Assembly: GCA_963575745.1 (NCBI GenBank)
Contig: CAUYUJ010016064.1
Span: forward strand, 113,501 to 177,500
Origin: Prorocentrum cordatum
Taxonomy: Eukaryota > Sar > Dinophyceae > Prorocentrales > Prorocentraceae
Length of the DNA stretch: 64,000 nt
Reading direction: 5' to 3'
Shown here: piece after piece, positions 1 through 64,000 of the stretch
Layout of the letters: each line of letters begins with the position of its first letter
Position numbering within the stretch: the first letter of the stretch is position 1
The notes under the pieces: generated by a model
Told to the model about the DNA's origin: nothing
What the model saw: the letters and a program-made list of their open reading frames with translations, nothing else
Databases searched by the model: none
Program-made: the position numbers and the translations under genes

Positions 1-2513
1 CGTCGCACTGCGCCACAACGCATCGGTCAGACCCGTCGTTGGTGAAGGGCCTGTACGCCGGGTTGATATTCATTCGGTTGGCAGTGCCCAGCTGCCCCCA
101 ATATCGCCTGCATTCTTGTAGCGTTTCGAAGGCAACAGCGGGTTGCCCCGCAGGAGCAATGGCCGGCTCGCCACGCAGCCTCACTGGCTCAGACACTGCA
201 GGCGCTGCCGATGAGCTAGCGCCCCCAGATGCCCCGGGAATTCGGGAATCACGAATGTCGAAGAACGTGCGAGGCCAATTTCTATACACCACCACCGCCC
301 GCAACAATGAATCACCGCAAAAAGGGTTAGGGGCAGGGTCATGCCAGACGACGCTGCGACGCCACGGCGAAAAGGAGCGCGGCGCAGCTCGCAGGCTCCG
401 CTGCATGGGGAGTTCCTGGAGCAGAAACATCACATCTTGGTGGTGGTGCATAAAAATCGCTCCCCTTAGTAACCAACATTTTATACACCACCACCGCGCG
501 TGCTTCGATGAATCCTGCTTCGGCCCTTAAGAGAGAGGCGGCAGCCAGCTTGCCGCTGGCGGCGGGAGGTGGGCAGCGGGCTTCTCACCATAGCAAAACT
601 GCACCAAATCGCATCGCGTAGTATTCTCGATCTTGGTGGTGGTAGTCATATTCTGCGCTCGGAGAACGGGCATCCACTGAGCTTGGGAGCCGCTCCTGAT
701 GCCTTCGAAATAGTTTCCAACATCTTCTGCTTAGCACCGCCCTTTGATGAAGCGGCATCCTTGGATGATCCTTCCAGTGATGGCGCCCAGCACGTCCTGC
801 GAGTCCTGCCAGGTGTCGGGCCGCGTCGACATACAGGATCTTCTGGAGTAGGCGCACTGTCGCCCTGGAACACTGCTGCTGCGGCAGCCACTGCTGGTCC
901 TCTGGAGCGATGTCTCTCAGCGGGCTGCCCCGCAGGACGCTGAGACTTGATGTTGCCAAGATGGGGGTCATCTCGATTGTTTCTCTTCTTCTGCTTAGGC
1001 GGTGGCGCAAGCTGATCGGGTTCGAGCGACGTGCGCTGGCTTGAAAAGTACAAAGATGGGGATAGACATGTTTCCTTAGTTGGCTTCAATTTGGGAGGAG
1101 GTCCCTGCGGCTTTGCCGCTGCGGTTGCTCCCGCTGAAGAGCGTCTGGCCTTGCTCCCGCCATTAGGGACATCCGGCTCACGAGGCTTCCCGAGTGCAAT
1201 GTTGTTGGTCTTGACCTTCTCCTGCAACCCAAATCACACCTATCAGCTGCAATCTGTTCTACATTCAGGGTTTGATCCAACCCACCCCTGGACCGTGGGA
1301 GGCGACTATCCTGCCAGGGGCGAGATTCAAATCTCCTGTAACCCTGTCACAAGCATCTATCATTGCATCGGCGTCGCGGGCGCAGTCCGCGGCAGAGGCG
1401 CAGGCCGCGCCGACACAGTCCGAGTCAGACCCTGAAGGAGCAGCCTCGGCGGGGCCCACTGCCCTGGCAAGGACCAGGTCACCAGCCCCTTTCATCGCCT
1501 TCTGGCTGGTCGGCGCCTTCTTGCGCGGACGAAGCGGGCTGCCCCGCATGACACTCTCGATTGTATACCATAAGGCAGCGATTTGGAGCAAGGTTCCCCC
1601 ATTCCTCGGCGCGAACTCTCTCATGCTCATTAACCGGCTGGCAGTCATCTTCCGCCAGCTGTTCAGCTGGCGGATGATTGGTCGCATCTACAGCGTGACC
1701 GCGGCCATCACCACGGGACCAGACCCATGGCGTTCCTTTGAAGTTAGGGCTTCTTGACGGACGCCTCATCGAGCAACCAGGTCCGCGGTCGGCATAATAG
1801 AAGCAAGTACAGACAGAACCCCGACACTCCTTCCAGTCATTGATGACGGCCCTCTTGAGGCCCCGCCCCCGAAGGGCGCCCTGCGTCTCGGCGCCCGCGC
1901 CTCCGTTGGAACGGACGACAATGCCTCTGTCATCCCGCCCAATTCTATAGAAAGAGCACACCAGCGACGGACGTCGTGCTCGGCCCGGCCCTGGTCGAGC
2001 CAATACCCCACTGCATTGGGACGTACACACTGGCGAGTTAAGCCATTATCATCATAGCTGACACGGCGTTGCACGCCTCCTGCCTGGGGCGTGGCTAGAC
2101 GGTCTTCCCTCTGAGGCGGGATTCCCCGCAAGCGCCCCCTCCTCGGCGGGGCCCCGGGCACGCCCCCTCCCCGGCGGGGCCCTTGGGGCCCTCGCATCGG
2201 GAGGGCGAGGGCGCCGGCTGCCGCCGGAGCGAGCACCGCTGGAGCGCGCGCGCAAATGTCCGCGCGAGTAGCTACGGGCGCGACCGCGACGCTGCATGCG
2301 CCGGCCCTCAGCTTCCCATTCGTCTTCGCCATCATCTAAGCGATGCGCCCGCCCCCATACTTGGCGGCCATTTGATCGCCCCCGGCGGCTCGGAGACCGC
2401 CACATAGCCACGAACGCAAAATGATCTTCATCATGTCCGAGTTCGCACTGGATGCGTTCTGAAAGGTCGCCAGTCTCTCGCGGGCCCCCCCGCAGATAAT
2501 CATCGCCATATGA
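1..2513 (-). pseudogene. Probable decayed continuation of a Copia-type polyprotein
   Basis: This stretch lies directly downstream, on the same strand, of a recognisable Gag zinc-knuckle segment, where Pol would be expected. Several short minus-strand frames follow each other (about 2335-1766, 2030-1479, 1687-1265, 1227-646) with no single long frame. The 2030-1479 piece looks protein-like (segments such as VIVVRSN-like and TPWVWSRGDGRGHAVD), but I cannot identify protease, integrase or reverse-transcriptase motifs. I infer a frameshifted, diverged polyprotein. It could instead be unrelated non-coding DNA with chance frames. Confidence 0.35.
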
Positions 2514-3402
2514 TCACATGTTTGTCGGATTGTCAATGACCTGAAGATGAAGCATGTTGTGCATTTCCTCTTCCGTCGCTGGAATTGCGGCTTCAGAATC
2601 CGCAGGCGCCCCCGCCATATCTTGATCTACATCAACTGGCACATGGAAATCCTCAATAAATTCGATCTGCGCAGGTTGCCCCGCGATGGGCATGCCTGAC
2701 CAGTCTGCCAGGTTGATCCCATTATGGTCAACGCATATCTCCTCGAAGAGCTCGCCGGCGCAATTCTCGAGGGACATACTGGCACATAGATATCTGGCAG
2801 CCATGAAGTTGACAACTGCAGCTGGATTGTCGGCAAGGTCGGTCAGTAACGATTCCCAATCGACATAATGTACGTCCGAATCGGTTTGCGCCAAATGCAT
2901 CGACGGACCTCTGCCCCCCCCATCGCCTCGGGGGCATTCACGGCGGGGGTGCTGCGTGGCATGGCAAATGTCACATTCCATCGTTTTACCGTTAGCGTCT
3001 TTCGGGTTGCCCCGACATCCCTCGCCGTTTCCTGATGTGCACCTACGACCCCTGCCTGCACTCAGTAATGCTTCTTCATATTGTGGTTCAGTAAGGGATG
3101 CCAGGAACGCTAACATACCTCTGCCATGCAATCGCCGTCGTTTGACCTTACCCTTGCCTCGACCCTTACCCTTCCCCCTGAGTGCCCGTCGGATAAAACG
3201 TCGTACCTTGCGAATTGGCTTCTTCCTAAACCGTCTCCATCTGAGTTTATGCTTCTGATATCCTAGAAACAGCCATTGAGCCTGTTGGTCTTCCTTAAGA
3301 TACGCGGGCATGTCGGAGTAGTCGAGGGCATTCGCTTCGTCGTCTGATGACGCGTCGGCGTCGATTCCAGAGTCGAAGTCAGACTCAGCGGGTTGCCCCG
3401 TC
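138..3402. repeat. Dispersed 14-bp hairpin motif, about seven copies
   Basis: Copies of GCGGGTTGCCCCGC or close variants occur at 138-151, 920-933, 1534-1547, 2116-2129, about 2674-2687, about 3004-3016 and 3389-3402. On the minus strand this reads GCGGG-GCAA-CCCGC, a 5-bp stem with a 4-base loop. Inside the gag frame it encodes Gly-Gln-Pro-Ala. I did not find the same clustering elsewhere in the window. Confidence 0.6.
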
Positions 3403-3608
3403 GAACCTAGAAGGGTAGCGGCTCGCGCAAAGGCCGCCCTTGCCGACGGCCCCTGGCATATGGCCCAGGAATCTTGCGGCGCCGTAGCCGGGCCACCATT
3501 TTGAGCTAATAGCGTGGTGGCCCCCTTTGGTTGCGGATCGCCATTCCGGGCGTCTGTAGCAGGTTGCTTCGCATTGGCTTCAGCATGCAAAGTCTCGGCG
3601 CGGCGACC
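2514..3608 (-). pseudogene. gag: Copia-type Gag, C-terminal half with CCHC zinc knuckle
   Basis: An open frame of about 358 codons starts without an ATG (TTG at 3590-3588) and is open further upstream into the AT block. It holds an acidic Ser/Asp linker, a strongly basic Arg/Lys stretch (WRRFRKKPIRKVRRFIRRAL region) and a perfect CX2CX4HX4C zinc knuckle (CDICHATQHPRREC, near 2975-2934). That order fits the RNA-binding C-terminus of a Gag protein that packages element RNA. The N-terminal half lies upstream at 3804-4581, beyond an AT and poly(A) block, so this is one Gag split by inserted low-complexity DNA. The Copia assignment rests on overall resemblance to dinoflagellate Copia polyproteins and is an inference. 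Confidence 0.72.
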
Positions 3609-3637
3609 GCGGCTTATATCTCTCTCTATATATATTT

Positions 3638-3669
<32 letters not shown>

Positions 3670-3714
3670 ATAGTAATAATATATTATTTTTTAAAATTAA
3701 TATATATATATATA

Positions 3715-3803
<89 letters not shown>
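3609..3803. repeat. (TA)n tract followed by an 86-nt A tract, inside gag
   Basis: About 110 bases of almost pure A/T with TATA repeats run into an uninterrupted A tract at 3718-3803. The base composition is entirely unlike the GC-rich surroundings. It sits exactly between two segments of the same Gag reading frame, so it interrupts a coding sequence. It could be an expanded microsatellite or the poly(A) tail of a retroposed sequence. I saw no target-site duplication. Confidence 0.95.
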
Positions 3804-3804
<1 letters not shown>

Positions 3805-4581
3805 GCCAATATTGCCAGGGGCTCGCTCAGCGATATGAGCATATGACCTCGGGCGTTCAAGCAGAGAATCCAATGGCCGTTAATTCCTCGGCATCTGGAG
3901 GTTGAGCGGCTGTAGAAGTTGTCTTGCGCGCGACGCCCCCGCCCCTAAGGCTCTGAACAGATTGACTGTCAGGGATTGGAAGTTGGGGATGTTAAAGCCC
4001 GCCGGTACAGCCTCGTAGCGGGCTATTTCGATGCGCGCCGATGTCTGGTCGATCCGTTCCCCCGGATGGACTCGAAAGTCGATGGGGGCCGTTCCCGAGT
4101 TAAGTTGGCGTTCCTCCTCTGAGTTCTCAAACTTCGCGCTAATGAGGAACATGATGTGGGTGGCACCATCGGTAAGACGGCTACCAATGTCAACGCCAAA
4201 TTTGGCGACTGCGGGGGGAACTCTCATGGCCATGGTCCGTGCAAGACCTCGCAGACCACGCTGCAGTGCTGCAGCTTGCTGGAAGGGCATCACATTACCT
4301 GCGGTCACGTTGATCCAGGCATGTACCCCTCGAACGAATTCGCGGAAAGGTACTTGAGAAACTGGGCCCCAACGGGGGCCGGTTGGTATTGCGTCGTCTC
4401 CGCCGCGCACGTGTCCCACAGCACACCCGATAGCGACCCATATAAGACACAAGGTTGTAATGCCAATCCAATGGCCCCGTAGGTCGCGGTCGGATGTTGG
4501 TGGCTGGGGTCTGCGGCGTTTTGTTGTAAGCCTGCGTGGGGGTGGAGACGACGCAGCATCGCACCGCATGTGGCCATGCAT
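3804..4581 (-). pseudogene. gag: Copia-type Gag, N-terminal (capsid-like) half
   Basis: A frame of 233 codons runs from an ATG at 4581 to TAA at 3882-3880. Codons after about residue 70 look like a Gag capsid: a REFVRGVHAWI segment, LQRGLRGLARTMAMRVPP, a region like IDFRVHPGERIDQ, ARYEA, and LTVNLFRALG ending LQPLNLQMPRN. After the stop codon the same frame continues for about 25 sense codons (SYAHIAERAPGNIG) up to the A tract, so the stop looks like one nonsense substitution in a longer Gag. The first 60-70 residues, which include a hydrophobic segment, may not belong to Gag. The C-terminal half is at 2514-3608. Confidence 0.68.
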
Positions 4582-5109
4582 GGTATCATCAAAAAATCCA
4601 AGTGGAATAAGTGGGTGGACCTCAGGAATGTAATAGCGCAGAGATGTAGGACTCGAGTAATAGGCCTCCGCAAGAGCAGAGGTATCTCTGCAAATGTCCT
4701 AGCGGTTGTGCGTAGTTATGTACATTCCTCCGCGCAGACCCACTGCACCCTGATGTTCCACCATGTCAGTAGCCCACCAGATAGTGCCGTGGATGGTGAG
4801 GAGTAGAGCGAGAGCTGACCACCATAGGCCAGCTCCGCTACCAAATTTGAAGGGGGCCAGTGGGCCCGTCCAGAAGCTTCGCCTTAGGCGAAGCGCAGCT
4901 CCAGCTCTGATGTACCGTAGTAACGATAGTCTCAGTCGGAGGAGGTCATCGCGGGAACGACGGGCCATCTCAAGCGAAGGATGGATTCGGTCCCGATGGC
5001 AAGTAGTATGCCTCGCAATGAGGCGCAATCATATGTTGGCGGCCGTTCGCTTGAACACAAACGGCCGCGGACAAACGCTCGCTATCTCTCGCCCTTGTCC
5101 GAGCTCACT
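4582..5109. other. No gene recognised
   Basis: Only short frames are present. A 9-bp perfect inverted repeat with a single central base (GCTTCGCCT-T-AGGCGAAGC) lies near 4876-4896. Nothing else is supported. Confidence 0.5.
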
Positions 5110-5449
5110 TTAGAATTCCAAGATCGCCCTAAGACGGCCCCATAGGCTCCCAGAAAGCCCCCAACACGGCACAAAGTCGGCACAAGAGGCGCCCAAACCG
5201 ACCCAAAAGGGCTCCAAAACAGCCCCAAGAGGGGCCCGAAAGGGGGGACCACGAAACCAACATTTCAGCCGTCCGCCCCTAGAGAGGCTTCCAGGAGGCC
5301 AGAAGAGGATCCAAAAAGGCCACCAGACGCCCCCAAGAGGCCCCAAAGAGGCCCCGAGAAGCTCCCCAAAGGCCCCCAAGAGGCCCCGAGGGGCCCCAAC
5401 AGGCCCCCAAGTCGGCTTCGACAGGGGTCGGCGGTGTGGCGTAAGCCTA
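5110..5449. repeat. GC-rich degenerate minisatellite (GGCCCCAAGA type)
   Basis: Short degenerate units of about 10-13 bp built on GGCCCCCAAGAGG or GGCCCAAGACGG fill the stretch. It opens a block of the same family reaching 8965. Related tracts occur at 13930-14260, 15270-16370 and 62290-62430. The long Gly/Leu/Trp/Pro or Arg/Pro frames on both strands are by-products of the repeat. Confidence 0.8.
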
Positions 5450-6676
5450 AGAATCCACGTCCGGAAGTGACGTGTTGGGCGGCAGCGTTTTCCGCGGATG
5501 CCGTAACGCAGTGGATCCCATGTGTCCAATGTTTGCATAATTCCCACATACTGTATTGCGTTACATTAGTATGTCTCACCCCATAACCCCCCCTGCAGTC
5601 GCGCCACATGAACGGACCAAGATGTCCCCCCCCCCTTCCGGGGCCATAAAAACCGACAAAAACATATGAAAAATCAACAAGTTCGACCTCTTGGGCATCT
5701 TGGGGCTCCAAGAGGGCCTCAAGATGGCCCATGATGGCCCCAAGACGGCCCAAGACGGCCCAAGATATTCCCAACGGGGGCCCATGAGGCCCCCAAGAGG
5801 GCCCAGAAAACCCCAAGGACGGCCCAAGAGGGCCCCAAGAGCGCCCACAACTGCGCCTCCAGAGGCCGAAATCATAGATTTCCCTATGGTTTTTGCACTA
5901 GTTTAGCGTTCTCGTCTTTTTCTGCTTTCACAAATCCATGACGGCCCAAGCAGCTTCCATAATCGCCCCAGAACAAACCAAAAAGCCCCCAAGAGGGCTC
6001 CAAGACGGCCCAGGACGGCCCCAAAACGGCCCAAAAAGGCCCCCAAGACGGCCCAAGAGGCCGCGAAGACGGCCCTAGAGGACCCCAAGGGGGCTCCAAT
6101 GCAGCCGCGAGAGGCCCCCAGGACAGCCTCCGAGGGAGCGAAACGGCGCAAAAGCGCCAAGACGGCCGAAGACGCCCCCAAGAGGCCCCCAAGAAGCCTC
6201 CAATAAGCCCCCCAGAAGCCTCCAAAAGGCCCCCAAAAAGCCCCCCAAAGGCCACATAGCGACTGGAGTGTAATGTCATTTTCCCCCTCTGGGCGAACTG
6301 CGGCGCAGCGCCAGCCAGGTGGAAGTTGGTCGCTGCGGCGCCCATGATTAGAGCCGGCGCTGGAAGGGAAAATGGGGAGGGTGTATGAAAAGGAAGGGGG
6401 GAAGGCCCCAAGAAAGCTCCCAGGAGGCCTCCAGGAGGCCCCCAAGAGGCTCCCAGGAGGCCCCGCGACGACGTGACTGTACGTGCTCCGGACGTGCACC
6501 CCGCGAAGCGAGAGTAATCATTTTCCCGGAGAGGCTTCCGGGAAGATGATTTCGCACGAGGCCCTCTTGGGCCTCCCTGAGGCCGTCTTGGGGGCCTCCT
6601 GGGCCAGCTTCGGGGCCTCTTGGGCCGTCTTGAAGTTCCGTGAGCCCCAAAGGAAGACCCTTTTTTGTGCCGCCAG
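5450..6676. repeat. Large tandem repeat, first copy (about 1.23 kb)
   Basis: The copy begins GAATCCACGTCCGG and ends in the segment GAGCCCCAAAGGAAGACCC. Shared landmarks with the next copy are the TTTAGCGTTCTCG motif (5902 and 7164), GGGCGAACTGCGGCGCA (6290 and 7566) and the TTCCCGGAGAGG hairpin (6522 and 7792). Between landmarks it is the GGCCCC minisatellite. It is clearly diverged from the second copy in length and sequence, so the duplication is not recent. Confidence 0.85.
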
Positions 6677-7941
6677 GAATCCACGTCCGGAGGTGACGTG
6701 CTGAGCGGCAGCGTTTTTCGGCGAACGCCTTAATCGGCGAACGCCTTAATGCAACGTATCCAATGTATCCAATGATTGCAGAATTGCCACATCTTGCACT
6801 GTGTTACATTATTATGTCTCCCCCCTAACCCCCCTAGGAGCCGCGCCACAGGAACGGACCAAAATGATCGGCCCTCCTTCTGGGGTCCCACACCTACAAA
6901 AACCGATGACAGATCAACAAGTTCGGCCTCTTGGGCCTCTGGAGACTCCAAGAGGGCCTCAAGATGGCCCAAGATGGCCCCAAGACGGCGCAAGACGGCC
7001 CCAAGACGGCCCAAGATATTCCCAGCGGGGGCCCATGAGGCCCCCAAGCCGGCCCCAAGAGGGCCCGGAAAGCCCCAAGGACGGCCCAAGAGGGCCCCAA
7101 GAGCGCCCACAACTGCGCCTCCAGAGGCCGAAATTATTGATTTTCCTATGGTATTTGCAATAGTTTAGCGTTCTCGCCTTTTTCGGCTCTCAAAAATGCA
7201 TGACGGCCCAAGCAGCTTCCAGAATCGCCCCAGAACAGCCCAAGAAGCCCCCAAGAGGGCCCCAAGACGGCCCAGGACGGCCCCAAAACGGCCCAAAGAG
7301 GCCCCCAAGACGGTCCAAGAGGCCGCGAAGACGACCCAAGAGGACCCCAAGAGGGCTCCAACGCGGCCGCGAGAGGCCCCCAAGACAGCCTCCGAGGGGG
7401 CGAAACGGTGCAAAAGCGCCCCAAGACGGCCGAAGACGCCCCCAAGAGGCCCCGAGAGGCCCCCAAGAAGCCTCCAAGAAGTCCCCCAGAAGCCTCCAAA
7501 AGGGCCCCAAAAAGCCCCCCAAAGGCCACACAGCGACTGGAGTGTAATGTTATTTCCCCCCCTCTGGGCGAACTGCGGCGCAACGCCAGCCAGGTGGAAG
7601 TTGGTCACTGCGGCGCCCATGATTAGAGCCGGCGCTGGAAGGGAAGATTGGGAGGGTGTATGGAAAGGAAGGAAAGGCCCCAAAGAAGTCCCAAGAGACC
7701 AAAAGAAACTCCCAGGAGGCCTCCAGGAGGCCCTCCCAAGAGACCCCGCGACGACGTGACTGTACGGCCCTCGCGAAGCGAGAGTAATCATGTTCCCGGA
7801 GAGGCCCGGGAAGATGATTTCGCGAGGCCCTCTCGGGCCTCCCTGAGGCCGTCTGGGGGGCCTCCTGCCAGTTTCGGGGCCTCTTGGGCCGTCTTGAAGT
7901 TGTGAGCCCCAAAGAAAGACCCTTGTTTGTGCCGCCTTGGG
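6677..7941. repeat. Large tandem repeat, second copy (about 1.26 kb)
   Basis: Same landmarks, order and orientation as 5450-6676. A local 16-base duplication (CGGCGAACGCCTTAAT) is visible at 6719-6750. The hairpin at 7786-7820 is shorter than in other copies (GAGGCCCGGGAAG instead of GAGGCTTCCGGGAAG). Confidence 0.85.
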
Positions 7942-8965
7942 CCCTCTTGGGTCTCTCTTGGGCTGTCTTGGGGTTCCTCGTCTGGGGCACGTGAAGACGA
8001 AGCAAGCGAGTATGCTGAAAATGCACGTTTTACTAAGGGAATGCGAAGGCCCTCTTGGAGCCCTCTTCGGCCATCTTCAAATCGCTGAGGCTGTCTTGTG
8101 GGCCTCTTGGGCGTTTCCCGGATCCTGTTCCCGGAGAGGCTTCCGGGAAGATGATTTCGCACGAGGCCCTCTTGGGCCTCCCTGAGGCCGTCTGGGGGGC
8201 CTCCTGGGCCAGCTTCGGGGCCTCTTGGGCCGTCTCGGGGGGGTTCGTGAGCCCCAAAGAAAGACCCTTTTTTGTGCCGCCTTGGGCCCTCTTGGGTCTC
8301 TCTTGGGCTGTCTTAAGGCTCCTCGGGGGCGTCTGGGGCACTGTGAAGACGAAGCAAGCGAGTATGCTGGAAATGCACGTTTTACTAAGGGAATGGGCCG
8401 ATGTTTGCATCTTGAAGGCCCTCTTGGAGCCCTCTTCGGCCATCTTCAAGCCATCTCGGGCCCTCTTGGGCCTCGCTGAGGCTGTCTTGTGGGCCTCTTG
8501 GGCGTCCTGGGAACCCGGAAATCCTGTTCCCGGAGAGGCTTCCGGGAAGATGATTTCGCACGAGGCCCTCTTGGGCCTCCCTGAGGCCGTCTGGGGGGCC
8601 TCCTGGGCCAACTTCGGGGCCTCTTGGGCCGTCTTGGGGGGGTCCGTGAGCCCCACAGCACGACCCTTTTGGGCCGTTTTGGGCCCTCTTGGGTCTCTCT
8701 TGGGCTGTCTTGGGGCTCCTCGGGGGCGTCTGGGGCACTGTGAAGACGAAGCAAGCGAGTATGCTGAAAATGCACGTTTTACTAAAAGGATGGGCCGATG
8801 TTGCCTCTCGAAGGCTCTCTTTGGGCCCTCTTCGGTCATCTTCAAGCCATCTCGGGCCCTCTTGGGGCGCTCTTGGGCGACTTGGGGCCCTCTTGGGCCT
8901 CGCTGAGGCTGTCCTGTGGGCCTCTTGGGCTGTCTTTGAGCCTCTTGGGCCGTCTTGGGCGGGTT
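7942..8965. repeat. Three shorter tandem units of about 0.34-0.39 kb
   Basis: Units at about 7942-8281, 8282-8665 and 8666-8965 (partial) share GAAGACGAAGCAAGCGAGTA (7993, 8345, 8741), a CACGTTTTACTAA segment, and, in the first two, the hairpin segment TTCCCGGAGAGGCTTCCGGG (8128, 8528). The hairpin part also occurs in the two large repeats upstream, so the units look like amplified derivatives of the end of that module. Confidence 0.8.
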
Positions 8966-9039
8966 CGTGGACCCCACAGGACGCCCAGGGCGACCATGCC
9001 AACCAGTGGCACCACCTCACCCCCGCCCCCGGGCCGATA

Positions 9040-9640
9040 TATATATATATATATATACACATACATACATACATACATACATATATACATACATACATAC
9101 ATATGCATATATATATATATATATATATATATGTGCATGCATGCATGCATGCATGCATGCATGCATGCATACATACATACATACATACATACATAAATGC
9201 ATGCATACATACATCACCTTACACTACATTACATTACATTACATTACATTACATTACATTACATTACATTGCAGTACATTACATTACATTACATTACATT
9301 ACCTTATCTTACCCTACATTACAATACATTACATTACACTACATTACAGTGCACTACATTGCATTACACTACATTACATTACCTTACATTACAATACATA
9401 CATACATACACGCATACATACATTGCATACATGTATGCGTACATACATACATACATGCATACATACATGCATGCATGCATGCATACATACATGTATACAC
9501 ATATACATATATGCATACATACATACATGCATGCATGCATACATGCATGCATACATACATACATATGTGCATACATACATACATACATATATACATGCAT
9601 ACATATAAATTTATGCATATGCACACACATGGATTGGCAT
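9040..9640. repeat. Compound microsatellite (TA, CATA, GCAT, ACATT)
   Basis: In order: (TA)n near 9040, (CATA)n, (TA)n, (GCAT)n at about 9135-9170, (ATAC)n, a pentanucleotide ACATT array at 9215-9390, then mixed ATAC/GCAT again. The His/Tyr/Thr or Cys/Met/Tyr frames here are repeat artefacts. Confidence 0.95.
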
Positions 9641-9703
9641 AAACACAATCATATGCATTAGTGGTATACACATGTAGTGGCATAAACACAATCATATGCA
9701 TTA
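9636..9703. repeat. 43-bp tandem duplication
   Basis: GGCATAAACACAATCATATG starts at 9636 and again at 9679, giving two copies with a 43-base period at the edge of the microsatellite. Confidence 0.8.
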
Positions 9704-10009
9704 CTGACACGCACACATGCATACAGCTGCACATGCACATACACGTATACGTATACATACGCATACAACACGATCTGGCACCTACACCGATATACACATA
9801 CATAGATATACACATGTCTGTATGAATGCCTGCATACACATGCGAACCTAGACAAACACATAAAAATATACATAACCATATATATGCACGATTGAACATC
9901 GGCATGCGCAGAAACATAGAACTACCTACATATATGTACTTAACATGTGTGTGTGTGCCCCAAACAGCGCTTGTACTTAGAACGTCTTACGTGTCTTCTC
10001 AGGAAATTG
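9704..10009. other. AT-rich, ACAT-rich sequence without a gene
   Basis: Degenerate CATAC and ACACAT words continue from the microsatellite. No gene is supported. Confidence 0.5.
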
Positions 10010-10315
10010 GCTCGTTTGTCGGGTCAACCGCCTTACTGCTGCCGTCGCTGCCCCGTCGCCGCCTCGTCGCAACCCGTCGTCTGGGCTCTTTCGCCGGGTC
10101 CGCCGCCTTGTTGCCGCCGTCGCCGTCCCGTCGCCGCCTCGTCGCCTCCTGTCGTCTGGGTTCGTTTCTGGGATCCGCCGCATTGTTGCCAAGGACGAAG
10201 CCGGGATGGAGAGCTCCAAGGACACAGAAAGCGGAAGCAAGCCGCACGATCATTGCTGACCGAACACAGAAAGCGGATGCAAACCGCACGATCCTTGCGG
10301 ACCGTCCTCATCGCG
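10010..10315. repeat. 66-bp repeat (about 3 copies) and 42-bp repeat (2 copies)
   Basis: A unit containing GTCGCCGCCTCGTCGC and GTCTGGG recurs with a period near 66 bases from about 10010 to 10190. It is followed by two copies of a 42-base unit (ACACAGAAAGCGGA...CCGCACGATC) at about 10218-10300. Both periods are multiples of three, which keeps a frame open on the plus strand, but nothing marks it as a gene. Confidence 0.75.
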
Positions 10316-10356
10316 TCTAAATGGAATCCGACATGAATGCTGCACACTGGCGAGGC

Positions 10357-11886
10357 TCAAAGGGAAAGGTGCCGGAAGCACTCCGCCGGCCGCATTGACG
10401 CCTGCGTGTGATCATCTTCTCCCAACAACCCTCCGATTGCAAACCCAGCGCGGTCGAGGTGCTTGACGTAGAAATTCAGATACTGGGTGCCCTGCTGTGT
10501 GCGACCACGGGCGATCTTTATCTCTACCACCCCAAACTTTGTCCATTTCATCCCTTGACCCTGAACGCTGAAACGAAGACCGCCAGCCTGCCTCGCCTCC
10601 GCCCACGTCCCTGTGAGATTTACTTCTTGAAAGTACATGTCTGCGCAATGTCCACCCAAATTATGCGCCAAGGCCTCTACATGAAGCATCGTCATCTCGG
10701 CACGCTCTCCCTGCGGAATCTGTATCAAAACGTGCTTGCCGGGCTGCATCAAGTCGAACCGCTCACCAAAAATGTTCTGCAAATGCGGATCGCCAGTGGC
10801 AGCCACCGATCCGCCGGCTCCACCCGCCATGGGAGCTCCAGCAGGAAACGTCGGGTGTGGCGTCGGCCAACCTGGAGGATACGTCGGGCTGGGCGTCGGG
10901 CTGGGCGTCGGGAAGGCCGTCGGGTAGGCCGTGGGGTAGGGCGTCGGGTAGGGCGTGGGGTAGGGCGTCGGGAAAGCCGTGGGAAAGGGCGTCGGGCTGG
11001 GCGTCGGGTAGGGCGTCGGGTAGGGCGTGGGGTAGAGCGTCGGGCTGGGCGTGGATAGGGAGTCGGGTAAGGGCGTGGGGTAGGGCGTCGGGCTGGGCGT
11101 CGGGCTGGGCGTCGGGTAGGGCGTCGGGTAGGGCGTCGGGTAGGGCGTCGGGTAGGGCGTCGGGCTGGGCGTCGGGTAGGGCGTCGGGTAGGGCGTCGGG
11201 TAGGGCGTCGGGTAGGGCGTCGGGCTGGGCGTCGCCTCCGAGCAGGTGCATCCGCCACACGTCGGGCTGCTTTTGCCGAAGGTAATCTGGAAGTAAGCGC
11301 CCCTGTGGAACAGACCGTCGAGAGAATCAACCTCTACCCTGATTGTGTGCGGCCCAGCTGAAAGCGAGAATGTCTGCGAGGGCATGTTGACATCGCACAT
11401 GATGCAGGTGCTGACCTGGCATGCGCTGCCCCCGTGGCCGTTTGAAGCTTGCACCGTGGTGCGCAGGACGTTGTCCACGTACAGTTCAAACTTTTCGAAG
11501 TTGGCCTCAGCGACGCCTGTCATCGCAAGGGTCAGGTCGATGGGCGAAGCGTCGTTCAAGGTAAGAACTGCGCTCCCGTGTTGCCTGGAATTCGCCACGC
11601 CACCGCAGATCGTGTCGTCATGGAAGTCGAAGCGGATGAACGCGGTGGTGCTGGACCAAGTGCCATGCACCCCATGAGAAGCGAAGGTCCACGCAGACGC
11701 GGTGTTTCCCAGTGGCGTGCAGCAGCCTTGACCCACCTGCCAGGTGCTGCACTCCGCGCGCGTGAACCGCGCGGACGTCGCGTTCTGCGCCACGTTCTCG
11801 AGCCAGCCGCTCGTTGCCAGCTGCATGCCAGACGCGCCTGATAGCCCGAGAAGCACAAGAGACCAGACCATGCCAGTCGCCACCAT
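10357..11886 (-). CDS. Secreted Pro/Thr-rich protein with C-terminal GDPH domain
   Basis: The chosen start is the ATG at 11886, giving 509 residues. It places a signal peptide at the N-terminus ([20 protein letters not shown]), and the 91 codons upstream in frame do not look like protein. Residues 21-215 form a Cys-containing, probably beta-rich domain ([31 protein letters not shown]). Residues 219-348 are a Pro-Thr-Tyr/Ser spacer built from a 12-bp repeat (PTPY). Residues 361-509 carry a GDPHL motif (365-369) followed by [23 protein letters not shown] and [14 protein letters not shown] recalls von Willebrand D domains, and this C-terminal type recurs in dinoflagellate surface or secreted proteins as I recall them. 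The gene is intronless and complete, the only clean long gene here. The substrate or partner is unknown. A role in cell covering or adhesion is an inference. Confidence 0.85.
10885..11232 (-). repeat. 12-bp coding repeat for the PTPY spacer
   Basis: On the plus strand the unit is GGGTAGGGCGTC with GGGCTGGGCGTC variants, about 25-30 copies. The minus strand reads CCC-TAC-CCG-ACG, giving Pro-Thr-Pro-Tyr, with Ser replacing Tyr in some units. A period of four codons lets copy number change without breaking the frame. Confidence 0.9.
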
Positions 11887-12589
11887 CCCGTCTAACCGAG
11901 CGAGAAAACTCTTCTCCGCGATCCACGACTTGCTGAGTGTGCAATGTCGGCTATTGAGCCTGCATGGCCACGGCATCCGGACGCTGCCCACCCGGCGCTG
12001 CTGCGGACCCGAAGTGCCACGCTGCGGGCTCGAAGCGCGACACTCCGCGACGGACCCAAGTCGGCATGGGTTTCCGCTCTGCTGGGCGGCGTCAGCCCTG
12101 AGCTTTGAGCAATCAGCCCTTGGCACTGGTCCCGCGCAGGGTGGTGCGAACAGGAGCACCCCTTGTCAGAAACAACATGATCGACCCACGACCCGGAAAG
12201 GGGCATGGAAATGTGAGGCATGGCAACGTGTTCAAGACACCTGATTGGGCGACGGGCAATTGCAATGCGGAGTGTATCGATTTTGGTGTAACGTGCTCAA
12301 GGCTGTGCTGTGCTGTGCGGTGCTGACTTGCGATATGCCATGCTGCGATTGTGCTTTATAGCGTTGTGGATCGAGTCTTCCTTTGCATCCGAGTCTAAGA
12401 CCGAACTGATCTGGATCTTGAGCTCGAGCTGTCTGAGCACATAGTAACTGCCCCAGAGCTAGTTGAAATGAAAACGTGCGGGACCCTCAATCAACTCGAC
12501 CTCAAAATCCGACTCAACTCCGAAAAGGAGCGAAAAGACACGGGGCACAGGCTCACGGACGCGCCACAGGATGTTCCAGGGGCGCAATA
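11887..12589. other. Upstream region of the secreted protein gene; no other gene seen
   Basis: This covers the 5' side of the minus-strand gene. Possible AG trans-splice acceptors exist near 11925-11945, but no relict spliced leader or strong polypyrimidine tract was found. Near 12305-12325 there is a short GTGCT repeat. Confidence 0.4.
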
Positions 12590-12900
12590 AGGGATGCGTC
12601 AGGGGGCGTGTCAGGGGGCGTATCAGGGGACGTGCCCTGGACGTGTCAGGGACCTGCCACGGCACGTGCCAAGGCGCGAGCCATGGGGCGGCCAGAGGAC
12701 GTCATACCAAGGGGCATTGCAAAGGGCGCGCCAAGGAACGAGCAGGGGAAACGCCTAGGGACGAGCCAGGAAACGCGACTGAGGACGAGCCAGAGATCAC
12801 GCCACGCCGAGTGGCGTGCTGGGGGACGTGCCAGGGCACGTCACGCCAGAACGTCGCAAGGGACGCGCCAGGAGACGCGCCAGCGCACCAGGGGACGCCC
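12590..12900. repeat. Degenerate short minisatellite (GGGACGTGCCAGG type)
   Basis: Irregular units of about 11-14 bases such as GGGGCGTGTCAGG, GGGACGTGCC and GGCGCGCCAAGG follow each other, and grade into the 75-bp array. Confidence 0.6.
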
Positions 12901-12904
12901 CACG

Positions 12905-13535
12905 GACGGGCAAGCGTTTCGCTCGAGACACCCTCAACGGATCCTCATGTTAGACATCCGCCTGGACGACCTGGACACGTCAAAAAAAGCGTCTCGCTCG
13001 AGGCATTCTCAACACATCCTCATGTTACACATCCGCATGGGCGACCTGGACACGTGAAACCAAGCGTCTTGCTCGACACGTTCCCAACACCTCCTCATGC
13101 TAGACATCCACCTGGGCGACCTGGACGCGTGAATACAAGCATTTCGCTCGAGACATTATGCCCACATCCTCATGTCACGCACTCGCCTGGGCGACCTGAA
13201 CACATGAAAACAAGCGATTCGCTCGACACATCCTCAACACATCCTCATGCTAGGCATCCGCCTGGGCGACCTGGACACGTGAAAACAAGCGGTTCGCCCG
13301 AGACATCCTCAACACGTCTTCATGTTAGACATCCGTCTGAGCGACCTGGGCACGTGAAAATAAACGTGTCGCTCCAGGCCATCTCGACACCTCCTCATGC
13401 TGGACATCCGCCTGGTCGACCTGGACACGTGAAAGCAAGCGTCTCGCTCGGAACATCCTCAACACATCTTCATGATAGACATCTGCCTGGGCGACCTGGA
13501 CACGTGAAAACAAGCGTTTCGCTGAAGATCATCTC
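12905..13535 (+). repeat. 75-bp minisatellite, about 8.4 copies, open reading frame
   Basis: AAGCG of each unit falls at 12912, 12987 and 13062 and recurs every 75 bases to about 13510. Each unit contains TTCGCTCGA, CCTCATG and GGGCGACCTGGACACGTGAA. Because 75 is 25 codons, a plus-strand frame stays open from 12571 to 13563, with the unit reading roughly SLETSSTHPHVRHPPGRPGHVK. I see no start context, signal or homology that shows it is translated. Confidence 0.85.
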
Positions 13536-13929
13536 AACCCACCAGACCTCTGGGCTGGAATGATTTTGAGCGTGTCCTTATGTAGTTTTCTTCCCACCCG
13601 CCCTCTGGGCGTAGGTGTTTGGAGCAGCTAGCTCTTGGCCCTCTGGGCTTCAATGGTCTAAAGAGATCGCTCTCTCTCTCTCTCCCAAGAATCCCACCAG
13701 CCCTCTGGGCGGAGGTGGTTTACCGAGTTTCTTCTTCCAGCTTCCCTCTTCCCCTTCGGGGAAGGGTGTACCCCTCCCCCTACCCACCTCCTTGGCCTGG
13801 AAGGAGGTTCGCGAGGGGTTGAAGCGTCCATGATGGCCTCAGCGAGAAGGAAAAAAACCATACAAGGTTTTGCGTCAAGTCTGGCCTCTTTGGGGCCAAA
13901 ACTGAGTGAGCCCCCCCCCATTCTTCAAT
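13536..13929. other. Short repeated CCCTCTGGGC motif; no gene
   Basis: ACCTCTGGGC or CCCTCTGGGC recurs about every 40-60 bases (near 13548, 13601, 13638, 13700), each followed by a G-rich or TG-rich segment. A CT microsatellite lies at 13668-13684. Confidence 0.5.
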
Positions 13930-14260
13930 CGAACTCCTGCTAGATGGCCCCAAGATGGCCCCCAAGGTTCGCAGAAGGGCCCCACGAGGGCTCCAAAAGG
14001 CGCCCGGGAGGCCCCAAGAGGCCCGCAAGGGGTCCCCGAGAGGCTCCCCAGAGACCCCGACGAGGCCCCGGGGGGCCTGTGCTTCGCTGCGTTTGCATTG
14101 GCTTGCCGAGTTCTTCTCTGTTGTCCTTGTGTTCCGTGCCCAGGTGGGCCCTGGGCAGCCCTTGGAAGCCCCCGGGGGAGCCCTGTCAGGCCATGGGCGG
14201 CGCCCCAAGGCCCCCCAGGGCCACGGAAAACCAGGAAAACGAGGAAAGCCCCCCAGAAAA
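13930..14260. repeat. GC-rich GGCCCC minisatellite tract
   Basis: The same degenerate GGCCCCAAGA-type units as 5110-8965. A non-repeat insert near 14085-14150 contains GCGTTTGCATTGGCTTGCCG. Confidence 0.75.
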
Positions 14261-15269
14261 CTGTGCAAGCAACGCGTGGAACCAAGAGAAGCAGTAATAC
14301 CATATGCTAGCACAGCGAAGAACAATGAAAAGCAGATAAACCGATGATTGCACATCAAGAACCAATGAATCCGTGATGTGTCCTTATTGTTTCGTGTGGC
14401 TGTTTCCTTGTTTGTCATTGCTTGGCATTGCTTTCCTTGTTGTTCCGCGCCTGTGGGCACCAAATGATTGGCCGACGGTGAGATGGGGAGTGCACATGCG
14501 CAGAAAGCATTCCATGTGGAAGGCAACCAACCAAAGCGTTGGAACGAGAGAGGGAAGCTTCGCTTTGAACACAAATTCGACCAGTTTCTTCTCTGGCTGA
14601 TTTACAACGTTGGGGAAACGGACAGAAGCCCCACCAGAGGGGAGGAGGGAGGAGAGGGCATGGGAGGGGGAGGGACGGGGAGGCGGGGAAGGTCGAAAAC
14701 GAAAGGGGAGGAGAGGGAAGGGGAGGGGAGGGGAGGTGAACCGCTGGCGGAGGCGGATGGGGGGGAGGCGACCGCGCCATGACGCTCGCTGGCGGCATTG
14801 CGCATGCTCGTTGGAGGAGGGATGCGGAGGAGAGGTGGGGACGAGAGCTTCGAAGCCAGAGCGCGTCCGTTGCTGAAGGCGCGACTCCGGTCTCGGGACA
14901 GGACGAGGGGTGTGTACAACTAAACTCAGATATACATTACGGTGTAAGCGTATATGATCCAGGGTCGAGGGTTCCCACGCGTCCCCCCACCCCCAAGGAA
15001 CGCACTTCTTTATTCGCGGCGATAACGGGCGTTATAGCGGGGGGGCGGGGGAGGGACATAACGTAACGCCCCCCCCGTGCGGTTTGGGCGCCAGCAGCTA
15101 CAGCTATCGTGGACCACAGCAGCTTAACAGGCTGGGGGATGAGAGCCTGCACAGCCGCATCAACAGAGTGAGGCTGTCAGGGAGGAGCCGGAGCGTTGGG
15201 AATGGCAAGTAGGGGCGTTCAAATCCTCTTCCTCTTCCACACTTCTTCTGCCTATTCCTCATCATCCGT
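14261..15269. other. No gene recognised; purine-rich tract inside
   Basis: 14620-14760 is a GGGGA-rich tract. 14270-14600 and 14880-15240 hold no frame with recognisable protein features. Near 15027-15070 there is a weak 8-bp inverted repeat (GGGCGTTA). Confidence 0.5.
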
Positions 15270-16370
15270 CGTGAGCAGCTTGCGCGGCCACCTCTGGGCT
15301 GTCTTGGGTTCCAGCCTGCTCGTCAGTGGAGTCCTCCAGGGGGGCCCTCTTGAAGTCTCCTGGAGCAGTATCGTAGCCCCCTTGGAGGAGTCTTGAAACC
15401 TCCTTGGGCCCTCTCGGTCTCGCGCCGTCCTGGGACTGTCTAGAGCCATTTCGGTCTCCTCCAGGGGACCAGTTTGGCTCATTCGGGATCCTCTTGGGGC
15501 TGTGCTGAGCCATATTGGGACCCTCTCGGGGCGCCCTCTGGCTGCTTCAAGGCCCTCTCGGAGTCATCTTCAATCGAAGCTAAAACCACGGGCGCGCTTC
15601 GCGCACGCTTAGGTTCTAGCCTAAGGCGGATCACAAGCTCATCCTGTGCCTGCCCTCCATGTGGAAGTCAAGTTCGTCTCATTCCTCCTCGCTCTCCTCC
15701 TCACCATCCGTCTCCTCTCCCCGCTACTCCCCACTGCCATCCTCCTCACCTGGTTCGTCCTCCTCTCTTGTCTATCTCATGACCTGAGACCTGTTGCACG
15801 CACAGGCACCGACGGAAGAGGGGGAAGCAGCGATGGGGCAGCGGGGGAGGAGGGATGAGGGGAGGAGGCACGAGAGGAGAGAGCAGGCATGGAAGACAGG
15901 GAAGGGAACGGAGGCCCCCGCTTCTGCATGCGCCAGAGACCGCCACGGCGGCGACGCCGCTGGCCTGCTGGTACCCTCCAGGAGGATCCCGCCCGGAGGG
16001 GGCCTCTTGGGGCCTCCAAGAGGGTCATAAGGGGGGCATGCTGGGAGCCCTACCCGCGAGCACAGTTCGCAAGACCCCTCTCGCCCCCCCCTGGAATCAA
16101 TCCCTCTTGGCTTCCTCTCGGAGCTCTCTCGGGGCCTCTTCAGCCGCCTTGGGGGCCCCTTCAACCGCATTGGGGGGCCATCCTGGGCCCGCTTGGGACG
16201 CCTTGGGGCGACCAGGAAGGCCCCATCAGGTCGTCTTCCCGGGAGTGTCCATAAGGCTCTCTTGGGATGTTGTGGGGTCGTGAGGCCATCGAGGGCCCTC
16301 TCAGAGCGCTGCAAAACCTTCTTGGGCGGGTCTTGGCGGTCTTCAGGGCCTCGTGGTGCCTCAGAGCGAC
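15270..16370. repeat. GC-rich minisatellite tract (CCTCTTGGGG type)
   Basis: Degenerate units such as GGCCCTCTCGGG and CCTCTTGGGGCC occur at 15280-15570 and 15990-16370, the reverse orientation of the 5110 family. Between them (15575-15985) the sequence is CT-rich or GGA-rich without a gene. Confidence 0.7.
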
Positions 16371-17359
16371 TTCACTGTCCGACTGCGCGACTGGATGCAG
16401 GGCTGGCAGAGGGGGCCCGGCGGCTGGTCTGAAAACTGCCTCGTCCGCCCACGGATCGCCCTCCGAATGGCCCCCCATCCGTTTCCTGAGTAATCGGGTT
16501 CACCGCCGCCCTTGCAGCGGGCGCCCGCGTCGCAGGGGACCGAGGAACGAGCGCGCGAAGGGGCGGGAACGAGACCAGGACCCGAGCCGCAATTCTCGTC
16601 AGCCCCGTTGTCCTCTAAGCCGAGTCCCTGGGAGAACCAATTCAAAAACTGGGCGCCCGGAGCTTGCTTGGCCCCCAACCTTGCAATCGCCCTCTTGGTC
16701 TGACCCCTTGGCAATGCTGTACTTGGAGCCCGGCGTCGCATGACGGAGGGGCTCACAGACATATGGGAGCCGACCAGGGAGATCAAGGTACCTGGCGCGC
16801 AGCTGAGCTCCTATGGATGTGAATTCGAAGCAGATACCAATGCGAGGTTCCCACAGCATCGCTCGATACAACTGGCAAGACATGGCGCGCGCACGCGCGT
16901 GCTGAGTGACACGCGATCAAGCAACATCGCTCGATACAACTGGCAAGACATGGCGCGCGCACGCGCGTGCTGAGTGACACGCGATCAAGCAATCTAGATG
17001 GCTGGGCGGTGTTCCACCAGCAGGCGCACACGTGCACCGCGCATCTGGGCACGCACGAGCTGCCCCCCAACGCGGTCAAGCTGAACGGGCAATACTTTCA
17101 GGCGCACGACCCATGGGATCTGTAAAGATCCGTTGCGGACAGCCTAACTTCCTGACGTGGACAACGTTTGAATCACGAAAACCGATGCCTGAATGCCTAG
17201 AACAACTGAGCGTCCGCAAAACGGATGCACGGCACGAACCCATCGCACACGTTGCCTCACTCCGCCTGGCGACCAGCTACAGCTCTTGCTTCAGACAGAA
17301 GTAGGACAGGATGACCATTGCGAGTGGGCAGCCACTCGCCCCCCTTGGTTGCTGCGACT
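16371..17359. other. No gene recognised; possible remains of the adjacent LINE
   Basis: On the minus strand this follows the endonuclease fragment of the LINE at 17360-18904 and could hold its degraded continuation, but I could not identify motifs. It contains the 68-bp duplication listed separately. Confidence 0.35.
16857..16992. repeat. 68-bp tandem duplication
   Basis: GCTCGATACAACTGGCAAGA begins at 16861 and again at 16929. The two copies are nearly identical, and each contains the alternating GCGCGCGCACGCGCG segment. This looks recent. Confidence 0.9.
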
Positions 17360-18904
17360 GTCCACCTACTCGCCGGGCTTGATCCACTTGGACTTCGGCC
17401 GAGCACGACTCGCGAACGGCTTCAGCGACGCTTGACGGGCACGCGTCGCCCACGTGCTCATGCCTTGCTTCCCCACGTGCGTCTCACACACTGCTAGATA
17501 GTCGCGACTGGAAGACAATGCCGCGAGGAAGTCCCAGACCTTGTCGCCCATGCACGTGACGCTTGGAAACAACATACTTGTGGTAGTAGGACCAGCGGCA
17601 TCACTGGCAATAGTCCCCGCGTGCTGATTCGCCGCAGAAACATCGGCTCCTGCCAAACCGAATCATTCGTTTTCACGTCTAGCGTTCGTCTCGAAGCGCC
17701 GCTCGGTTTGGCTGCAGCATTCTGGGAGGCCGCGCACGTGCCGCCGCCAAGGCCGCTGCCGTCGCTGCGAACCTCTCTTGAGAGAGCCGCTCGGCCTCCG
17801 CCTTCAGCTGCTCCTCAGACGGCGCCGTGGCAGCCCCCTCACCAGAGCCCACAGCTCCTTCACCAGCTGCAGCTCCCACCATCACGTGCTTCCTGACCAC
17901 CGCCACCTGCGACACCTGGGCCCACGGCGGCAGTCTTGCGTTTCTTGCTCATCCTGTCCAAGACCTTCTCGGCCTTGCCGATTTTGTCCCAAAACAGATT
18001 GAGATCCGCGTCTTTGGACTCGAAGCTCTGCTTCCACGTCTCCACCTCGGCCTTGAGTTGGCACAGAGCCTGCTTGTCACTTCCCTCGCACTCCCACTCT
18101 TCGGACGTGTCGAACACCTCCGAATTCATCCGGATGTTCATCGTTGGCTGCGTGCCGCCTGCACTAGCGGCCGCCGCCTCGGAAACACGCACGCCTTCTA
18201 CCTCGACCAACGCAGCCGCGGCGTCCTTCTTCGCGCGCCCCACGAGCGCCAGCTCCTTGGCGGCGGCCTGCTCCTTGGCCTCGGCGGCTTGGAGCTGGGC
18301 GCGCAGCCTGGGCACCTGCGACTCCAGCTGCTCGTGCCTGTGGCTGGCCGCCCGCCACGCTCCGTCGGCTCGTTTGACCGACTGCGCCGCCGTCTTACCA
18401 GACGAAACGGGAAGCGTGGCGAGGCGGCTGCGCTGGGCCTCGAGCGCCTTCCTCATCTCCACGTCCTGCGCCGAGCGCAGGGCCTTCTCCGACAAGCCAG
18501 CCCAGCTGCTTGGCCACCAACTCCCTTTGCTTGCGCCCTCTCCCACGAGAACGGTGGCTACCGTTGCCCGTGTTTTCCCAACCCGAATCGTCCTCGAAGA
18601 GGACGTGACAATCGGGCCCGGGGGTACTGAACAGCTTCTTGACCTGGACAATACTGGCACTTCATACCGTTGGAACGAATATTCTCGTTGTACTCGCACC
18701 TCCGGCAGTTTCCGCACCGCGTCCATGGCCTACACGCGCGTGGCGGCGACATCCCTGCTTTCGCGGACACTCGTAAAGTTGGCGAAATCACAAGTGTACG
18801 TAATCAAGCACCACGTCAAGGTACATGGAAGGACTTGCGCGGAAATGGGTGTGCAAAAACACCCAGGCCTCTGAACCGCTTGCTCGAGCCCAAGCGGCTT
18901 GAGC
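17360..18904 (-). pseudogene. LINE retrotransposon, 5' part (zinc finger, coiled coil, endonuclease start)
   Basis: Minus-strand order: a Cys-rich finger (CGNCRRCEYNENIRSNGMKCQYC, near 18720-18650), then a frame at 18726-17860 with a long Ala/Glu/Lys-rich coiled coil (RLRAQLQAAEAKEQAAAKEL) and a basic MSKKRKTA stretch, then, after a frame break, 17656-17366 with an endonuclease-like start (VWDFLAALSSSRDYLAVCETH, ending GWIKPGE-like). ETH resembles the metal-binding Glu motif of APE-type endonucleases. This order matches the LINE at 53853-61007. The 5' edge abuts a (TCC)n array (minus-strand sense), and the first bases (GCTCAAG-CCG...GGGCTCGAG, 18904-18882) resemble two fused partial spliced leaders, though weakly. 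Frameshifts show it is dead. Confidence 0.65.
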
Positions 18905-20655
18905 GAGGAGGAGGAGGAGGCGGAGGAGAAGGAAAAGGAGGAGGGAGGCGGAGAAGAACGAGGGAGGAGGGAGAAGGGACGAGGAGCAGGAGGAAGAGCA
19001 GGAGAGAGGAGGAACGAGGAGGAGCAGCATGGGAGGGGGAGGGCCCCAGCGTCGGGCCTCCTCTCCCTCCGCGGGCGATGTTCCCTGTCGCGCTTCCGCG
19101 GCAGGAGGGCACTGGCCAGGGTCGAGCGGCGCCGGGGCGCCGGCGGCCCTGGGGGAGAAAAGGATCGGAGGAGGAGACGAAGGAGGAAGAGGAGGAGGAG
19201 GCGGAGGCGGACGGGGATGCGGAAGGAGACGGAGGAGGAAGAGGAGGAGGAAGAGGAGGAGGAGAAAAAGGAAGGGGGAGAGAAGGAGCAGAAAGGAAAA
19301 GGAGGAGGAGGAGGAGGAGGAAAAAGAAGGAGCAGAAAGGGAAAGGAGGAGGAGGATGAGAAGGAGACAGGGGGGAAGGAAGAAGCATGATGGAAAAGGA
19401 GGAGGAGGAGAAAGGGGGGAGAGAAGGAGCAGGAAGGGAGACGGAGAAGAAGGAGGAGGAGGAGTAAGGAGGGAGAGAAGGAGCAGAAAGGAAAAGGAAG
19501 AGGGGGAGGAGGGGGAAGGGGGGAAAAATGAGCAGGAAGGGGAGGAGGAGGAGGAGGAGGAGGAGGAGGAGGAGGAGGAGGAGGAGGAGGAGAGGAGGAG
19601 GAGGAGGAAGAGGAGGAGGAGGAGGAGGGAGGAGGAGGAGGAGGAGGAGGGGGAAGGGGAAGAGAAGGAGCAGAAAGGAGAGAAGAGAGGAGGAGGAGGA
19701 GGAGGAGGAGGACGAGGACGAGGAGGAGGAGGAGGAGGAGGAGGAGGAGGAGGAGGAGGAGGAGGAGGAGGAGGAGGAGGGGGGAACGGGGGAGAAAAGG
19801 AGCAGGAAGGGAGAGAGAGGAGGAGGAGGAGGAGGAGGAGGAAAGGGGGGAGAGAAGAGCAGAAAGGAAAAGGGAGAAGGAGGAGGAAAGGAGGAGGAGA
19901 AAAAGGAAGGGGGAGAGAAGGAGCAGAGAGGGAAAGGAGGAGGAGGGGGAATGGGTGAGAAAAGGAACAGGAAGGGAGAGGAGGAGGAGGAGAGGAGGAG
20001 GAGGACGAGAAGGAGGAGAAGAGGAGAGGGAGGAGGAGGGGAAGGGGGGAGAGAAGGAGCAGAAAGGGAAAGAGGAGGAGGAGGGGGAATGGGGGAGAAA
20101 AGGAGCAGGAAGGGAGAGGAGGAGGAGGAGGAGGAGGAAACGGGGAGAGAAGGAGCAGACAGGAAAAGGAGGAGGAGGAGGAGGAGGAGAAAAAGGAAGG
20201 GGAGAGAAGGAGCAGAAAGGGAGAGGAGGAGGGGGAATGGTGAGAAAAGAAGCAGGAAGGGAGAGGAGGAGGAGGAGGAGGAGGAGGAGAAGGGGGAGAG
20301 AAGGAGCAGAAAAGAGGAGGAGGAGGAGGAGGAGGAGGAGGCGGAGGCGGAGGAGGAAGGGGGGAGAGGAGGAGCAGAAAGGAAAAGGAGGAGGAGGAGG
20401 AAGGGGGAGAAAAGGAGCATAAAGGAAAAGGAGGAGGAGGAGGGTGAGGGAAGGAGCAGAAAAGAAAAGGAGGAGGAACGGGAGAAGGAGAAGGACGAGG
20501 AGGAGGAGGACAAGGAGGAGGAGGAGGAGGGGGCGGAGGCGGAGGAGGAAGGGGGGAGAGAAGGAGCAGAAAAAGAGAAGAGGAGGAGGATGGGGAGGGG
20601 GAGAGAGAAGGAGCAGGAAGGAGGAGGAGGAGGAGGAGGCGGAGGCGAAGGAGGA
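18905..20655. repeat. (GGA)n-rich polypurine array, about 1.75 kb
   Basis: Imperfect GGA/GAA triplets are interrupted by a recurring segment GAGAAGGAGCAGAAAGG or its variants, giving a loose higher-order pattern. The strand asymmetry is extreme: almost pure purine on the plus strand. Long Ser/Pro/Leu frames on the minus strand and Glu/Arg/Gly frames on the plus strand are artefacts. A non-repeat island at about 19040-19165 interrupts it. Confidence 0.95.
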
Positions 20656-21440
20656 TTACAGGATTACAGTCATAGTGACGCCAGCCAGTTTCCCGCCAGC
20701 GCCCTGCGGTCCAGGGCCCACGGCATGGCCACTGAGGCCAGCCTCTCAGGACCCAAAACAAATCGAAGGGCACCTTGGAAACAGGGTGCTTGCCCTCCAG
20801 GATGAGATCAAGGGCAGCTCTGGCCCCCTTGGCCATCTTGAGAGGTTGCCTACAGACACCTTTCAAAAGGGGCCCGATCCGTTGGCTCGAGTAGGAGCCA
20901 CAGTTCAAGCAAAACAAAGAGGGCCCCTTCGTTTGCATACGATGCCCACGAGCAGTGACACCAGCAAAAGGATCGCCATCCCTGGCCCCTGAAGCGGTCC
21001 CTCCAGAAGACGAAGCCCCCGGGCACACGGGCGGCCCCGAACCATCACACACAGCCGAAGCCGCCGCAAGCGCCACACGGACCGCCTCAGGAGGCCCCAT
21101 CGGAGACGCTTCCGAAAACCTGCCCCCAGGAGAGAAGGCGAGGCGAACTAAAGCCGTCTGCGCCTCCGAGGGTTCACACGTCCTGCCGCTGCCCTGGGTG
21201 TACAGTCTGACACACGCCTGGGTCCTAGCCTGGAGTCCACACTTCCGACATACACGACCGCTAGGACCCAGGGCCCAAAACTCATGCTCCAAAAGAATCA
21301 ACAGTTTCTCATTGTTTGGGGCCACCTGCTTCATTCCTTGATGCACAGGCGCCTCCCTCAACTGACTGTTCACTGCATCTTTGGCACCTGCAAGCTGGTC
21401 CGTCGCCCAAGCAAAGAACTTACACTCCTTCTTTACACGC
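20656..21440 (-). pseudogene. LINE 3' fragment: two C-terminal zinc fingers and 3' tail
   Basis: An open minus-strand frame from 21373 holds two copies of a C-terminal module: CRKCGLQARTQACVRLYTQG...CEPS followed by ALVRLAFSPGG, and CLNCGSYSSQRIGPLLKGVC followed by ALDLILEGKHP. CxxC-G...C followed by a basic L-x-x-G-x-HP segment is what I know from the C-termini of dinoflagellate LINE proteins, and a similar module ends the LINE at 60172-60776. The 3' end carries TGTAATCC twice and then runs straight into TCC repeats. Everything upstream of the fingers is missing, as expected for 5'-truncated retrotransposition. Confidence 0.6.
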
Positions 21441-21448
21441 CTAAGCTC

Positions 21449-22019
21449 CTGAGCGACGGAGGCGAAGGAGGAAGGGGGAGAGAAGGAACAGGAAGGAAAA
21501 GGAGGAGGAGGAGGAAGAGGGGGGTGAGGAAGGGGGGAGAGAAGGAGCAGGTAGGGAGGGGAGGAGGAGGAGGAGAGGAGGAGGAGGAGGAGGAGGAGGA
21601 GGAGGAGGAGGAGGAAGAGAGGAGGAGGAAGGGGGGAGAGAAGGAGCAGAGAGGGAAAGGAGGAGGAGGACGAGGAGGAGGAGGAGGAGGAGGAGGAAAG
21701 GGGAGAGAAGGAGCAGAAAAGAAAAAGAGGACGCGGAACGGGGGAGAGCAGGAGCAGGAAGGGAGGGAAGGAGGAGGAGAAGGAGGAGAAGAAGGAATGG
21801 GGGAGAGAAGTAGCAGAAAGGACAATGAGAAGGAGCAGGAGGAGGAGGAGGAAGGTGGAGAGAAGGAGCAGGAGAAGGGAGAAGGAGGAGGAGGAGGAGG
21901 AGGAACAAGAAGGGGGAGAGGAGGAGGAGGAAACGGATGAGGAAGAAGAGGAGCAAGGGGGAGAGAGAAGGAGCAGGAAAGAAGTGGAGGAGGAGGAGGA
22001 GGAGAAGGAGAGAAGCAGA
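21449..22019. repeat. (GGA)n-rich polypurine array
   Basis: Same character as 18905-20655, including the GAGAAGGAGCAG segment. It flanks the 5' side of the LINE 3' fragment. Confidence 0.95.
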
Positions 22020-22735
<716 letters not shown>

Positions 22736-23079
22736 CCATTGCGGTCCTTCAAGGTATAGCAGACCACAGAAGCTGGAGAGCTCAGATGGAAGACCTATTT
22801 CTTCCTCGAATGAATTCGAGGAGATCCCATCAAAGGATCAATGGCACTGGCTTGTCGCGAGAGCCTCTCGGATTAAGACATCCGCCGATCTGGCGTGTGA
22901 GTTTAAGAAGTCTAAGCTGAAGCTCTGCTTCAGCATGAGCTTTTAGCTCTGCTTGGGAGGGAGGGGGGGACGTAATTAACTGACGAATTCAGTGCTCGGC
23001 ACCTCCCCCACCGCTGCCAGCCCCCAGGAGAGATGGGGGGGAGGGACAGGAGAGAGGGGGGGACGGAGAGGGGGGGGGG
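22736..23079. other. Short open segment after (GAT)n; no gene assigned
   Basis: The plus-strand frame running through the GAT array continues for about 70 non-repetitive codons to a stop at 22946 (containing EEIPSKDQWHWLVARASRI). It could be an exon fragment, but I recognise nothing in it. G runs follow. Confidence 0.3.
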
Positions 23080-23353
23080 CAAGCTAGGTGCGCTCGCGTC
23101 ATATCTGACGTCCTACCCCTCCCTCCCATCCCTTACCATGGCGCTGATTTTCTCTATCCGCGGACGCGTGTCGTAGCGGACCTGTGCTCCGCGCGCGCGC
23201 GCGCGTGCTAGTGGGTGGTGGTGCGCGTGCGTGCGTGCGTGCGTGTGTGCGTGGTGGTGGTGGTGGTGGTGGTGGTGGTGGTGTGGTGGTGGTGTGTTGG
23301 TGGTGGTGGTGGTGGTGGTTGTGATGGTGGTGGTGGTGGTGGGGTGGTGGTGG

Positions 23354-23384
<31 letters not shown>

Positions 23385-23941
23385 GGTGGTGGTGGTGGTG
23401 GTGGAGGTGGTGGTGGTGTGGTGGTGGTGGTGGTGGTGCGGCGCGGTGGTGGCGGGCGGATGGGCGCGCGAGAAAGAGGCCCGCGCGGGGGCGAGAACGC
23501 CATCCTGAACGACGGAGGCCAAACACCGATCCGAAAATGAGGCCCACGCTGCAGCGGGAGCACGATTCGGAACGATTCGGGAGCAGAAATGAGGCCGGCG
23601 CCTCAGCGAGAGCAGCATTTTGAAAAAAAAGCAGGCGAAAACCCGTTCCCCGGGAATCCTGTGTAAAAAACAATACGCGGGGGGGGTCGGCCATCTTCGG
23701 GACGCCATCAGGGGAAGTGGGAGAGTATTTTCCATATTGTGTAATTGTACAGAAGAGGGGGGGGGGGGGGACAGGAGAAAGGGGGGGCGACGGAGGAAAG
23801 GAGAGAGGGGGGGGGGGACAGCAGAGAGTGGGGGGGGGGCAGGAGAGACGGGGGGGGAAAGGAGAGAGGCGGGGGGGCAAGCTAGGTGCGCTCGCGTCAT
23901 ATCTGACATCCTACCCCTCCCTCCCATCCCTTACCATGGCG
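23080..23941. repeat. 798-bp direct duplication landmarks with G runs
   Basis: The segment GCAAGCTAGGTGCGCTCGCG through CTTACCATGGCG occurs at 23080-23144 and again at 23877-23941, each time just after G-rich runs. A second shared segment (GCCTCAGCG...AGCAGCATTTTG...CAATACGC) lies at 23600-23680 and 24272-24352, so the block is a diverged tandem duplication. Confidence 0.8.
23207..23453. repeat. (GTG)n array
   Basis: GTG/TGG trinucleotides with few interruptions. It is preceded by GTGC repeats at 23220-23250 and an alternating GCGC tract near 23192. Confidence 0.95.
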
Positions 23942-24100
23942 TAGATCCCCTCTCTACTCGCACAGTCGGATGTCGAGCAGGGCAATGATCCCGAAAGGGT
24001 ACGCGATGCATCGTAGAGCACGGCATGGCATGGCGTAGAAGAGCACCGCAAAGCGTAGCATCAACCTAGCATTGCATTGGATGCCGTGGCATGGCACGGG

Positions 24101-24260
24101 AAATGACGCCAGCGCTGCAGCGGGAGCACGAGTCGGAACGAGCGGAAGCGCGGAAATGAGGCCAACGCTGCAGCGGGAGCACGATTCGGAACGAGCGGAA
24201 GCACGGAAATGAGGCCAGCGCTGCAGCGGGAGCACGATTCGGAACGAGCGGGGCCCGAAA
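24101..24260. repeat. 53-bp minisatellite, about 3 copies
   Basis: AAATGAGGCC or AAATGACGCC begins units at 24101, 24154 and 24207. Each contains CGCTGCAGCGGGAGCACG and GGAACGAGCGG. A related unit occurs at 23536, and GCCAGCGCTGCAGCGGGAGC recurs at about 49888. Confidence 0.85.
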
Positions 24261-24429
24261 ATGAGGCCCGCGCCTCAGCGAAAGCAGCATTTTGGAAAAA
24301 AATGCAAGCGAAAACCCAACTCTTGGGAATCCTGTGTAAAAAACAATACGCAACGGGGGGGGCTAATACTTTCAAACCGTCATCAGGGGAAGAGGGAGAG
24401 TAGTATTCATATTGAGTAGTTGTAGAGGG

Positions 24430-24660
24430 GGTGGGGGGGACAGGAGAGAGGGGGGGGGGAGAACAGGAGAGAGGGGGGGGGGACAGGAGAGAAGAGAGGG
24501 GGGGGGGACCGCAGAGAGGGGGAAGGGGGGGGGACAGGAGAGAAGGGGGGGGGGGACAGGAGAGAGGGGCGGGGGGGGGGGAAAGGAGAGAGGGGGGGGG
24601 CAGGAGAGAGGGGGGGCAGGAGAGAGGAGGGGGGGAAGGGGGGGTGGGGGGGGGGCCGGG
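24430..24660. repeat. G-run tract (GGGACAGGAGAGAGG units)
   Basis: Runs of 7-12 G alternate with ACAGGAGAGA, as at 23750-23875. It has strong potential for G-quadruplexes. Confidence 0.85.
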
Positions 24661-24738
24661 ATCACCATCACCATCTCCATCACCACCACCATCACCATCA
24701 CCATCACATCACCATCCATCATCACATCACCATCATCA

Positions 24739-24829
<91 letters not shown>

Positions 24830-25330
24830 TTCATCCGGAGCGCCCCAGATCGGCGGCACTGGCCGGAGGCCACTACAATATGGGGAAAAGCTACAGAAGA
24901 ACAAGAGAAGAGAAGAGAAGAGAAGTGACGAGAAGGGAGAAGAAGAGAAGAAAAGACAAGAGAAGAGAAAATATTGTTTTATAAAAATCAAAAAAAAAAA
25001 GAGAGACGAAGAGAAGAGAAGAGAAGAGAAGACAAGAGAAGAGAAAAGAAGAGAAGAGAGGAGAGGAGAGGAGATGAGAAGATAGGATAATGAAAGAAAA
25101 GCACATAAAAGCGCAGAGAAAAGAGTATAATAAATAAGATAAAGAAGAGAGTAATATATAGATATGAAATCATAAGAGAAGAGAATATACGAGGCGATAA
25201 GAGAAGAGAAACGAATAGCTAACAGAAGAGAAAACAAGATAATAGAAAAGAAGAGAAGAGAAATGAAGAGACGAGAAGAGAATAAAGATAATAAACACGG
25301 AGAAACTGAGAAAAGGGAAGAGAAGAAATG
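24661..25330. repeat. (CAT)n array then (GAAGA)n-rich array
   Basis: 24661-24834 is (CAT)n/(CAC)n. After a 60-base island, 24895-25330 is a degenerate AGAGAAGAGA tract. No gene is supported. Confidence 0.93.
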
Positions 25331-25814
25331 CACCTGGGGTGGAGGGCAAGAATAGAATGGGAAGGGGGACAAGGACGACAACGAGGACGACGAGGGACAG
25401 GGTTTCGAAAGCTGTTCGCAGGTGTACTGGTGTAGGCGATGAGCGACCCCCCTCCCCTCTTCTTGCTGTTCCTCCTCGTTGCAGCCATCCCTTCTCTTCC
25501 ACCCTTCTCCCATGTCCCTCCTCCTGCGTCGTCCTCCTTCCTGATTTCCAGCGTCCAGTTACAACCAGAGGTTCATGCAAACACAAACGATGGTGGAAAG
25601 GGGATGTATACCCAGCATCAGCTCAATCAGAGTCTCTCCCAGCCGCCTCCCCCCTTTTCTGTATTCCGCCGTTCTCCCTATTTCTCCTGTTTATTCCTCA
25701 TCCTCCTCCTCCTCATCATCATCACCACCATCATCAGCATCAGCATCATCACCATCGCCATCATCATCGTCAGCAGCATCACCACCACCACCACCATCAT
25801 CAACATCTTCATCA
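25331..25814. repeat. Unassigned island followed by (ATC)n array
   Basis: 25331-25689 has no recognised gene. 25690-25814 is an imperfect ATC/CAC array that runs directly into the relict spliced leader at 25815. Confidence 0.8.
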
Positions 25815-25835
25815 TCCGTAGCCATTTGGCTCAAG
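25815..25835 (+). other. Relict dinoflagellate spliced leader (DinoSL)
   Basis: Reads T-CCGTAGCCATTT-GGCTCAAG. The 22-nt DinoSL has four T where this has three; every other position matches. Genomic DinoSL outside SL-RNA genes marks a trans-spliced transcript that was reverse transcribed and reinserted. An ATG follows immediately but is not in frame with the LINE zinc finger. Confidence 0.88.
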
Positions 25836-26560
25836 ATGGCGCGATCAGGGCAGATTTCTGGTCCCATGTGGCTGGCTCTAGCCGTCGCGTTTCTTCTTGG
25901 GTCAGGTTCCAAATCGATTCAGTTTTCAGCGAGGCTTTCGCGGCCACAAGTCGTTCATTTTCATTACCTTTCCGACACCCGGCCTCAGTCGCCCGATTGG
26001 GAGCCCAGCCGCGGCGGGTTCGACCAATGGCAGGAAGTGGTGGTGGAGATCAAGGTGCCGCGCGCGGTGGCGGCGGCAAAGGTGGCAGCAGAGGAGGACG
26101 GCGAGGCGGCGTTCAGCCAGGCGCGGGAGGTGCAGGCGGCGGCGCCCCCAAGGCCTGGGACTGCCCCAAGTGCGGTGCCAAGAGGAACTGGGGCTCTCGG
26201 CGCGTCTGTCGTAGCTGCGGGTATGATTGGTGGGAGCAGGGATCTGGTGCAAGCTCATGGTGGGGCGGCAAGTCACACCTGGACGCCAAGGAAAGTCACG
26301 AGCTCAACCAGCTGCGCACAAAGGTCAAGAAGCTGGAAGGAAGCACTCAGTCCCCAGGCTCAAGCGGCGATGCAGGCTCGGCTCCAGCAGCTGGAGGGCA
26401 GCAGCAAACAACAAAGGACGAAAGATAGATCTCGGCGCCTGGGGAAGAGTTACGGAGCGATATCAAAAAGCTCGAAGGCGTGGAGGGCACGAAACAGATC
26501 CTAGAGGCCAAGCGGCAGAAGGCACAACTGTTGGATCACGACTCGTGATCACGTGAGCTT

Positions 26561-26597
26561 GCCTTTGAGAGCTCGTGATTCACGAGCTCTCAAAGGC
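26561..26597. repeat. Perfect 18-bp palindrome inside LINE coding sequence
   Basis: GCCTTTGAGAGCTCGTGA (26561-26578), one base, then its exact reverse complement (26580-26597). The right arm continues the LINE frame (ELSKAKPTSAQLSEV); the left arm is extra and brings stop codons. It looks like a local inverted duplication. Confidence 0.92.
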
Positions 26598-26928
26598 AAA
26601 GCCCACGTCCGCACAGCTCAGCGAGGTGGATCGCAAGCAGAAGAACCAGCAGAGCACCACGGAGGCGCTGGAAAGGATGACCTCGGCCGCCACGGCAAGA
26701 GATCCCGGACCTCCAAGCCCAGAAACTCGAGCTTGAGGGCGGATGCGAGCAGAGTAAGGCCACGGAGGAGGAGCCACAGGCCCTCATCGACGATCGCCTA
26801 GCCAAGCCGCTTCGCGAAGGAGAAGGACCGGACCCCCGCGCGAAGGGGCGCTTGGCGGCGCAGGGGCACCAGCCTCCCCAAGGGCCACAACAGCAATGCT
26901 CACCAAGGGCGAACGTGCGACCGTTTTC

Positions 26929-27113
26929 TTGGCTTGGGCGTTGCTTAATGGGAGGGTCACAAATGGGGGGGTCAGAAACGGTCCCCTTTCGTGCCCCTTT
27001 CGGGCCCCTCCGAGGCCCCAGGGGGCTCGTTTGGGTACCGTTTGGGTACCTTTTCGGACCACCCTCGCCACCCCCCCATTTATGACCCCCCTATTACGCA
27101 ACGCCCAATTGGC
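26929..27113. mobile_element. MITE with about 36-bp terminal inverted repeats and 5-bp target duplication
   Basis: The element is 26934-27108 (175 bp). Its left end reads TTGGGCGTTGCTTAATGGGA and its right end, reversed, TTGGGCGTTGCGTAATAGGG. Both continue GGGTCAnAAATGGGGGGGT. TTGGC flanks both sides (26929-26933 and 27109-27113) as the target duplication. There is no coding capacity. The interior contains GGGTACC twice. It lies in the LINE and so is younger than it. Confidence 0.9.
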
Positions 27114-30100
27114 TACGCTCGACCAGGCCCCGGGCATACTCAGCCCAGGATTCGCCCGGCAATGGAAAGGGCAGGTCGCGGAGCTCCGCCGCCTGGCGCA
27201 ACGCGCGGCATCAGCGCGAGCTGCAGCCGAACGCGACAGCGGCGACGAGCAGGAGCTCGAGGAGGCGGATCTCACCAACATCCTGGACAGCATGGAAGAG
27301 GCGGTCGCCGAGGGCCCCTCGCGCCGCCGACCCCGCAGCCAAGGCTGCCGCCAAGCGCAAGCTGCGTGCCCAAAAGCTCCTCCAAGGACCGCTCTGCGGG
27401 ACTCAAGAGAATGGTGGAGCGCGGGTAACAAGCCGACGCTCACGGCGGCGAGCCTTTACGGCAATGGCCCCTTCACCACCATTCCCGGCGAGCAGCAAGA
27501 CCCCCAGCAGTTCGCGGTCGCGCAGGCGCACATGGGGGACGCGACCCGCTTCCAGGAGAACCACCTCAACGGCCAACGCGCGGTGGAGCAGGAGCGGTGG
27601 CGCGGGCAGGTCGGATGGAGCGCCGTGCTGACCCCAGGCGCGAGCACCGCGGGGGCATCTCAGCAGCGCGCTGTCAGCGGCGGCACGGGGGTCGCAGCGC
27701 GCGCGACCCGCGGCGCGCGCGGCCCTGGCGAGCACGGCAACAAGCCCACCTGCCACGTCTCCGACGGCAGGGCGACAGTAACCCACGTCAACGGGGTGGT
27801 GCCTGGCGGCTTCCTGCTGTCTCGGTCTACTTGAACAACGACGACGTCGGCGAGACCAGCAAGGCCGTGCTGCAGGAGGTCGGGCCCCTCCTCAAGCGCA
27901 CGGGGAGGCCGCGGGCCCTCGCGGGGGGCTGGAACGTCCACCCCGACAGGTTCCATCAGCGCGCGGGCAACTGGCTCTGCAAGGTCGGTGGTCACGTCGT
28001 CGACACGGGAGCGGGCGCCTGCCAGCGCTCCATTCCCGAGGAGCCGTCAGAGCTGGACCGGTTCATCGTCTGCGCGGAGATGCTCGACAAAGCCGCGGCC
28101 TGCACTCGCCTGGACATGGCGGCCCTGGGGCGCGCGAACCCGCGCAGGCCCCACATGGCAGTCAAGCTCAGCCTCGCATGCCACGGCGACCTGGGCCAGT
28201 CGCTCAGGATCAAAGAGCTGACGGCGCCCCCCAAGTCGCGGCCCTTCGGGCCCATGCTCGAGAAGCACTGGGACCACAACGCGGCGCGGGTCCAGATCGA
28301 CCGGAGCGACGACCTGCAGGCCGCGGCGGCTGCCTACAAGGGGCCGTGCGAGGGCGTCGAGGACGAGCTCGTCTGGGCGCACCAGATCGACCCCGACGAG
28401 GCCGACTTCGACCGGGGCCGCGGGGGCCCGCCGAGCTTCAGCTTCGGCTCGCAGGCGCGCGCGCGGCCCATCAAGGGCCCCAAGGCCAGCTTCAAGGACA
28501 AGGAGCTCATGCACCTGAGCGACCACTTCACCCAGGCGCGGCTCCTCGCTGGAGGGCCCGCCACTGCCAGCAGCGCGCCCGACGCGGAGGCCCAGCTCAA
28601 GCCCGAGCGACGAGAAGCAGAGCGCACGCAGCCAGGGCGCTCAAGGGCAACATGCGAGTCCTGGGCCGACGCGCGCGCAGCTAGGCGTCCAACCCCAGTA
28701 ACCAACTACCGCGAGGACGAGACCGAGTGGATGGAGAAGCGCGCGCCCTACATCTTTCGCATGCCGGGCTCGCCGACGCAAGTCGCCACGGGCCGCGCGC
28801 AGGACTTCGACGACAGCCGCGCGCGCACGGCGCGCGACGTCTGCTCCTCGGCCTGGTGACGCGGGGCCCCTGGGAGGACCGAGCTGGCCCGCCTTCTCAG
28901 ACAGCTCGGCCTCGTCGACCGCGACGACCGGGGGGGGGAACTCCACGGGGCGGTCGACAACTACCTGGAGACCAAGCGACGGCTGGAGGAGCGCGGCGAC
29001 TACAGCAGGTCTTTCCCCGGCGCCCCCATCGCCTACCCCTCGTCGGCATGGGGCCCACCCTGACTGGGAGCCTCATCTGGGCAACGGCAGCAGGAGCGGC
29101 GGCCAGCTGGCAGCGCCGCAGTCCCCAGCGCCGCGCGCGGCCCTGGCGCGCACTGCACCCGACGGAGAGTGGAGCGCAATCGACGTCGGGGCGCAGGGTG
29201 CTGCGGCGCACGCTCAAGCACCTGGGGCGCGGGCGGTTACCCCACATTCACTCGCCTGACCCCGCGCAGGACAAAGCCGAGCGGATGGACCCGTGCACGC
29301 GCTATGCCTACGCGCGCACCAGTCAACACGAGAGCGACGGGGTCGACCTGACGACCCACAGCGAGGCGGCAGGCGGCACTGAACCAGGGGCTGGACTGGG
29401 AGCCGCATCTGCGGACGGGGCCGGGGCGATCCCAATCCAGCCCCCTGCCAGCCCATTCGCAGCGCTGGCGGCGACCGCGGGTGGAGGCGATGAGAGCTCG
29501 AGCACACGCCCAGCGCCAAGCGCGGCGACGGACACGGCAGCTCCACCATCGGGGGCTGGAGTGGGAACCACATCTGCGGAGGGTAACAGCGAGATCTCAT
29601 TCCAGCCCTCGCGGGAGACAGCCACAGGCAGCGGCGGCGCTGACAGCGGCAGCGCGCACGGGCCCGGCGCGGCGAGGCCTTTCGCCGAGCGCGCGGCCGC
29701 CCGCTGGGCGCGCGCCGCGGAGCTGCGCGAGGAGGAGCTGGACAGGCTCAGCGCCCGTTCGGGCCGAGCACCACCGCAGCATGAGCGGCCTGGAGCCCAG
29801 CAGCCCCGACGCGCGGGCCGTCGCCGACGACGAGCACTGCAGCTACATCCAGGCCGCCAAGCAATTCACGCGCCGCCGCGGCGACCTCCCGTCGGAGCAC
29901 AGCGACGGCAGCGACGACGGCAGCCACGGCGGCGGCAGCTCGGGCGGCAGCGAGGACCGCCCAGGAGCTGCAGCACCGAGGCCCCCATCCCTCGAGGGCC
30001 CCGCCCTTGGGGCGCAGTGGGCTGCCCGCTTTTCGTTGACAGCGAAGTGCCCAGACTTCCTGCCCTCAGCGGCTTGGGCCCCCCAGGCCAGGGCCGAGGC

Positions 30101-30740
30101 AGAGGTCGGGGGAGCGGCCTTCGCGGCCATCCGCGGGCAGGGAGTGGATGCAGAATTCCATGGCCGCTGGCGCTGGCGGCCTGCATGCCTATTGGCGGGG
30201 CCCGCGCGGCCGGGCACCTGACGACGAAATCCACGGGGCCCCGGCGCGCCGCCCAGGTCGCGCGAAGGTCGCGGCGTCGCAGTGGCCCTCGGAAGTCTGG
30301 AAGGTCAGAATGGACAGCGATCGCTTCTGCCCTCGGCGGCCACCAGCCGACGGCGAGGCGCCGCCTAGGCCGTCGGCCGATTGAGCGCGCCAGGCCGCAA
30401 AGACCTTCAGGCACAGCACAGGCGTCGACAGCGACCGCCTCAATCCCGGGAAGGCCGCGGACCTCGCGACCGCCTCCTCAAAGCGGCCATCGACTTCGGC
30501 ACGAAGTGCGAGGAGCTCGGGGGCTGGTCCGACGTCATCACCGACTCGCCGGTGGTGATGCTTCCCAAGCCCCAGGGCGGCTCTCGGCCCATCGGGCTGC
30601 TGGGCTGGCCCCCTTGCCTCTGGAGCCGCGCCCGCCAGCCCGGCGAACGGCGACGGGGCCCCCAGACCGACCCAGGCGTCGCTGGCGCATTCTGGGGCGG
30701 CCGAGGGCGCGCGGCGGAGGAGGCCGTCTGGCGGCATGAG

Positions 30741-32546
30741 GGCCGCGACAACCCTCTACCCCAGGCACCAGGGCAAACTGCCCATAGCAAAAAAACGATA
30801 GTGTCTTTCTCAAAGGGCATGACCAGGCAACGACGACATTCATGTTTTGAAACATCCAGAAAGAGTTACAGCATTAGCCGCGCGACAACTCCATTCGCAA
30901 CATGCACGTTTGCCACAAGCACACGTGCGCTTGCCTCCCGCGGGAGACGTTCACAACCACGCGATTCACCCCCGACAGGTCGATGCGCTGCGACAGAGCG
31001 CGGCGAGGAACACATCATGGCAGCGGACGCTGTTCTGGCGTTGACAACTGCGCGCCCATATTTTACATAAAAAATTATCGCGACGACGCCACGCGCCAGG
31101 CAGACTGAGTTTCCAAACGCATATATCGACGCATTGGGCTTCAAATATGTTGACGCGCGTTTCACGTCACATTGGCAGCCCGAACGAAGCGCAACAAAAC
31201 ATTTAGGGGCAGAACTCGAGCCCAAGACAAGCGAATGCCACAAAAAAAGTTCCGCTACCTATTAGCTTGCCACGACCACCTGGTTACGTTTAGTAACCTG
31301 ACCCGCCAATGCGCGCCAGCTAGCTGGGGGCTGCGGCACGTCACATGCATGCCCTCGGGCCCCATGAGAACCACCAATCATCCGATCGCAATGTGATGAA
31401 CTGCGTTGCACGCGTGGGCACATGCCTGCACGCGCTCTGGCGCGCATGCGCCGACGTGCGCACGGGCGCACGCACGCGCGCGCGCGGTCGCGCACGCGCT
31501 GTTATTCGCGCCCGCACGGGCGAATATTTGAGCCAACCGCCAGAGCTCGACGATTGCGTCGAGGGCGAATATTCGAGCCAACCGTCAGAGTGGACGAGGA
31601 GGAGGAGGAGGTGGAGGAGCAGGGCGAGGGGGGGAAACGGAGGAGGAGGGAGGAGGAGGGAGGAGGAGGGGGGCAACGAAGGAGCAGGAAGGAAAATGCG
31701 GAGGGGGAGATCAGGAATGGGGCGAGGCACGGAGGAGGAGGAGGACGAGGAGCACCAACGCCCCATCCGATCCCAACCCATACACATTAACGTCACCACC
31801 TAGTGACACTTTCTTCTCAAGCTCAACGCAGTCGCATTAACTGGCGCAATGTCCACACTGTCAGCTGCCCGCACGACTAGCAGTCTGCTAGGACTCCAAC
31901 GAGCGCCCCCCACACAGCCAGGCGGAGAAACTTTGCACAGTCACGAGTTCTTTGGATGGCCGCGGTAGTACCAGTTAAAATGGTAGCGGAGCGCTTCCAA
32001 AACACACAAGCCGATGCCAATCATTTCAACTAGGGCCCCCACTGAGGCTAGGGGGCCAAAATGAATGGGAGGCAACGGTATTCACGATGTCGGCTGTGCT
32101 GCTATGGCGCCGATACCCTGCTGGAGAAAGGATGAGGAGGAGGGTGTCTGGGACATGACCGCTGCGAGGTTGATAGTGCCGATCGGCATTGGCATTGGCA
32201 ATGCGGTGGGCACATTGGTAGCGTTGTCAACGGTGATGCGTACATATATGACGATGGGGACGTTGGAAACACAACAATGCAATTACAAACCACGATAATG
32301 ATGGTGGTGGTGATGACGATGGCGATGATGATGGCGATGGTGAGATGGTGGACTGATCGCTACGCTAATGATTCAAGCGGCAATCGCCGCCAATGCGATG
32401 ATGATGAAGATGAAGCTGCAGAGGGCGATGAATATATTGCGGTAGCGATGGTGGTAGAGAGGAAATTCACAGCGAGGTGTTACACTACTCCATCGCCACG
32501 GCAGCGCCAACATTACATGACCATCGTCACGTTACCTCTTGCTTAC
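30741..32546. other. No gene recognised
   Basis: Small frames only. GGGCGAATATT-GAGCCAACCG occurs at 31521 and 31564 as a 43-base-period duplication. 31594-31745 is GGA-rich, and 32295-32345 is GATG-rich. The downstream part of the split gene at 32547-35817 could continue here beyond its putative donor site, but I could not place another exon. Confidence 0.4.
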
Positions 32547-34196
32547 TGCTGTGCTGAGGTCTTCAACGAAGCCTCTAGGAAAACCATCCACTCCTTGTAG
32601 CTAAGCTGGAGAACCGGGTAACTCGAAATCATTTGCGCCCACGAACTCAGCACAGCGCGCAACTCGGGCGCACTGCTCGCTGAAAGGCTGTGCCACTTGA
32701 GCCACGTGGCACCGCCAAGGGAAATGCACATGCAGAAGAAACCAGGCGGCACCCAGGCGGCAGCGCCCGCTGTGCAGTGCATGAAGAAGCCGTGCTCGGT
32801 AATCATCTTGTGCATGCTGTCCGGGCTGGCCTCCATCAGCTTGCTCACCTTCTCAGCGTAAGACTTGTCCTCGACATGCTCGCCCTGCACGCAGACGAGC
32901 AGCAGACCCCCCTTCAACACGATGGTCCACTGGCCGAGGCCGAACGGGTTGAACCCGACATTCACGAACTTCGCGCTGCTGCATTGCATGCTCAGGGCGA
33001 AGATGGACGGAAGACACGAGTGCAAGACACTGAAGGGTTTCTCTAGGCTCGGATATTGAAGAACACTGCTGGTGGCCTTGTTGATGTCCTCGTAGCTGCG
33101 ACGCCAACCACTTCGCGAGGATGTCGACGACCTTCAGCGCCCCGAGCTTGTCCTTCAGCGCGGTGTCATTCACAAACCTGGGACGTGAGCGATCCCACTG
33201 ATCATCCTTCTCGAGCGCCTTCTGGACGATCGGCCCAGACTTCGTCTTCCAACCTGTGCAACACCCCTCCTCGTGGCACACATGGTTGATGCATCGGGTG
33301 CGGATCTTCTCGTGCGCGGGGACGTGGACCTCGCCAGTGGCCTTCTCTTCCTCGGAGTTCGCCTGCGCGCCCCTCAGGTCGCCCATTTCCTTCTTCTTGA
33401 TGAGGCTGCGCAATATCGATATAGATCTGCGTATGCCCTGAAAGGCCTTGTTCTTGTCAGCGCGCTGCTTCTTCAAACTCTCAAGGTGCTCCTTCATGCC
33501 CTTCGTGGTTGCCTCCTTGTTGAAAGCGGCCCGCAACTCCTCAATCGCATCGCAAAACTCCTTAGACACATTCTCACACTGCTTCGGCGCATCCGCCAGG
33601 ATAGCGAAGGCCTCTGTCGCGCTCTCGTTGTCGGAGCCGATCTTCTCCTTGGCGGCCGCCACCACCTCGTTGACATCAGCGACCAACTGCCTGGAGGTGA
33701 ACTGGAACAACTCCTTGCACTTCACGAACTCGGAGGCCCTGCTGACACGGTACTTCGAGATGTCGCCATCGCTTTCCTTCTCCTCCCCATGCTGCGCCAT
33801 GTAGATGCTCGCCTCCATGGTGTCCTGCACCAAGAGAGCGTCGAGCGCATCCTGGCGGCGCTCCTCCCGAATGATCTCGTCTTCGATCATCCTCGAGTGG
33901 TCGTCGATAGATTTCGCGAAGTCGTCAAAGTCCGCCAAGTTCTCGATCAAATCGTCTGGGATAGCGACAGGCGCCTGCGTGATCTCTAACATGGCGGAGT
34001 CGAGGAACTCTCGATGGCTACTGGATGCCTGCGATAGAACCTCCTGCGCCTTAGCCTTCGCGTCTTCGAGCTCCTGTAATGTCTTGATATCCTTCTTCGT
34101 CTTGAGCTTGGTCGACGTCGTGCTCGACTTCTTCGCGTCGAACAGGATACCCTCGAACCGACTGATGCAAACCTGTCCCTTGTACTTCCCTGCCTA
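32547..34196 (-). CDS. Split dinoflagellate gene, downstream exon(s): coiled coil, Cys/His cluster and cupin-like end
   Basis: On the minus strand an open frame begins after a probable acceptor (CCTAGGCAG, near 34198) and runs through Lys/Glu-rich coiled coils (TKKDIKTLQELEDAKAKAQE; HLESLKKQRADKNKAF), then CINHVCHEEGCC near 33300, then KWLAS near 33100. There the frame shifts by one base and continues as SYEDINKATSSVLQYPSL into a hydrophobic C-terminal part with HGFFMHCTAGAAAWVPPGF. It ends at 32547 with GTAAGC, a good splice donor. The PPGF segment resembles the last strands of cupin/JmjC folds, but only loosely. Related multi-domain proteins are common in dinoflagellates as I recall, with no assigned function. 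The one-base shift means a pseudogene, an assembly error or a tiny unseen intron. Confidence 0.55.
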
Positions 34197-34989
34197 GGCT
34201 CTGCCTAGAGGGTTCTTACTCTGTTAGCTTAAAGGGGCCGGGCAATGGAAAGCGCCCCGGGCGGCCCCCCCAGTCCCCGCCCCGCGGTTCCCCCAGTTGC
34301 GCCCCCCGGGTTTCCCTAGCCTGGCTTAGGTAAGCTTAGCTTAGCTTAGCTTTGCTTTGCTTATCTCATGTTCGCTTAGCTCAGCTTAGCTTTGCTAAGC
34401 TTAGCTTAGCTTAGTATAGCTGAACGTAGCCTGGCCTAGCCTAGCCTAGCCTAGCCTAGCCTAGCTTAGCTTAGCTTAGCTTAGCTTAGCTTAGCTTAGC
34501 TTAGCTTAGCTTAGTTCATCTTAGCTTAGCTTATCTCAGCTTAGCTGAACTTAGCTTAGCTTAGCTTTAGTTGTGCTTATCACATCATAGTTTAGCTTAG
34601 CTTAGCCTACCTCATCGTAGCTTAGCTTAGCTTGGAGCCTATCTCATCTTAGCTTAGCTTAGCTTAGCTTGGCTTGGCTTAGCTTAGCTTAGCTTGGTTT
34701 ATCTTAGCCTAGCCTAGCTTAGCTTAGTTTAGCTTAGCTCAGCCTAGCACAGCTTAGCTTACAGTAGCTTAGCTTCGCGCAGCGCAGCATAGCGCAGCGC
34801 AGCATTAGCACAGCATAGCATAACATAGCATATCATAGCATAGCATGTCATAGTTCAGCATAGCATAGCATAGCATAGCATAGCATAGCATAGCATAGCG
34901 CAGCCTAGCATATCATACAATAGCATAGCATATATGCAGGTGTAGATGTAACTGTAACTGTCGGTGTAGATGTAGATGTTGCGTTCCTA
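34197..34989 (-). repeat. Probable intron made of (TTAGC)n and (CATAG)n repeats
   Basis: From about 34320 to 34770 the plus strand is imperfect TTAGC, then AGCAT/CATAG to 34935, then GATGTA units. It separates two coding segments on the minus strand and ends in a CAG acceptor beside the downstream exon. The donor is not clear: no strong GT lies at the end of the upstream exon, and dinoflagellates also use GC and GA donors. Confidence 0.6.
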
Positions 34990-35817
34990 AATGCTCCAAC
35001 TCCTAGGTAGTGTCGCTCTGGGGTAATTGTTCAGAATCATATCCTTCCACTTGGCTTTGATCTTGTCTTCGCTCCAGCCCCTCATTTCCCCGTTCTCCTC
35101 GAAGACTGAATACGGGATGGCCGTGGCCCTCTCAGTCGCGCCCCTGCTGACGGCCTGGACCTCCTCGATCTCGCGCTCGACCAAGCTCCCCTCGGCATGC
35201 TCGGCGAGTGCATCGGCGGTTTTCCTGATGAACCTATCAATCTTCTCCTGTGTATTCATGCTGTCCCACGCCTTTGCCAGGCCGTTGTTTTTCTTGTTGT
35301 GGCGACACCGACGTTTGTACGCTGTGGCGCAAGCGGCATGCACCATCTACTTGCTCCTCGTGCCTCCCAAGGTCCCTTCGGTCCCCAACAGCACAAGCCG
35401 CGCGCATTTGCAGCGCGCGGTCAGGTCACCCTCGGCACCAGGCGCCTCGACGCTCGCACCGTCACCCCCAGCGCCAAGGGCGTCGAAGTCCACGGCGGGC
35501 GAGTCAGTGGCGGACGGTCCAGCGGACGCTCTGGCGGCGCCAGACCCATCAAGCCCATCAGGCGTCTTAGTCCCCGACGCGGGCGCCCCAGTCCCCGACG
35601 CAGGCGGCTTGGGCAGCGGCGCCCCCCGCTGCTGCTCAGCCTTCTTGAAAAACGCCGACGGCGGGCCCGACTTGAGCACCTTGGTCTTGACCTTGGGCCC
35701 AGCCGCCCCAGTCTCAGAAGCACGTTCCCCCATTGCAGCAACAAAGTAGTGCAGGATACAGGACACAAGGAAAAAGTCACGCAAGTGGTTCGCACAAAAA
35801 AAAACTAGACCGCACAT
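34990..35817 (-). CDS. Split dinoflagellate gene, first exon with internal stop
   Basis: ATG at 35817 or, more likely from composition, at 35733 (MGERASETG). An Ala/Pro/Gly-rich region of about 120 residues leads to RCKCARLVLLG, then an in-frame TAG at 35349-35347, then MVHAACATAYKRRCRHNKKN, WDSMNTQEKIDRFIRKT and KAKWKDMILN. The Cys and His spacing across the stop looks like one zinc-binding domain. In similar proteins I would expect Trp before MVHAAC, so TGG to TAG is a likely change. The gene lies directly upstream of 32547-34196 on the same strand, across the repeat-filled intron. Confidence 0.5.
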
Positions 35818-35819
35818 GG

Positions 35820-35846
35820 CTAGGGAAAAGAGGATAAGGAGGACGA
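35820..35846 (-). promoter_or_regulatory. Possible SL trans-splice acceptor
   Basis: On the minus strand a pyrimidine-rich run (CTCCTTATCCTCTTTTCCCT) ends in AG, two bases before the ATG at 35817. This is a typical place for spliced-leader addition. It is not proven. Confidence 0.4.
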
Positions 35847-36369
35847 TTGGATAAGGAAAACCTCATATGAGGAACCCACGGTCTCGTCGATTACAAATCG
35901 CCAAACGCGGTGGCCCTGGTCGCCTCGACGAAATCAAGAATCTGCCAGACTCGCGGCCTGGCGCCGAAATTCCTCATCAAACGCCTCCACTGAACCTGGC
36001 CTCATCGCCACCTCACATCACCGTGACTGCACATTCAGAACACGGCCAATCTACCTAATGCGGCGCTACATGGATCCGCACGCACAACGGGCACGACACG
36101 GCACCGCACCACACAGCATTTCGCAATGCCACGTGGCACCGCGCAGGCCCCACGGCACCATATGGGCAAGGACTTCGACGCACCGCCGCACAGCACCGCA
36201 CGCGGCCCTTCGCTCAAACATCAGGATCCAAAGGCTGCGATGTTTACTGCCAAAGGAGGACCCAACAGTTTGTGATATTGACTGCCACGGTTGTGAGATT
36301 CACTGCCAAGGCTGGGGCCCGAGAATACCCTTTCCGCAGCATCGCGCACTGAAGACACCATGGACAAAC
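35847..36369. other. No gene recognised; small triple repeat
   Basis: TTTACTGCCAAAGG, TTGACTGCCACGG and TTCACTGCCAAGG occur at 36244, 36278 and 36300. Nothing else stands out. Confidence 0.45.
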
Positions 36370-36900
36370 CGAGAGCAAACATTATGCCGGGGTATGGAAG
36401 AATTCTTGCTGCCCAACTATATTTAAAATGAAAGGTAATATCGCGCACGCACGCGCTCTCACACGCGCGCACACGCATATGCATAAAACTCGAGAGCAAG
36501 AACCCTGCCAGAGTCTGGAAGAATTCTTGCTGTCCAACTGACCTAAAACGATGGAAGATTCAATCGCGCACGCACGCGTTCACACACGCACAAACACGCG
36601 CGCGCGCGCGCACGCGCACACACACGCATTAAAAGCGAGAGCAATAAATCTGCCAGTGCCTGGAAGAATTCTTGCTGCCCAACTGAGCTTAATACGATGG
36701 GAAATTTAAGCGCGCGCACTCAAACGCGCGCGCGCAAACGCGCGCGCGCGCACGCGCGCGTATGAATAAACACCGAGAGCAAGAATCCTGCTAGAGCCTG
36801 GGAGATTTGTTGCTGCCCAGCTGCACCGAATAAGGAATAAGGGCAACTTGAATCGCGCACACACGCGCTCACACAACAAAGTCGGGTTGCGCGGGTGGGT
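36370..36900. repeat. Four tandem copies of a 120-145-bp unit
   Basis: CGAGAGCAA starts units at 36370, 36491, 36636 and 36774. Each has TGGAAGAATTCTTGCTGCCC (or a variant) and ends in alternating CGCGCACGCACGCG. Length varies through the alternating purine-pyrimidine part, which could adopt Z-DNA. Confidence 0.88.
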
Positions 36901-36929
36901 GGGTCAGTGGGCGATGGCGCCGGCGGCGC

Positions 36930-37194
36930 TGGTGGCGGGGGGTGGGAGGGGAAGAAGGGTGAGCGAGTGGGTAGGGGAGGGGGGGGGGGGGGGGGAGTGT
37001 GTTGGGGGTGATGTAGGACGGGGCGCGGGGGGTGGGAGGAGGGGAGGGGGGGGGGGGGGGCGTTGGGGTGAGATGCGGTGGGTGGCGGTAGTGGTGGTGG
37101 TGATGGTGGTTGGTGGTGTGGTGGTGGTGGCGGCGGTCGGCGGCGGCGGCGGCGGCGGGCGCTGCGCGCGGGGGGGGGGGGGGGGGGGGGGGGG
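36930..37194. repeat. G-rich tract with a 25-nt G run
   Basis: Runs of 9-16 G are followed by GGTGGT and GGCGGC triplets and an uninterrupted G run at 37170-37194. Strong G-quadruplex potential. Confidence 0.9.
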
Positions 37195-37570
37195 CCCGCA
37201 ACGCCGTCTGCGAATGTGTCGACAACGCGCCTGGATCTGCGAGCGGGGGGCCCGCGTGGCAAGGCTTGTTCGAAATGCTTCTTGAGAAGGTGGCAAGAAC
37301 TGAAATGAGAAGTAGGCGCGTCACTCGGCCTCCTCAAGGCCCCGCAGAAAAAAAACTTAATACGCTACCGAGAAACCCGCATACTAGTTTAAATCGTAGG
37401 TTTGCTTATGTATATAATATATATATATTATATAATATATCTGATATATATCTATATATATATGGTGCCCCACTGATATGATCTACCTAAGCCTCTTTGC
37501 GGCCTTAACTTCCACTCGGAAGCCCTCGGGGTTGGGCCTTGACTTCCACTCTCGGGGGCACTCGGGGGAG
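37195..37570. other. No gene; short (TA)n tract
   Basis: 37405-37465 is TA-rich. The remainder has no recognised feature. Confidence 0.5.
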
Positions 37571-38584
37571 CGGGACGGAGGGAGGGCGGGAGAGCGGGAG
37601 AGCGGGAGAGCGGGAGAGCGGGAGAGCGGGAGAGCGGGAGAGCGGGAGAGCGGGAGAGCGGGAGAGCGGGAGAGCAGGGGAGCGGGAGAGCGGGAGGGCG
37701 GGAGAGCGGGAGAGCGGGAGAGCGGGAGAGCGGGAGAGCGGGAGAGCGGGAGAGCGGGAGAGCGGGAGAGCGGGAGGGCGGGAGAGCGGGAGAGCGGGAG
37801 AGCGGGAGAGCGGGAGAGCGGGAGAGCGGGAGAGCGGGAGAGCGGGAGAGCGGGAGAGCGGGAGAGCGAGAGCGGGAGAGCGGGAGAGCTGCTAGTCGGG
37901 AGAGCGGAGAGCGGAGAGAGGGAAGGGGCGGGAGAGCGGGACTCCTTCTCTTAGGGCGGGAGATTGGCATCCAGGGCCAGGCATTCCGCAAGGGGCCTCC
38001 GGGCCTGCCGTGCCACCAAGGGAAGCCCAGTTGCCGCGTTCTCGCCTCTCACGCCTCCCGCCTCCGCCCTTCCCGCTCTCCGCTCTTTCCCGTTCTCCGC
38101 CCTCCCGCTCTCCCGACTCCCTTCCCTCTCTCCCGCTCTCCCGCTCTCCGCTCTCCGCTCTCCCGCTCTTCCCGCTCGTCCGCTCTCCCGCTCTCCGCTC
38201 TTTTCCCGCTCCCCGCTACCCTCTCCCGCTCTCCCCGCCTCTCCCGCTTCTCCCGCCCTGCTCTCCGCTCTCCCGCTCTTCCGCTCTCCCGCTCTCCCGC
38301 TCCCCCGGTCTCCCGGTCTCCCGCTCTCCCGCTCTCCCGCTCTCCCGCTCTCCCGCTCTTCCGCTGTCCCGCACTCTCGCCCTCCCGCACTCCCGCTCTC
38401 CCGCTCTCCCGCTCCCCCGCTCTCCCGCTCTCCCGCTCTCCCGCTCTCCCGCTCTCCCGCTCTCCCGCTCTCCCGCTCTCCCGCTCTCCCGCTCTCCCGC
38501 TCTCCGCCCTCCCGCCCTTCCGCACTCCCGCTCTCCCGCTCCTCGACTCTCTCATTCTCCCGTTCTGCCGCTCCAGGCCCGAAG

Positions 38585-38615
<31 letters not shown>

Positions 38616-39143
38616 TGGCGGATGGGGGGAGGAGGGGGAGGAGGAGGAGGAGAGGTCGGGAGAGCGGGAGAGCGGGAGAGCGTGAGAGGGAGAGGGAGGA
38701 CCGGGGGCCAGCGGGAGAGCGGGAAGAGCGGGGAAGAGCGGGAGAGCGGGATAGCGGGAAGAGCGGGAGAAACGGGAGAGGCGTGTCGCATCGGGAGGTC
38801 GGGAGAGCGGGAGAGCGAGAAAACGGCCACCGTGCCCGGGTCGGGTGACGGGTGACTGACACCGCTACTCCGCTTCTCCCGCTATCCCGGGGGCCCCCTC
38901 CTCTGCGCTTCTCCGCTCTCCCGCCTCCCCGCTTATTCCTCTCTCCCGCTCTTCCCGCTTCATCCCGCTCTACGACCTTTCCCGCTCTCCCGCTCTCCCG
39001 CTCTCCCGCTCTCCCGCTCTCCCGCTCTCCCGCTCTCCCGCTCTCCCGCTCTCCCGCTCTCCCGCTCTCCCGCTCCCCCGCTCTCCCGCTCTCCCGCTCT
39101 CCCGCTCTCCCGCTCTCCCGCTCTCCCGCTCTCCCGCTCTCCC

Positions 39144-39178
<35 letters not shown>

Positions 39179-39306
39179 GCCCCGCTCTCCCGCTCTCCCG
39201 CTCTCCCGCTCTCCCGCTCTCCCGCTGTCCCGCTCCCCCGCCCTCCCGCTCTCCCGCTCTCCCGCTCTCCCGCTCCTTGACTCTCCCATTCTCCTGTTCT
39301 GCCGCT
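37571..39306. repeat. Octamer satellite GGGAGAGC in four blocks of alternating orientation
   Basis: Block 1 (37577-37890) reads GGGAGAGC on the plus strand, block 2 (about 38050-38555) reads CTCTCCCG, block 3 (38650-38830) returns to GGGAGAGC, and block 4 (38870-39290) reads CTCTCCCG. TTCTCCCGTTCTGCCGCTC or a variant followed by GGCCCGAAG ends blocks 2 and 4, 734 bases apart, so the module is duplicated. Frames such as SRSPALPL and RESGRAGE are artefacts. Confidence 0.95.
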
Positions 39307-39900
39307 CAGGGCCCGAAGTGATGCGGAGGAGGAGGAGGTGGAGAGGGAGGAGGAGGAGGAGGAGGAGGAGGCGGAGAGGATGGAGGTAGGAGGAGGAGGA
39401 GATGTAGGAGGAAGTGCAAGGAGGAAGAGGTAGAGGAGGAGGATGAGGATGAGAGGAGGAGGAGGAGGAGGGGGAGGAGGAGGAGGAGCAGGAGGAGCAG
39501 GATGAGGAGATGAGGATGAGGAGAAGCAGGAGGAGCAGGAAGAGGAGGATGAGGAGGAGGACGAAGACGAGGACAATGAAGCAGAGGAGGCGGATGAGAA
39601 TGATGAGAAGCAGGAGTCTGATGATCTGGAGAGGAGGAGGCGCAGGAGGAGTTGGAGGCATATGAAACGAAGGAGTCGGAGGATAATGAGGAAGAGGAGG
39701 AGGAGGAGTTGGTAGAGGAGGAGGTGCAGGAGGAGGAGGAGGAGGAGGAGGAGGCGGATGAGGAGGGGGCGGAATAGGAGGGGGCGGAATAGGAATCAGG
39801 AGGAGGAGGAGCAGCAGCAGGGGTGAGGAGGAGGAGCAGGAGGTGGGGCGAGGATGAGGAGGAGGAGGACCATCAGCAGAAGGAGGAGGGAATGGTATAG
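39307..39900. repeat. Degenerate (GGA)n tract
   Basis: GAGGAGGAGG-type sequence with GAT and GCA interruptions. A shorter related tract follows octamer block 2 at 38583-38650. Confidence 0.9.
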
Positions 39901-40009
39901 TAAGTTTTCATTGACTGTAATACTCCTCATCATCTTTCCCATCCCCTCCTTGCCTCATCCCCACTTCCATCCTTCTCTTCAAACCCTAGTTTAGCCTTCT
40001 ACTTACGCT

Positions 40010-43000
40010 GCTGTCCTATGCTGATGATGATGACGCCTGTGTTGACGATGATGATGATGATGGTGCCGGTGGTGATGGTGGCGATGATGACGATTACAAT
40101 TGTCCCGATGCCATGGGGATGATGATGGTGACGATGGCGATCGTGGCGATGAGAATGACGATGATGATGACGGTGACGATGGCGATGACGATGACGCTGA
40201 CGATGACGACGGTGAAGATGGTGACGATACTGGTGCTGATGATGATGATGCTGATGATGATGATGATGATGATGATGATGACTGCGGTGGAATCTGGGCC
40301 CGGGCTACCACAGACTGCACTGCCCTCCCGTTCTCCCGCTCTCCCTGTCTCCTGCAGAGAGAGAGAGAGGGAGAGAGAGACACACCAGCGCCAGGAAGAG
40401 TCACGCGTGATCCCCAGATCAGGAGATGATATCGAGAGCGAGGGGGGAAGAGCGAGAGCGAGGGAGGATGGGTGTAGGCGCTTAGGGCCATCATATAGCT
40501 AGCCTCCCCTGGCGCTCACCTTGCAGTGCCACTGATGTCATCATCGCCACCATCACCACCGCGAGGACTATCAACACGATAACCAGAATCCCCAGCAGCA
40601 CCAAGACCACCACCATGATCGCGATCGACAGCATCACCTAGACTTCCAGCGTCACCATCACCGTCGCCATCGTCATCGCCATCGCCACTAGCACCAGCAG
40701 TCCCACCCACCAAGATCATAGTCGTCACTGTCATCATCAACATCACCGCCATCTTGGGCACCACATCTTCACAGGCATCATCTCCATCGAACTATTATCA
40801 AGATGGGGGCCATCACTACCACCACTATGACTATCACGATGATGCCACTACCTCCTGGCCACCAACACCACAACATCATCATGTGCAGTGGCATCAACAT
40901 CGTCATCGTCATCCTCAGTTGCACCATCATCACTCCCACCTGGCACCACCATATATGTATCGCAACCAGCCCCTGGGACATCACCGCGAACACCACCTAG
41001 TCAACAGCTAACGCCGGTATCATCACGATGACCTCCACTAGTAGCTGGGCATGCAGCATCGCACCAATACCGTCGCCAACACTACCAGCAACATCAATCC
41101 CGCCCACCACCTTAGCACTCTTTATCGTCATCATCGTCATCACCGCCATTTGGATCACCACCACTGGCAACAACTCAATTTGGCAGCATGACAAGTGGAC
41201 CATCACAGCGACCACCATCAATACCATGCGCACATCATTACCACCTGGCCACGAAGTCGACAACACTGACATAACCGTTTAGCATATGTAGTCATCATCG
41301 CCAGTACACCACAATCACTGCCACCTGGTCCGCCACCGCCACCATTTGCCAAGACACCCATCATCTGCACTGCAACCCGTCTCTGGGCCATCACCGCCAA
41401 CGCCATCTGGCCAAACACTTCCGCCACCATCATCATCACGACTACCTGCAGTAGTAGCCGGGCAGACAAAACTGTAACATCGCCACTGTCACCATCGCAA
41501 GCATTACCACCCCACCCACCCCGATGATATTTTTGTCATCGTCATAACAACCACCGGGACCATAATCACTACCACCGGCCTCAACTCCACTGGAAGCAGC
41601 GTTTCCAACACCTCGGCCGTCACCATCGCCACCATACCTGGCCCAATACCCTCACCATCATAATAATCGCGTTTATGACAATCACGTCTACGACCTGGGC
41701 TACCAACTGTGACGTTACAACCAATATCATGTGTGCCAGCATTACTACCGTCACCATAGTGATTGCGGTACGAGTTGAGATGATAATGGAAATATTGATG
41801 AATGCGGCACGTGTCGTGCCTTCTCGTCTGCTACACTTCTCCGTTTCCTCCTGGTCGCTATTCTGCTCCCCTGATCCTAATGGTCCTCTATCCTCCTCCT
41901 TATCATGGTCCTGAGCCTCATCCTTCCCCTGAGCCTGGCCGTTGTGAACCTTACTCATTATCCTCCCTTCTCCCAACATTACTCTTGGCGTTTCTACTAA
42001 TCCTATTCCGCCTTCCTTCTTCTCCTCCTGATCTTCGTCCTCGTCTTCACCCACGTCGTACTCCGTCATCCTTCCCCCCTCCTCAATGAGATCCAACATG
42101 ACCTTTGTACTCTCTCCGAGCCTCGCAACTTACCCACCCACCACCATCACCAACACCTCCCAGAGTGCCGTCATCACCACCATCAACATTATTAGCATTA
42201 TCTCTAATACCAGTTGGACCGATTGCATTAGCTTTAATCCATCATCGACAACCACATCAACATCATCACCATCACCGACACCATCATCATCGCGACCACA
42301 AGCTGGCCACAACCATCAGTATCGTCGCCACATCCAAGACCGTGATGAGCACCACCATCATGGCGATCATGACAATCATCAGAAACACCAGGACTTCCAC
42401 CATCGCGATCACCACCAGCACCTAGACCACCGACGCCACCAGCATGAACAAGACCCGACTGCCCACCAGCTCCACAATACCATCATCAGAATTGGCATCG
42501 TCATCGTCGCTAGTAGCATCAGCAACAATGAACCCTGGTCGGCCACTGCCACCATCTTCGCCACCACAATCATCATCATCTGCACTGCGACAATACATGG
42601 GCCATCATTGCTACCACCACGTGGCTAACAACGACCACCCTCATCATCATCAGCACGATTGTATCCACCAGTAGCCAGGTAACCAACTCTGCAACACCAC
42701 CGTCTTCATAGTCTCAAGCGCCGTCACCAAGCCCACCGCCATGATCATCCCACAACACCGTCATGCTCGTTATCGCCACCACCATCGTGACAAACACCTA
42801 GGGCGTCGCCACCACCGCCATCTCCATTGTGAACATCGCCCCCCGCCACCTGGATCGCCTCCACCGCCGTCATCGTTGCCACGGCCGCCTCGCATTAAAC
42901 CAGCGATTGCAAGCTGGACCGTCAATACCACAACGCTGCCATCGCCGTCACAAACACTATCATATGGACCACCACTGCCGCCACCACCATGGTGACTGTG

Positions 43001-43440
43001 GTACTGGTTGCGTCGGCAATGAAGCCAGTGAAGGGTATTTTGATGCAGGTGATCAAAGTGGTGTTAGCTTGTAGTGGTGAAGACGGTGATGGCAGAGATG
43101 GAAATCCAGGTGGTGGCCATGGTGAAGACTGCGAAGGTGCTAATGGTGAGGATGGTCGCTGTCGTGGTAGACGTAATATACATGATGGTTGTGGTGTTCC
43201 AGAGGGCAACGATGATTACGATTACCATCGTAGTGGTGGCCCAGAGTGGATAATGATGGAGACCATGGTGGTCCAGGAGGTGGTGGTGATGCTGTTTGTG
43301 ACGGTAATGGCAACGTTGTGGTATTGGCAGGCCAGCTGGCAATCGTGATGGTCATGACGATGATGATGTTGGTGTGGTGCTGATTTGAGGCGATGCGGCC
43401 GTGGCAACGATGAAGGTGGGAGAAGTGGTGAGGCGGAGGC
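40010..43440. repeat. 3.4-kb degenerate trinucleotide region with strand switches
   Basis: 40018-40300 is GAT/GGT-rich, 40530-42990 CAT/CAC-rich and 42990-43400 GGT/GAT-rich. Within the middle part, segments like CACCTGGCCACCA recur roughly every 60-90 bases, so it looks like an old minisatellite. A short island at 40300-40520 includes a (GA)n tract and a CTCTCCCG-like piece. Confidence 0.85.
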
Positions 43441-43760
43441 CTCACTTTGCGAGCGCAGCTCCGATTTTGAAGTGGTTTCGCTGATTCATTGCGCGCCGTT
43501 TGCTACAAAACGACATTTGGTAGATCATAGGGGGGGGGGGGCGAGCATATATATACTTATTAAAAATCCGATGTATTGAACAACTGCCCTGTACGTTACT
43601 TGGTCCCGCCCCCTCATCCGCGCACGTGCCTCGGGCCATGCTTTGCGAGCCTTCCTCTTGGGCGCCCCCCTCTTGGACGTCCCCGATCCGACAGCAGTCC
43701 CTCTCCATCCTGAACAGGGCTCGCTGCCAGTGCCGCCGCGGACGTTGTCCGCTCGAGACC
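43441..43760. other. No gene recognised
   Basis: No supported feature apart from a run of 10 G near 43533. Confidence 0.5.
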
Positions 43761-43937
43761 AACAGTCTCAGGAGGGAAAAAAAACACAGACAGAATCAAT
43801 CGCCGACTCCCCAGAAAATATAGGAAAACATGGGAAGTGGTGGGGAAGACAAAAACCCAGAAAATATGGGAAAGTATGGAGAATCCTTTTATTTGTGTGT
43901 ATTTATTTGTGTGTCCCAGGGCCCCTTCAAAACAGTC
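43761..43937. mobile_element. Dispersed repeat, copy 1, with 7-bp target duplication
   Basis: The 163-bp body (43768-43930) starts TCAGGAGGGAAAA and ends CCCCTTCAA. It is flanked by AACAGTC on both sides (43761-43767 and 43931-43937). It contains two internal copies of CCCAGAAAATATRGGAAA about 48 bases apart, then TTTTATTTGTGTGTATTT. A second copy lies at 63032-63339. There is no coding capacity. The class is not clear; the termini are only weakly inverted. Confidence 0.8.
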
Positions 43938-44830
43938 GCCCGCCCAACTGCGGCCGCTGTCGATGTTCGACGACATTGGTTGTTGGGCATCGTGCCCATG
44001 TTCTCCGGCACCGCTGCGGGCTCGGGCCTCGCACCATTCCTGGTGGGAGACGTTGACGGGAGGACATGGATTATGCGGCGAGGCGGGAATTCTGGATGTC
44101 ATCTTCCGCCCCCCCTCGAGGAAAACCTCGACTTTCCTAGCCGCTCCGCTCTACCACTCCAAGGTCTCGTCACATCCTCGTTCCGCCATGCTCGCGGGTC
44201 GCGCGTCATACTTCGTCGAGCTTCCCTCTGACTTTCGGTCGTTCCGACCGTGACGCACGGCCCTCGCGTTTTCACAGCCACGGCACCTGGCCAGTCACCT
44301 CACACCGCTCAGGTGAGCTGCTCGGTGCCGTCCATAAATCAGAGCGTGAATTCCCTACCCCGCTTTCGCTTCCAGGCAAAACCAAGTCATACCACGCGCC
44401 TCCTCGTCAAGCGGCCTGACCAGTACAGGCCGCAGTTTGGCATCGCTTGGTATCTCTTGGAAGCGAGGGTGGCCAAGAGCGAGGTAGATTCGTTTGCCCC
44501 CTAATAAAAGCACGAGCGCGGCCTTTGAGTCCAGCCATTGAGCACGCACTCCGCTGCCGTGGCGCGCGCCCTCCAAAATGGCGGCCGGGCATCCTGCACT
44601 CATTGGGAAGGGGCGGGGGGGGGCCTGAACAGTTCTGGCCTTTCCTCTTTGCTCCGCCAGGGTTGCTGCCCGATCGCCCGCACAACCCCGACGGATGCTT
44701 CGCTGCTGGGCTCGCAGCTCCGGAACGCACGCCTCTGATATAGTACGAAGCGGGGCAGCTTTACCGCCGCCGTGCTCTCTCGCCAGCCACCAGCCACCGC
44801 AATTCTAGCTCCTCCACCTCTTTCTGCCTA
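43938..44830. other. No gene recognised
   Basis: Several mid-size frames exist on both strands, but none shows motifs, a signal peptide or domain structure. A segment at 44566-44585 contains CCAAAATGGCGGC, discussed among the rejected items. Confidence 0.45.
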
Positions 44831-45203
44831 TCCTGTTCCCTCTCCTCCTCCTCCTCCTCCTCCTCCTCCTCTCCTCCTCTTCCTCCTCCTCCTCCTCCTC
44901 ATCCTGGTTCCTCCTCCTCCTCCTCCTCTCCTCCTCATCCTCTTTCTCATCCTCCTCCTCTCCTCCTCCTCCTCCTCCTCCTCTTTCTCCTCCTCCTCAT
45001 CCGTCTTCTGCCTGGCCAGCGCTTGGGACGTGGCGGAGGCCCCCGCCAGCCCCCGAGGAGCGGCCGCGCAAGCAGAGGGCCTCGGACTCCGAGCCGCGCC
45101 AGGCCCGCCGCGCATCGTCATCGGTGTCGCCGTCGTCGTCGTGGTTCCCCCCCTCCTCCTCCTCCTCCTCCTCCTCCTCCTCCTCCTCCTCCTCCTCCTC
45201 CTC
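44831..45203. repeat. (TCC)n arrays flanking a short island
   Basis: 44840-45000 and 45150-45205 are CTC/TCC repeats. The island 45005-45145 encodes nothing recognisable. Confidence 0.93.
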
Positions 45204-45380
45204 CCGAGTGTCCGGAAACGCGATTTTCAATCCCGGCGTTTTGTTCTCGACTGCGGCCTTCGGGGACCGTCGTCGGGCCCTGGGGCAAGCAGGCGTGGAC
45301 CCGGGACGAGACCCTACCGAGGAGGGCTTCCCGGGCCGGAGGGGAGGCTCAGGGGCAACGGCTCGGGGGCGGGTCCTTCG

Positions 45381-45538
45381 AGGAAGAGGAGGAGGAGACC
45401 AGGAGGAGGAGGAGGAGGAGGAGGAGGAGGAGGACAAGGACAAGGAGGAGGAGGAGGAGCAGGAGGAAGAGAAACAAAACTAATGATACTAATCATACCG
45501 AGAAGAATAATACGAATAAGAAGAAGACTACTACGAAC
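45381..45538. repeat. Segmental duplication, copy 1 (partner 48131-48270)
   Basis: AGGAAGAGGAGGAGGAGACC begins both copies, 2750 bases apart. Both continue through (GGA)n and AGCAGGAGGAAGAGAAACAA to GACTACTACGAAC. The AT-rich tail shows they are homologous and not just similar simple repeats. Confidence 0.85.
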
Positions 45539-46369
45539 GAGGTCGGAGGGATCTCGGGCTTTTTTTCGTCGGCTCGCCACGGCGACGCAGCTTCAGGAGG
45601 CCTTCCAGCGGTTGCGCGCCTCGCCAATGGCGCCCCGGGCGTGCCCGACTCGTCCCGAGCGGCCGCTGGATGCCCGTGCCATGACCCGAAAGTCACCTGG
45701 GGATGGGTCGGAAATTGGAGCATATGCATTGCCAGTGGCGGGCGGTTTTTCGATCCCAGGACTTTGAGGGTCGGGGACGACGCCGGGGTGGTGTGGTGTA
45801 TATTTTATTTTTCCCCCGTTTTCCCAGGGAAACAGCAGAACATGTATACACCAGGATCCCGTATACACCAGGATCTGCTTTTCTGTGCGAGATTCAGTGT
45901 GAGGCCAGGCAAAGGCGTCGGTGTATAGAGTTCGGCTCCTTAATTGGTTCAGGCGGGGAAGCATCTACTCCGAATCGGCCCCAAATCGCCCAGTCATCGC
46001 CCATCCGGGGGCTGCGCCGCCTCTCTCCCGCCCGGAACCGTGCGGCTTCGTTATCGGGCAGTTCGTCGCCGATCTACAGGCGAAGCATTGCTGAGTCTGC
46101 CCTCCTGGGCCAGTCCGTCCCCCTCATCGGGCCCCCTCCCTCGAGGATTGAGGTGTCTGGGGGTGATTTGTCGCCGTGTTTTCCGTTCTTCGGGGAGCCC
46201 CACAGGTCACGGGTTGACCTCCTTCAGGTCTTTGGAGGTGGCCGTCGTCGTCGTCATCGTCGTCGTCGTCGTCGTCGTGCTCGTCAACCCGCGTTCTTTT
46301 ATTGGTTTTTTCTGCATTTCTTTTGTGTTCTTTTTTCGTGCTCGTCAACCCGCTACCTTCAAGACTAGG
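45539..46369. other. No gene recognised
   Basis: Contains a 16-base duplication (ATACACCAGGATC) at about 45844-45875 and a (GTC)n run at 46239-46280. No frame has recognisable features. Confidence 0.45.
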
Positions 46370-46863
46370 GAGAAGGACGTGATAGAAGATGGTGAGAGGG
46401 ACGAAAAGGAAGACGGAGATGACGATATGAACGGGGAGGGGAGGGAGGAAAGGATGAGGAGCAGGACGAGGAGGAGGAGCAGGAGGAGGAGGAGGAGGAA
46501 GGTGAGGGATACGAAGACTTTATTAGGACGAGGACAAAGACAAGGAGGAGGAGGACAAGGAGGACGAGGAAGAGGGAGGAGGACTGAGGAGGAGGAGGAG
46601 GAGGGAGAGGAGGAGGACGAGGAGGACTAGGAGGAGGAGGAGGAGGAGGAGGAGGAGGAGGAGGAGGACGAGGAGGAGTAGGAGGACGAGGAGGAGGAGG
46701 GGGAGGAGGAGGGGGAGGAACAAGAGGAGGAGGAGGAGGAGGAGGAGGAGAAAGAGGATGATGCGGAGCAGGAGGAGGAGGAAGAAGAAGAGGAATAGGA
46801 GGAAGAGGAGGAGACGGATAGCGAGGACGGGATTGAGGAGGAGGAGGAGGAGGAGGAAGAAAA
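46370..46863. repeat. (GGA)n-rich array
   Basis: GAGGAGGAGGA with GAC interruptions. A pure purine tract on the plus strand. Confidence 0.93.
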
Positions 46864-47440
46864 CTATGCGGGACTATGCGGAGAAGACGTCCACGGCTCT
46901 GTGAGCACAATGGAGCCTTGAGGCTTGCGGGGCCCTCTGCTCGAGGGGGGGCCCACGAAGTAAGACTCAGCCAAACAAGAATGGAAGGCCCCGCGCCGCA
47001 GGGACCCCCAGCAGGCCCCAGCAGCCCCCCCCAATAGGGCAGCCAGGGCTAAAAGACCCCAGGGCGTGACGTGGCCGCACCAGAGGAGCCGTGCAGCCGC
47101 ACTGCCCTGGGGGCCAGGGGCCCCAAGCGCCAGAAGTCGGGTCCCCGCTTCCTGCACCTCGCCGCGCCATCGGATCAGGCGACGGGTGCCGCCGCACCGC
47201 GGTCCAGTGGACCCTGCGGGCGCGCGTCGCAGGCCCGAGGGAGCCCGCGCAGGAGACCGAGCTGTTCGGCTTGATCTCTGGGCGCCCAAGCCCCCCCGCC
47301 ACCCTCCGCCAGTCCTGCGGATGATCTCTGGCTCATTTTTCTACCCCGCCGATACAGGCGGCACCGACCACCCGCCAGCTCCGCTGGCGGGCCCCCCCCC
47401 GGCCCCCCGGCTATCCCGATGTGCTCACCGGTGCGGGGGG
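46864..47440. other. Island with a possible small membrane-protein frame (minus)
   Basis: A minus-strand frame at 47289-46864 contains one hydrophobic stretch (PWGLLALAALLGGAAGACWG) with charged flanks, as in a single-pass membrane protein. No homology or start context supports it, and GC-rich DNA gives such frames by chance. Confidence 0.25.
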
Positions 47441-48215
47441 TGGAAGAGGCGGAGGAGGAGGAGGAGGAGGAGGAGGAGCAGGAGCAGGAGCAGGAGCAGC
47501 AGCAGGAGCAGCAGCAGCAGCAGCAGCAGCAGGAGCAGCAGCAGGAGCAGGAGCAGGGGGCGGATGAGGAGGATGAGAAGGATGACGAGGAAGAGGACGA
47601 GGAGGAGGAGGAGGAGGAGGAGGAGGAGGAGGAGGAGGAAGATGGAGGAGGTAGGAGGAGGAGGAGGAGGAGGAGGAGGAGGAGGAGGAGGAAAGGAGGA
47701 AGGAGAGGAGAAAAGAGGACACAGGAGGCGGCAGGACGAGGAGGAAGAGGATAAAGGAGGAGGAGGAGGGAGGAGGAGGAGGGAATAGCAGGAGGACGAC
47801 AGACGACAGACAAAAGACGAGGAGAAAAGGGATACGATGAAGGAAGTAAGAAGATAGCCAGGACGAGCAGAGCAGGAGGAGCAGCAAGAGCAGGGTACGG
47901 GGTGGAGAGTATAAGTGATACTATGGACAAGGAGAGGTAGGAGGAGGAGGAGCAGGAGCAGGAAGAGGAGGAGGAGGAGGAGGAGTAGGAGGTGGAGGCG
48001 GAAGCGGAACTGGAGGCCAAGGAGGCGGAGGAGGCGGAGGATGCGGGGGAGGGTGCGGGGGAGGAGGAGGAGAAGGAGGAGGAGGAGAAGGAGGAGGAGG
48101 AGGAGGAATAGGAGGACAATAAGGAGGAGGAGGAAGAGGAGGAGGAGACCAGGAGGAGGAGGAGGACAATGACAAGGAGGAGGAGGATGAGCAGGAGGAA
48201 GAGAAACAACAATAC
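47441..48215. repeat. (GGA)n and (GCA)n array
   Basis: 47441-47760 is GGA with an AGCAGCAGC part at 47488-47560. 47760-47935 is less regular. 47935-48215 is GGA again and includes the second copy of the segmental duplication. Confidence 0.9.
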
Positions 48216-48270
48216 TGATACGAATCATATCAAGAAGCATAATACGAATCTGATGAAGACTACTACGAAC
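48131..48270. repeat. Segmental duplication, copy 2 (partner 45381-45538)
   Basis: See the partner. This copy lacks about 20 bases of the GGA part and differs at scattered positions in the AT-rich tail. Confidence 0.85.
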
Positions 48271-48620
48271 TGTATTGATAATACTGGCCAGGATAGCAAT
48301 GATAATACTATCAAGGCTATTCCGATCACGAACAACCTTATCAATACACATTCCGAGCAAAAGTCCTACAAGGAAGACTGCTACAACTACTAATATTTCT
48401 GATATTGATGAAAATGAATAATACGATACCCGAATAACAAAACGACACCACTGCTTTTATACGTACGCACCTACTAATACCAGTGATAATACATTTAGTA
48501 GTAACCGTACTGAGAAGACGAATGAACACATCACGAATATCAACAAAGGAAAGCCAAATATGATACGACTACGGATAATAATACTACGAATGACAATACT
48601 ACGAAAAATACGACGACGAA
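48271..48620. other. AT-rich segment with ACTACGAA words; no gene
   Basis: Degenerate AATACTACGAA units (for example 48575-48610). Composition is far from the GC-rich average. Confidence 0.5.
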
Positions 48621-49790
48621 AACGAAGAGGAGGAGGATGAGGTTGAGGAGGAGAACGAGGAGGAGTTGGAAGAGGAGGAGGAGGTGGAGGAGGAGAAGGA
48701 GGAGGAGCGGAGGAAGAAGGCGGAGGCCGGGGCGCGCGGACGGAGGCCGGAGGAGGAGAGGGTCGGCGGAGGAAGGGCGGAGGAGGTGGGCGACGGGCGA
48801 ATGATGATGTATGATGATGATGGATGATGATGATGAGGATGATGATGGATGATGATGATGATGATGATGATGAGGATTTGAGGAGAGGATTTGCAAGGTG
48901 AGGGGTGGAGGTATTGAAGGATGAGGAGGAGGAGGAGATGAGGATGAGGAGGAGGGAGGGGGAGGAGGAGGAGGAGGAGGGCTGGAAGAAGGAGGGAGGA
49001 AAGGAAGAGGAGGAAGAGAAGGAGGAGAGAGGAGGAGGAGGAAAGAGGAGGAAAGGAGGAGAAGAAAGGAGGAGGAAAGGAAAGGAGAGGAGAGGAAGGG
49101 AGGAGGAGAGGAGGAGGAGGAACAGGAGAAATAGAAGGAGGAGTTCGGAGGCGGAGGTGGAGGAGAAGAAAAGAAGAAAGAAAGGAGAAGAAGACGAGAA
49201 AAGGAGAGAAGAAAGAGCGGAGTGGAGGAAAGAGGCGCGAGGAAGAAAAAAAAGAAAAAAGGAGGAGGAGTAGGAGGAGGAGGAGGAAGGGAGGAGGGAG
49301 GAGGGAGGAGGAGGAGGAGGAGGAGGAGAAGTAGGACGTCGTGGAGGATGTGGAGGAGGCGGAGGAGTTGGAGGAGTTGGAGGAGTTGGAGGAGGAAGAG
49401 GAAGAGGAGGAGGAGGTGGAGGAGGAGGATGATGAGGAGGAAGGGCGAGAAGCAGAAAGAGGAAGAGAAGGAGAAGGAGGAGGACGAGCTGGAGGAGCAG
49501 GAGGAGGAGGAGGCGGAGGAGGAGGGAGGAGGAGGGAGGAGGCGTGGAGGAGGAGGAGGAGGAGGAGAAAGAGGAGGAGGAGGCCGACGAGGCTGAGGAG
49601 GCGGATGGGGTTGAATGAGTTGGAGGAGGAGGAGGAGCAGCAGCAGCAGCACCACCACCACCACCACCACCAGCACCAGTACCAGCACCAGCACCAGTAC
49701 CAGCACCAGCAGCACCACCAGCACCACCAGCAGCACAAGAAGGAGGGAAAAGCAGCAGCAGCAGCAGGAGGAGGAGGAGGAGCTCGAGTG
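48621..49790. repeat. (GGA)n array with GAT and CAG/CAC inserts
   Basis: (GGA)n dominates. (GAT)n lies at 48800-48880 and a CAGCAGCACCACCAC tract at 49635-49735. Very long Ser/Leu/Pro frames on the minus strand come from the repeat. Confidence 0.93.
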
Positions 49791-50940
49791 GCAGAAGGAG
49801 CGGGGGAAGGCCGAGCGGGAGAAATCCATGGAGCCGGCAGCGACGAGGAAGTGCAGTCGTGTCCAGCAGCGCGGGCCGCGGTGGGCCACGGCGCGGCCAG
49901 CGCTGCAGCGGGAGCCCCAGCCTCGAAGCTCGGGGAAGGCTCCGCTTGCGAACGGCCGGACGCCGACCCTGTTCGCCAAGACCAGGAGGAGCAGGAGGAG
50001 GAGGAGGAAAATGAGGAGGAGAAGGAGGAGCAGAAGGAGGAGGGGCGACCACGACGACGAAGGCTCCGATTTGGAAGAGAAGCAGGTGCAAGAGCAAGTC
50101 GTTGGATCCTGCGCGCAAGCCCGCCGGCCGCGGGAGCGGCGGGCGCCCGGCTGCGCGCTGTCGTGCGAGAGATTGGGAGAGGAGAGCGGTACGCGTATAG
50201 CGTTCACGCCCAGGTCGTGTTCGCGCGGCGTCGCTTTGTGGCCTTCTCTCAGTGTGTCTCAGCGTGTGCAGGCTGTGGCGCCAGCCGTGCTTGTGTCACA
50301 GCTTCTGGTGTCAGCGATCGGAGGTGTCGAGGGCCTCGCGCGTCTGTGGCCCCCACCCGTGGTCGCTTCATCTCGTGGCTTTTGTGATGTGTTTCTTGCA
50401 CTGCCCCCCATCACCCTACGGTCGGACAGGGTACCCTGGTGTTCTCAGTGTCTGTCGCATGTGAAGGGCACCCTCGGTGATCTTACGGTTTGGCTTGTCT
50501 TGGCCGGCGGGGTGTCGCTTGTTCTTGAAGGATGTTCTTCTGGCCTAGGTCCGGCTGTATCCCTCCCTCCCTCCCTTGTTCGTGGGCGTGAAACGTGTCC
50601 GTACCCGCGGCCTTGCGGGCAGGAGGCCCTACGAGCGGCGACACCGCGGACACGGGCCTTTTGTTCGCGGAGGTCCCGCGCGGAACGTATCCGTGCGACC
50701 GCGTGTCCGCGAGATTGGGCCCCAGAATCCAGACCTTGAGGGTGCGGATCTACCCGTCGTTCGTTGAAAGTACGTAGGTATTTTCGGATGTTCGGCTCCC
50801 AATCTACTCCAGGTTCCTTCCTACACTTCAAGAGTCGAGCGGCTCCCCCTGTTCCCTTGTCTTCAGGGGGCGGGCGGAAGCCCAATCTACCAAAACGACC
50901 ACCCTTCGGGTGATAAGGAGGTGAGGGGGGGAGGGACCAA
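49791..50940. other. No gene recognised
   Basis: A plus-strand frame stays open from 49615 to 50739, but its first third is repeat-encoded and the rest has no motif. At 49885-49910 it shares GCCAGCGCTGCAGCGGGAGC with the 53-bp minisatellite at 24101. Confidence 0.4.
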
Positions 50941-51775
50941 CGTCGCACTCGATCGATCTCACTCTCGATATCACTATCGATCTCACTATCGATCTCACAT
51001 TCGGTCTCACGTTCGATCTCACTATCGATCTCCCATTCGGTCTCACTATCGATTTCACTATCGATATCACAATCGATCTCACATTCGGTCTCACTATCGA
51101 TCTCACTATCGATCTCACAGTCGATCTCACATTTGGTCTCACTATCGATCTCACTATCGATATCACAATCGATCTCACATTCGGTCTCACTATCGATCTC
51201 ACTATCGATCTCACTATCGATATCCCATTCGGTCTCACTATCGATTTCACTATCGATATCACAATCGATCTCACATTCGGTCTCACTATCGATCTCACTA
51301 TCGATCTCACAATCGATCTCAAAATCAGTCTCACCATCGATCTCACTATCGATATCACAATCGATCTCACAGTCGGTATCACTATCGATCGCACTATCGA
51401 TCTCACAATCGATCTCACAATCATTTTCACCTTCGGTCTCACTATCGATTTCACTATCGACATCACAATCGATATCACAATCGATCCCACATTCGGTCTC
51501 ACTATCGATATCACTATCGATATCATTATCGATCTCATTCGATCGATCTGACTATCGATCTCACTATCGATCTCACTATCGATCTCACTATCGATCTCAG
51601 ATTCGGTCTCACTATCGATCTCACTATCGATCTCGCAATCGATCTCACAATCAATCTCACATTCGGTCTCACTATCGATTTCACTATCGATCTCACATTC
51701 GGTCTCACAATCGATCTCACATTCGGTCTCACATTCGGTCTCACTACCAATCACAATCGATCTCGCAATCGACGT
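50941..51775. repeat. Dodecamer satellite CTCACTATCGAT, about 69 units, with higher-order structure
   Basis: Units are CTCACTATCGAT, CTCACATTCGGT, CTCACAATCGAT and ATCACAATCGAT. The order of variants repeats: CCCATTCGG lies at about 51032 and 51224, a 192-base spacing (16 units), and the following units match. Period 12 keeps frames open on both strands. ClaI sites (ATCGAT) recur throughout. Confidence 0.95.
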
Positions 51776-51972
51776 CATCATCATCATCATCATCATCACC
51801 ATCATCATCATCATATCATCATCATCATCATCAACAACATCAACATCATCAACATTGTCATCATCGCCATCGTCAACATCATCATCATCATCATCATCAT
51901 TACCATCATCATCATCACCATCATCATCATAATCATCATCATCATCTTCATCATCATCATCATCAACATCAT
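51776..51972. repeat. (ATC)n microsatellite
   Basis: TCATCATCATC with AAC interruptions, directly joined to the dodecamer array. Confidence 0.95.
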
Positions 51973-51976
51973 GATC

Positions 51977-52150
51977 GGGACACCGGCGGGACACCGCGCG
52001 CCACCGGCCGCCCGGTGGAGAATCATTTGGTCCGGCCGCGCCTCAGCCACAGAGGACACCACCGGGACACCGGCGGGACACCGCGCGCCACCGGCCGCCC
52101 GGTGGAGAATCATTTGGTCCGTCCGCGCCTCAACCACAGGAGACTTTCCT
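51977..52150. repeat. 87-bp tandem duplication
   Basis: GGGACACCGGCGGGACACCG begins at 51977 and 52064. The copies differ at only a few positions, so the event is recent. Each contains an inverted repeat, CACCGGCCGCCCGGTG. Confidence 0.92.
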
Positions 52151-52291
52151 CTCGCCCGCCCACGCAGTTTCGCCTCGCCCGCACGCACGGCACGCACGAA
52201 CACGAAACCGAAATCGATTTCCCGGTAGGGGGGCTCTCCGTTCCACTTCGATCTCACCCCCTCACCTCCGACTTCCATCGCTTCCCTACCT

Positions 52292-52507
52292 CATGCTTTT
52301 ACGAGGGGAACGAAGAGTGGCATAAAAGTAACAACTCGGAGGTCCGCGCGGATTTCTGCGCTGGACCCTCCTCCCTGGCGCGCGGAGCGCGCCAGGAGCG
52401 GCGCCAGAGGCGCCGCCAGGGGGGGTCCAGCGCGGATCCGAGAAATCCGCGCGGACCTCCGAGATTTAAGTTTATGCCATTCTTCGTTCCCCTATCCATG
52501 CTTTTAC
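52292..52507. mobile_element. Foldback MITE family A with 11-bp target duplication
   Basis: CATGCTTTTAC flanks the element (52292-52302 and 52497-52507). The 194-bp body has inverted arms of about 75 bp: GGGGAACGAAGAGTGGCATA on the left and GGGGAACGAAGAATGGCATA reversed on the right, continuing through CTCGGAGGTCCGCGCGGATT and GCGCTGGACC. The centre is itself palindromic (TGGCGCGCGGAGCGCGCCA). An 11-bp duplication is in the range known for Mutator-like elements; that assignment is an inference. Confidence 0.9.
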
Positions 52508-52661
52508 CTGCCTCCTCCCACCGACGTGTACAGTGAGCGGCTTGAACAAGGAACGCTTGCTTTTCAAAAGGGGCTCGGTCGTTCCCTGGGCCTGCATGCG
52601 GTATTTTCTCGTTCCTTACGCGCTTATGTATTCCAGATCGTTCCGTATGCGTTACTCTTAA

Positions 52662-52817
52662 GTCGGGATTTTCGACGAAAAGTATCCCAAAAAATAGTCC
52701 GAGAATAGTGAATAGTCTGGGGACTATTTTTTTAGTATTTTTTGTCCTTCTTGGGGCATTTTGAGGGTTATTTTTGATTTGTCGTCGAAAATCCCCATGT
52801 AGGGGGACACGCCCGAC
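52662..52817. mobile_element. MITE family D, copy 1
   Basis: The left end GTCGGG-ATTTTCGACGAAAA and the right end, reversed, GTCGGGCGTGTCCCCCTACA then GGGGATTTTCGACGA match the element at 63734-63917. The left arm lacks the GTGTCCCCCTACA part present in the other copy, so one arm has a deletion. The interior is AT-rich. Confidence 0.82.
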
Positions 52818-53699
52818 ATAACGTTCCTCCTGGGAGAAAAAAAGTGGCGTCGTTCCTTACCTGTCCTTCCTTAGGCCGGGCCGATGCCTGCACGGGCACG
52901 GCTCGCCGCTCGTGCCTCGCCCTTGCCCTCGCCCTCGCCGCCCCGGGGGGGGAGCCGCGCGCGCAGCAGGACTCGGAGCCGGAGAGGCGCCCGCCGGAGG
53001 CGCGCGCCGGCGCCGCGGCGGAGGCAGCGCTGGGGCAGGAGCCTCCCCAGACCTGGAGGGTTTCGCCGAAGGGCTTCGGCGACCTGTCTTCCTCCTCCTC
53101 CTCCTCCTCCTCCTCCTCCTCCTCCTCCCTCCTCCCTCCTCCTCGCCCCGGAGGGGCACCCCCATAAGTGGGGTGTCGGGCCAAAGCGCCCCCTGGCGGA
53201 GGCGGGGACCGCTGGGCCTTCGGGGGAAAAGCCCCCGCGCCCGGGATGGCCCCCAAAGCGGGGTCCCCTTCCCGGGGGGCCCCCGGCCACGCAGCCTCCC
53301 ACGGGAGCCTGGCTACCCAGCCAGGTGTCCCCCGTGGGAGTCGTGGCTGGGGGTCCGTCTTCCCCGTCGTGTCGTCGCCGTCGCTGTCGTCGTCTGTCGT
53401 GTCGTTGCGGGCCCCTGGGTGGGTGGCCTGGGGTTTGGTGGGGCCTGGCCCTTGTCCGTTCTGTCGGGGGCCGGGTGTTTCCGGCTGGGGTGTTGTTCGC
53501 CCGACAGAACGTGGCGGGGGAGCTGGCCCTGCCATCCCCGTGCTGCCCGCTTGCGGGGGGCCCGCCCGCGCCGCGAGCGCCCGGCGGCCCGCGGCGCGCC
53601 GCGGCCGCGGCGGCGCGCGCGGCTGAGCCTGTGGCTCAGCATGCTATGCTTTTGGTGCGTTCACCTTCCGACCTTTCGAGGCGCCGCTCATCATCATCA
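52818..53699. other. No gene recognised; short (TCC)n array inside
   Basis: 53090-53135 is (TCC)n. GC-rich frames on both strands have no motifs. Confidence 0.45.
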
Positions 53700-53852
53700 T
53701 CCTCCCTCCTCCTCCTCCTCCTCCTCCTCCTCCTCTCCTCCTCCTCCTCCCTCCTCCTCCCTCCTCCTCCTCCTCCTCCCCTCCTCCTCCTCCTCCTCCT
53801 CCTCCTCCTCCTCCTCCTCCTCCTCCTCCTCCTCCTCCTCTCTCCTCCTCCT
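53700..53852. repeat. (CTC)n array joined to the LINE 5' end
   Basis: CTCCTCCTC with occasional CTCCCTCC, ending CTCCTCCT directly at the T-CCG of the relict spliced leader. Confidence 0.95.
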
Positions 53853-53896
53853 TCCGTAACCATTTTGGCTCAACTCCGTAGCGGAAGGCTCTGAGG
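53853..53896 (+). other. Relict spliced leader, probably two in tandem
   Basis: 53853-53874 reads T-CCGTAACCATTTTGGCTCAA-C, differing from DinoSL at two positions (G to A, final G to C). At once there follows TCCGTAGC (53875-53882), then GGCTC (53887-53891) and GAG, which aligns with a second, more decayed DinoSL. Tandem relict leaders are known for dinoflagellate genes that went through more than one retroposition round. Confidence 0.82.
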
Positions 53897-55866
53897 ATTT
53901 GAGCGTGGCACGGGGGAGGTGCGCCCCCGCCTGCGATCCCGTGCCCAGCGGCACAGCATACAGTTGTTGTACGACATACCTTACAGTTCTTGCTGGTACT
54001 GTACTGGGGACTGGCCCACGACACGCTACATGCCTCGCCAGAGCAATGTTTCGTCGTCTTACACCACGTGTCTCTCCTGTGGCAATTGGTCTTGGAGCTG
54101 GCGCCTCAAGAGGCAACATGGCGTGTGCGCGGTCTGCAAGACACACCAGACTGGGTTCTCTAAGGATCCCTGGCAACGTTCATCGGATCGGCGTGGGATG
54201 CGGAGTGGCCTGCCTTGCCCTCGGCGCCTGAGCAACCGTCGCAGCTGCTGGAACGTCACCTCACCGCCACTGGCCTGTCCAACGACGCTGGTGCGCTGGC
54301 CTTGGTCAAGCAGGTGGCTGATGCAGCGGAGCGGTCCAAGCCTCAGCCGAAGCCGCAGTGCCCCTACGTCGTGCTCCGCAAGGCGGCTGCCTTGTGCACG
54401 GAGAAGGAGGCCAAGCTGGCCAAGGCGACCAAGGCTCTTCTTGCGGCAGAGGAGTGGTTGGAAGATGGCAAGGCTCGGCAGGCCCAGGCGGCCGAGGAGC
54501 TCTTCGAGGCGGACCAGAATCGCATCGAGGGCCAGCAGGCGACGCTGGCCAAGTCTGGTGACCACGGTGGCAAGGCCCCTGAGTCGGAGTTCGTGTCCTT
54601 CGGCGTCGACATGGCCTTGCTTGAGAACCTTGAGGAGTACGAGGATGAGGGCCGCAAGAAGCTGGAGGAGTTTCAAGTCCAGCTGCAACGAGTCGCCGAG
54701 CAGGCGAAGGCCCGCGAGGCCGAGTTCAAGGAGGTCCTGGCTGCGACCAAGAGGGCCCTGGCGGCGCCTCGCAAGAAGAGGCGCGCCGAAGGCGGGACCA
54801 AGGAGGACGAGGCCGCCGCCATGGGCGAGCTCGACGCGCCACTGCTCTTGGGCAAGGTGCTGCGTCCTCGTCGGCAGCAGGTGGCAAGGGCGCCAATGGC
54901 GGCAAGGGCTCTGCCAAGAGCTGCAAGCTCTCCCCTGAGGAGCGCGCCCGCATGGTCGAGTCCATCCAAGCGTCCGCCCGCCTCTCGGCCATGGAGGCAG
55001 ACGCCGTTCCTCCTCGGGGCTCTGGCGCTGGTGCTGCAGCTGCTGCGCCTGGTCCTCCCAAGGGGCCTCTTTAGTGCTGCTGGGTACTACGCTGCCGAGG
55101 ACGCTAAGGTCTTCTACGGCAACATCACGGAGTGGGGCCCACAGGCCCGACGGTACCTCACGGAGAATTTCTACAAGCATTCGGTGGTAGCGCTGGTTGA
55201 GACCCATCAGGGCAGCGCCTCCATCCCAGATCATGAAGTCCAGTTGGACAAGGATGGCTGGCAGCTGTCCTCTACTCCTGCGAGGCCAAGTGGAAGGTCC
55301 CAGGATGGCTTGAGCGGAGGGGAGTGGATCCTTACCCGCAAGTTTGTTGCCAGCTCGTCATTCCAGCGCATGAGGGCTCAGGCTCGTATGGACGGCAGGC
55401 AGGGCCCATGCAAGGGCTTTGTTCCTCTGGCCCTTCATTTGAGGACTTGGAATGTTGTAGCGATTGCAGCCTACCTCCAGCCTGGGCCCATGGTTCGCGG
55501 CATCAACAATGACATCATGGCCGCCCTCGCCTCCTTCACTCGTGCGTTGGCGGACCCATGGTATGGTGTGTAGTCGCTGATTGGAACTGTGAGCCATCCT
55601 CCTTGTTTCACAGTGGCTGGGTTGAAAAGATGAATGCCAGGTTAGATCGGCCTGATTGCTTGGTCACGTGTGACAAAGGTTCTGGACGGCTCTATGATTT
55701 TGTTCTTGCTAGCAGCTCCTGCCCCACCTTGCAGATTGTTGGTGTTCCGAACGTACCTTGGAAGACGCGCTGTGGATTGAACGTCGCAAGCAAGGGCGCG
55801 CTGGGTCTCTCAGCTCATGGCGCCTCGCAGTTTGCCGTCTACGCCGCGCCACAGGGCGGCCCCTGA
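53897..55866 (+). pseudogene. LINE: zinc finger, coiled coil and APE-type endonuclease
   Basis: Order after the leader: finger CLSCGNWSWSWRLKRQHGVCAVC (54067-54140), a frameshift near 54180, then the frame opening at 54215 with long coiled coils (ALCTEKEAKLAKATKALLAA; KKLEEFQVQLQRVAEQAKA) and a basic RKKRRAEGG. The endonuclease starts near 55100 (VFYGNITEWGPQARRYL), with VALVETHQ holding the metal-binding Glu. After a frameshift near 55560 come VADWNCEP, the Asp/Asn motif, YDFVLAS, and WKTRCGL. The His usual near the end of the domain may be replaced by Arg. This part would nick target DNA to prime reverse transcription. Frameshifts make this copy inactive. Confidence 0.82.
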
Positions 55867-57379
55867 CCCTGGCAGCAAGAGACAGACACGACTGGCGGCT
55901 GCCAAGCGTCGACGGCAGGAGGCTCTTCCTGAGGAGCTTGAGGACGGCTACATGGAGGTTCAGGAGTTGTTTGATCCTGAGCCAGATGCTGCAGCTATAT
56001 TTTTTTGTATCGGAGGAGACCGGGCTTCGCGCGGCAGCGCAGGCTACTCCTTTTGTTGGCATGCCCAAGTGCGCGGAGTCTTGGCGGCAGGCCGCTGATC
56101 GAGGCTTGAATGCTCCACGCCCACCTCCTCGGCTGTCCCGGCCTTTCCGTCGAGGTTTTCTGCCAGGGGGTGCCCCTGCTGCAAGTGCCTCGACTACAGC
56201 GGGCGTGGCCCAGGATGTGCATTCCCTGGGAGGTCGCGGGCCGCCCCTCCATGATGTCGTCGTCGCGCGCGGCGCCCAGCCCCCTGGCCAGGGCGCGGCG
56301 CTGCTGTCCGAGCCGCCGTGCGACCTCAAGCGCCAGGGGGCGGGGCCATTGTCGGGTTCGCATCAAGAAGGAGGGGCCGCCCGAAGCATGCACGCGGGCG
56401 AAGAAGCGGCTGCGTGGTTGTTTGGTGATTCTGCAGGTGCCTCGACTACAGCGGCCGTGGCCCAGGATGTGCATTTCCTGGGGGGTCGCGGGCCGCCCCT
56501 CCAGGAGGTCGTCGTCGCGCGCGGCGCCCAACCCCCTGGCCCGGCCGTGGCACTGCCGTCCGAGCCGCCACGAGACCTCAAGTGCCAGGGGGTGGTGCCA
56601 TTGTCGGATTCGGATCAAGAAGGGGGGGCGGCCCGAAGCATGCGCGCTGATGAAGAAGCGGCTGCGTGGTTGTTTGGTGGTTCTGGGCACTCTATCATTG
56701 GAGGCCCTGCTGTTGCGCGGGCCTCTCCATCGTCCCCACGTTTCTTCCCGATTCAGTCTCGAAATTATCAATGTCAGGAACGAGTTCAAGCTGTTGGGCT
56801 GCCCGCTGAGCACCTGGGCGCGGTCGGCACCGCTGCGCCTGACGGTGCGCTTCAGGTGTCATTTCGGCCAGGTGTACCACTGCATTCGGATTTATCGGAG
56901 TCGGAGGAAGGAGCCGCGCTAACTTCGTCGGCCTTTCTGCAGCGCACGGCTCCCTCTCTCGTCTCTGGCATCGAGGACCAAGCATTGGCGGCCGCAGCGG
57001 CGCGTGCTCGTGCGCACGCTTGGCATTCTCGACCGCGTGATGTCGAAGCTGCTGTGGCGTTTGACGATTATCGTGTTCTTCGTTGGCGGAGTGTTGACCG
57101 CAAAGCAGTATCAGACAGATATGCAGTCTGGGTTGCCACCGTGGAGGAAGCTATTCTAGATGCTGAAGCTGTTGAGGGTCAAGATCGGCACCAATATGTT
57201 GGGCAGGGCAGCGGGCCCTGCGCGTAAGTGGTCAAAACTCAAGGCAGCCCCAGGACGCGCACACATGAATGACTCCTTTGCAGAATGGTGGGGGATCACC
57301 ACTACGTTGCTGGTCAGGTACCGTTGTCTTGCTGTCAATCGATCTGATGCAGGCGTAGTAGTGCGATTTCGTCGGCACC
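55867..57379 (+). pseudogene. LINE: linker between endonuclease and RT with in-frame 252-bp duplication
   Basis: After another shift near 55995, an open plus frame runs to 57227. It contains an Ala/Gly/Pro-rich block present twice: CCTCGACTACAGC starts at 56188 and 56440, a period of 252 bases or 84 codons (AQDVH..LGGRGPPL; EEAAAWLFG). The rest (VEAAVAFDDYRVLRWRSVD) is unassigned. It joins the endonuclease and reverse transcriptase of one polyprotein. Direct function is unknown. Confidence 0.7.
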
Positions 57380-59028
57380 TTGGGACTTTGGACCTTAACC
57401 AGAAGGGCGATTTCTTTGGCAAAAAAGACCTCTATGGAATTGGCGTCAGCTTGGGCGGAGGACGCCAAGTATACTGATGAGTTCGATGAAGAAACTATGG
57501 AGTCTCTCATGGGTCTTGCACATCGAGGGTCAGACTGGGCCTCCTCCCGAGCAATGACAGCCTCTAGAGCGAGCTTTATGGCCTGGATCCGAGAGCAGTG
57601 GCGAACTACGCCAGGCCTTGCCCACCGCCATGTGAAGCCTGATGTTGCTCCTGAGTGGGAAGGCTTGGACCCTGACGGTCACACTACCAGTCACCCACAG
57701 TTGTTGCTAGAGGCAAGCGCAAGTTCTGGAATGGTTTATGGACTGAAGAAGTGGATGCTGAAGCTGGCCTGCATTATTGGATGGAGCTGTTGCATCAGGA
57801 TGCGCTTGAGCAGGGGCTGCCGGCCTTCGAGCTTGAGCAACTTGACGCCACACTCCGTATTCTGCCATCCAACAAGGCTCGAGGAGTGGATATGCTTGGA
57901 CCCAACGGCTTGCTTTGCTTACCAGATGTCGGACGTCGAGATTGTCTTTGCTTGCTCAACGAGGTTGAACGTGCAGGTGTGCGGCCTCAAGAGGTATCTG
58001 CCGTTCTTGGTGCTTCTATCCCGAAAGAGACAGGGGGTCATAGGATTCTGGGACTGCTACCCACCACGGCCAAAGTATGGAGTCGCATGCGCTCTGCCCC
58101 ATCCACGTCCTGGACGCAGAAGCCGGGTGCCCTCTGGGACACGGCGATTGCTGGCTCGTCGGCTCTACGCGCTGCCTTGGCCCGAGCGGTTATGGACGAC
58201 TGTTCCAATGCATTGGGCATATCGTATTCGACTCTATTTTTGGATCTGCAGAAGTTCTATGACTCGGTCAGCCTGGTTCTCCTGATGAAAGCTTGTCGGT
58301 CCCTTCAGTACCCTGCAACCATCACGCTTTTGGAAGTTGGCATGTGCGCGGCACCCCGCTTTGTCAAGAAGGGGCCTTTGATCAGTGCTCCCCTCGAGCC
58401 AGGCAAGTCTGTTGTAGCGGGCTCACCACGAGGGGTGGACACGGCTAGGGTAATGTTGCACGCCCTTCTCCAACAGGCGCATGTTGCCTGTCCAGGGGCT
58501 GGCCTATGGACCTTCATCGATGACACGGTTTGTCGTGCTGAGGGGGTGCGTGCCACTGTGGCTGGCGATCTGAAGGCGGCGGCTGGCTCTCTCTGCAAGT
58601 TCTTCGGCGACCATCGTCTGACGATTTCGGGCAAAACTAAGTTGATTGCGATTGATGGTGGTCTTGGACAGGAACTGGAGGCGACTTTACAAAGCTGGGG
58701 AATACCTGTGTCTTTCGTTCCTGCAGCAGTTGATCTGGGCGTTGATGCAGCAGCGTCCAGTAATCGCGCTCGCACCAAGTTCCGCAGCAGAGTTCGTCGA
58801 GCTACGGCTCGCAGTGCCAAGGTTTCTCGATTGCGCAGGATGGCTGGGGGTCAGAAGGTCGCGAGTGGATTATGGATGACTGGAGTCTTGCCGTCCGCGG
58901 TGTACGGCAATCAGGTCTTCGGTATCCCTCCTACCATCATCACCACCCTGCGCAGACAGGCCTCATCAGCTATCGCGGGTCCGGAACGGGGTCGTTGTTT
59001 GCAGACAGTGTTGCACCGAGCATCCTGA
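57380..59028 (+). pseudogene. LINE: reverse transcriptase domain
   Basis: A frame from 57380 (FMAWIREQWRTTPGLAHRH) gives way by frameshift near 57720 to one ending at 59028. It has the RT order: ILPSNKARGVDMLGP, a variant of the PK-x-GG segment (IPKETGGHRILGLL), LFLDLQKFYDSV (motif A with catalytic Asp, about 58235-58270), AGSPRGVDTARVML (motif B), TFIDDTV (motif C, FIDD, about 58510-58530), KTKLIA and LGVDAA. All catalytic Asp residues are present. The enzyme copies the element RNA at the nicked target. Confidence 0.9.
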
Positions 59029-60776
59029 GGGTGACCAGCTCGGCCATGGAGCTGATGTCCCCCCAGTACATCGCGAGCTGGAGGCCTTCGCCAAACGTGG
59101 CGACATGGACCTCTGGAGCGCTACGCTGGCGGCGGTCTCAGGCGGCCAGTGGACGCAGCAGAGGCAAGCCGACCAGGGCTACGAGGTGGGCTTGGCCTTC
59201 CCGAGGCGCGGCGCCTCGCCTGAGACGCTGCGCCACCGCGTGTGGGAGTGTGCCAAAACTTGCGGGCACGCGGATTACTCTTCAAATGATGTTTTGATCA
59301 CGCAGGCTCTGGCTTCTGCAGATGCTGAGCCTGCTCTGTGGTCACGTGTCCCCCCCCCCCCCCCAGTGAGCCTCACGGTGCTTAGGATGCTGGAGGGGCC
59401 CGATTTTTCCGAGCCCTTTTTCCCGGGCCAAGTTCGGCCCCTGGACCTCCGCGCGGCCCTTGACGGGCCTCCCCTGTACATCTTCGGGGGCGGCTCAGGG
59501 GGAGAGCACAGCTCTGATGAGAGACGGCGTAGGTGTGGAGCTGCAGTGGTGGTCATCCGCAGAGCCTCAGAAGGGGCCCCGTTGGTGCCTGGTGGGTCCC
59601 CGTCTGTGGCGTGGCCGCCTGCCTCCCTGGACGCCGCCAGACTGCGCCCCGCTCCGAGATCCCTCGCGACCGGGCTCGAGAATTCCCGTGGAGATGTCGC
59701 TTATGTTTGCGATTGTAAGCCTGTGGTTGATGGCTGGAGGTCAGGCCGTGCTGCTCACCCCCGAGGGAAGAATGCTGACCTCTGGACTCGTGTGAAGAAG
59801 GCCGCTGAGGACCGAGGTCCTGGATGGGGACTCGGTAGTGTGGACGGCTTCGCATTTGGAGGCTGAGCCAGAGCGTCTTACCTCTCCCTTCCAAGCCTTC
59901 CTCTCCCACGGCAATGCTTGCGCGGATGCTTGGGCGGGTTGGGCGGCGAGGGCGGGGTGGGATGCTTCCGTGTGCAAGCCGGTGCCAGCGACTGACCGTT
60001 GGGATGCCACTTCCTTCCTCATTCGTAGACTGGCTCGGAGAGCCCTGATCGAAGCGCTTGCGGTTGCTCCAGAGTTTGGCACGGGGCCCCACAAGTATCG
60101 CCAGAAGCCGCAGTCTCAGTTGCAGCGTGCCCTTGAAGCTACCAGTCATCGGTTCAAGCCTTGCGGTAATCTTTGGACGTGTTCCTTATGTCAGACCATC
60201 GTTCCTAGGTCTAAGTTGATTGCAGCAGCGAGCTCTGTATGCCCTGCTGCTCTCGCCGCTCGGCCTGGCCCTGCCTCTCCTCCTTCGGATGCTTTGGTCC
60301 CTGGTCCGACCTCGCGGTTCCGCGGTGAAGGAATTGTGCCTGTGGTCGGGCGTTCTGAGGTCGGAGGGGTACTTCTGCGCCCGAGCCACTCCCTCCAGGA
60401 GCGGAAGAAATACGGTCTGAAATTATGCGCGGTTTGTGGTTTCACTGCCGCCGTGAGCGGAAGGCAGCTCAGCAAGCCGTGCACTTTGCCGCTCGTGAAT
60501 GGAGCCCCTCGTCCGTCTCGGAAAGGGGTTGAGAACCTTGCTCGCATCAGGAAGGGCACTTTTCCTTCCCATCGTGGCGTCCCGATTGCTATCCAGGAAG
60601 CTGCGGCGGAGGCAGAGACCTCTGCTGCTGCGGCTGCTGTCTCGGGAGTTCCCTGCCCTCGCTCGCCCGTCCCTGTGCAGTTGGGCGAATGCGCGAGGTT
60701 TCAGGAGCCCCCCCCATCCTGTTTTGCGTGCCCCCTCGCCCCCAACTGTGGGCTCTGGAGGGGAGGTCGGTGGTGA
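59029..60776 (+). pseudogene. LINE: RNase H-like domain and C-terminal zinc fingers
   Basis: The frame 59105-59866 carries an RNase H-like region: YIFGGGSGGEHSSDERRRRCG (first Asp region, altered from the usual DGS), then VAYVCDCKPVVDGWRSG with a central Asp and NADLWTRVKKA. A one-base shift near 59850 leads to VWTASHLEAE, GNACADAWAGWAA and then two fingers, WTCSLCQTIVP (about 60172) and LKLCAVCGFTAA (about 60418), followed by LARIRKGTFPSH. It closes with a stop at 60774-60776. The finger plus basic tail is the same layout as the 3' fragment at 20656-21440. The first catalytic Asp seems lost. Confidence 0.78.
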
Positions 60777-61070
60777 GGAGGCCTGGAGGGGAAAAGGGTT
60801 GGGGGCGACGTCGTCTGTCGCGGTGGCAGGAGCGGTCGGCGGGGAGAGAGCGAGGAGGGGGAGTGCCCCCCCGCGCCGCCGCCCCGCCGCCGCCCCGCGA
60901 CGGCGGCCTGCGTCTTCAACACCAGGCGCGCCGCCCCCCCCCCCCCCCCACACACGCCGACGTAGAGCGGCACGTGCGTGCACTTACTCACCATACTCAC
61001 CATACTCTCTCCTCCTTCTCCTCCCTCCTCCTCCTGCTCCTCGTCCTCCTCCTCCTCGGGTCGCCTGCGG
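60777..61070 (+). other. LINE 3' end with tandem nonamer, joined to TCC repeats
   Basis: After the stop codon about 200 bases of GC-rich 3' UTR, with a long C run at 60933-60949, lead to ACTCACCAT twice (60986-60994 and 60995-61003) plus ACTC. Then TCTCCTCCTTCTCC begins and continues as TCC repeats to about 61055. There is no poly(A). I take 61003-61007 as the LINE end. Confidence 0.65.
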
Positions 61071-61499
61071 CCCCGTGGGAAACCGTGCGCCCCAGACCCC
61101 TTTCGGGCAACGAAAACATCATGGCGGGAGGTTTTTCGCTATGTTCGGCCACCGGGGGGCCCTCGCCGGGCTTCGGGGCCGTCAGAGAACGACTCGGGGC
61201 GAGAAGCCGGTCCCGGGGAATGGGTCCGTCGAGAAGTCTGGGGGTCGACGCACAGCCGGCCCAGATTAGTAGGATCGACCCTGCCAAACCAAGGGTACCG
61301 TTGTGTCCTGTGTCTCGCGACCCATGCTTCCTACAATCCCGCGGCACTGCGGCCCTCGGCAGGGTATTGTGTCCCTTCGCGTGTCCTGTCCAATCGAGCC
61401 CGCCTGTAATGAACAAGTCATGACGTCGGGGGCCTGGGTCCGACTGCCAGCGCCACGGCAGAGATCGCGTCGGCGGCCTTCTCCCTGGCACTTCCCTCG
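61071..61499. other. No gene recognised
   Basis: Frames on both strands show no motifs. Confidence 0.5.
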
Positions 61500-61710
61500 A
61501 TGAAGAGACAACGCGGCACAAACATAATTATTTGGCGCTCCGCGCGGATTTCCTGGGTCTGCGCTGGCCCCCCCCCAGCGGCACCTCTGGCACAGCCCCT
61601 GGCGCGCTCCGCGCGCAAGTGGGGGGGGGGGGCAGCGCGGATCCAAGCAGTCCGCGCGGAACGCCACAAGTTTTTGCTTATGCAGTTTTTTCGCGTTCGA
61701 TTTCCTTCGT
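61500..61710. mobile_element. Foldback MITE related to family A
   Basis: Arms of about 60 bp: GGCACAAACATAATTATTTG-GCGCTCCGCGCGGATTT...GCGCTGGCCCCCC on the left, and TGCATAAGCAAAAACTTGTG-GCGTTCCGCGCGGACTG...GCGCTGCCCCCC on the right, reversed. CCGCGCGGAT, GCGCTGG and the inner GGCGCGC...GCGCG palindrome match 52303-52496, so it is a diverged relative. Exact ends and target duplication are unclear. Confidence 0.75.
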
Positions 61711-61825
61711 GGCGATCGAAAGGGGCACGACAAGGATGGGGGCGAAGACCGGCTGCAGTTCATGCTCATTTTGAACCGGGGTCGCGGTCGTTGCAGCCAC
61801 GAACGGCGTCCATTCGAGACAAAAT

Positions 61826-62004
61826 CAGCGAGCGAAAAACGGTATAAAATAAACTGTTTCGCTGTCGGGGGCGCCTGTCCCGGGGCGGCTGGAAAGTTTA
61901 TACCCCCTTACGGTGCCACCGTAGGGGCATAAATTTTCCAGCCGCCCAGGGACAGGCGCCCCCGACAGCGAAGCAGTTTATTTTATACCGTTCTTCGCCC
62001 GTTG
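61826..62004. mobile_element. Foldback element C, a nearly loopless 179-bp palindrome
   Basis: Arms of about 88 bp match almost throughout: AACGGTATAAAATAAACTG, TTTCGCTGTCGGGGGCGCCT, GTCCC and GGCGGCTGGAAA. The centre is ACGGTG-C-CACCGT, leaving almost no loop. The outer ends (CAGCGAGCGAAAAACGG and, reversed, CAACGGGCGAAGAACGG) recall the GAACGAAGAA...GCATAAA ends of family A. There is no coding capacity and no clean target duplication. Confidence 0.88.
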
Positions 62005-62783
62005 ACAGAAGGCCGTCTGCCCACCAGCGGCCGCAGTCAGGCTCGGACAGCGCCCGTTGTTGGGCATCGCACCCCTGTTGTCCGTGGTCATGTGGGGCGT
62101 CGGCGTTCACTGGACAGGCTGCTGGTTTCGGGGAGGCGCTCCGTGGCCAGATGGTTGGGTAAACAGTCTGGGGAGGAAGAGAGGGAGAGAGAGAGAGAGA
62201 GAGATACCCCCCCAACAAAAAGAGAGGAAACAACAAAACAAAAAAAAGAGAGAGAGAGAGAGAGGAGTAGAGGGAGGAGAAGGGGGATGTGGAGGATATA
62301 CGTGGGGGAGAGGCCTCTTGGGGGGCCCCTTGGGGGCCTCCTGGGGGCTCTTCGAGCCCTCTCGTGGCCCCTCGGGGGCCTCTGGTCGTGGGCCTCTTGG
62401 CGGCCCCGGGGGGCCCTCGAAGGGACCTCGGCGGGACGCAGCCCGAGGCACTTGCCAGGGACAGCAAGAGCGCCCGGAGACGGCCTGGCCCGCTTGCCCC
62501 AGGCCCCGCGTGCCCCGCTTGGGGGGGACTCACGGTCATCTACACATTATTGTTTTTCTTCGTCGGCGGCGAGGCAGAGTTGGCTGCACCAGCGCTAGAG
62601 CTAAACGGGGGCGCCGAGAAGCGATTCGGCCAGCGTGCAGGAGCGGGGAAGGACCAGCCATCTACACAAGCAGCGGCCCGGGGCTGCAAAACAAGTTTGG
62701 GCCTCAATGGGCACAGGAGGAACAGGTACCCATACCATTTCCCTGCGGCCACGTTCAGGGGGAGGTGTGAGGAAGGGGGTGAG
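62005..62783. other. No gene; GA tract and a GGCCCC minisatellite tract
   Basis: 62183-62270 has (GA)n runs, and 62290-62430 is the GC-rich CCTCTTGGGG minisatellite. Frames at 62480-62790 have no motifs. Confidence 0.5.
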
Positions 62784-63031
62784 ACTTGTTAGAAACACCC
62801 CCCTTTCTTAGAAGGCGCTGGCGCCCCTTCTAAGAAACTTGCGTTGGCTTCTTAGAATATGTTTTCGGCGTGCTTCTGAGAAGCAGGTGGATGTCCTTCT
62901 CAGAACTTCGTTGGTTTCCGAGAAACAGTTCCGCGCTTCTAAGAAGCTGCTGGGGTGCTTCGAAGAAGCCGCGCGCCCCTGGCTATTTTGAGGGTGGCCG
63001 GCGCCTCGTAAGAGGCAGCCACCTTCTAAGA
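62784..63031. repeat. Array of short palindromes around TTCTnAGAA
   Basis: TTTCTTAGAAGG (62804) pairs with CCTTCTAAGAAA (62826) as a perfect 12-bp stem. Individual palindromes follow: CTTCTTAGAA (62848), GCTTCTGAGAAGC (62872), CTTCTCAGAA (62896), GTTTCCGAGAAAC (62914), GCTTCTAAGAAGC (62935), GCTTCGAAGAAGC (62958), and GCCTC-GTAA-GAGGC (63003), then CTTCTAAGAA (63023). Spacing is about 20-45 bases. Confidence 0.85.
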
Positions 63032-63339
<308 letters not shown>

Positions 63340-63733
63340 CTTTCCCTGCTCCCCCTTCCCCCCTCCCAGACCCCCGACGTCATGATTTTTTCATGACGTC
63401 GACCCCCAGAGATCTCGACCCACTCCCCGGGACCGGTTTTTCATCCTGAGCCGTTTTTTAACGCTCCCGAGGGCCGGTGAGGGCCTCCAAAGGCCTAAAA
63501 TTAGGAAAAACCTCCCGTCATGATTTTTTCATTACCCGAGGGGGTCTGGGCTGTGCGCGGCGACAGACTCTTCCCTCGTCGCCACGGCCGGCTTCGCGTC
63601 GAAATCCCTGTCGGAGCGCATCCCGGGAGAGGTCTGCGGAGCCCCGGTGTCGGAGCCGGTGTGTCCCCCCAGAGGGGGCGTTCGCCACGAAGACACCTGG
63701 GGCAACGATAGGGCGGGATAGGCATAGGGTGAT
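63340..63733. other. No gene; repeated TCATGATTTTTTCAT words
   Basis: GTCATGATTTTTTCAT occurs at about 63380 and 63518. No gene is supported. Confidence 0.45.
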
Positions 63734-63917
63734 GTCGGGCCTGTCCCCCTACAGGGGGATTTTCGACGAAAAATTAAAAATACAGCAAAAATTACCCCAA
63801 AAGGTAAAAAAAACAAAAAATCAAAACATAGTCCCCATTTTTTGTTTTTTTATTATTTTTTGGGGGGAATTTTTCAATTTTTCGTAGAAGATCCCCCTGT
63901 AGGGGGACACGCCCGAC
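63734..63917. mobile_element. MITE family D, copy 2, with inverted arms of more than 50 bp
   Basis: Left GTCGGGCCTGTCCCCCTACA-GGGGGATTTTCGACGAAAAA; right, reversed, GTCGGGCGTGTCCCCCTACA-GGGGGATCTTCTACGAAAAA. The interior is A/T-only runs (AAAAACAAAAAA). A partner with a damaged left arm is at 52662-52817. No coding capacity; no unambiguous target duplication. Confidence 0.9.
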
Positions 63918-64000
63918 TTAAGCATGGGGGGGGGTATTGCGTCGAACCCCAATCGCCCGCTGATCGCCGAGAGGGGCCCGGTAGCCCCAACCCTTTGAGG

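Follow-up and report, generated by a model that had tools for sequence, protein, structure and literature searches.

Several LINE lineages in the genome of Prorocentrum cordatum have very probably been copied from trans-spliced mRNA, mostly into (TCC)n/(GGA)n microsatellites. The copy described here lies in a window of 64,000 nucleotides (the whole stretch of DNA analysed; assembly GCA_963575745.1, contig CAUYUJ010016064.1, positions 113,501 to 177,500), to which all coordinates below refer. The placement of the host spliced leader, DinoSL, at the start of a LINE is not peculiar to this copy.

In the window, a (TCC)n microsatellite identified by Tandem Repeats Finder (53700..53852, + strand), which forms the 5′ flank and presumed insertion target, abuts a DinoSL copy, TCCGTAACCATTTTGGCTCAAC (53853..53874, +), without a gap. 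This DinoSL-like 22-mer with two mismatches was present exactly where an earlier note, made from the sequence of this DNA, had reported it, directly after the microsatellite. It was the sole match to the DinoSL 21-mer at ≤3 mismatches in the 64-kb window, and no such match occurred in 100 shuffles of the window. Its bases are the first of a decayed LINE of 7.15 kb (53853..about 61004, +), whose 5′ end is common to the family copies, and are followed by an old, second leader-like unit, TCCGTAGCGGAAGGCTCTGAGG (53875..53896, +), conserved in the window's family. The frames of the LINE are broken, so the window copy is dead. Its conserved 3′ region (60728..61004, +), common to other copies, ends in CACCATACTCACCATA(CTC), and homology stops at about 61004-61010, where TCC resumes as the 3′ flanking tract (61005..61057, +). 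The window locus is also copied on another contig (L049/L050; C15215, C5985) with >99% identity including the flanks and differing (TCC)n arrays, and represents a recent duplication or an unmerged haplotype.

The LINE that the earlier note had described at the leader was recovered with its finger, endonuclease, reverse transcriptase (RT) and RNase H regions, the endonuclease being the weakest; the element extends to about 61004, beyond the 53700..53900 to which it had been assigned. The finger region, of the CxxC type (54048..54164, +), resembled ORF1 of a related copy, L015 (phmmer, E 1.5e-5). The RT (57688..59014, +) matched the open ORF of L015 (phmmer, E 2e-50) and was the only domain that Pfam alone detected on the window LINE, at a level under the cut-off (RVT_1, E 1.9e-5). 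The RNase H region (59009..59816, +) likewise matched L015 (phmmer, E 7e-18), and Pfam RNase_H was found at cut-off in L019. By tblastn, the APE-type endonuclease region (55091..55785, +) matched L026 (E 3e-22), L027 (7e-9) and L019 (6e-6). Its phmmer match to L015 reached 7e-4 only and is weak, since an unrelated minus-strand match (61421-61759) scored 1e-4 in that run, a measure of its noise.

Scanning 19 ORFs from 11 loci with Pfam revealed LINE domains in L009, L011 (weak), L018, L019 and L023; Exo_endo_phos scored above the cut-off in L009 and L023 and just under it in L018. Stop-free ORFs of 1,998 and 1,997 codons were found in L015 and L019, respectively, and in a protein search the L015 RT gave four matches, two of them named Prorocentrum cordatum at 27% identity. 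With an RT, an APE-type endonuclease, the optional RNase H and a target-site duplication that was clear in 4/9 copies, these elements are non-LTR retrotransposons. When L051, L052, L057 and L063 were scanned with Rfam for known RNAs, including a ribozyme at the 5′ end, seven matches came up; all fell under their gathering scores and none was a ribozyme. Between the endonuclease and RT regions, the window LINE carries a tandem pair of 252-base units that are 89% alike (56179-56685). The open ORF2 frame of L015 (19-6015 on the minus strand) continues back across the leader, where CCATTTTGGCTCAAG reads PFWLK, and its first Met is residue 49. A short copy on contig C11079 (L051 and L094) retains the LINE 5′ and 3′ ends with most of the middle absent, and is possibly a non-autonomous derivative.

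The 5′ ends of family copies were aligned, a test that the earlier note had named beforehand. The first 848 bases of the window LINE, used as the query, returned 45 matches, and 30 loci were extracted from these. L058, L064, L067, L070 and L075-L078 could be aligned solely via the leader-adjacent stretch and were therefore excluded from the count. Among the remaining 22 rows, L050 (near-identical to the window locus) and L054 (the same copy as L055) were dropped, leaving 20. A leader at ≤2 mismatches was present in 19 of these 20 family loci; the sole exception, L069, had no leader and counts against our explanation. When only loci matched through the inner part of the query were considered, 13/14 had DinoSL at the 5′ end, the outcome that the earlier note had anticipated. 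Because L056 and L060 represent a single locus that has been duplicated (94% across 2.8 kb spanning flank and LINE), the independent counts are 18/19 and 12/13. Eight further copies picked by their 3′ end lent weak support: two were N, four had no LINE 5′ region where one was predicted, and both informative copies carried the leader. Conserved LINE sequence upstream of the leader, which the earlier note had named as refuting its reading, did not appear in the upstream flanks of 29 leader-bearing loci, which had no common sequence reaching the leader except in three duplicated or identical pairs (L049/L050, L054/L055 and L056/L060). A few short stretches common to some of these flanks were located away from the leader. 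The leader is the 5′ end of a reverse-transcribed LINE RNA that had probably been trans-spliced.

We searched the whole assembly (4.13 Gb, 21,875 contigs) for DinoSL. Exact 21-mers occurred 14,218 times, in comparison to 0 for the reversed control, and allowing ≤2 mismatches gave 33,832 occurrences versus 9 for the reversed pattern. Published DinoSL counts for two Symbiodinium genomes are far lower, at 496 and 244 (PMC8045281). The identical 22-base leader precedes several different 5′ regions. In 20 long DinoSL loci, up to 6 kb downstream of each leader was compared with 17 ORFs from the same loci plus the window, with same-locus matches dropped. Sense-strand LINE protein matches (E 1e-5 or better) were found in 15/20 loci, with a single query behind the match in L010, L012, L023 and L024, and antisense matches in 0/20. 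A DinoSL before a gene model may therefore signal a LINE rather than a retrogene.

The association with microsatellites was apparent at both ends of the elements. On the reverse strand, to which this count was confined (one listed row per leader), 2,645 of the 7,017 exact leaders had TCCTCCTCC no more than 20 bases upstream; downstream of the leader it occurred at 2/14,218. The 50 bases upstream of 48 exact leaders, taken by contig from the start of the list, were TCC-rich in 21 cases, GGA-rich in 11 and another microsatellite in two, with none detected by score in 14 (L012, L015, L021 and L024 being borderline). The background of 50-base pieces passing these scores in the window was 0.7% for TCC and 4.9% for GGA, and none of the pieces downstream of the first 28 leaders passed the TCC/GGA score. 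At the other end, TCC followed the LINE 3′ end in 11/20 copies, in comparison to 4/20 at the distal end of the stretches in question. It was absent or weak in 9/20 (L095 is N; L080, L086, L087, L091, L093 and L096-L098 score below), and these, together with the 14/48 leaders without a scored microsatellite, count against our explanation. The LINEs thus target microsatellites as a preference that is not strict, L019 and others being located elsewhere.

The array is taken to be the insertion target because TCC is also found at the 3′ end in 11/20 copies, because L027 lies between (GGA)n arrays and because other copies lie beside other microsatellites. On the same grounds, microhomology between the TCCG start of the leader and the TCC repeat, which the earlier note had suggested may have helped at the junction, is not the explanation. 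The other microsatellites adjoining leaders, in L031, L044, L065 and L076, were (TA)n, (CAT)n, (CAC)n and (CA)n. The non-microsatellite upstream flanks of L025 and L042 were alike by eye and are perhaps a second kind of target. Also by eye, in the 48-locus sample the GGATACC-type 5′ region occurred beside TCC and the AACG..GATTAG type (L011, L012, L030, L035) beside a GGA or GGA-like tract; such a family-wise split, seen in small numbers, would agree with families that differ in the strand they nick.

Target duplications were sought in nine copies with both flanks by comparing the bases before the leader with those after the LINE 3′ end, using 119 slid end points as the control. Duplications beating all 119 slid ends were found in four of the nine: L019 (16 bases), L015 (15), C13406 (15) and C19911 (14). 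The L019 duplication is non-repetitive and comes after the A run in which this LINE ends; those of the other three consist of array sequence that ends at the leader. As the clear duplications end at the leader, the inserted cDNA starts with it in these cases. However, in 5/9 copies the duplication was indistinguishable from chance in repetitive flanks, which counts against our explanation. Among these, C14618 (17 bases) was indistinct because its flank repeats the duplicated unit (13/119 slid ends equal), and C13734 (13 bases), C5936 (12), C11079 (10) and C14410 (none) were likewise indistinct. The window copy has a weak candidate for a 12-base duplication, CTCTCTCCTCCT, with its 5′ copy three bases before the leader (53838..53849, +) and its 3′ copy in the first 12 bases of the 3′ TCC tract. 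With the three bases skipped 0/119 slid ends equalled it, unskipped it shortens to 8 bases (34/119 equal), and in a looser test 94/123 slid ends reached 12.

In the available portion of one report on dinoflagellates, trans-splicing that uses the AG within the leader itself is recognised by a full leader with a relict from nt 8 onwards behind it (PMC3229502). Within the 48 sampled loci, such relicts stood behind a full leader in nine, a full-length second unit was present in four, and 35 had no recognisable relict. Relicts from nt 8 also occurred within single families (L059, L076 and L078; L107). Both the leader with which the retrocopy starts and the nt-8 tandem relict in 9/48 loci are hallmarks of mRNA recycling. 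The second unit of the window is of the full-length kind, not an nt-8 relict. In ungapped comparisons with DinoSL, the second unit differed at 4/22 positions in L019 and L038, 9 in L041, 10 in the window's family and 12 in L028, against a background of 1,222 22-mers differing from DinoSL by at least 11. An ancient leader, family-wide and much decayed in the window's family, is the most plausible reading of the unit. The two leaders had been taken in the earlier note to mean at least two rounds for the window copy; this must be withdrawn, as the unit is ancient and common to the whole family, and even its best versions (L019, L038) are four bases off.

That note had further proposed that LINE RNA is trans-spliced and reverse transcribed to its very 5′ end. 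The leader does come first in the insert, and we infer the trans-splicing from the exact 22 bases, the different 5′ regions behind them and the nt-8 relicts. The leader may instead have become fixed in the LINE DNA anciently and been passed on as ordinary 5′ UTR, with no fresh trans-splicing per round. This agrees with the divergence in the window's family, which is about equal for leader (0.040) and UTR (0.045-0.049) and counts against our own explanation, and with the commonest state being a single leader immediately followed by the same UTR (the 35/48 loci above). We nevertheless consider inheritance unlikely, as different 5′ regions are found behind an identical 22-base leader, exact nt-8 relicts recur both across the sample and inside single families, and in a second family (9 copies) the leader is less diverged (0.011) than the next bases (0.061 and 0.022).

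A splice acceptor needs a pyrimidine tract before its AG. Upstream TCC is commoner than GGA (21 to 11), and (TCC)n might accordingly be a tract that was selected, or grew later, and enabled trans-splicing, rather than a target. That bias is not significant (p = 0.11), TCC also stands at the 3′ end in 11/20 copies (versus 4/20 at the far end), L027 sits between (GGA)n arrays, and the array-sequence duplications of L015, C13406 and C19911 end at the leader, all of which make this account quite improbable. Leaders are abundant enough (33,832 at ≤2 mismatches) for a LINE to have landed by chance beside a leader or retrogene, the two being separate insertions. This can hardly be entertained given that family copies share the leader start base in different flanks, and that duplications in L019, L015, C13406 and C19911 stop at the leader rather than beyond it.

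These findings are consistent with a trans-spliced LINE RNA that is inserted into simple repeats by target-primed reverse transcription. The host would add DinoSL to the LINE transcript by trans-splicing, after which the LINE endonuclease, reverse transcriptase and RNase H would act at a nicked target, with the cDNA running through the leader to the 5′ end of the RNA. Landing would occur mostly inside (TCC)n or (GGA)n and leave duplications of ~14-16 bases. Copying through the leader into repeats would explain why full copies start with the 22-base leader, often between microsatellite flanks. In the next round, the leader's own AG might serve as the acceptor and (TCC)n as the pyrimidine tract, a guess in view of the TCC to GGA ratio. 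A broader proposal, rather doubtful at present, is that trans-splicing is regular in LINE replication: insertion into (TCC)n would supply the pyrimidine tract and the leader AG would renew the 5′ end, replacing an element-borne one, and mRNA recycling in dinoflagellates would be the work of these LINE enzymes as well.

In 2008, Slamovits and Keeling reportedly described the recycling of dinoflagellate mRNA, marked by relict DinoSL. In this process, as set out in the accessible parts of three reports, trans-spliced RNA returns to the genome with its leader and relicts start at nt 8 (PMC3229502, PMC6050394, PMC12014239); the enzyme responsible is called unknown in the portion available of one (PMC6050394) and left open in that of another (PMC12014239). 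The copies described in those portions are of host genes, whereas here a LINE encoding such an enzyme is copied and lands mostly in TCC/GGA microsatellites. A further source, again in part, suggests LINEs as helpers of viral gene insertion near leaders (PMC10235124). If our reading is true, the LINE machinery offers a direct candidate for the enzyme that gives rise to dinoflagellate relict leaders.

Elements of the R1 clade and Tx1 are examples of target-specific, including microsatellite-targeting, non-LTR retrotransposons. Going by the sections available (PMC5035012), such elements likewise combine LINE coding with simple-repeat insertion and short target duplications, but the 5′ end of the LINEs described here is a host spliced leader. 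In Schistosoma, the accessible text reports six cases of SL-bearing elements, whose authors suggest trans-spliced, retro-transcribed elements and concede possible assembly chimeras (PMC5832876), and for Hydra the part available gives SL on transposable elements from RNA reads only (PMC12220107). In contrast to both, as far as those parts go, the association here is systematic in genomic copies and comes with target duplications. The trypanosomatid LINE L1Tc also resides in a trans-splicing host, but its RNA is unspliced, arises from the Pr77 promoter and has a 5′ ribozyme (PMC8190864). In the literature searched, with most subscription journals outside its coverage, no earlier report of LINEs starting with DinoSL was found. 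SLACS and CZAR, likewise LINEs of trans-splicing trypanosomatid hosts, insert into SL RNA genes. An element of this type was considered and rejected, as the leader is inside the insert in L019 and leads into the LINE 5′ region. The LINEs described here would be selfish elements that take their 5′ end from the host splicing system and their landing site from a simple repeat.

Upstream of the LINE, the window also contains an array of the 12-base unit ATCGATCTCACT (50952-51772), which has a higher-order period of 96 bases and is open in several frames.
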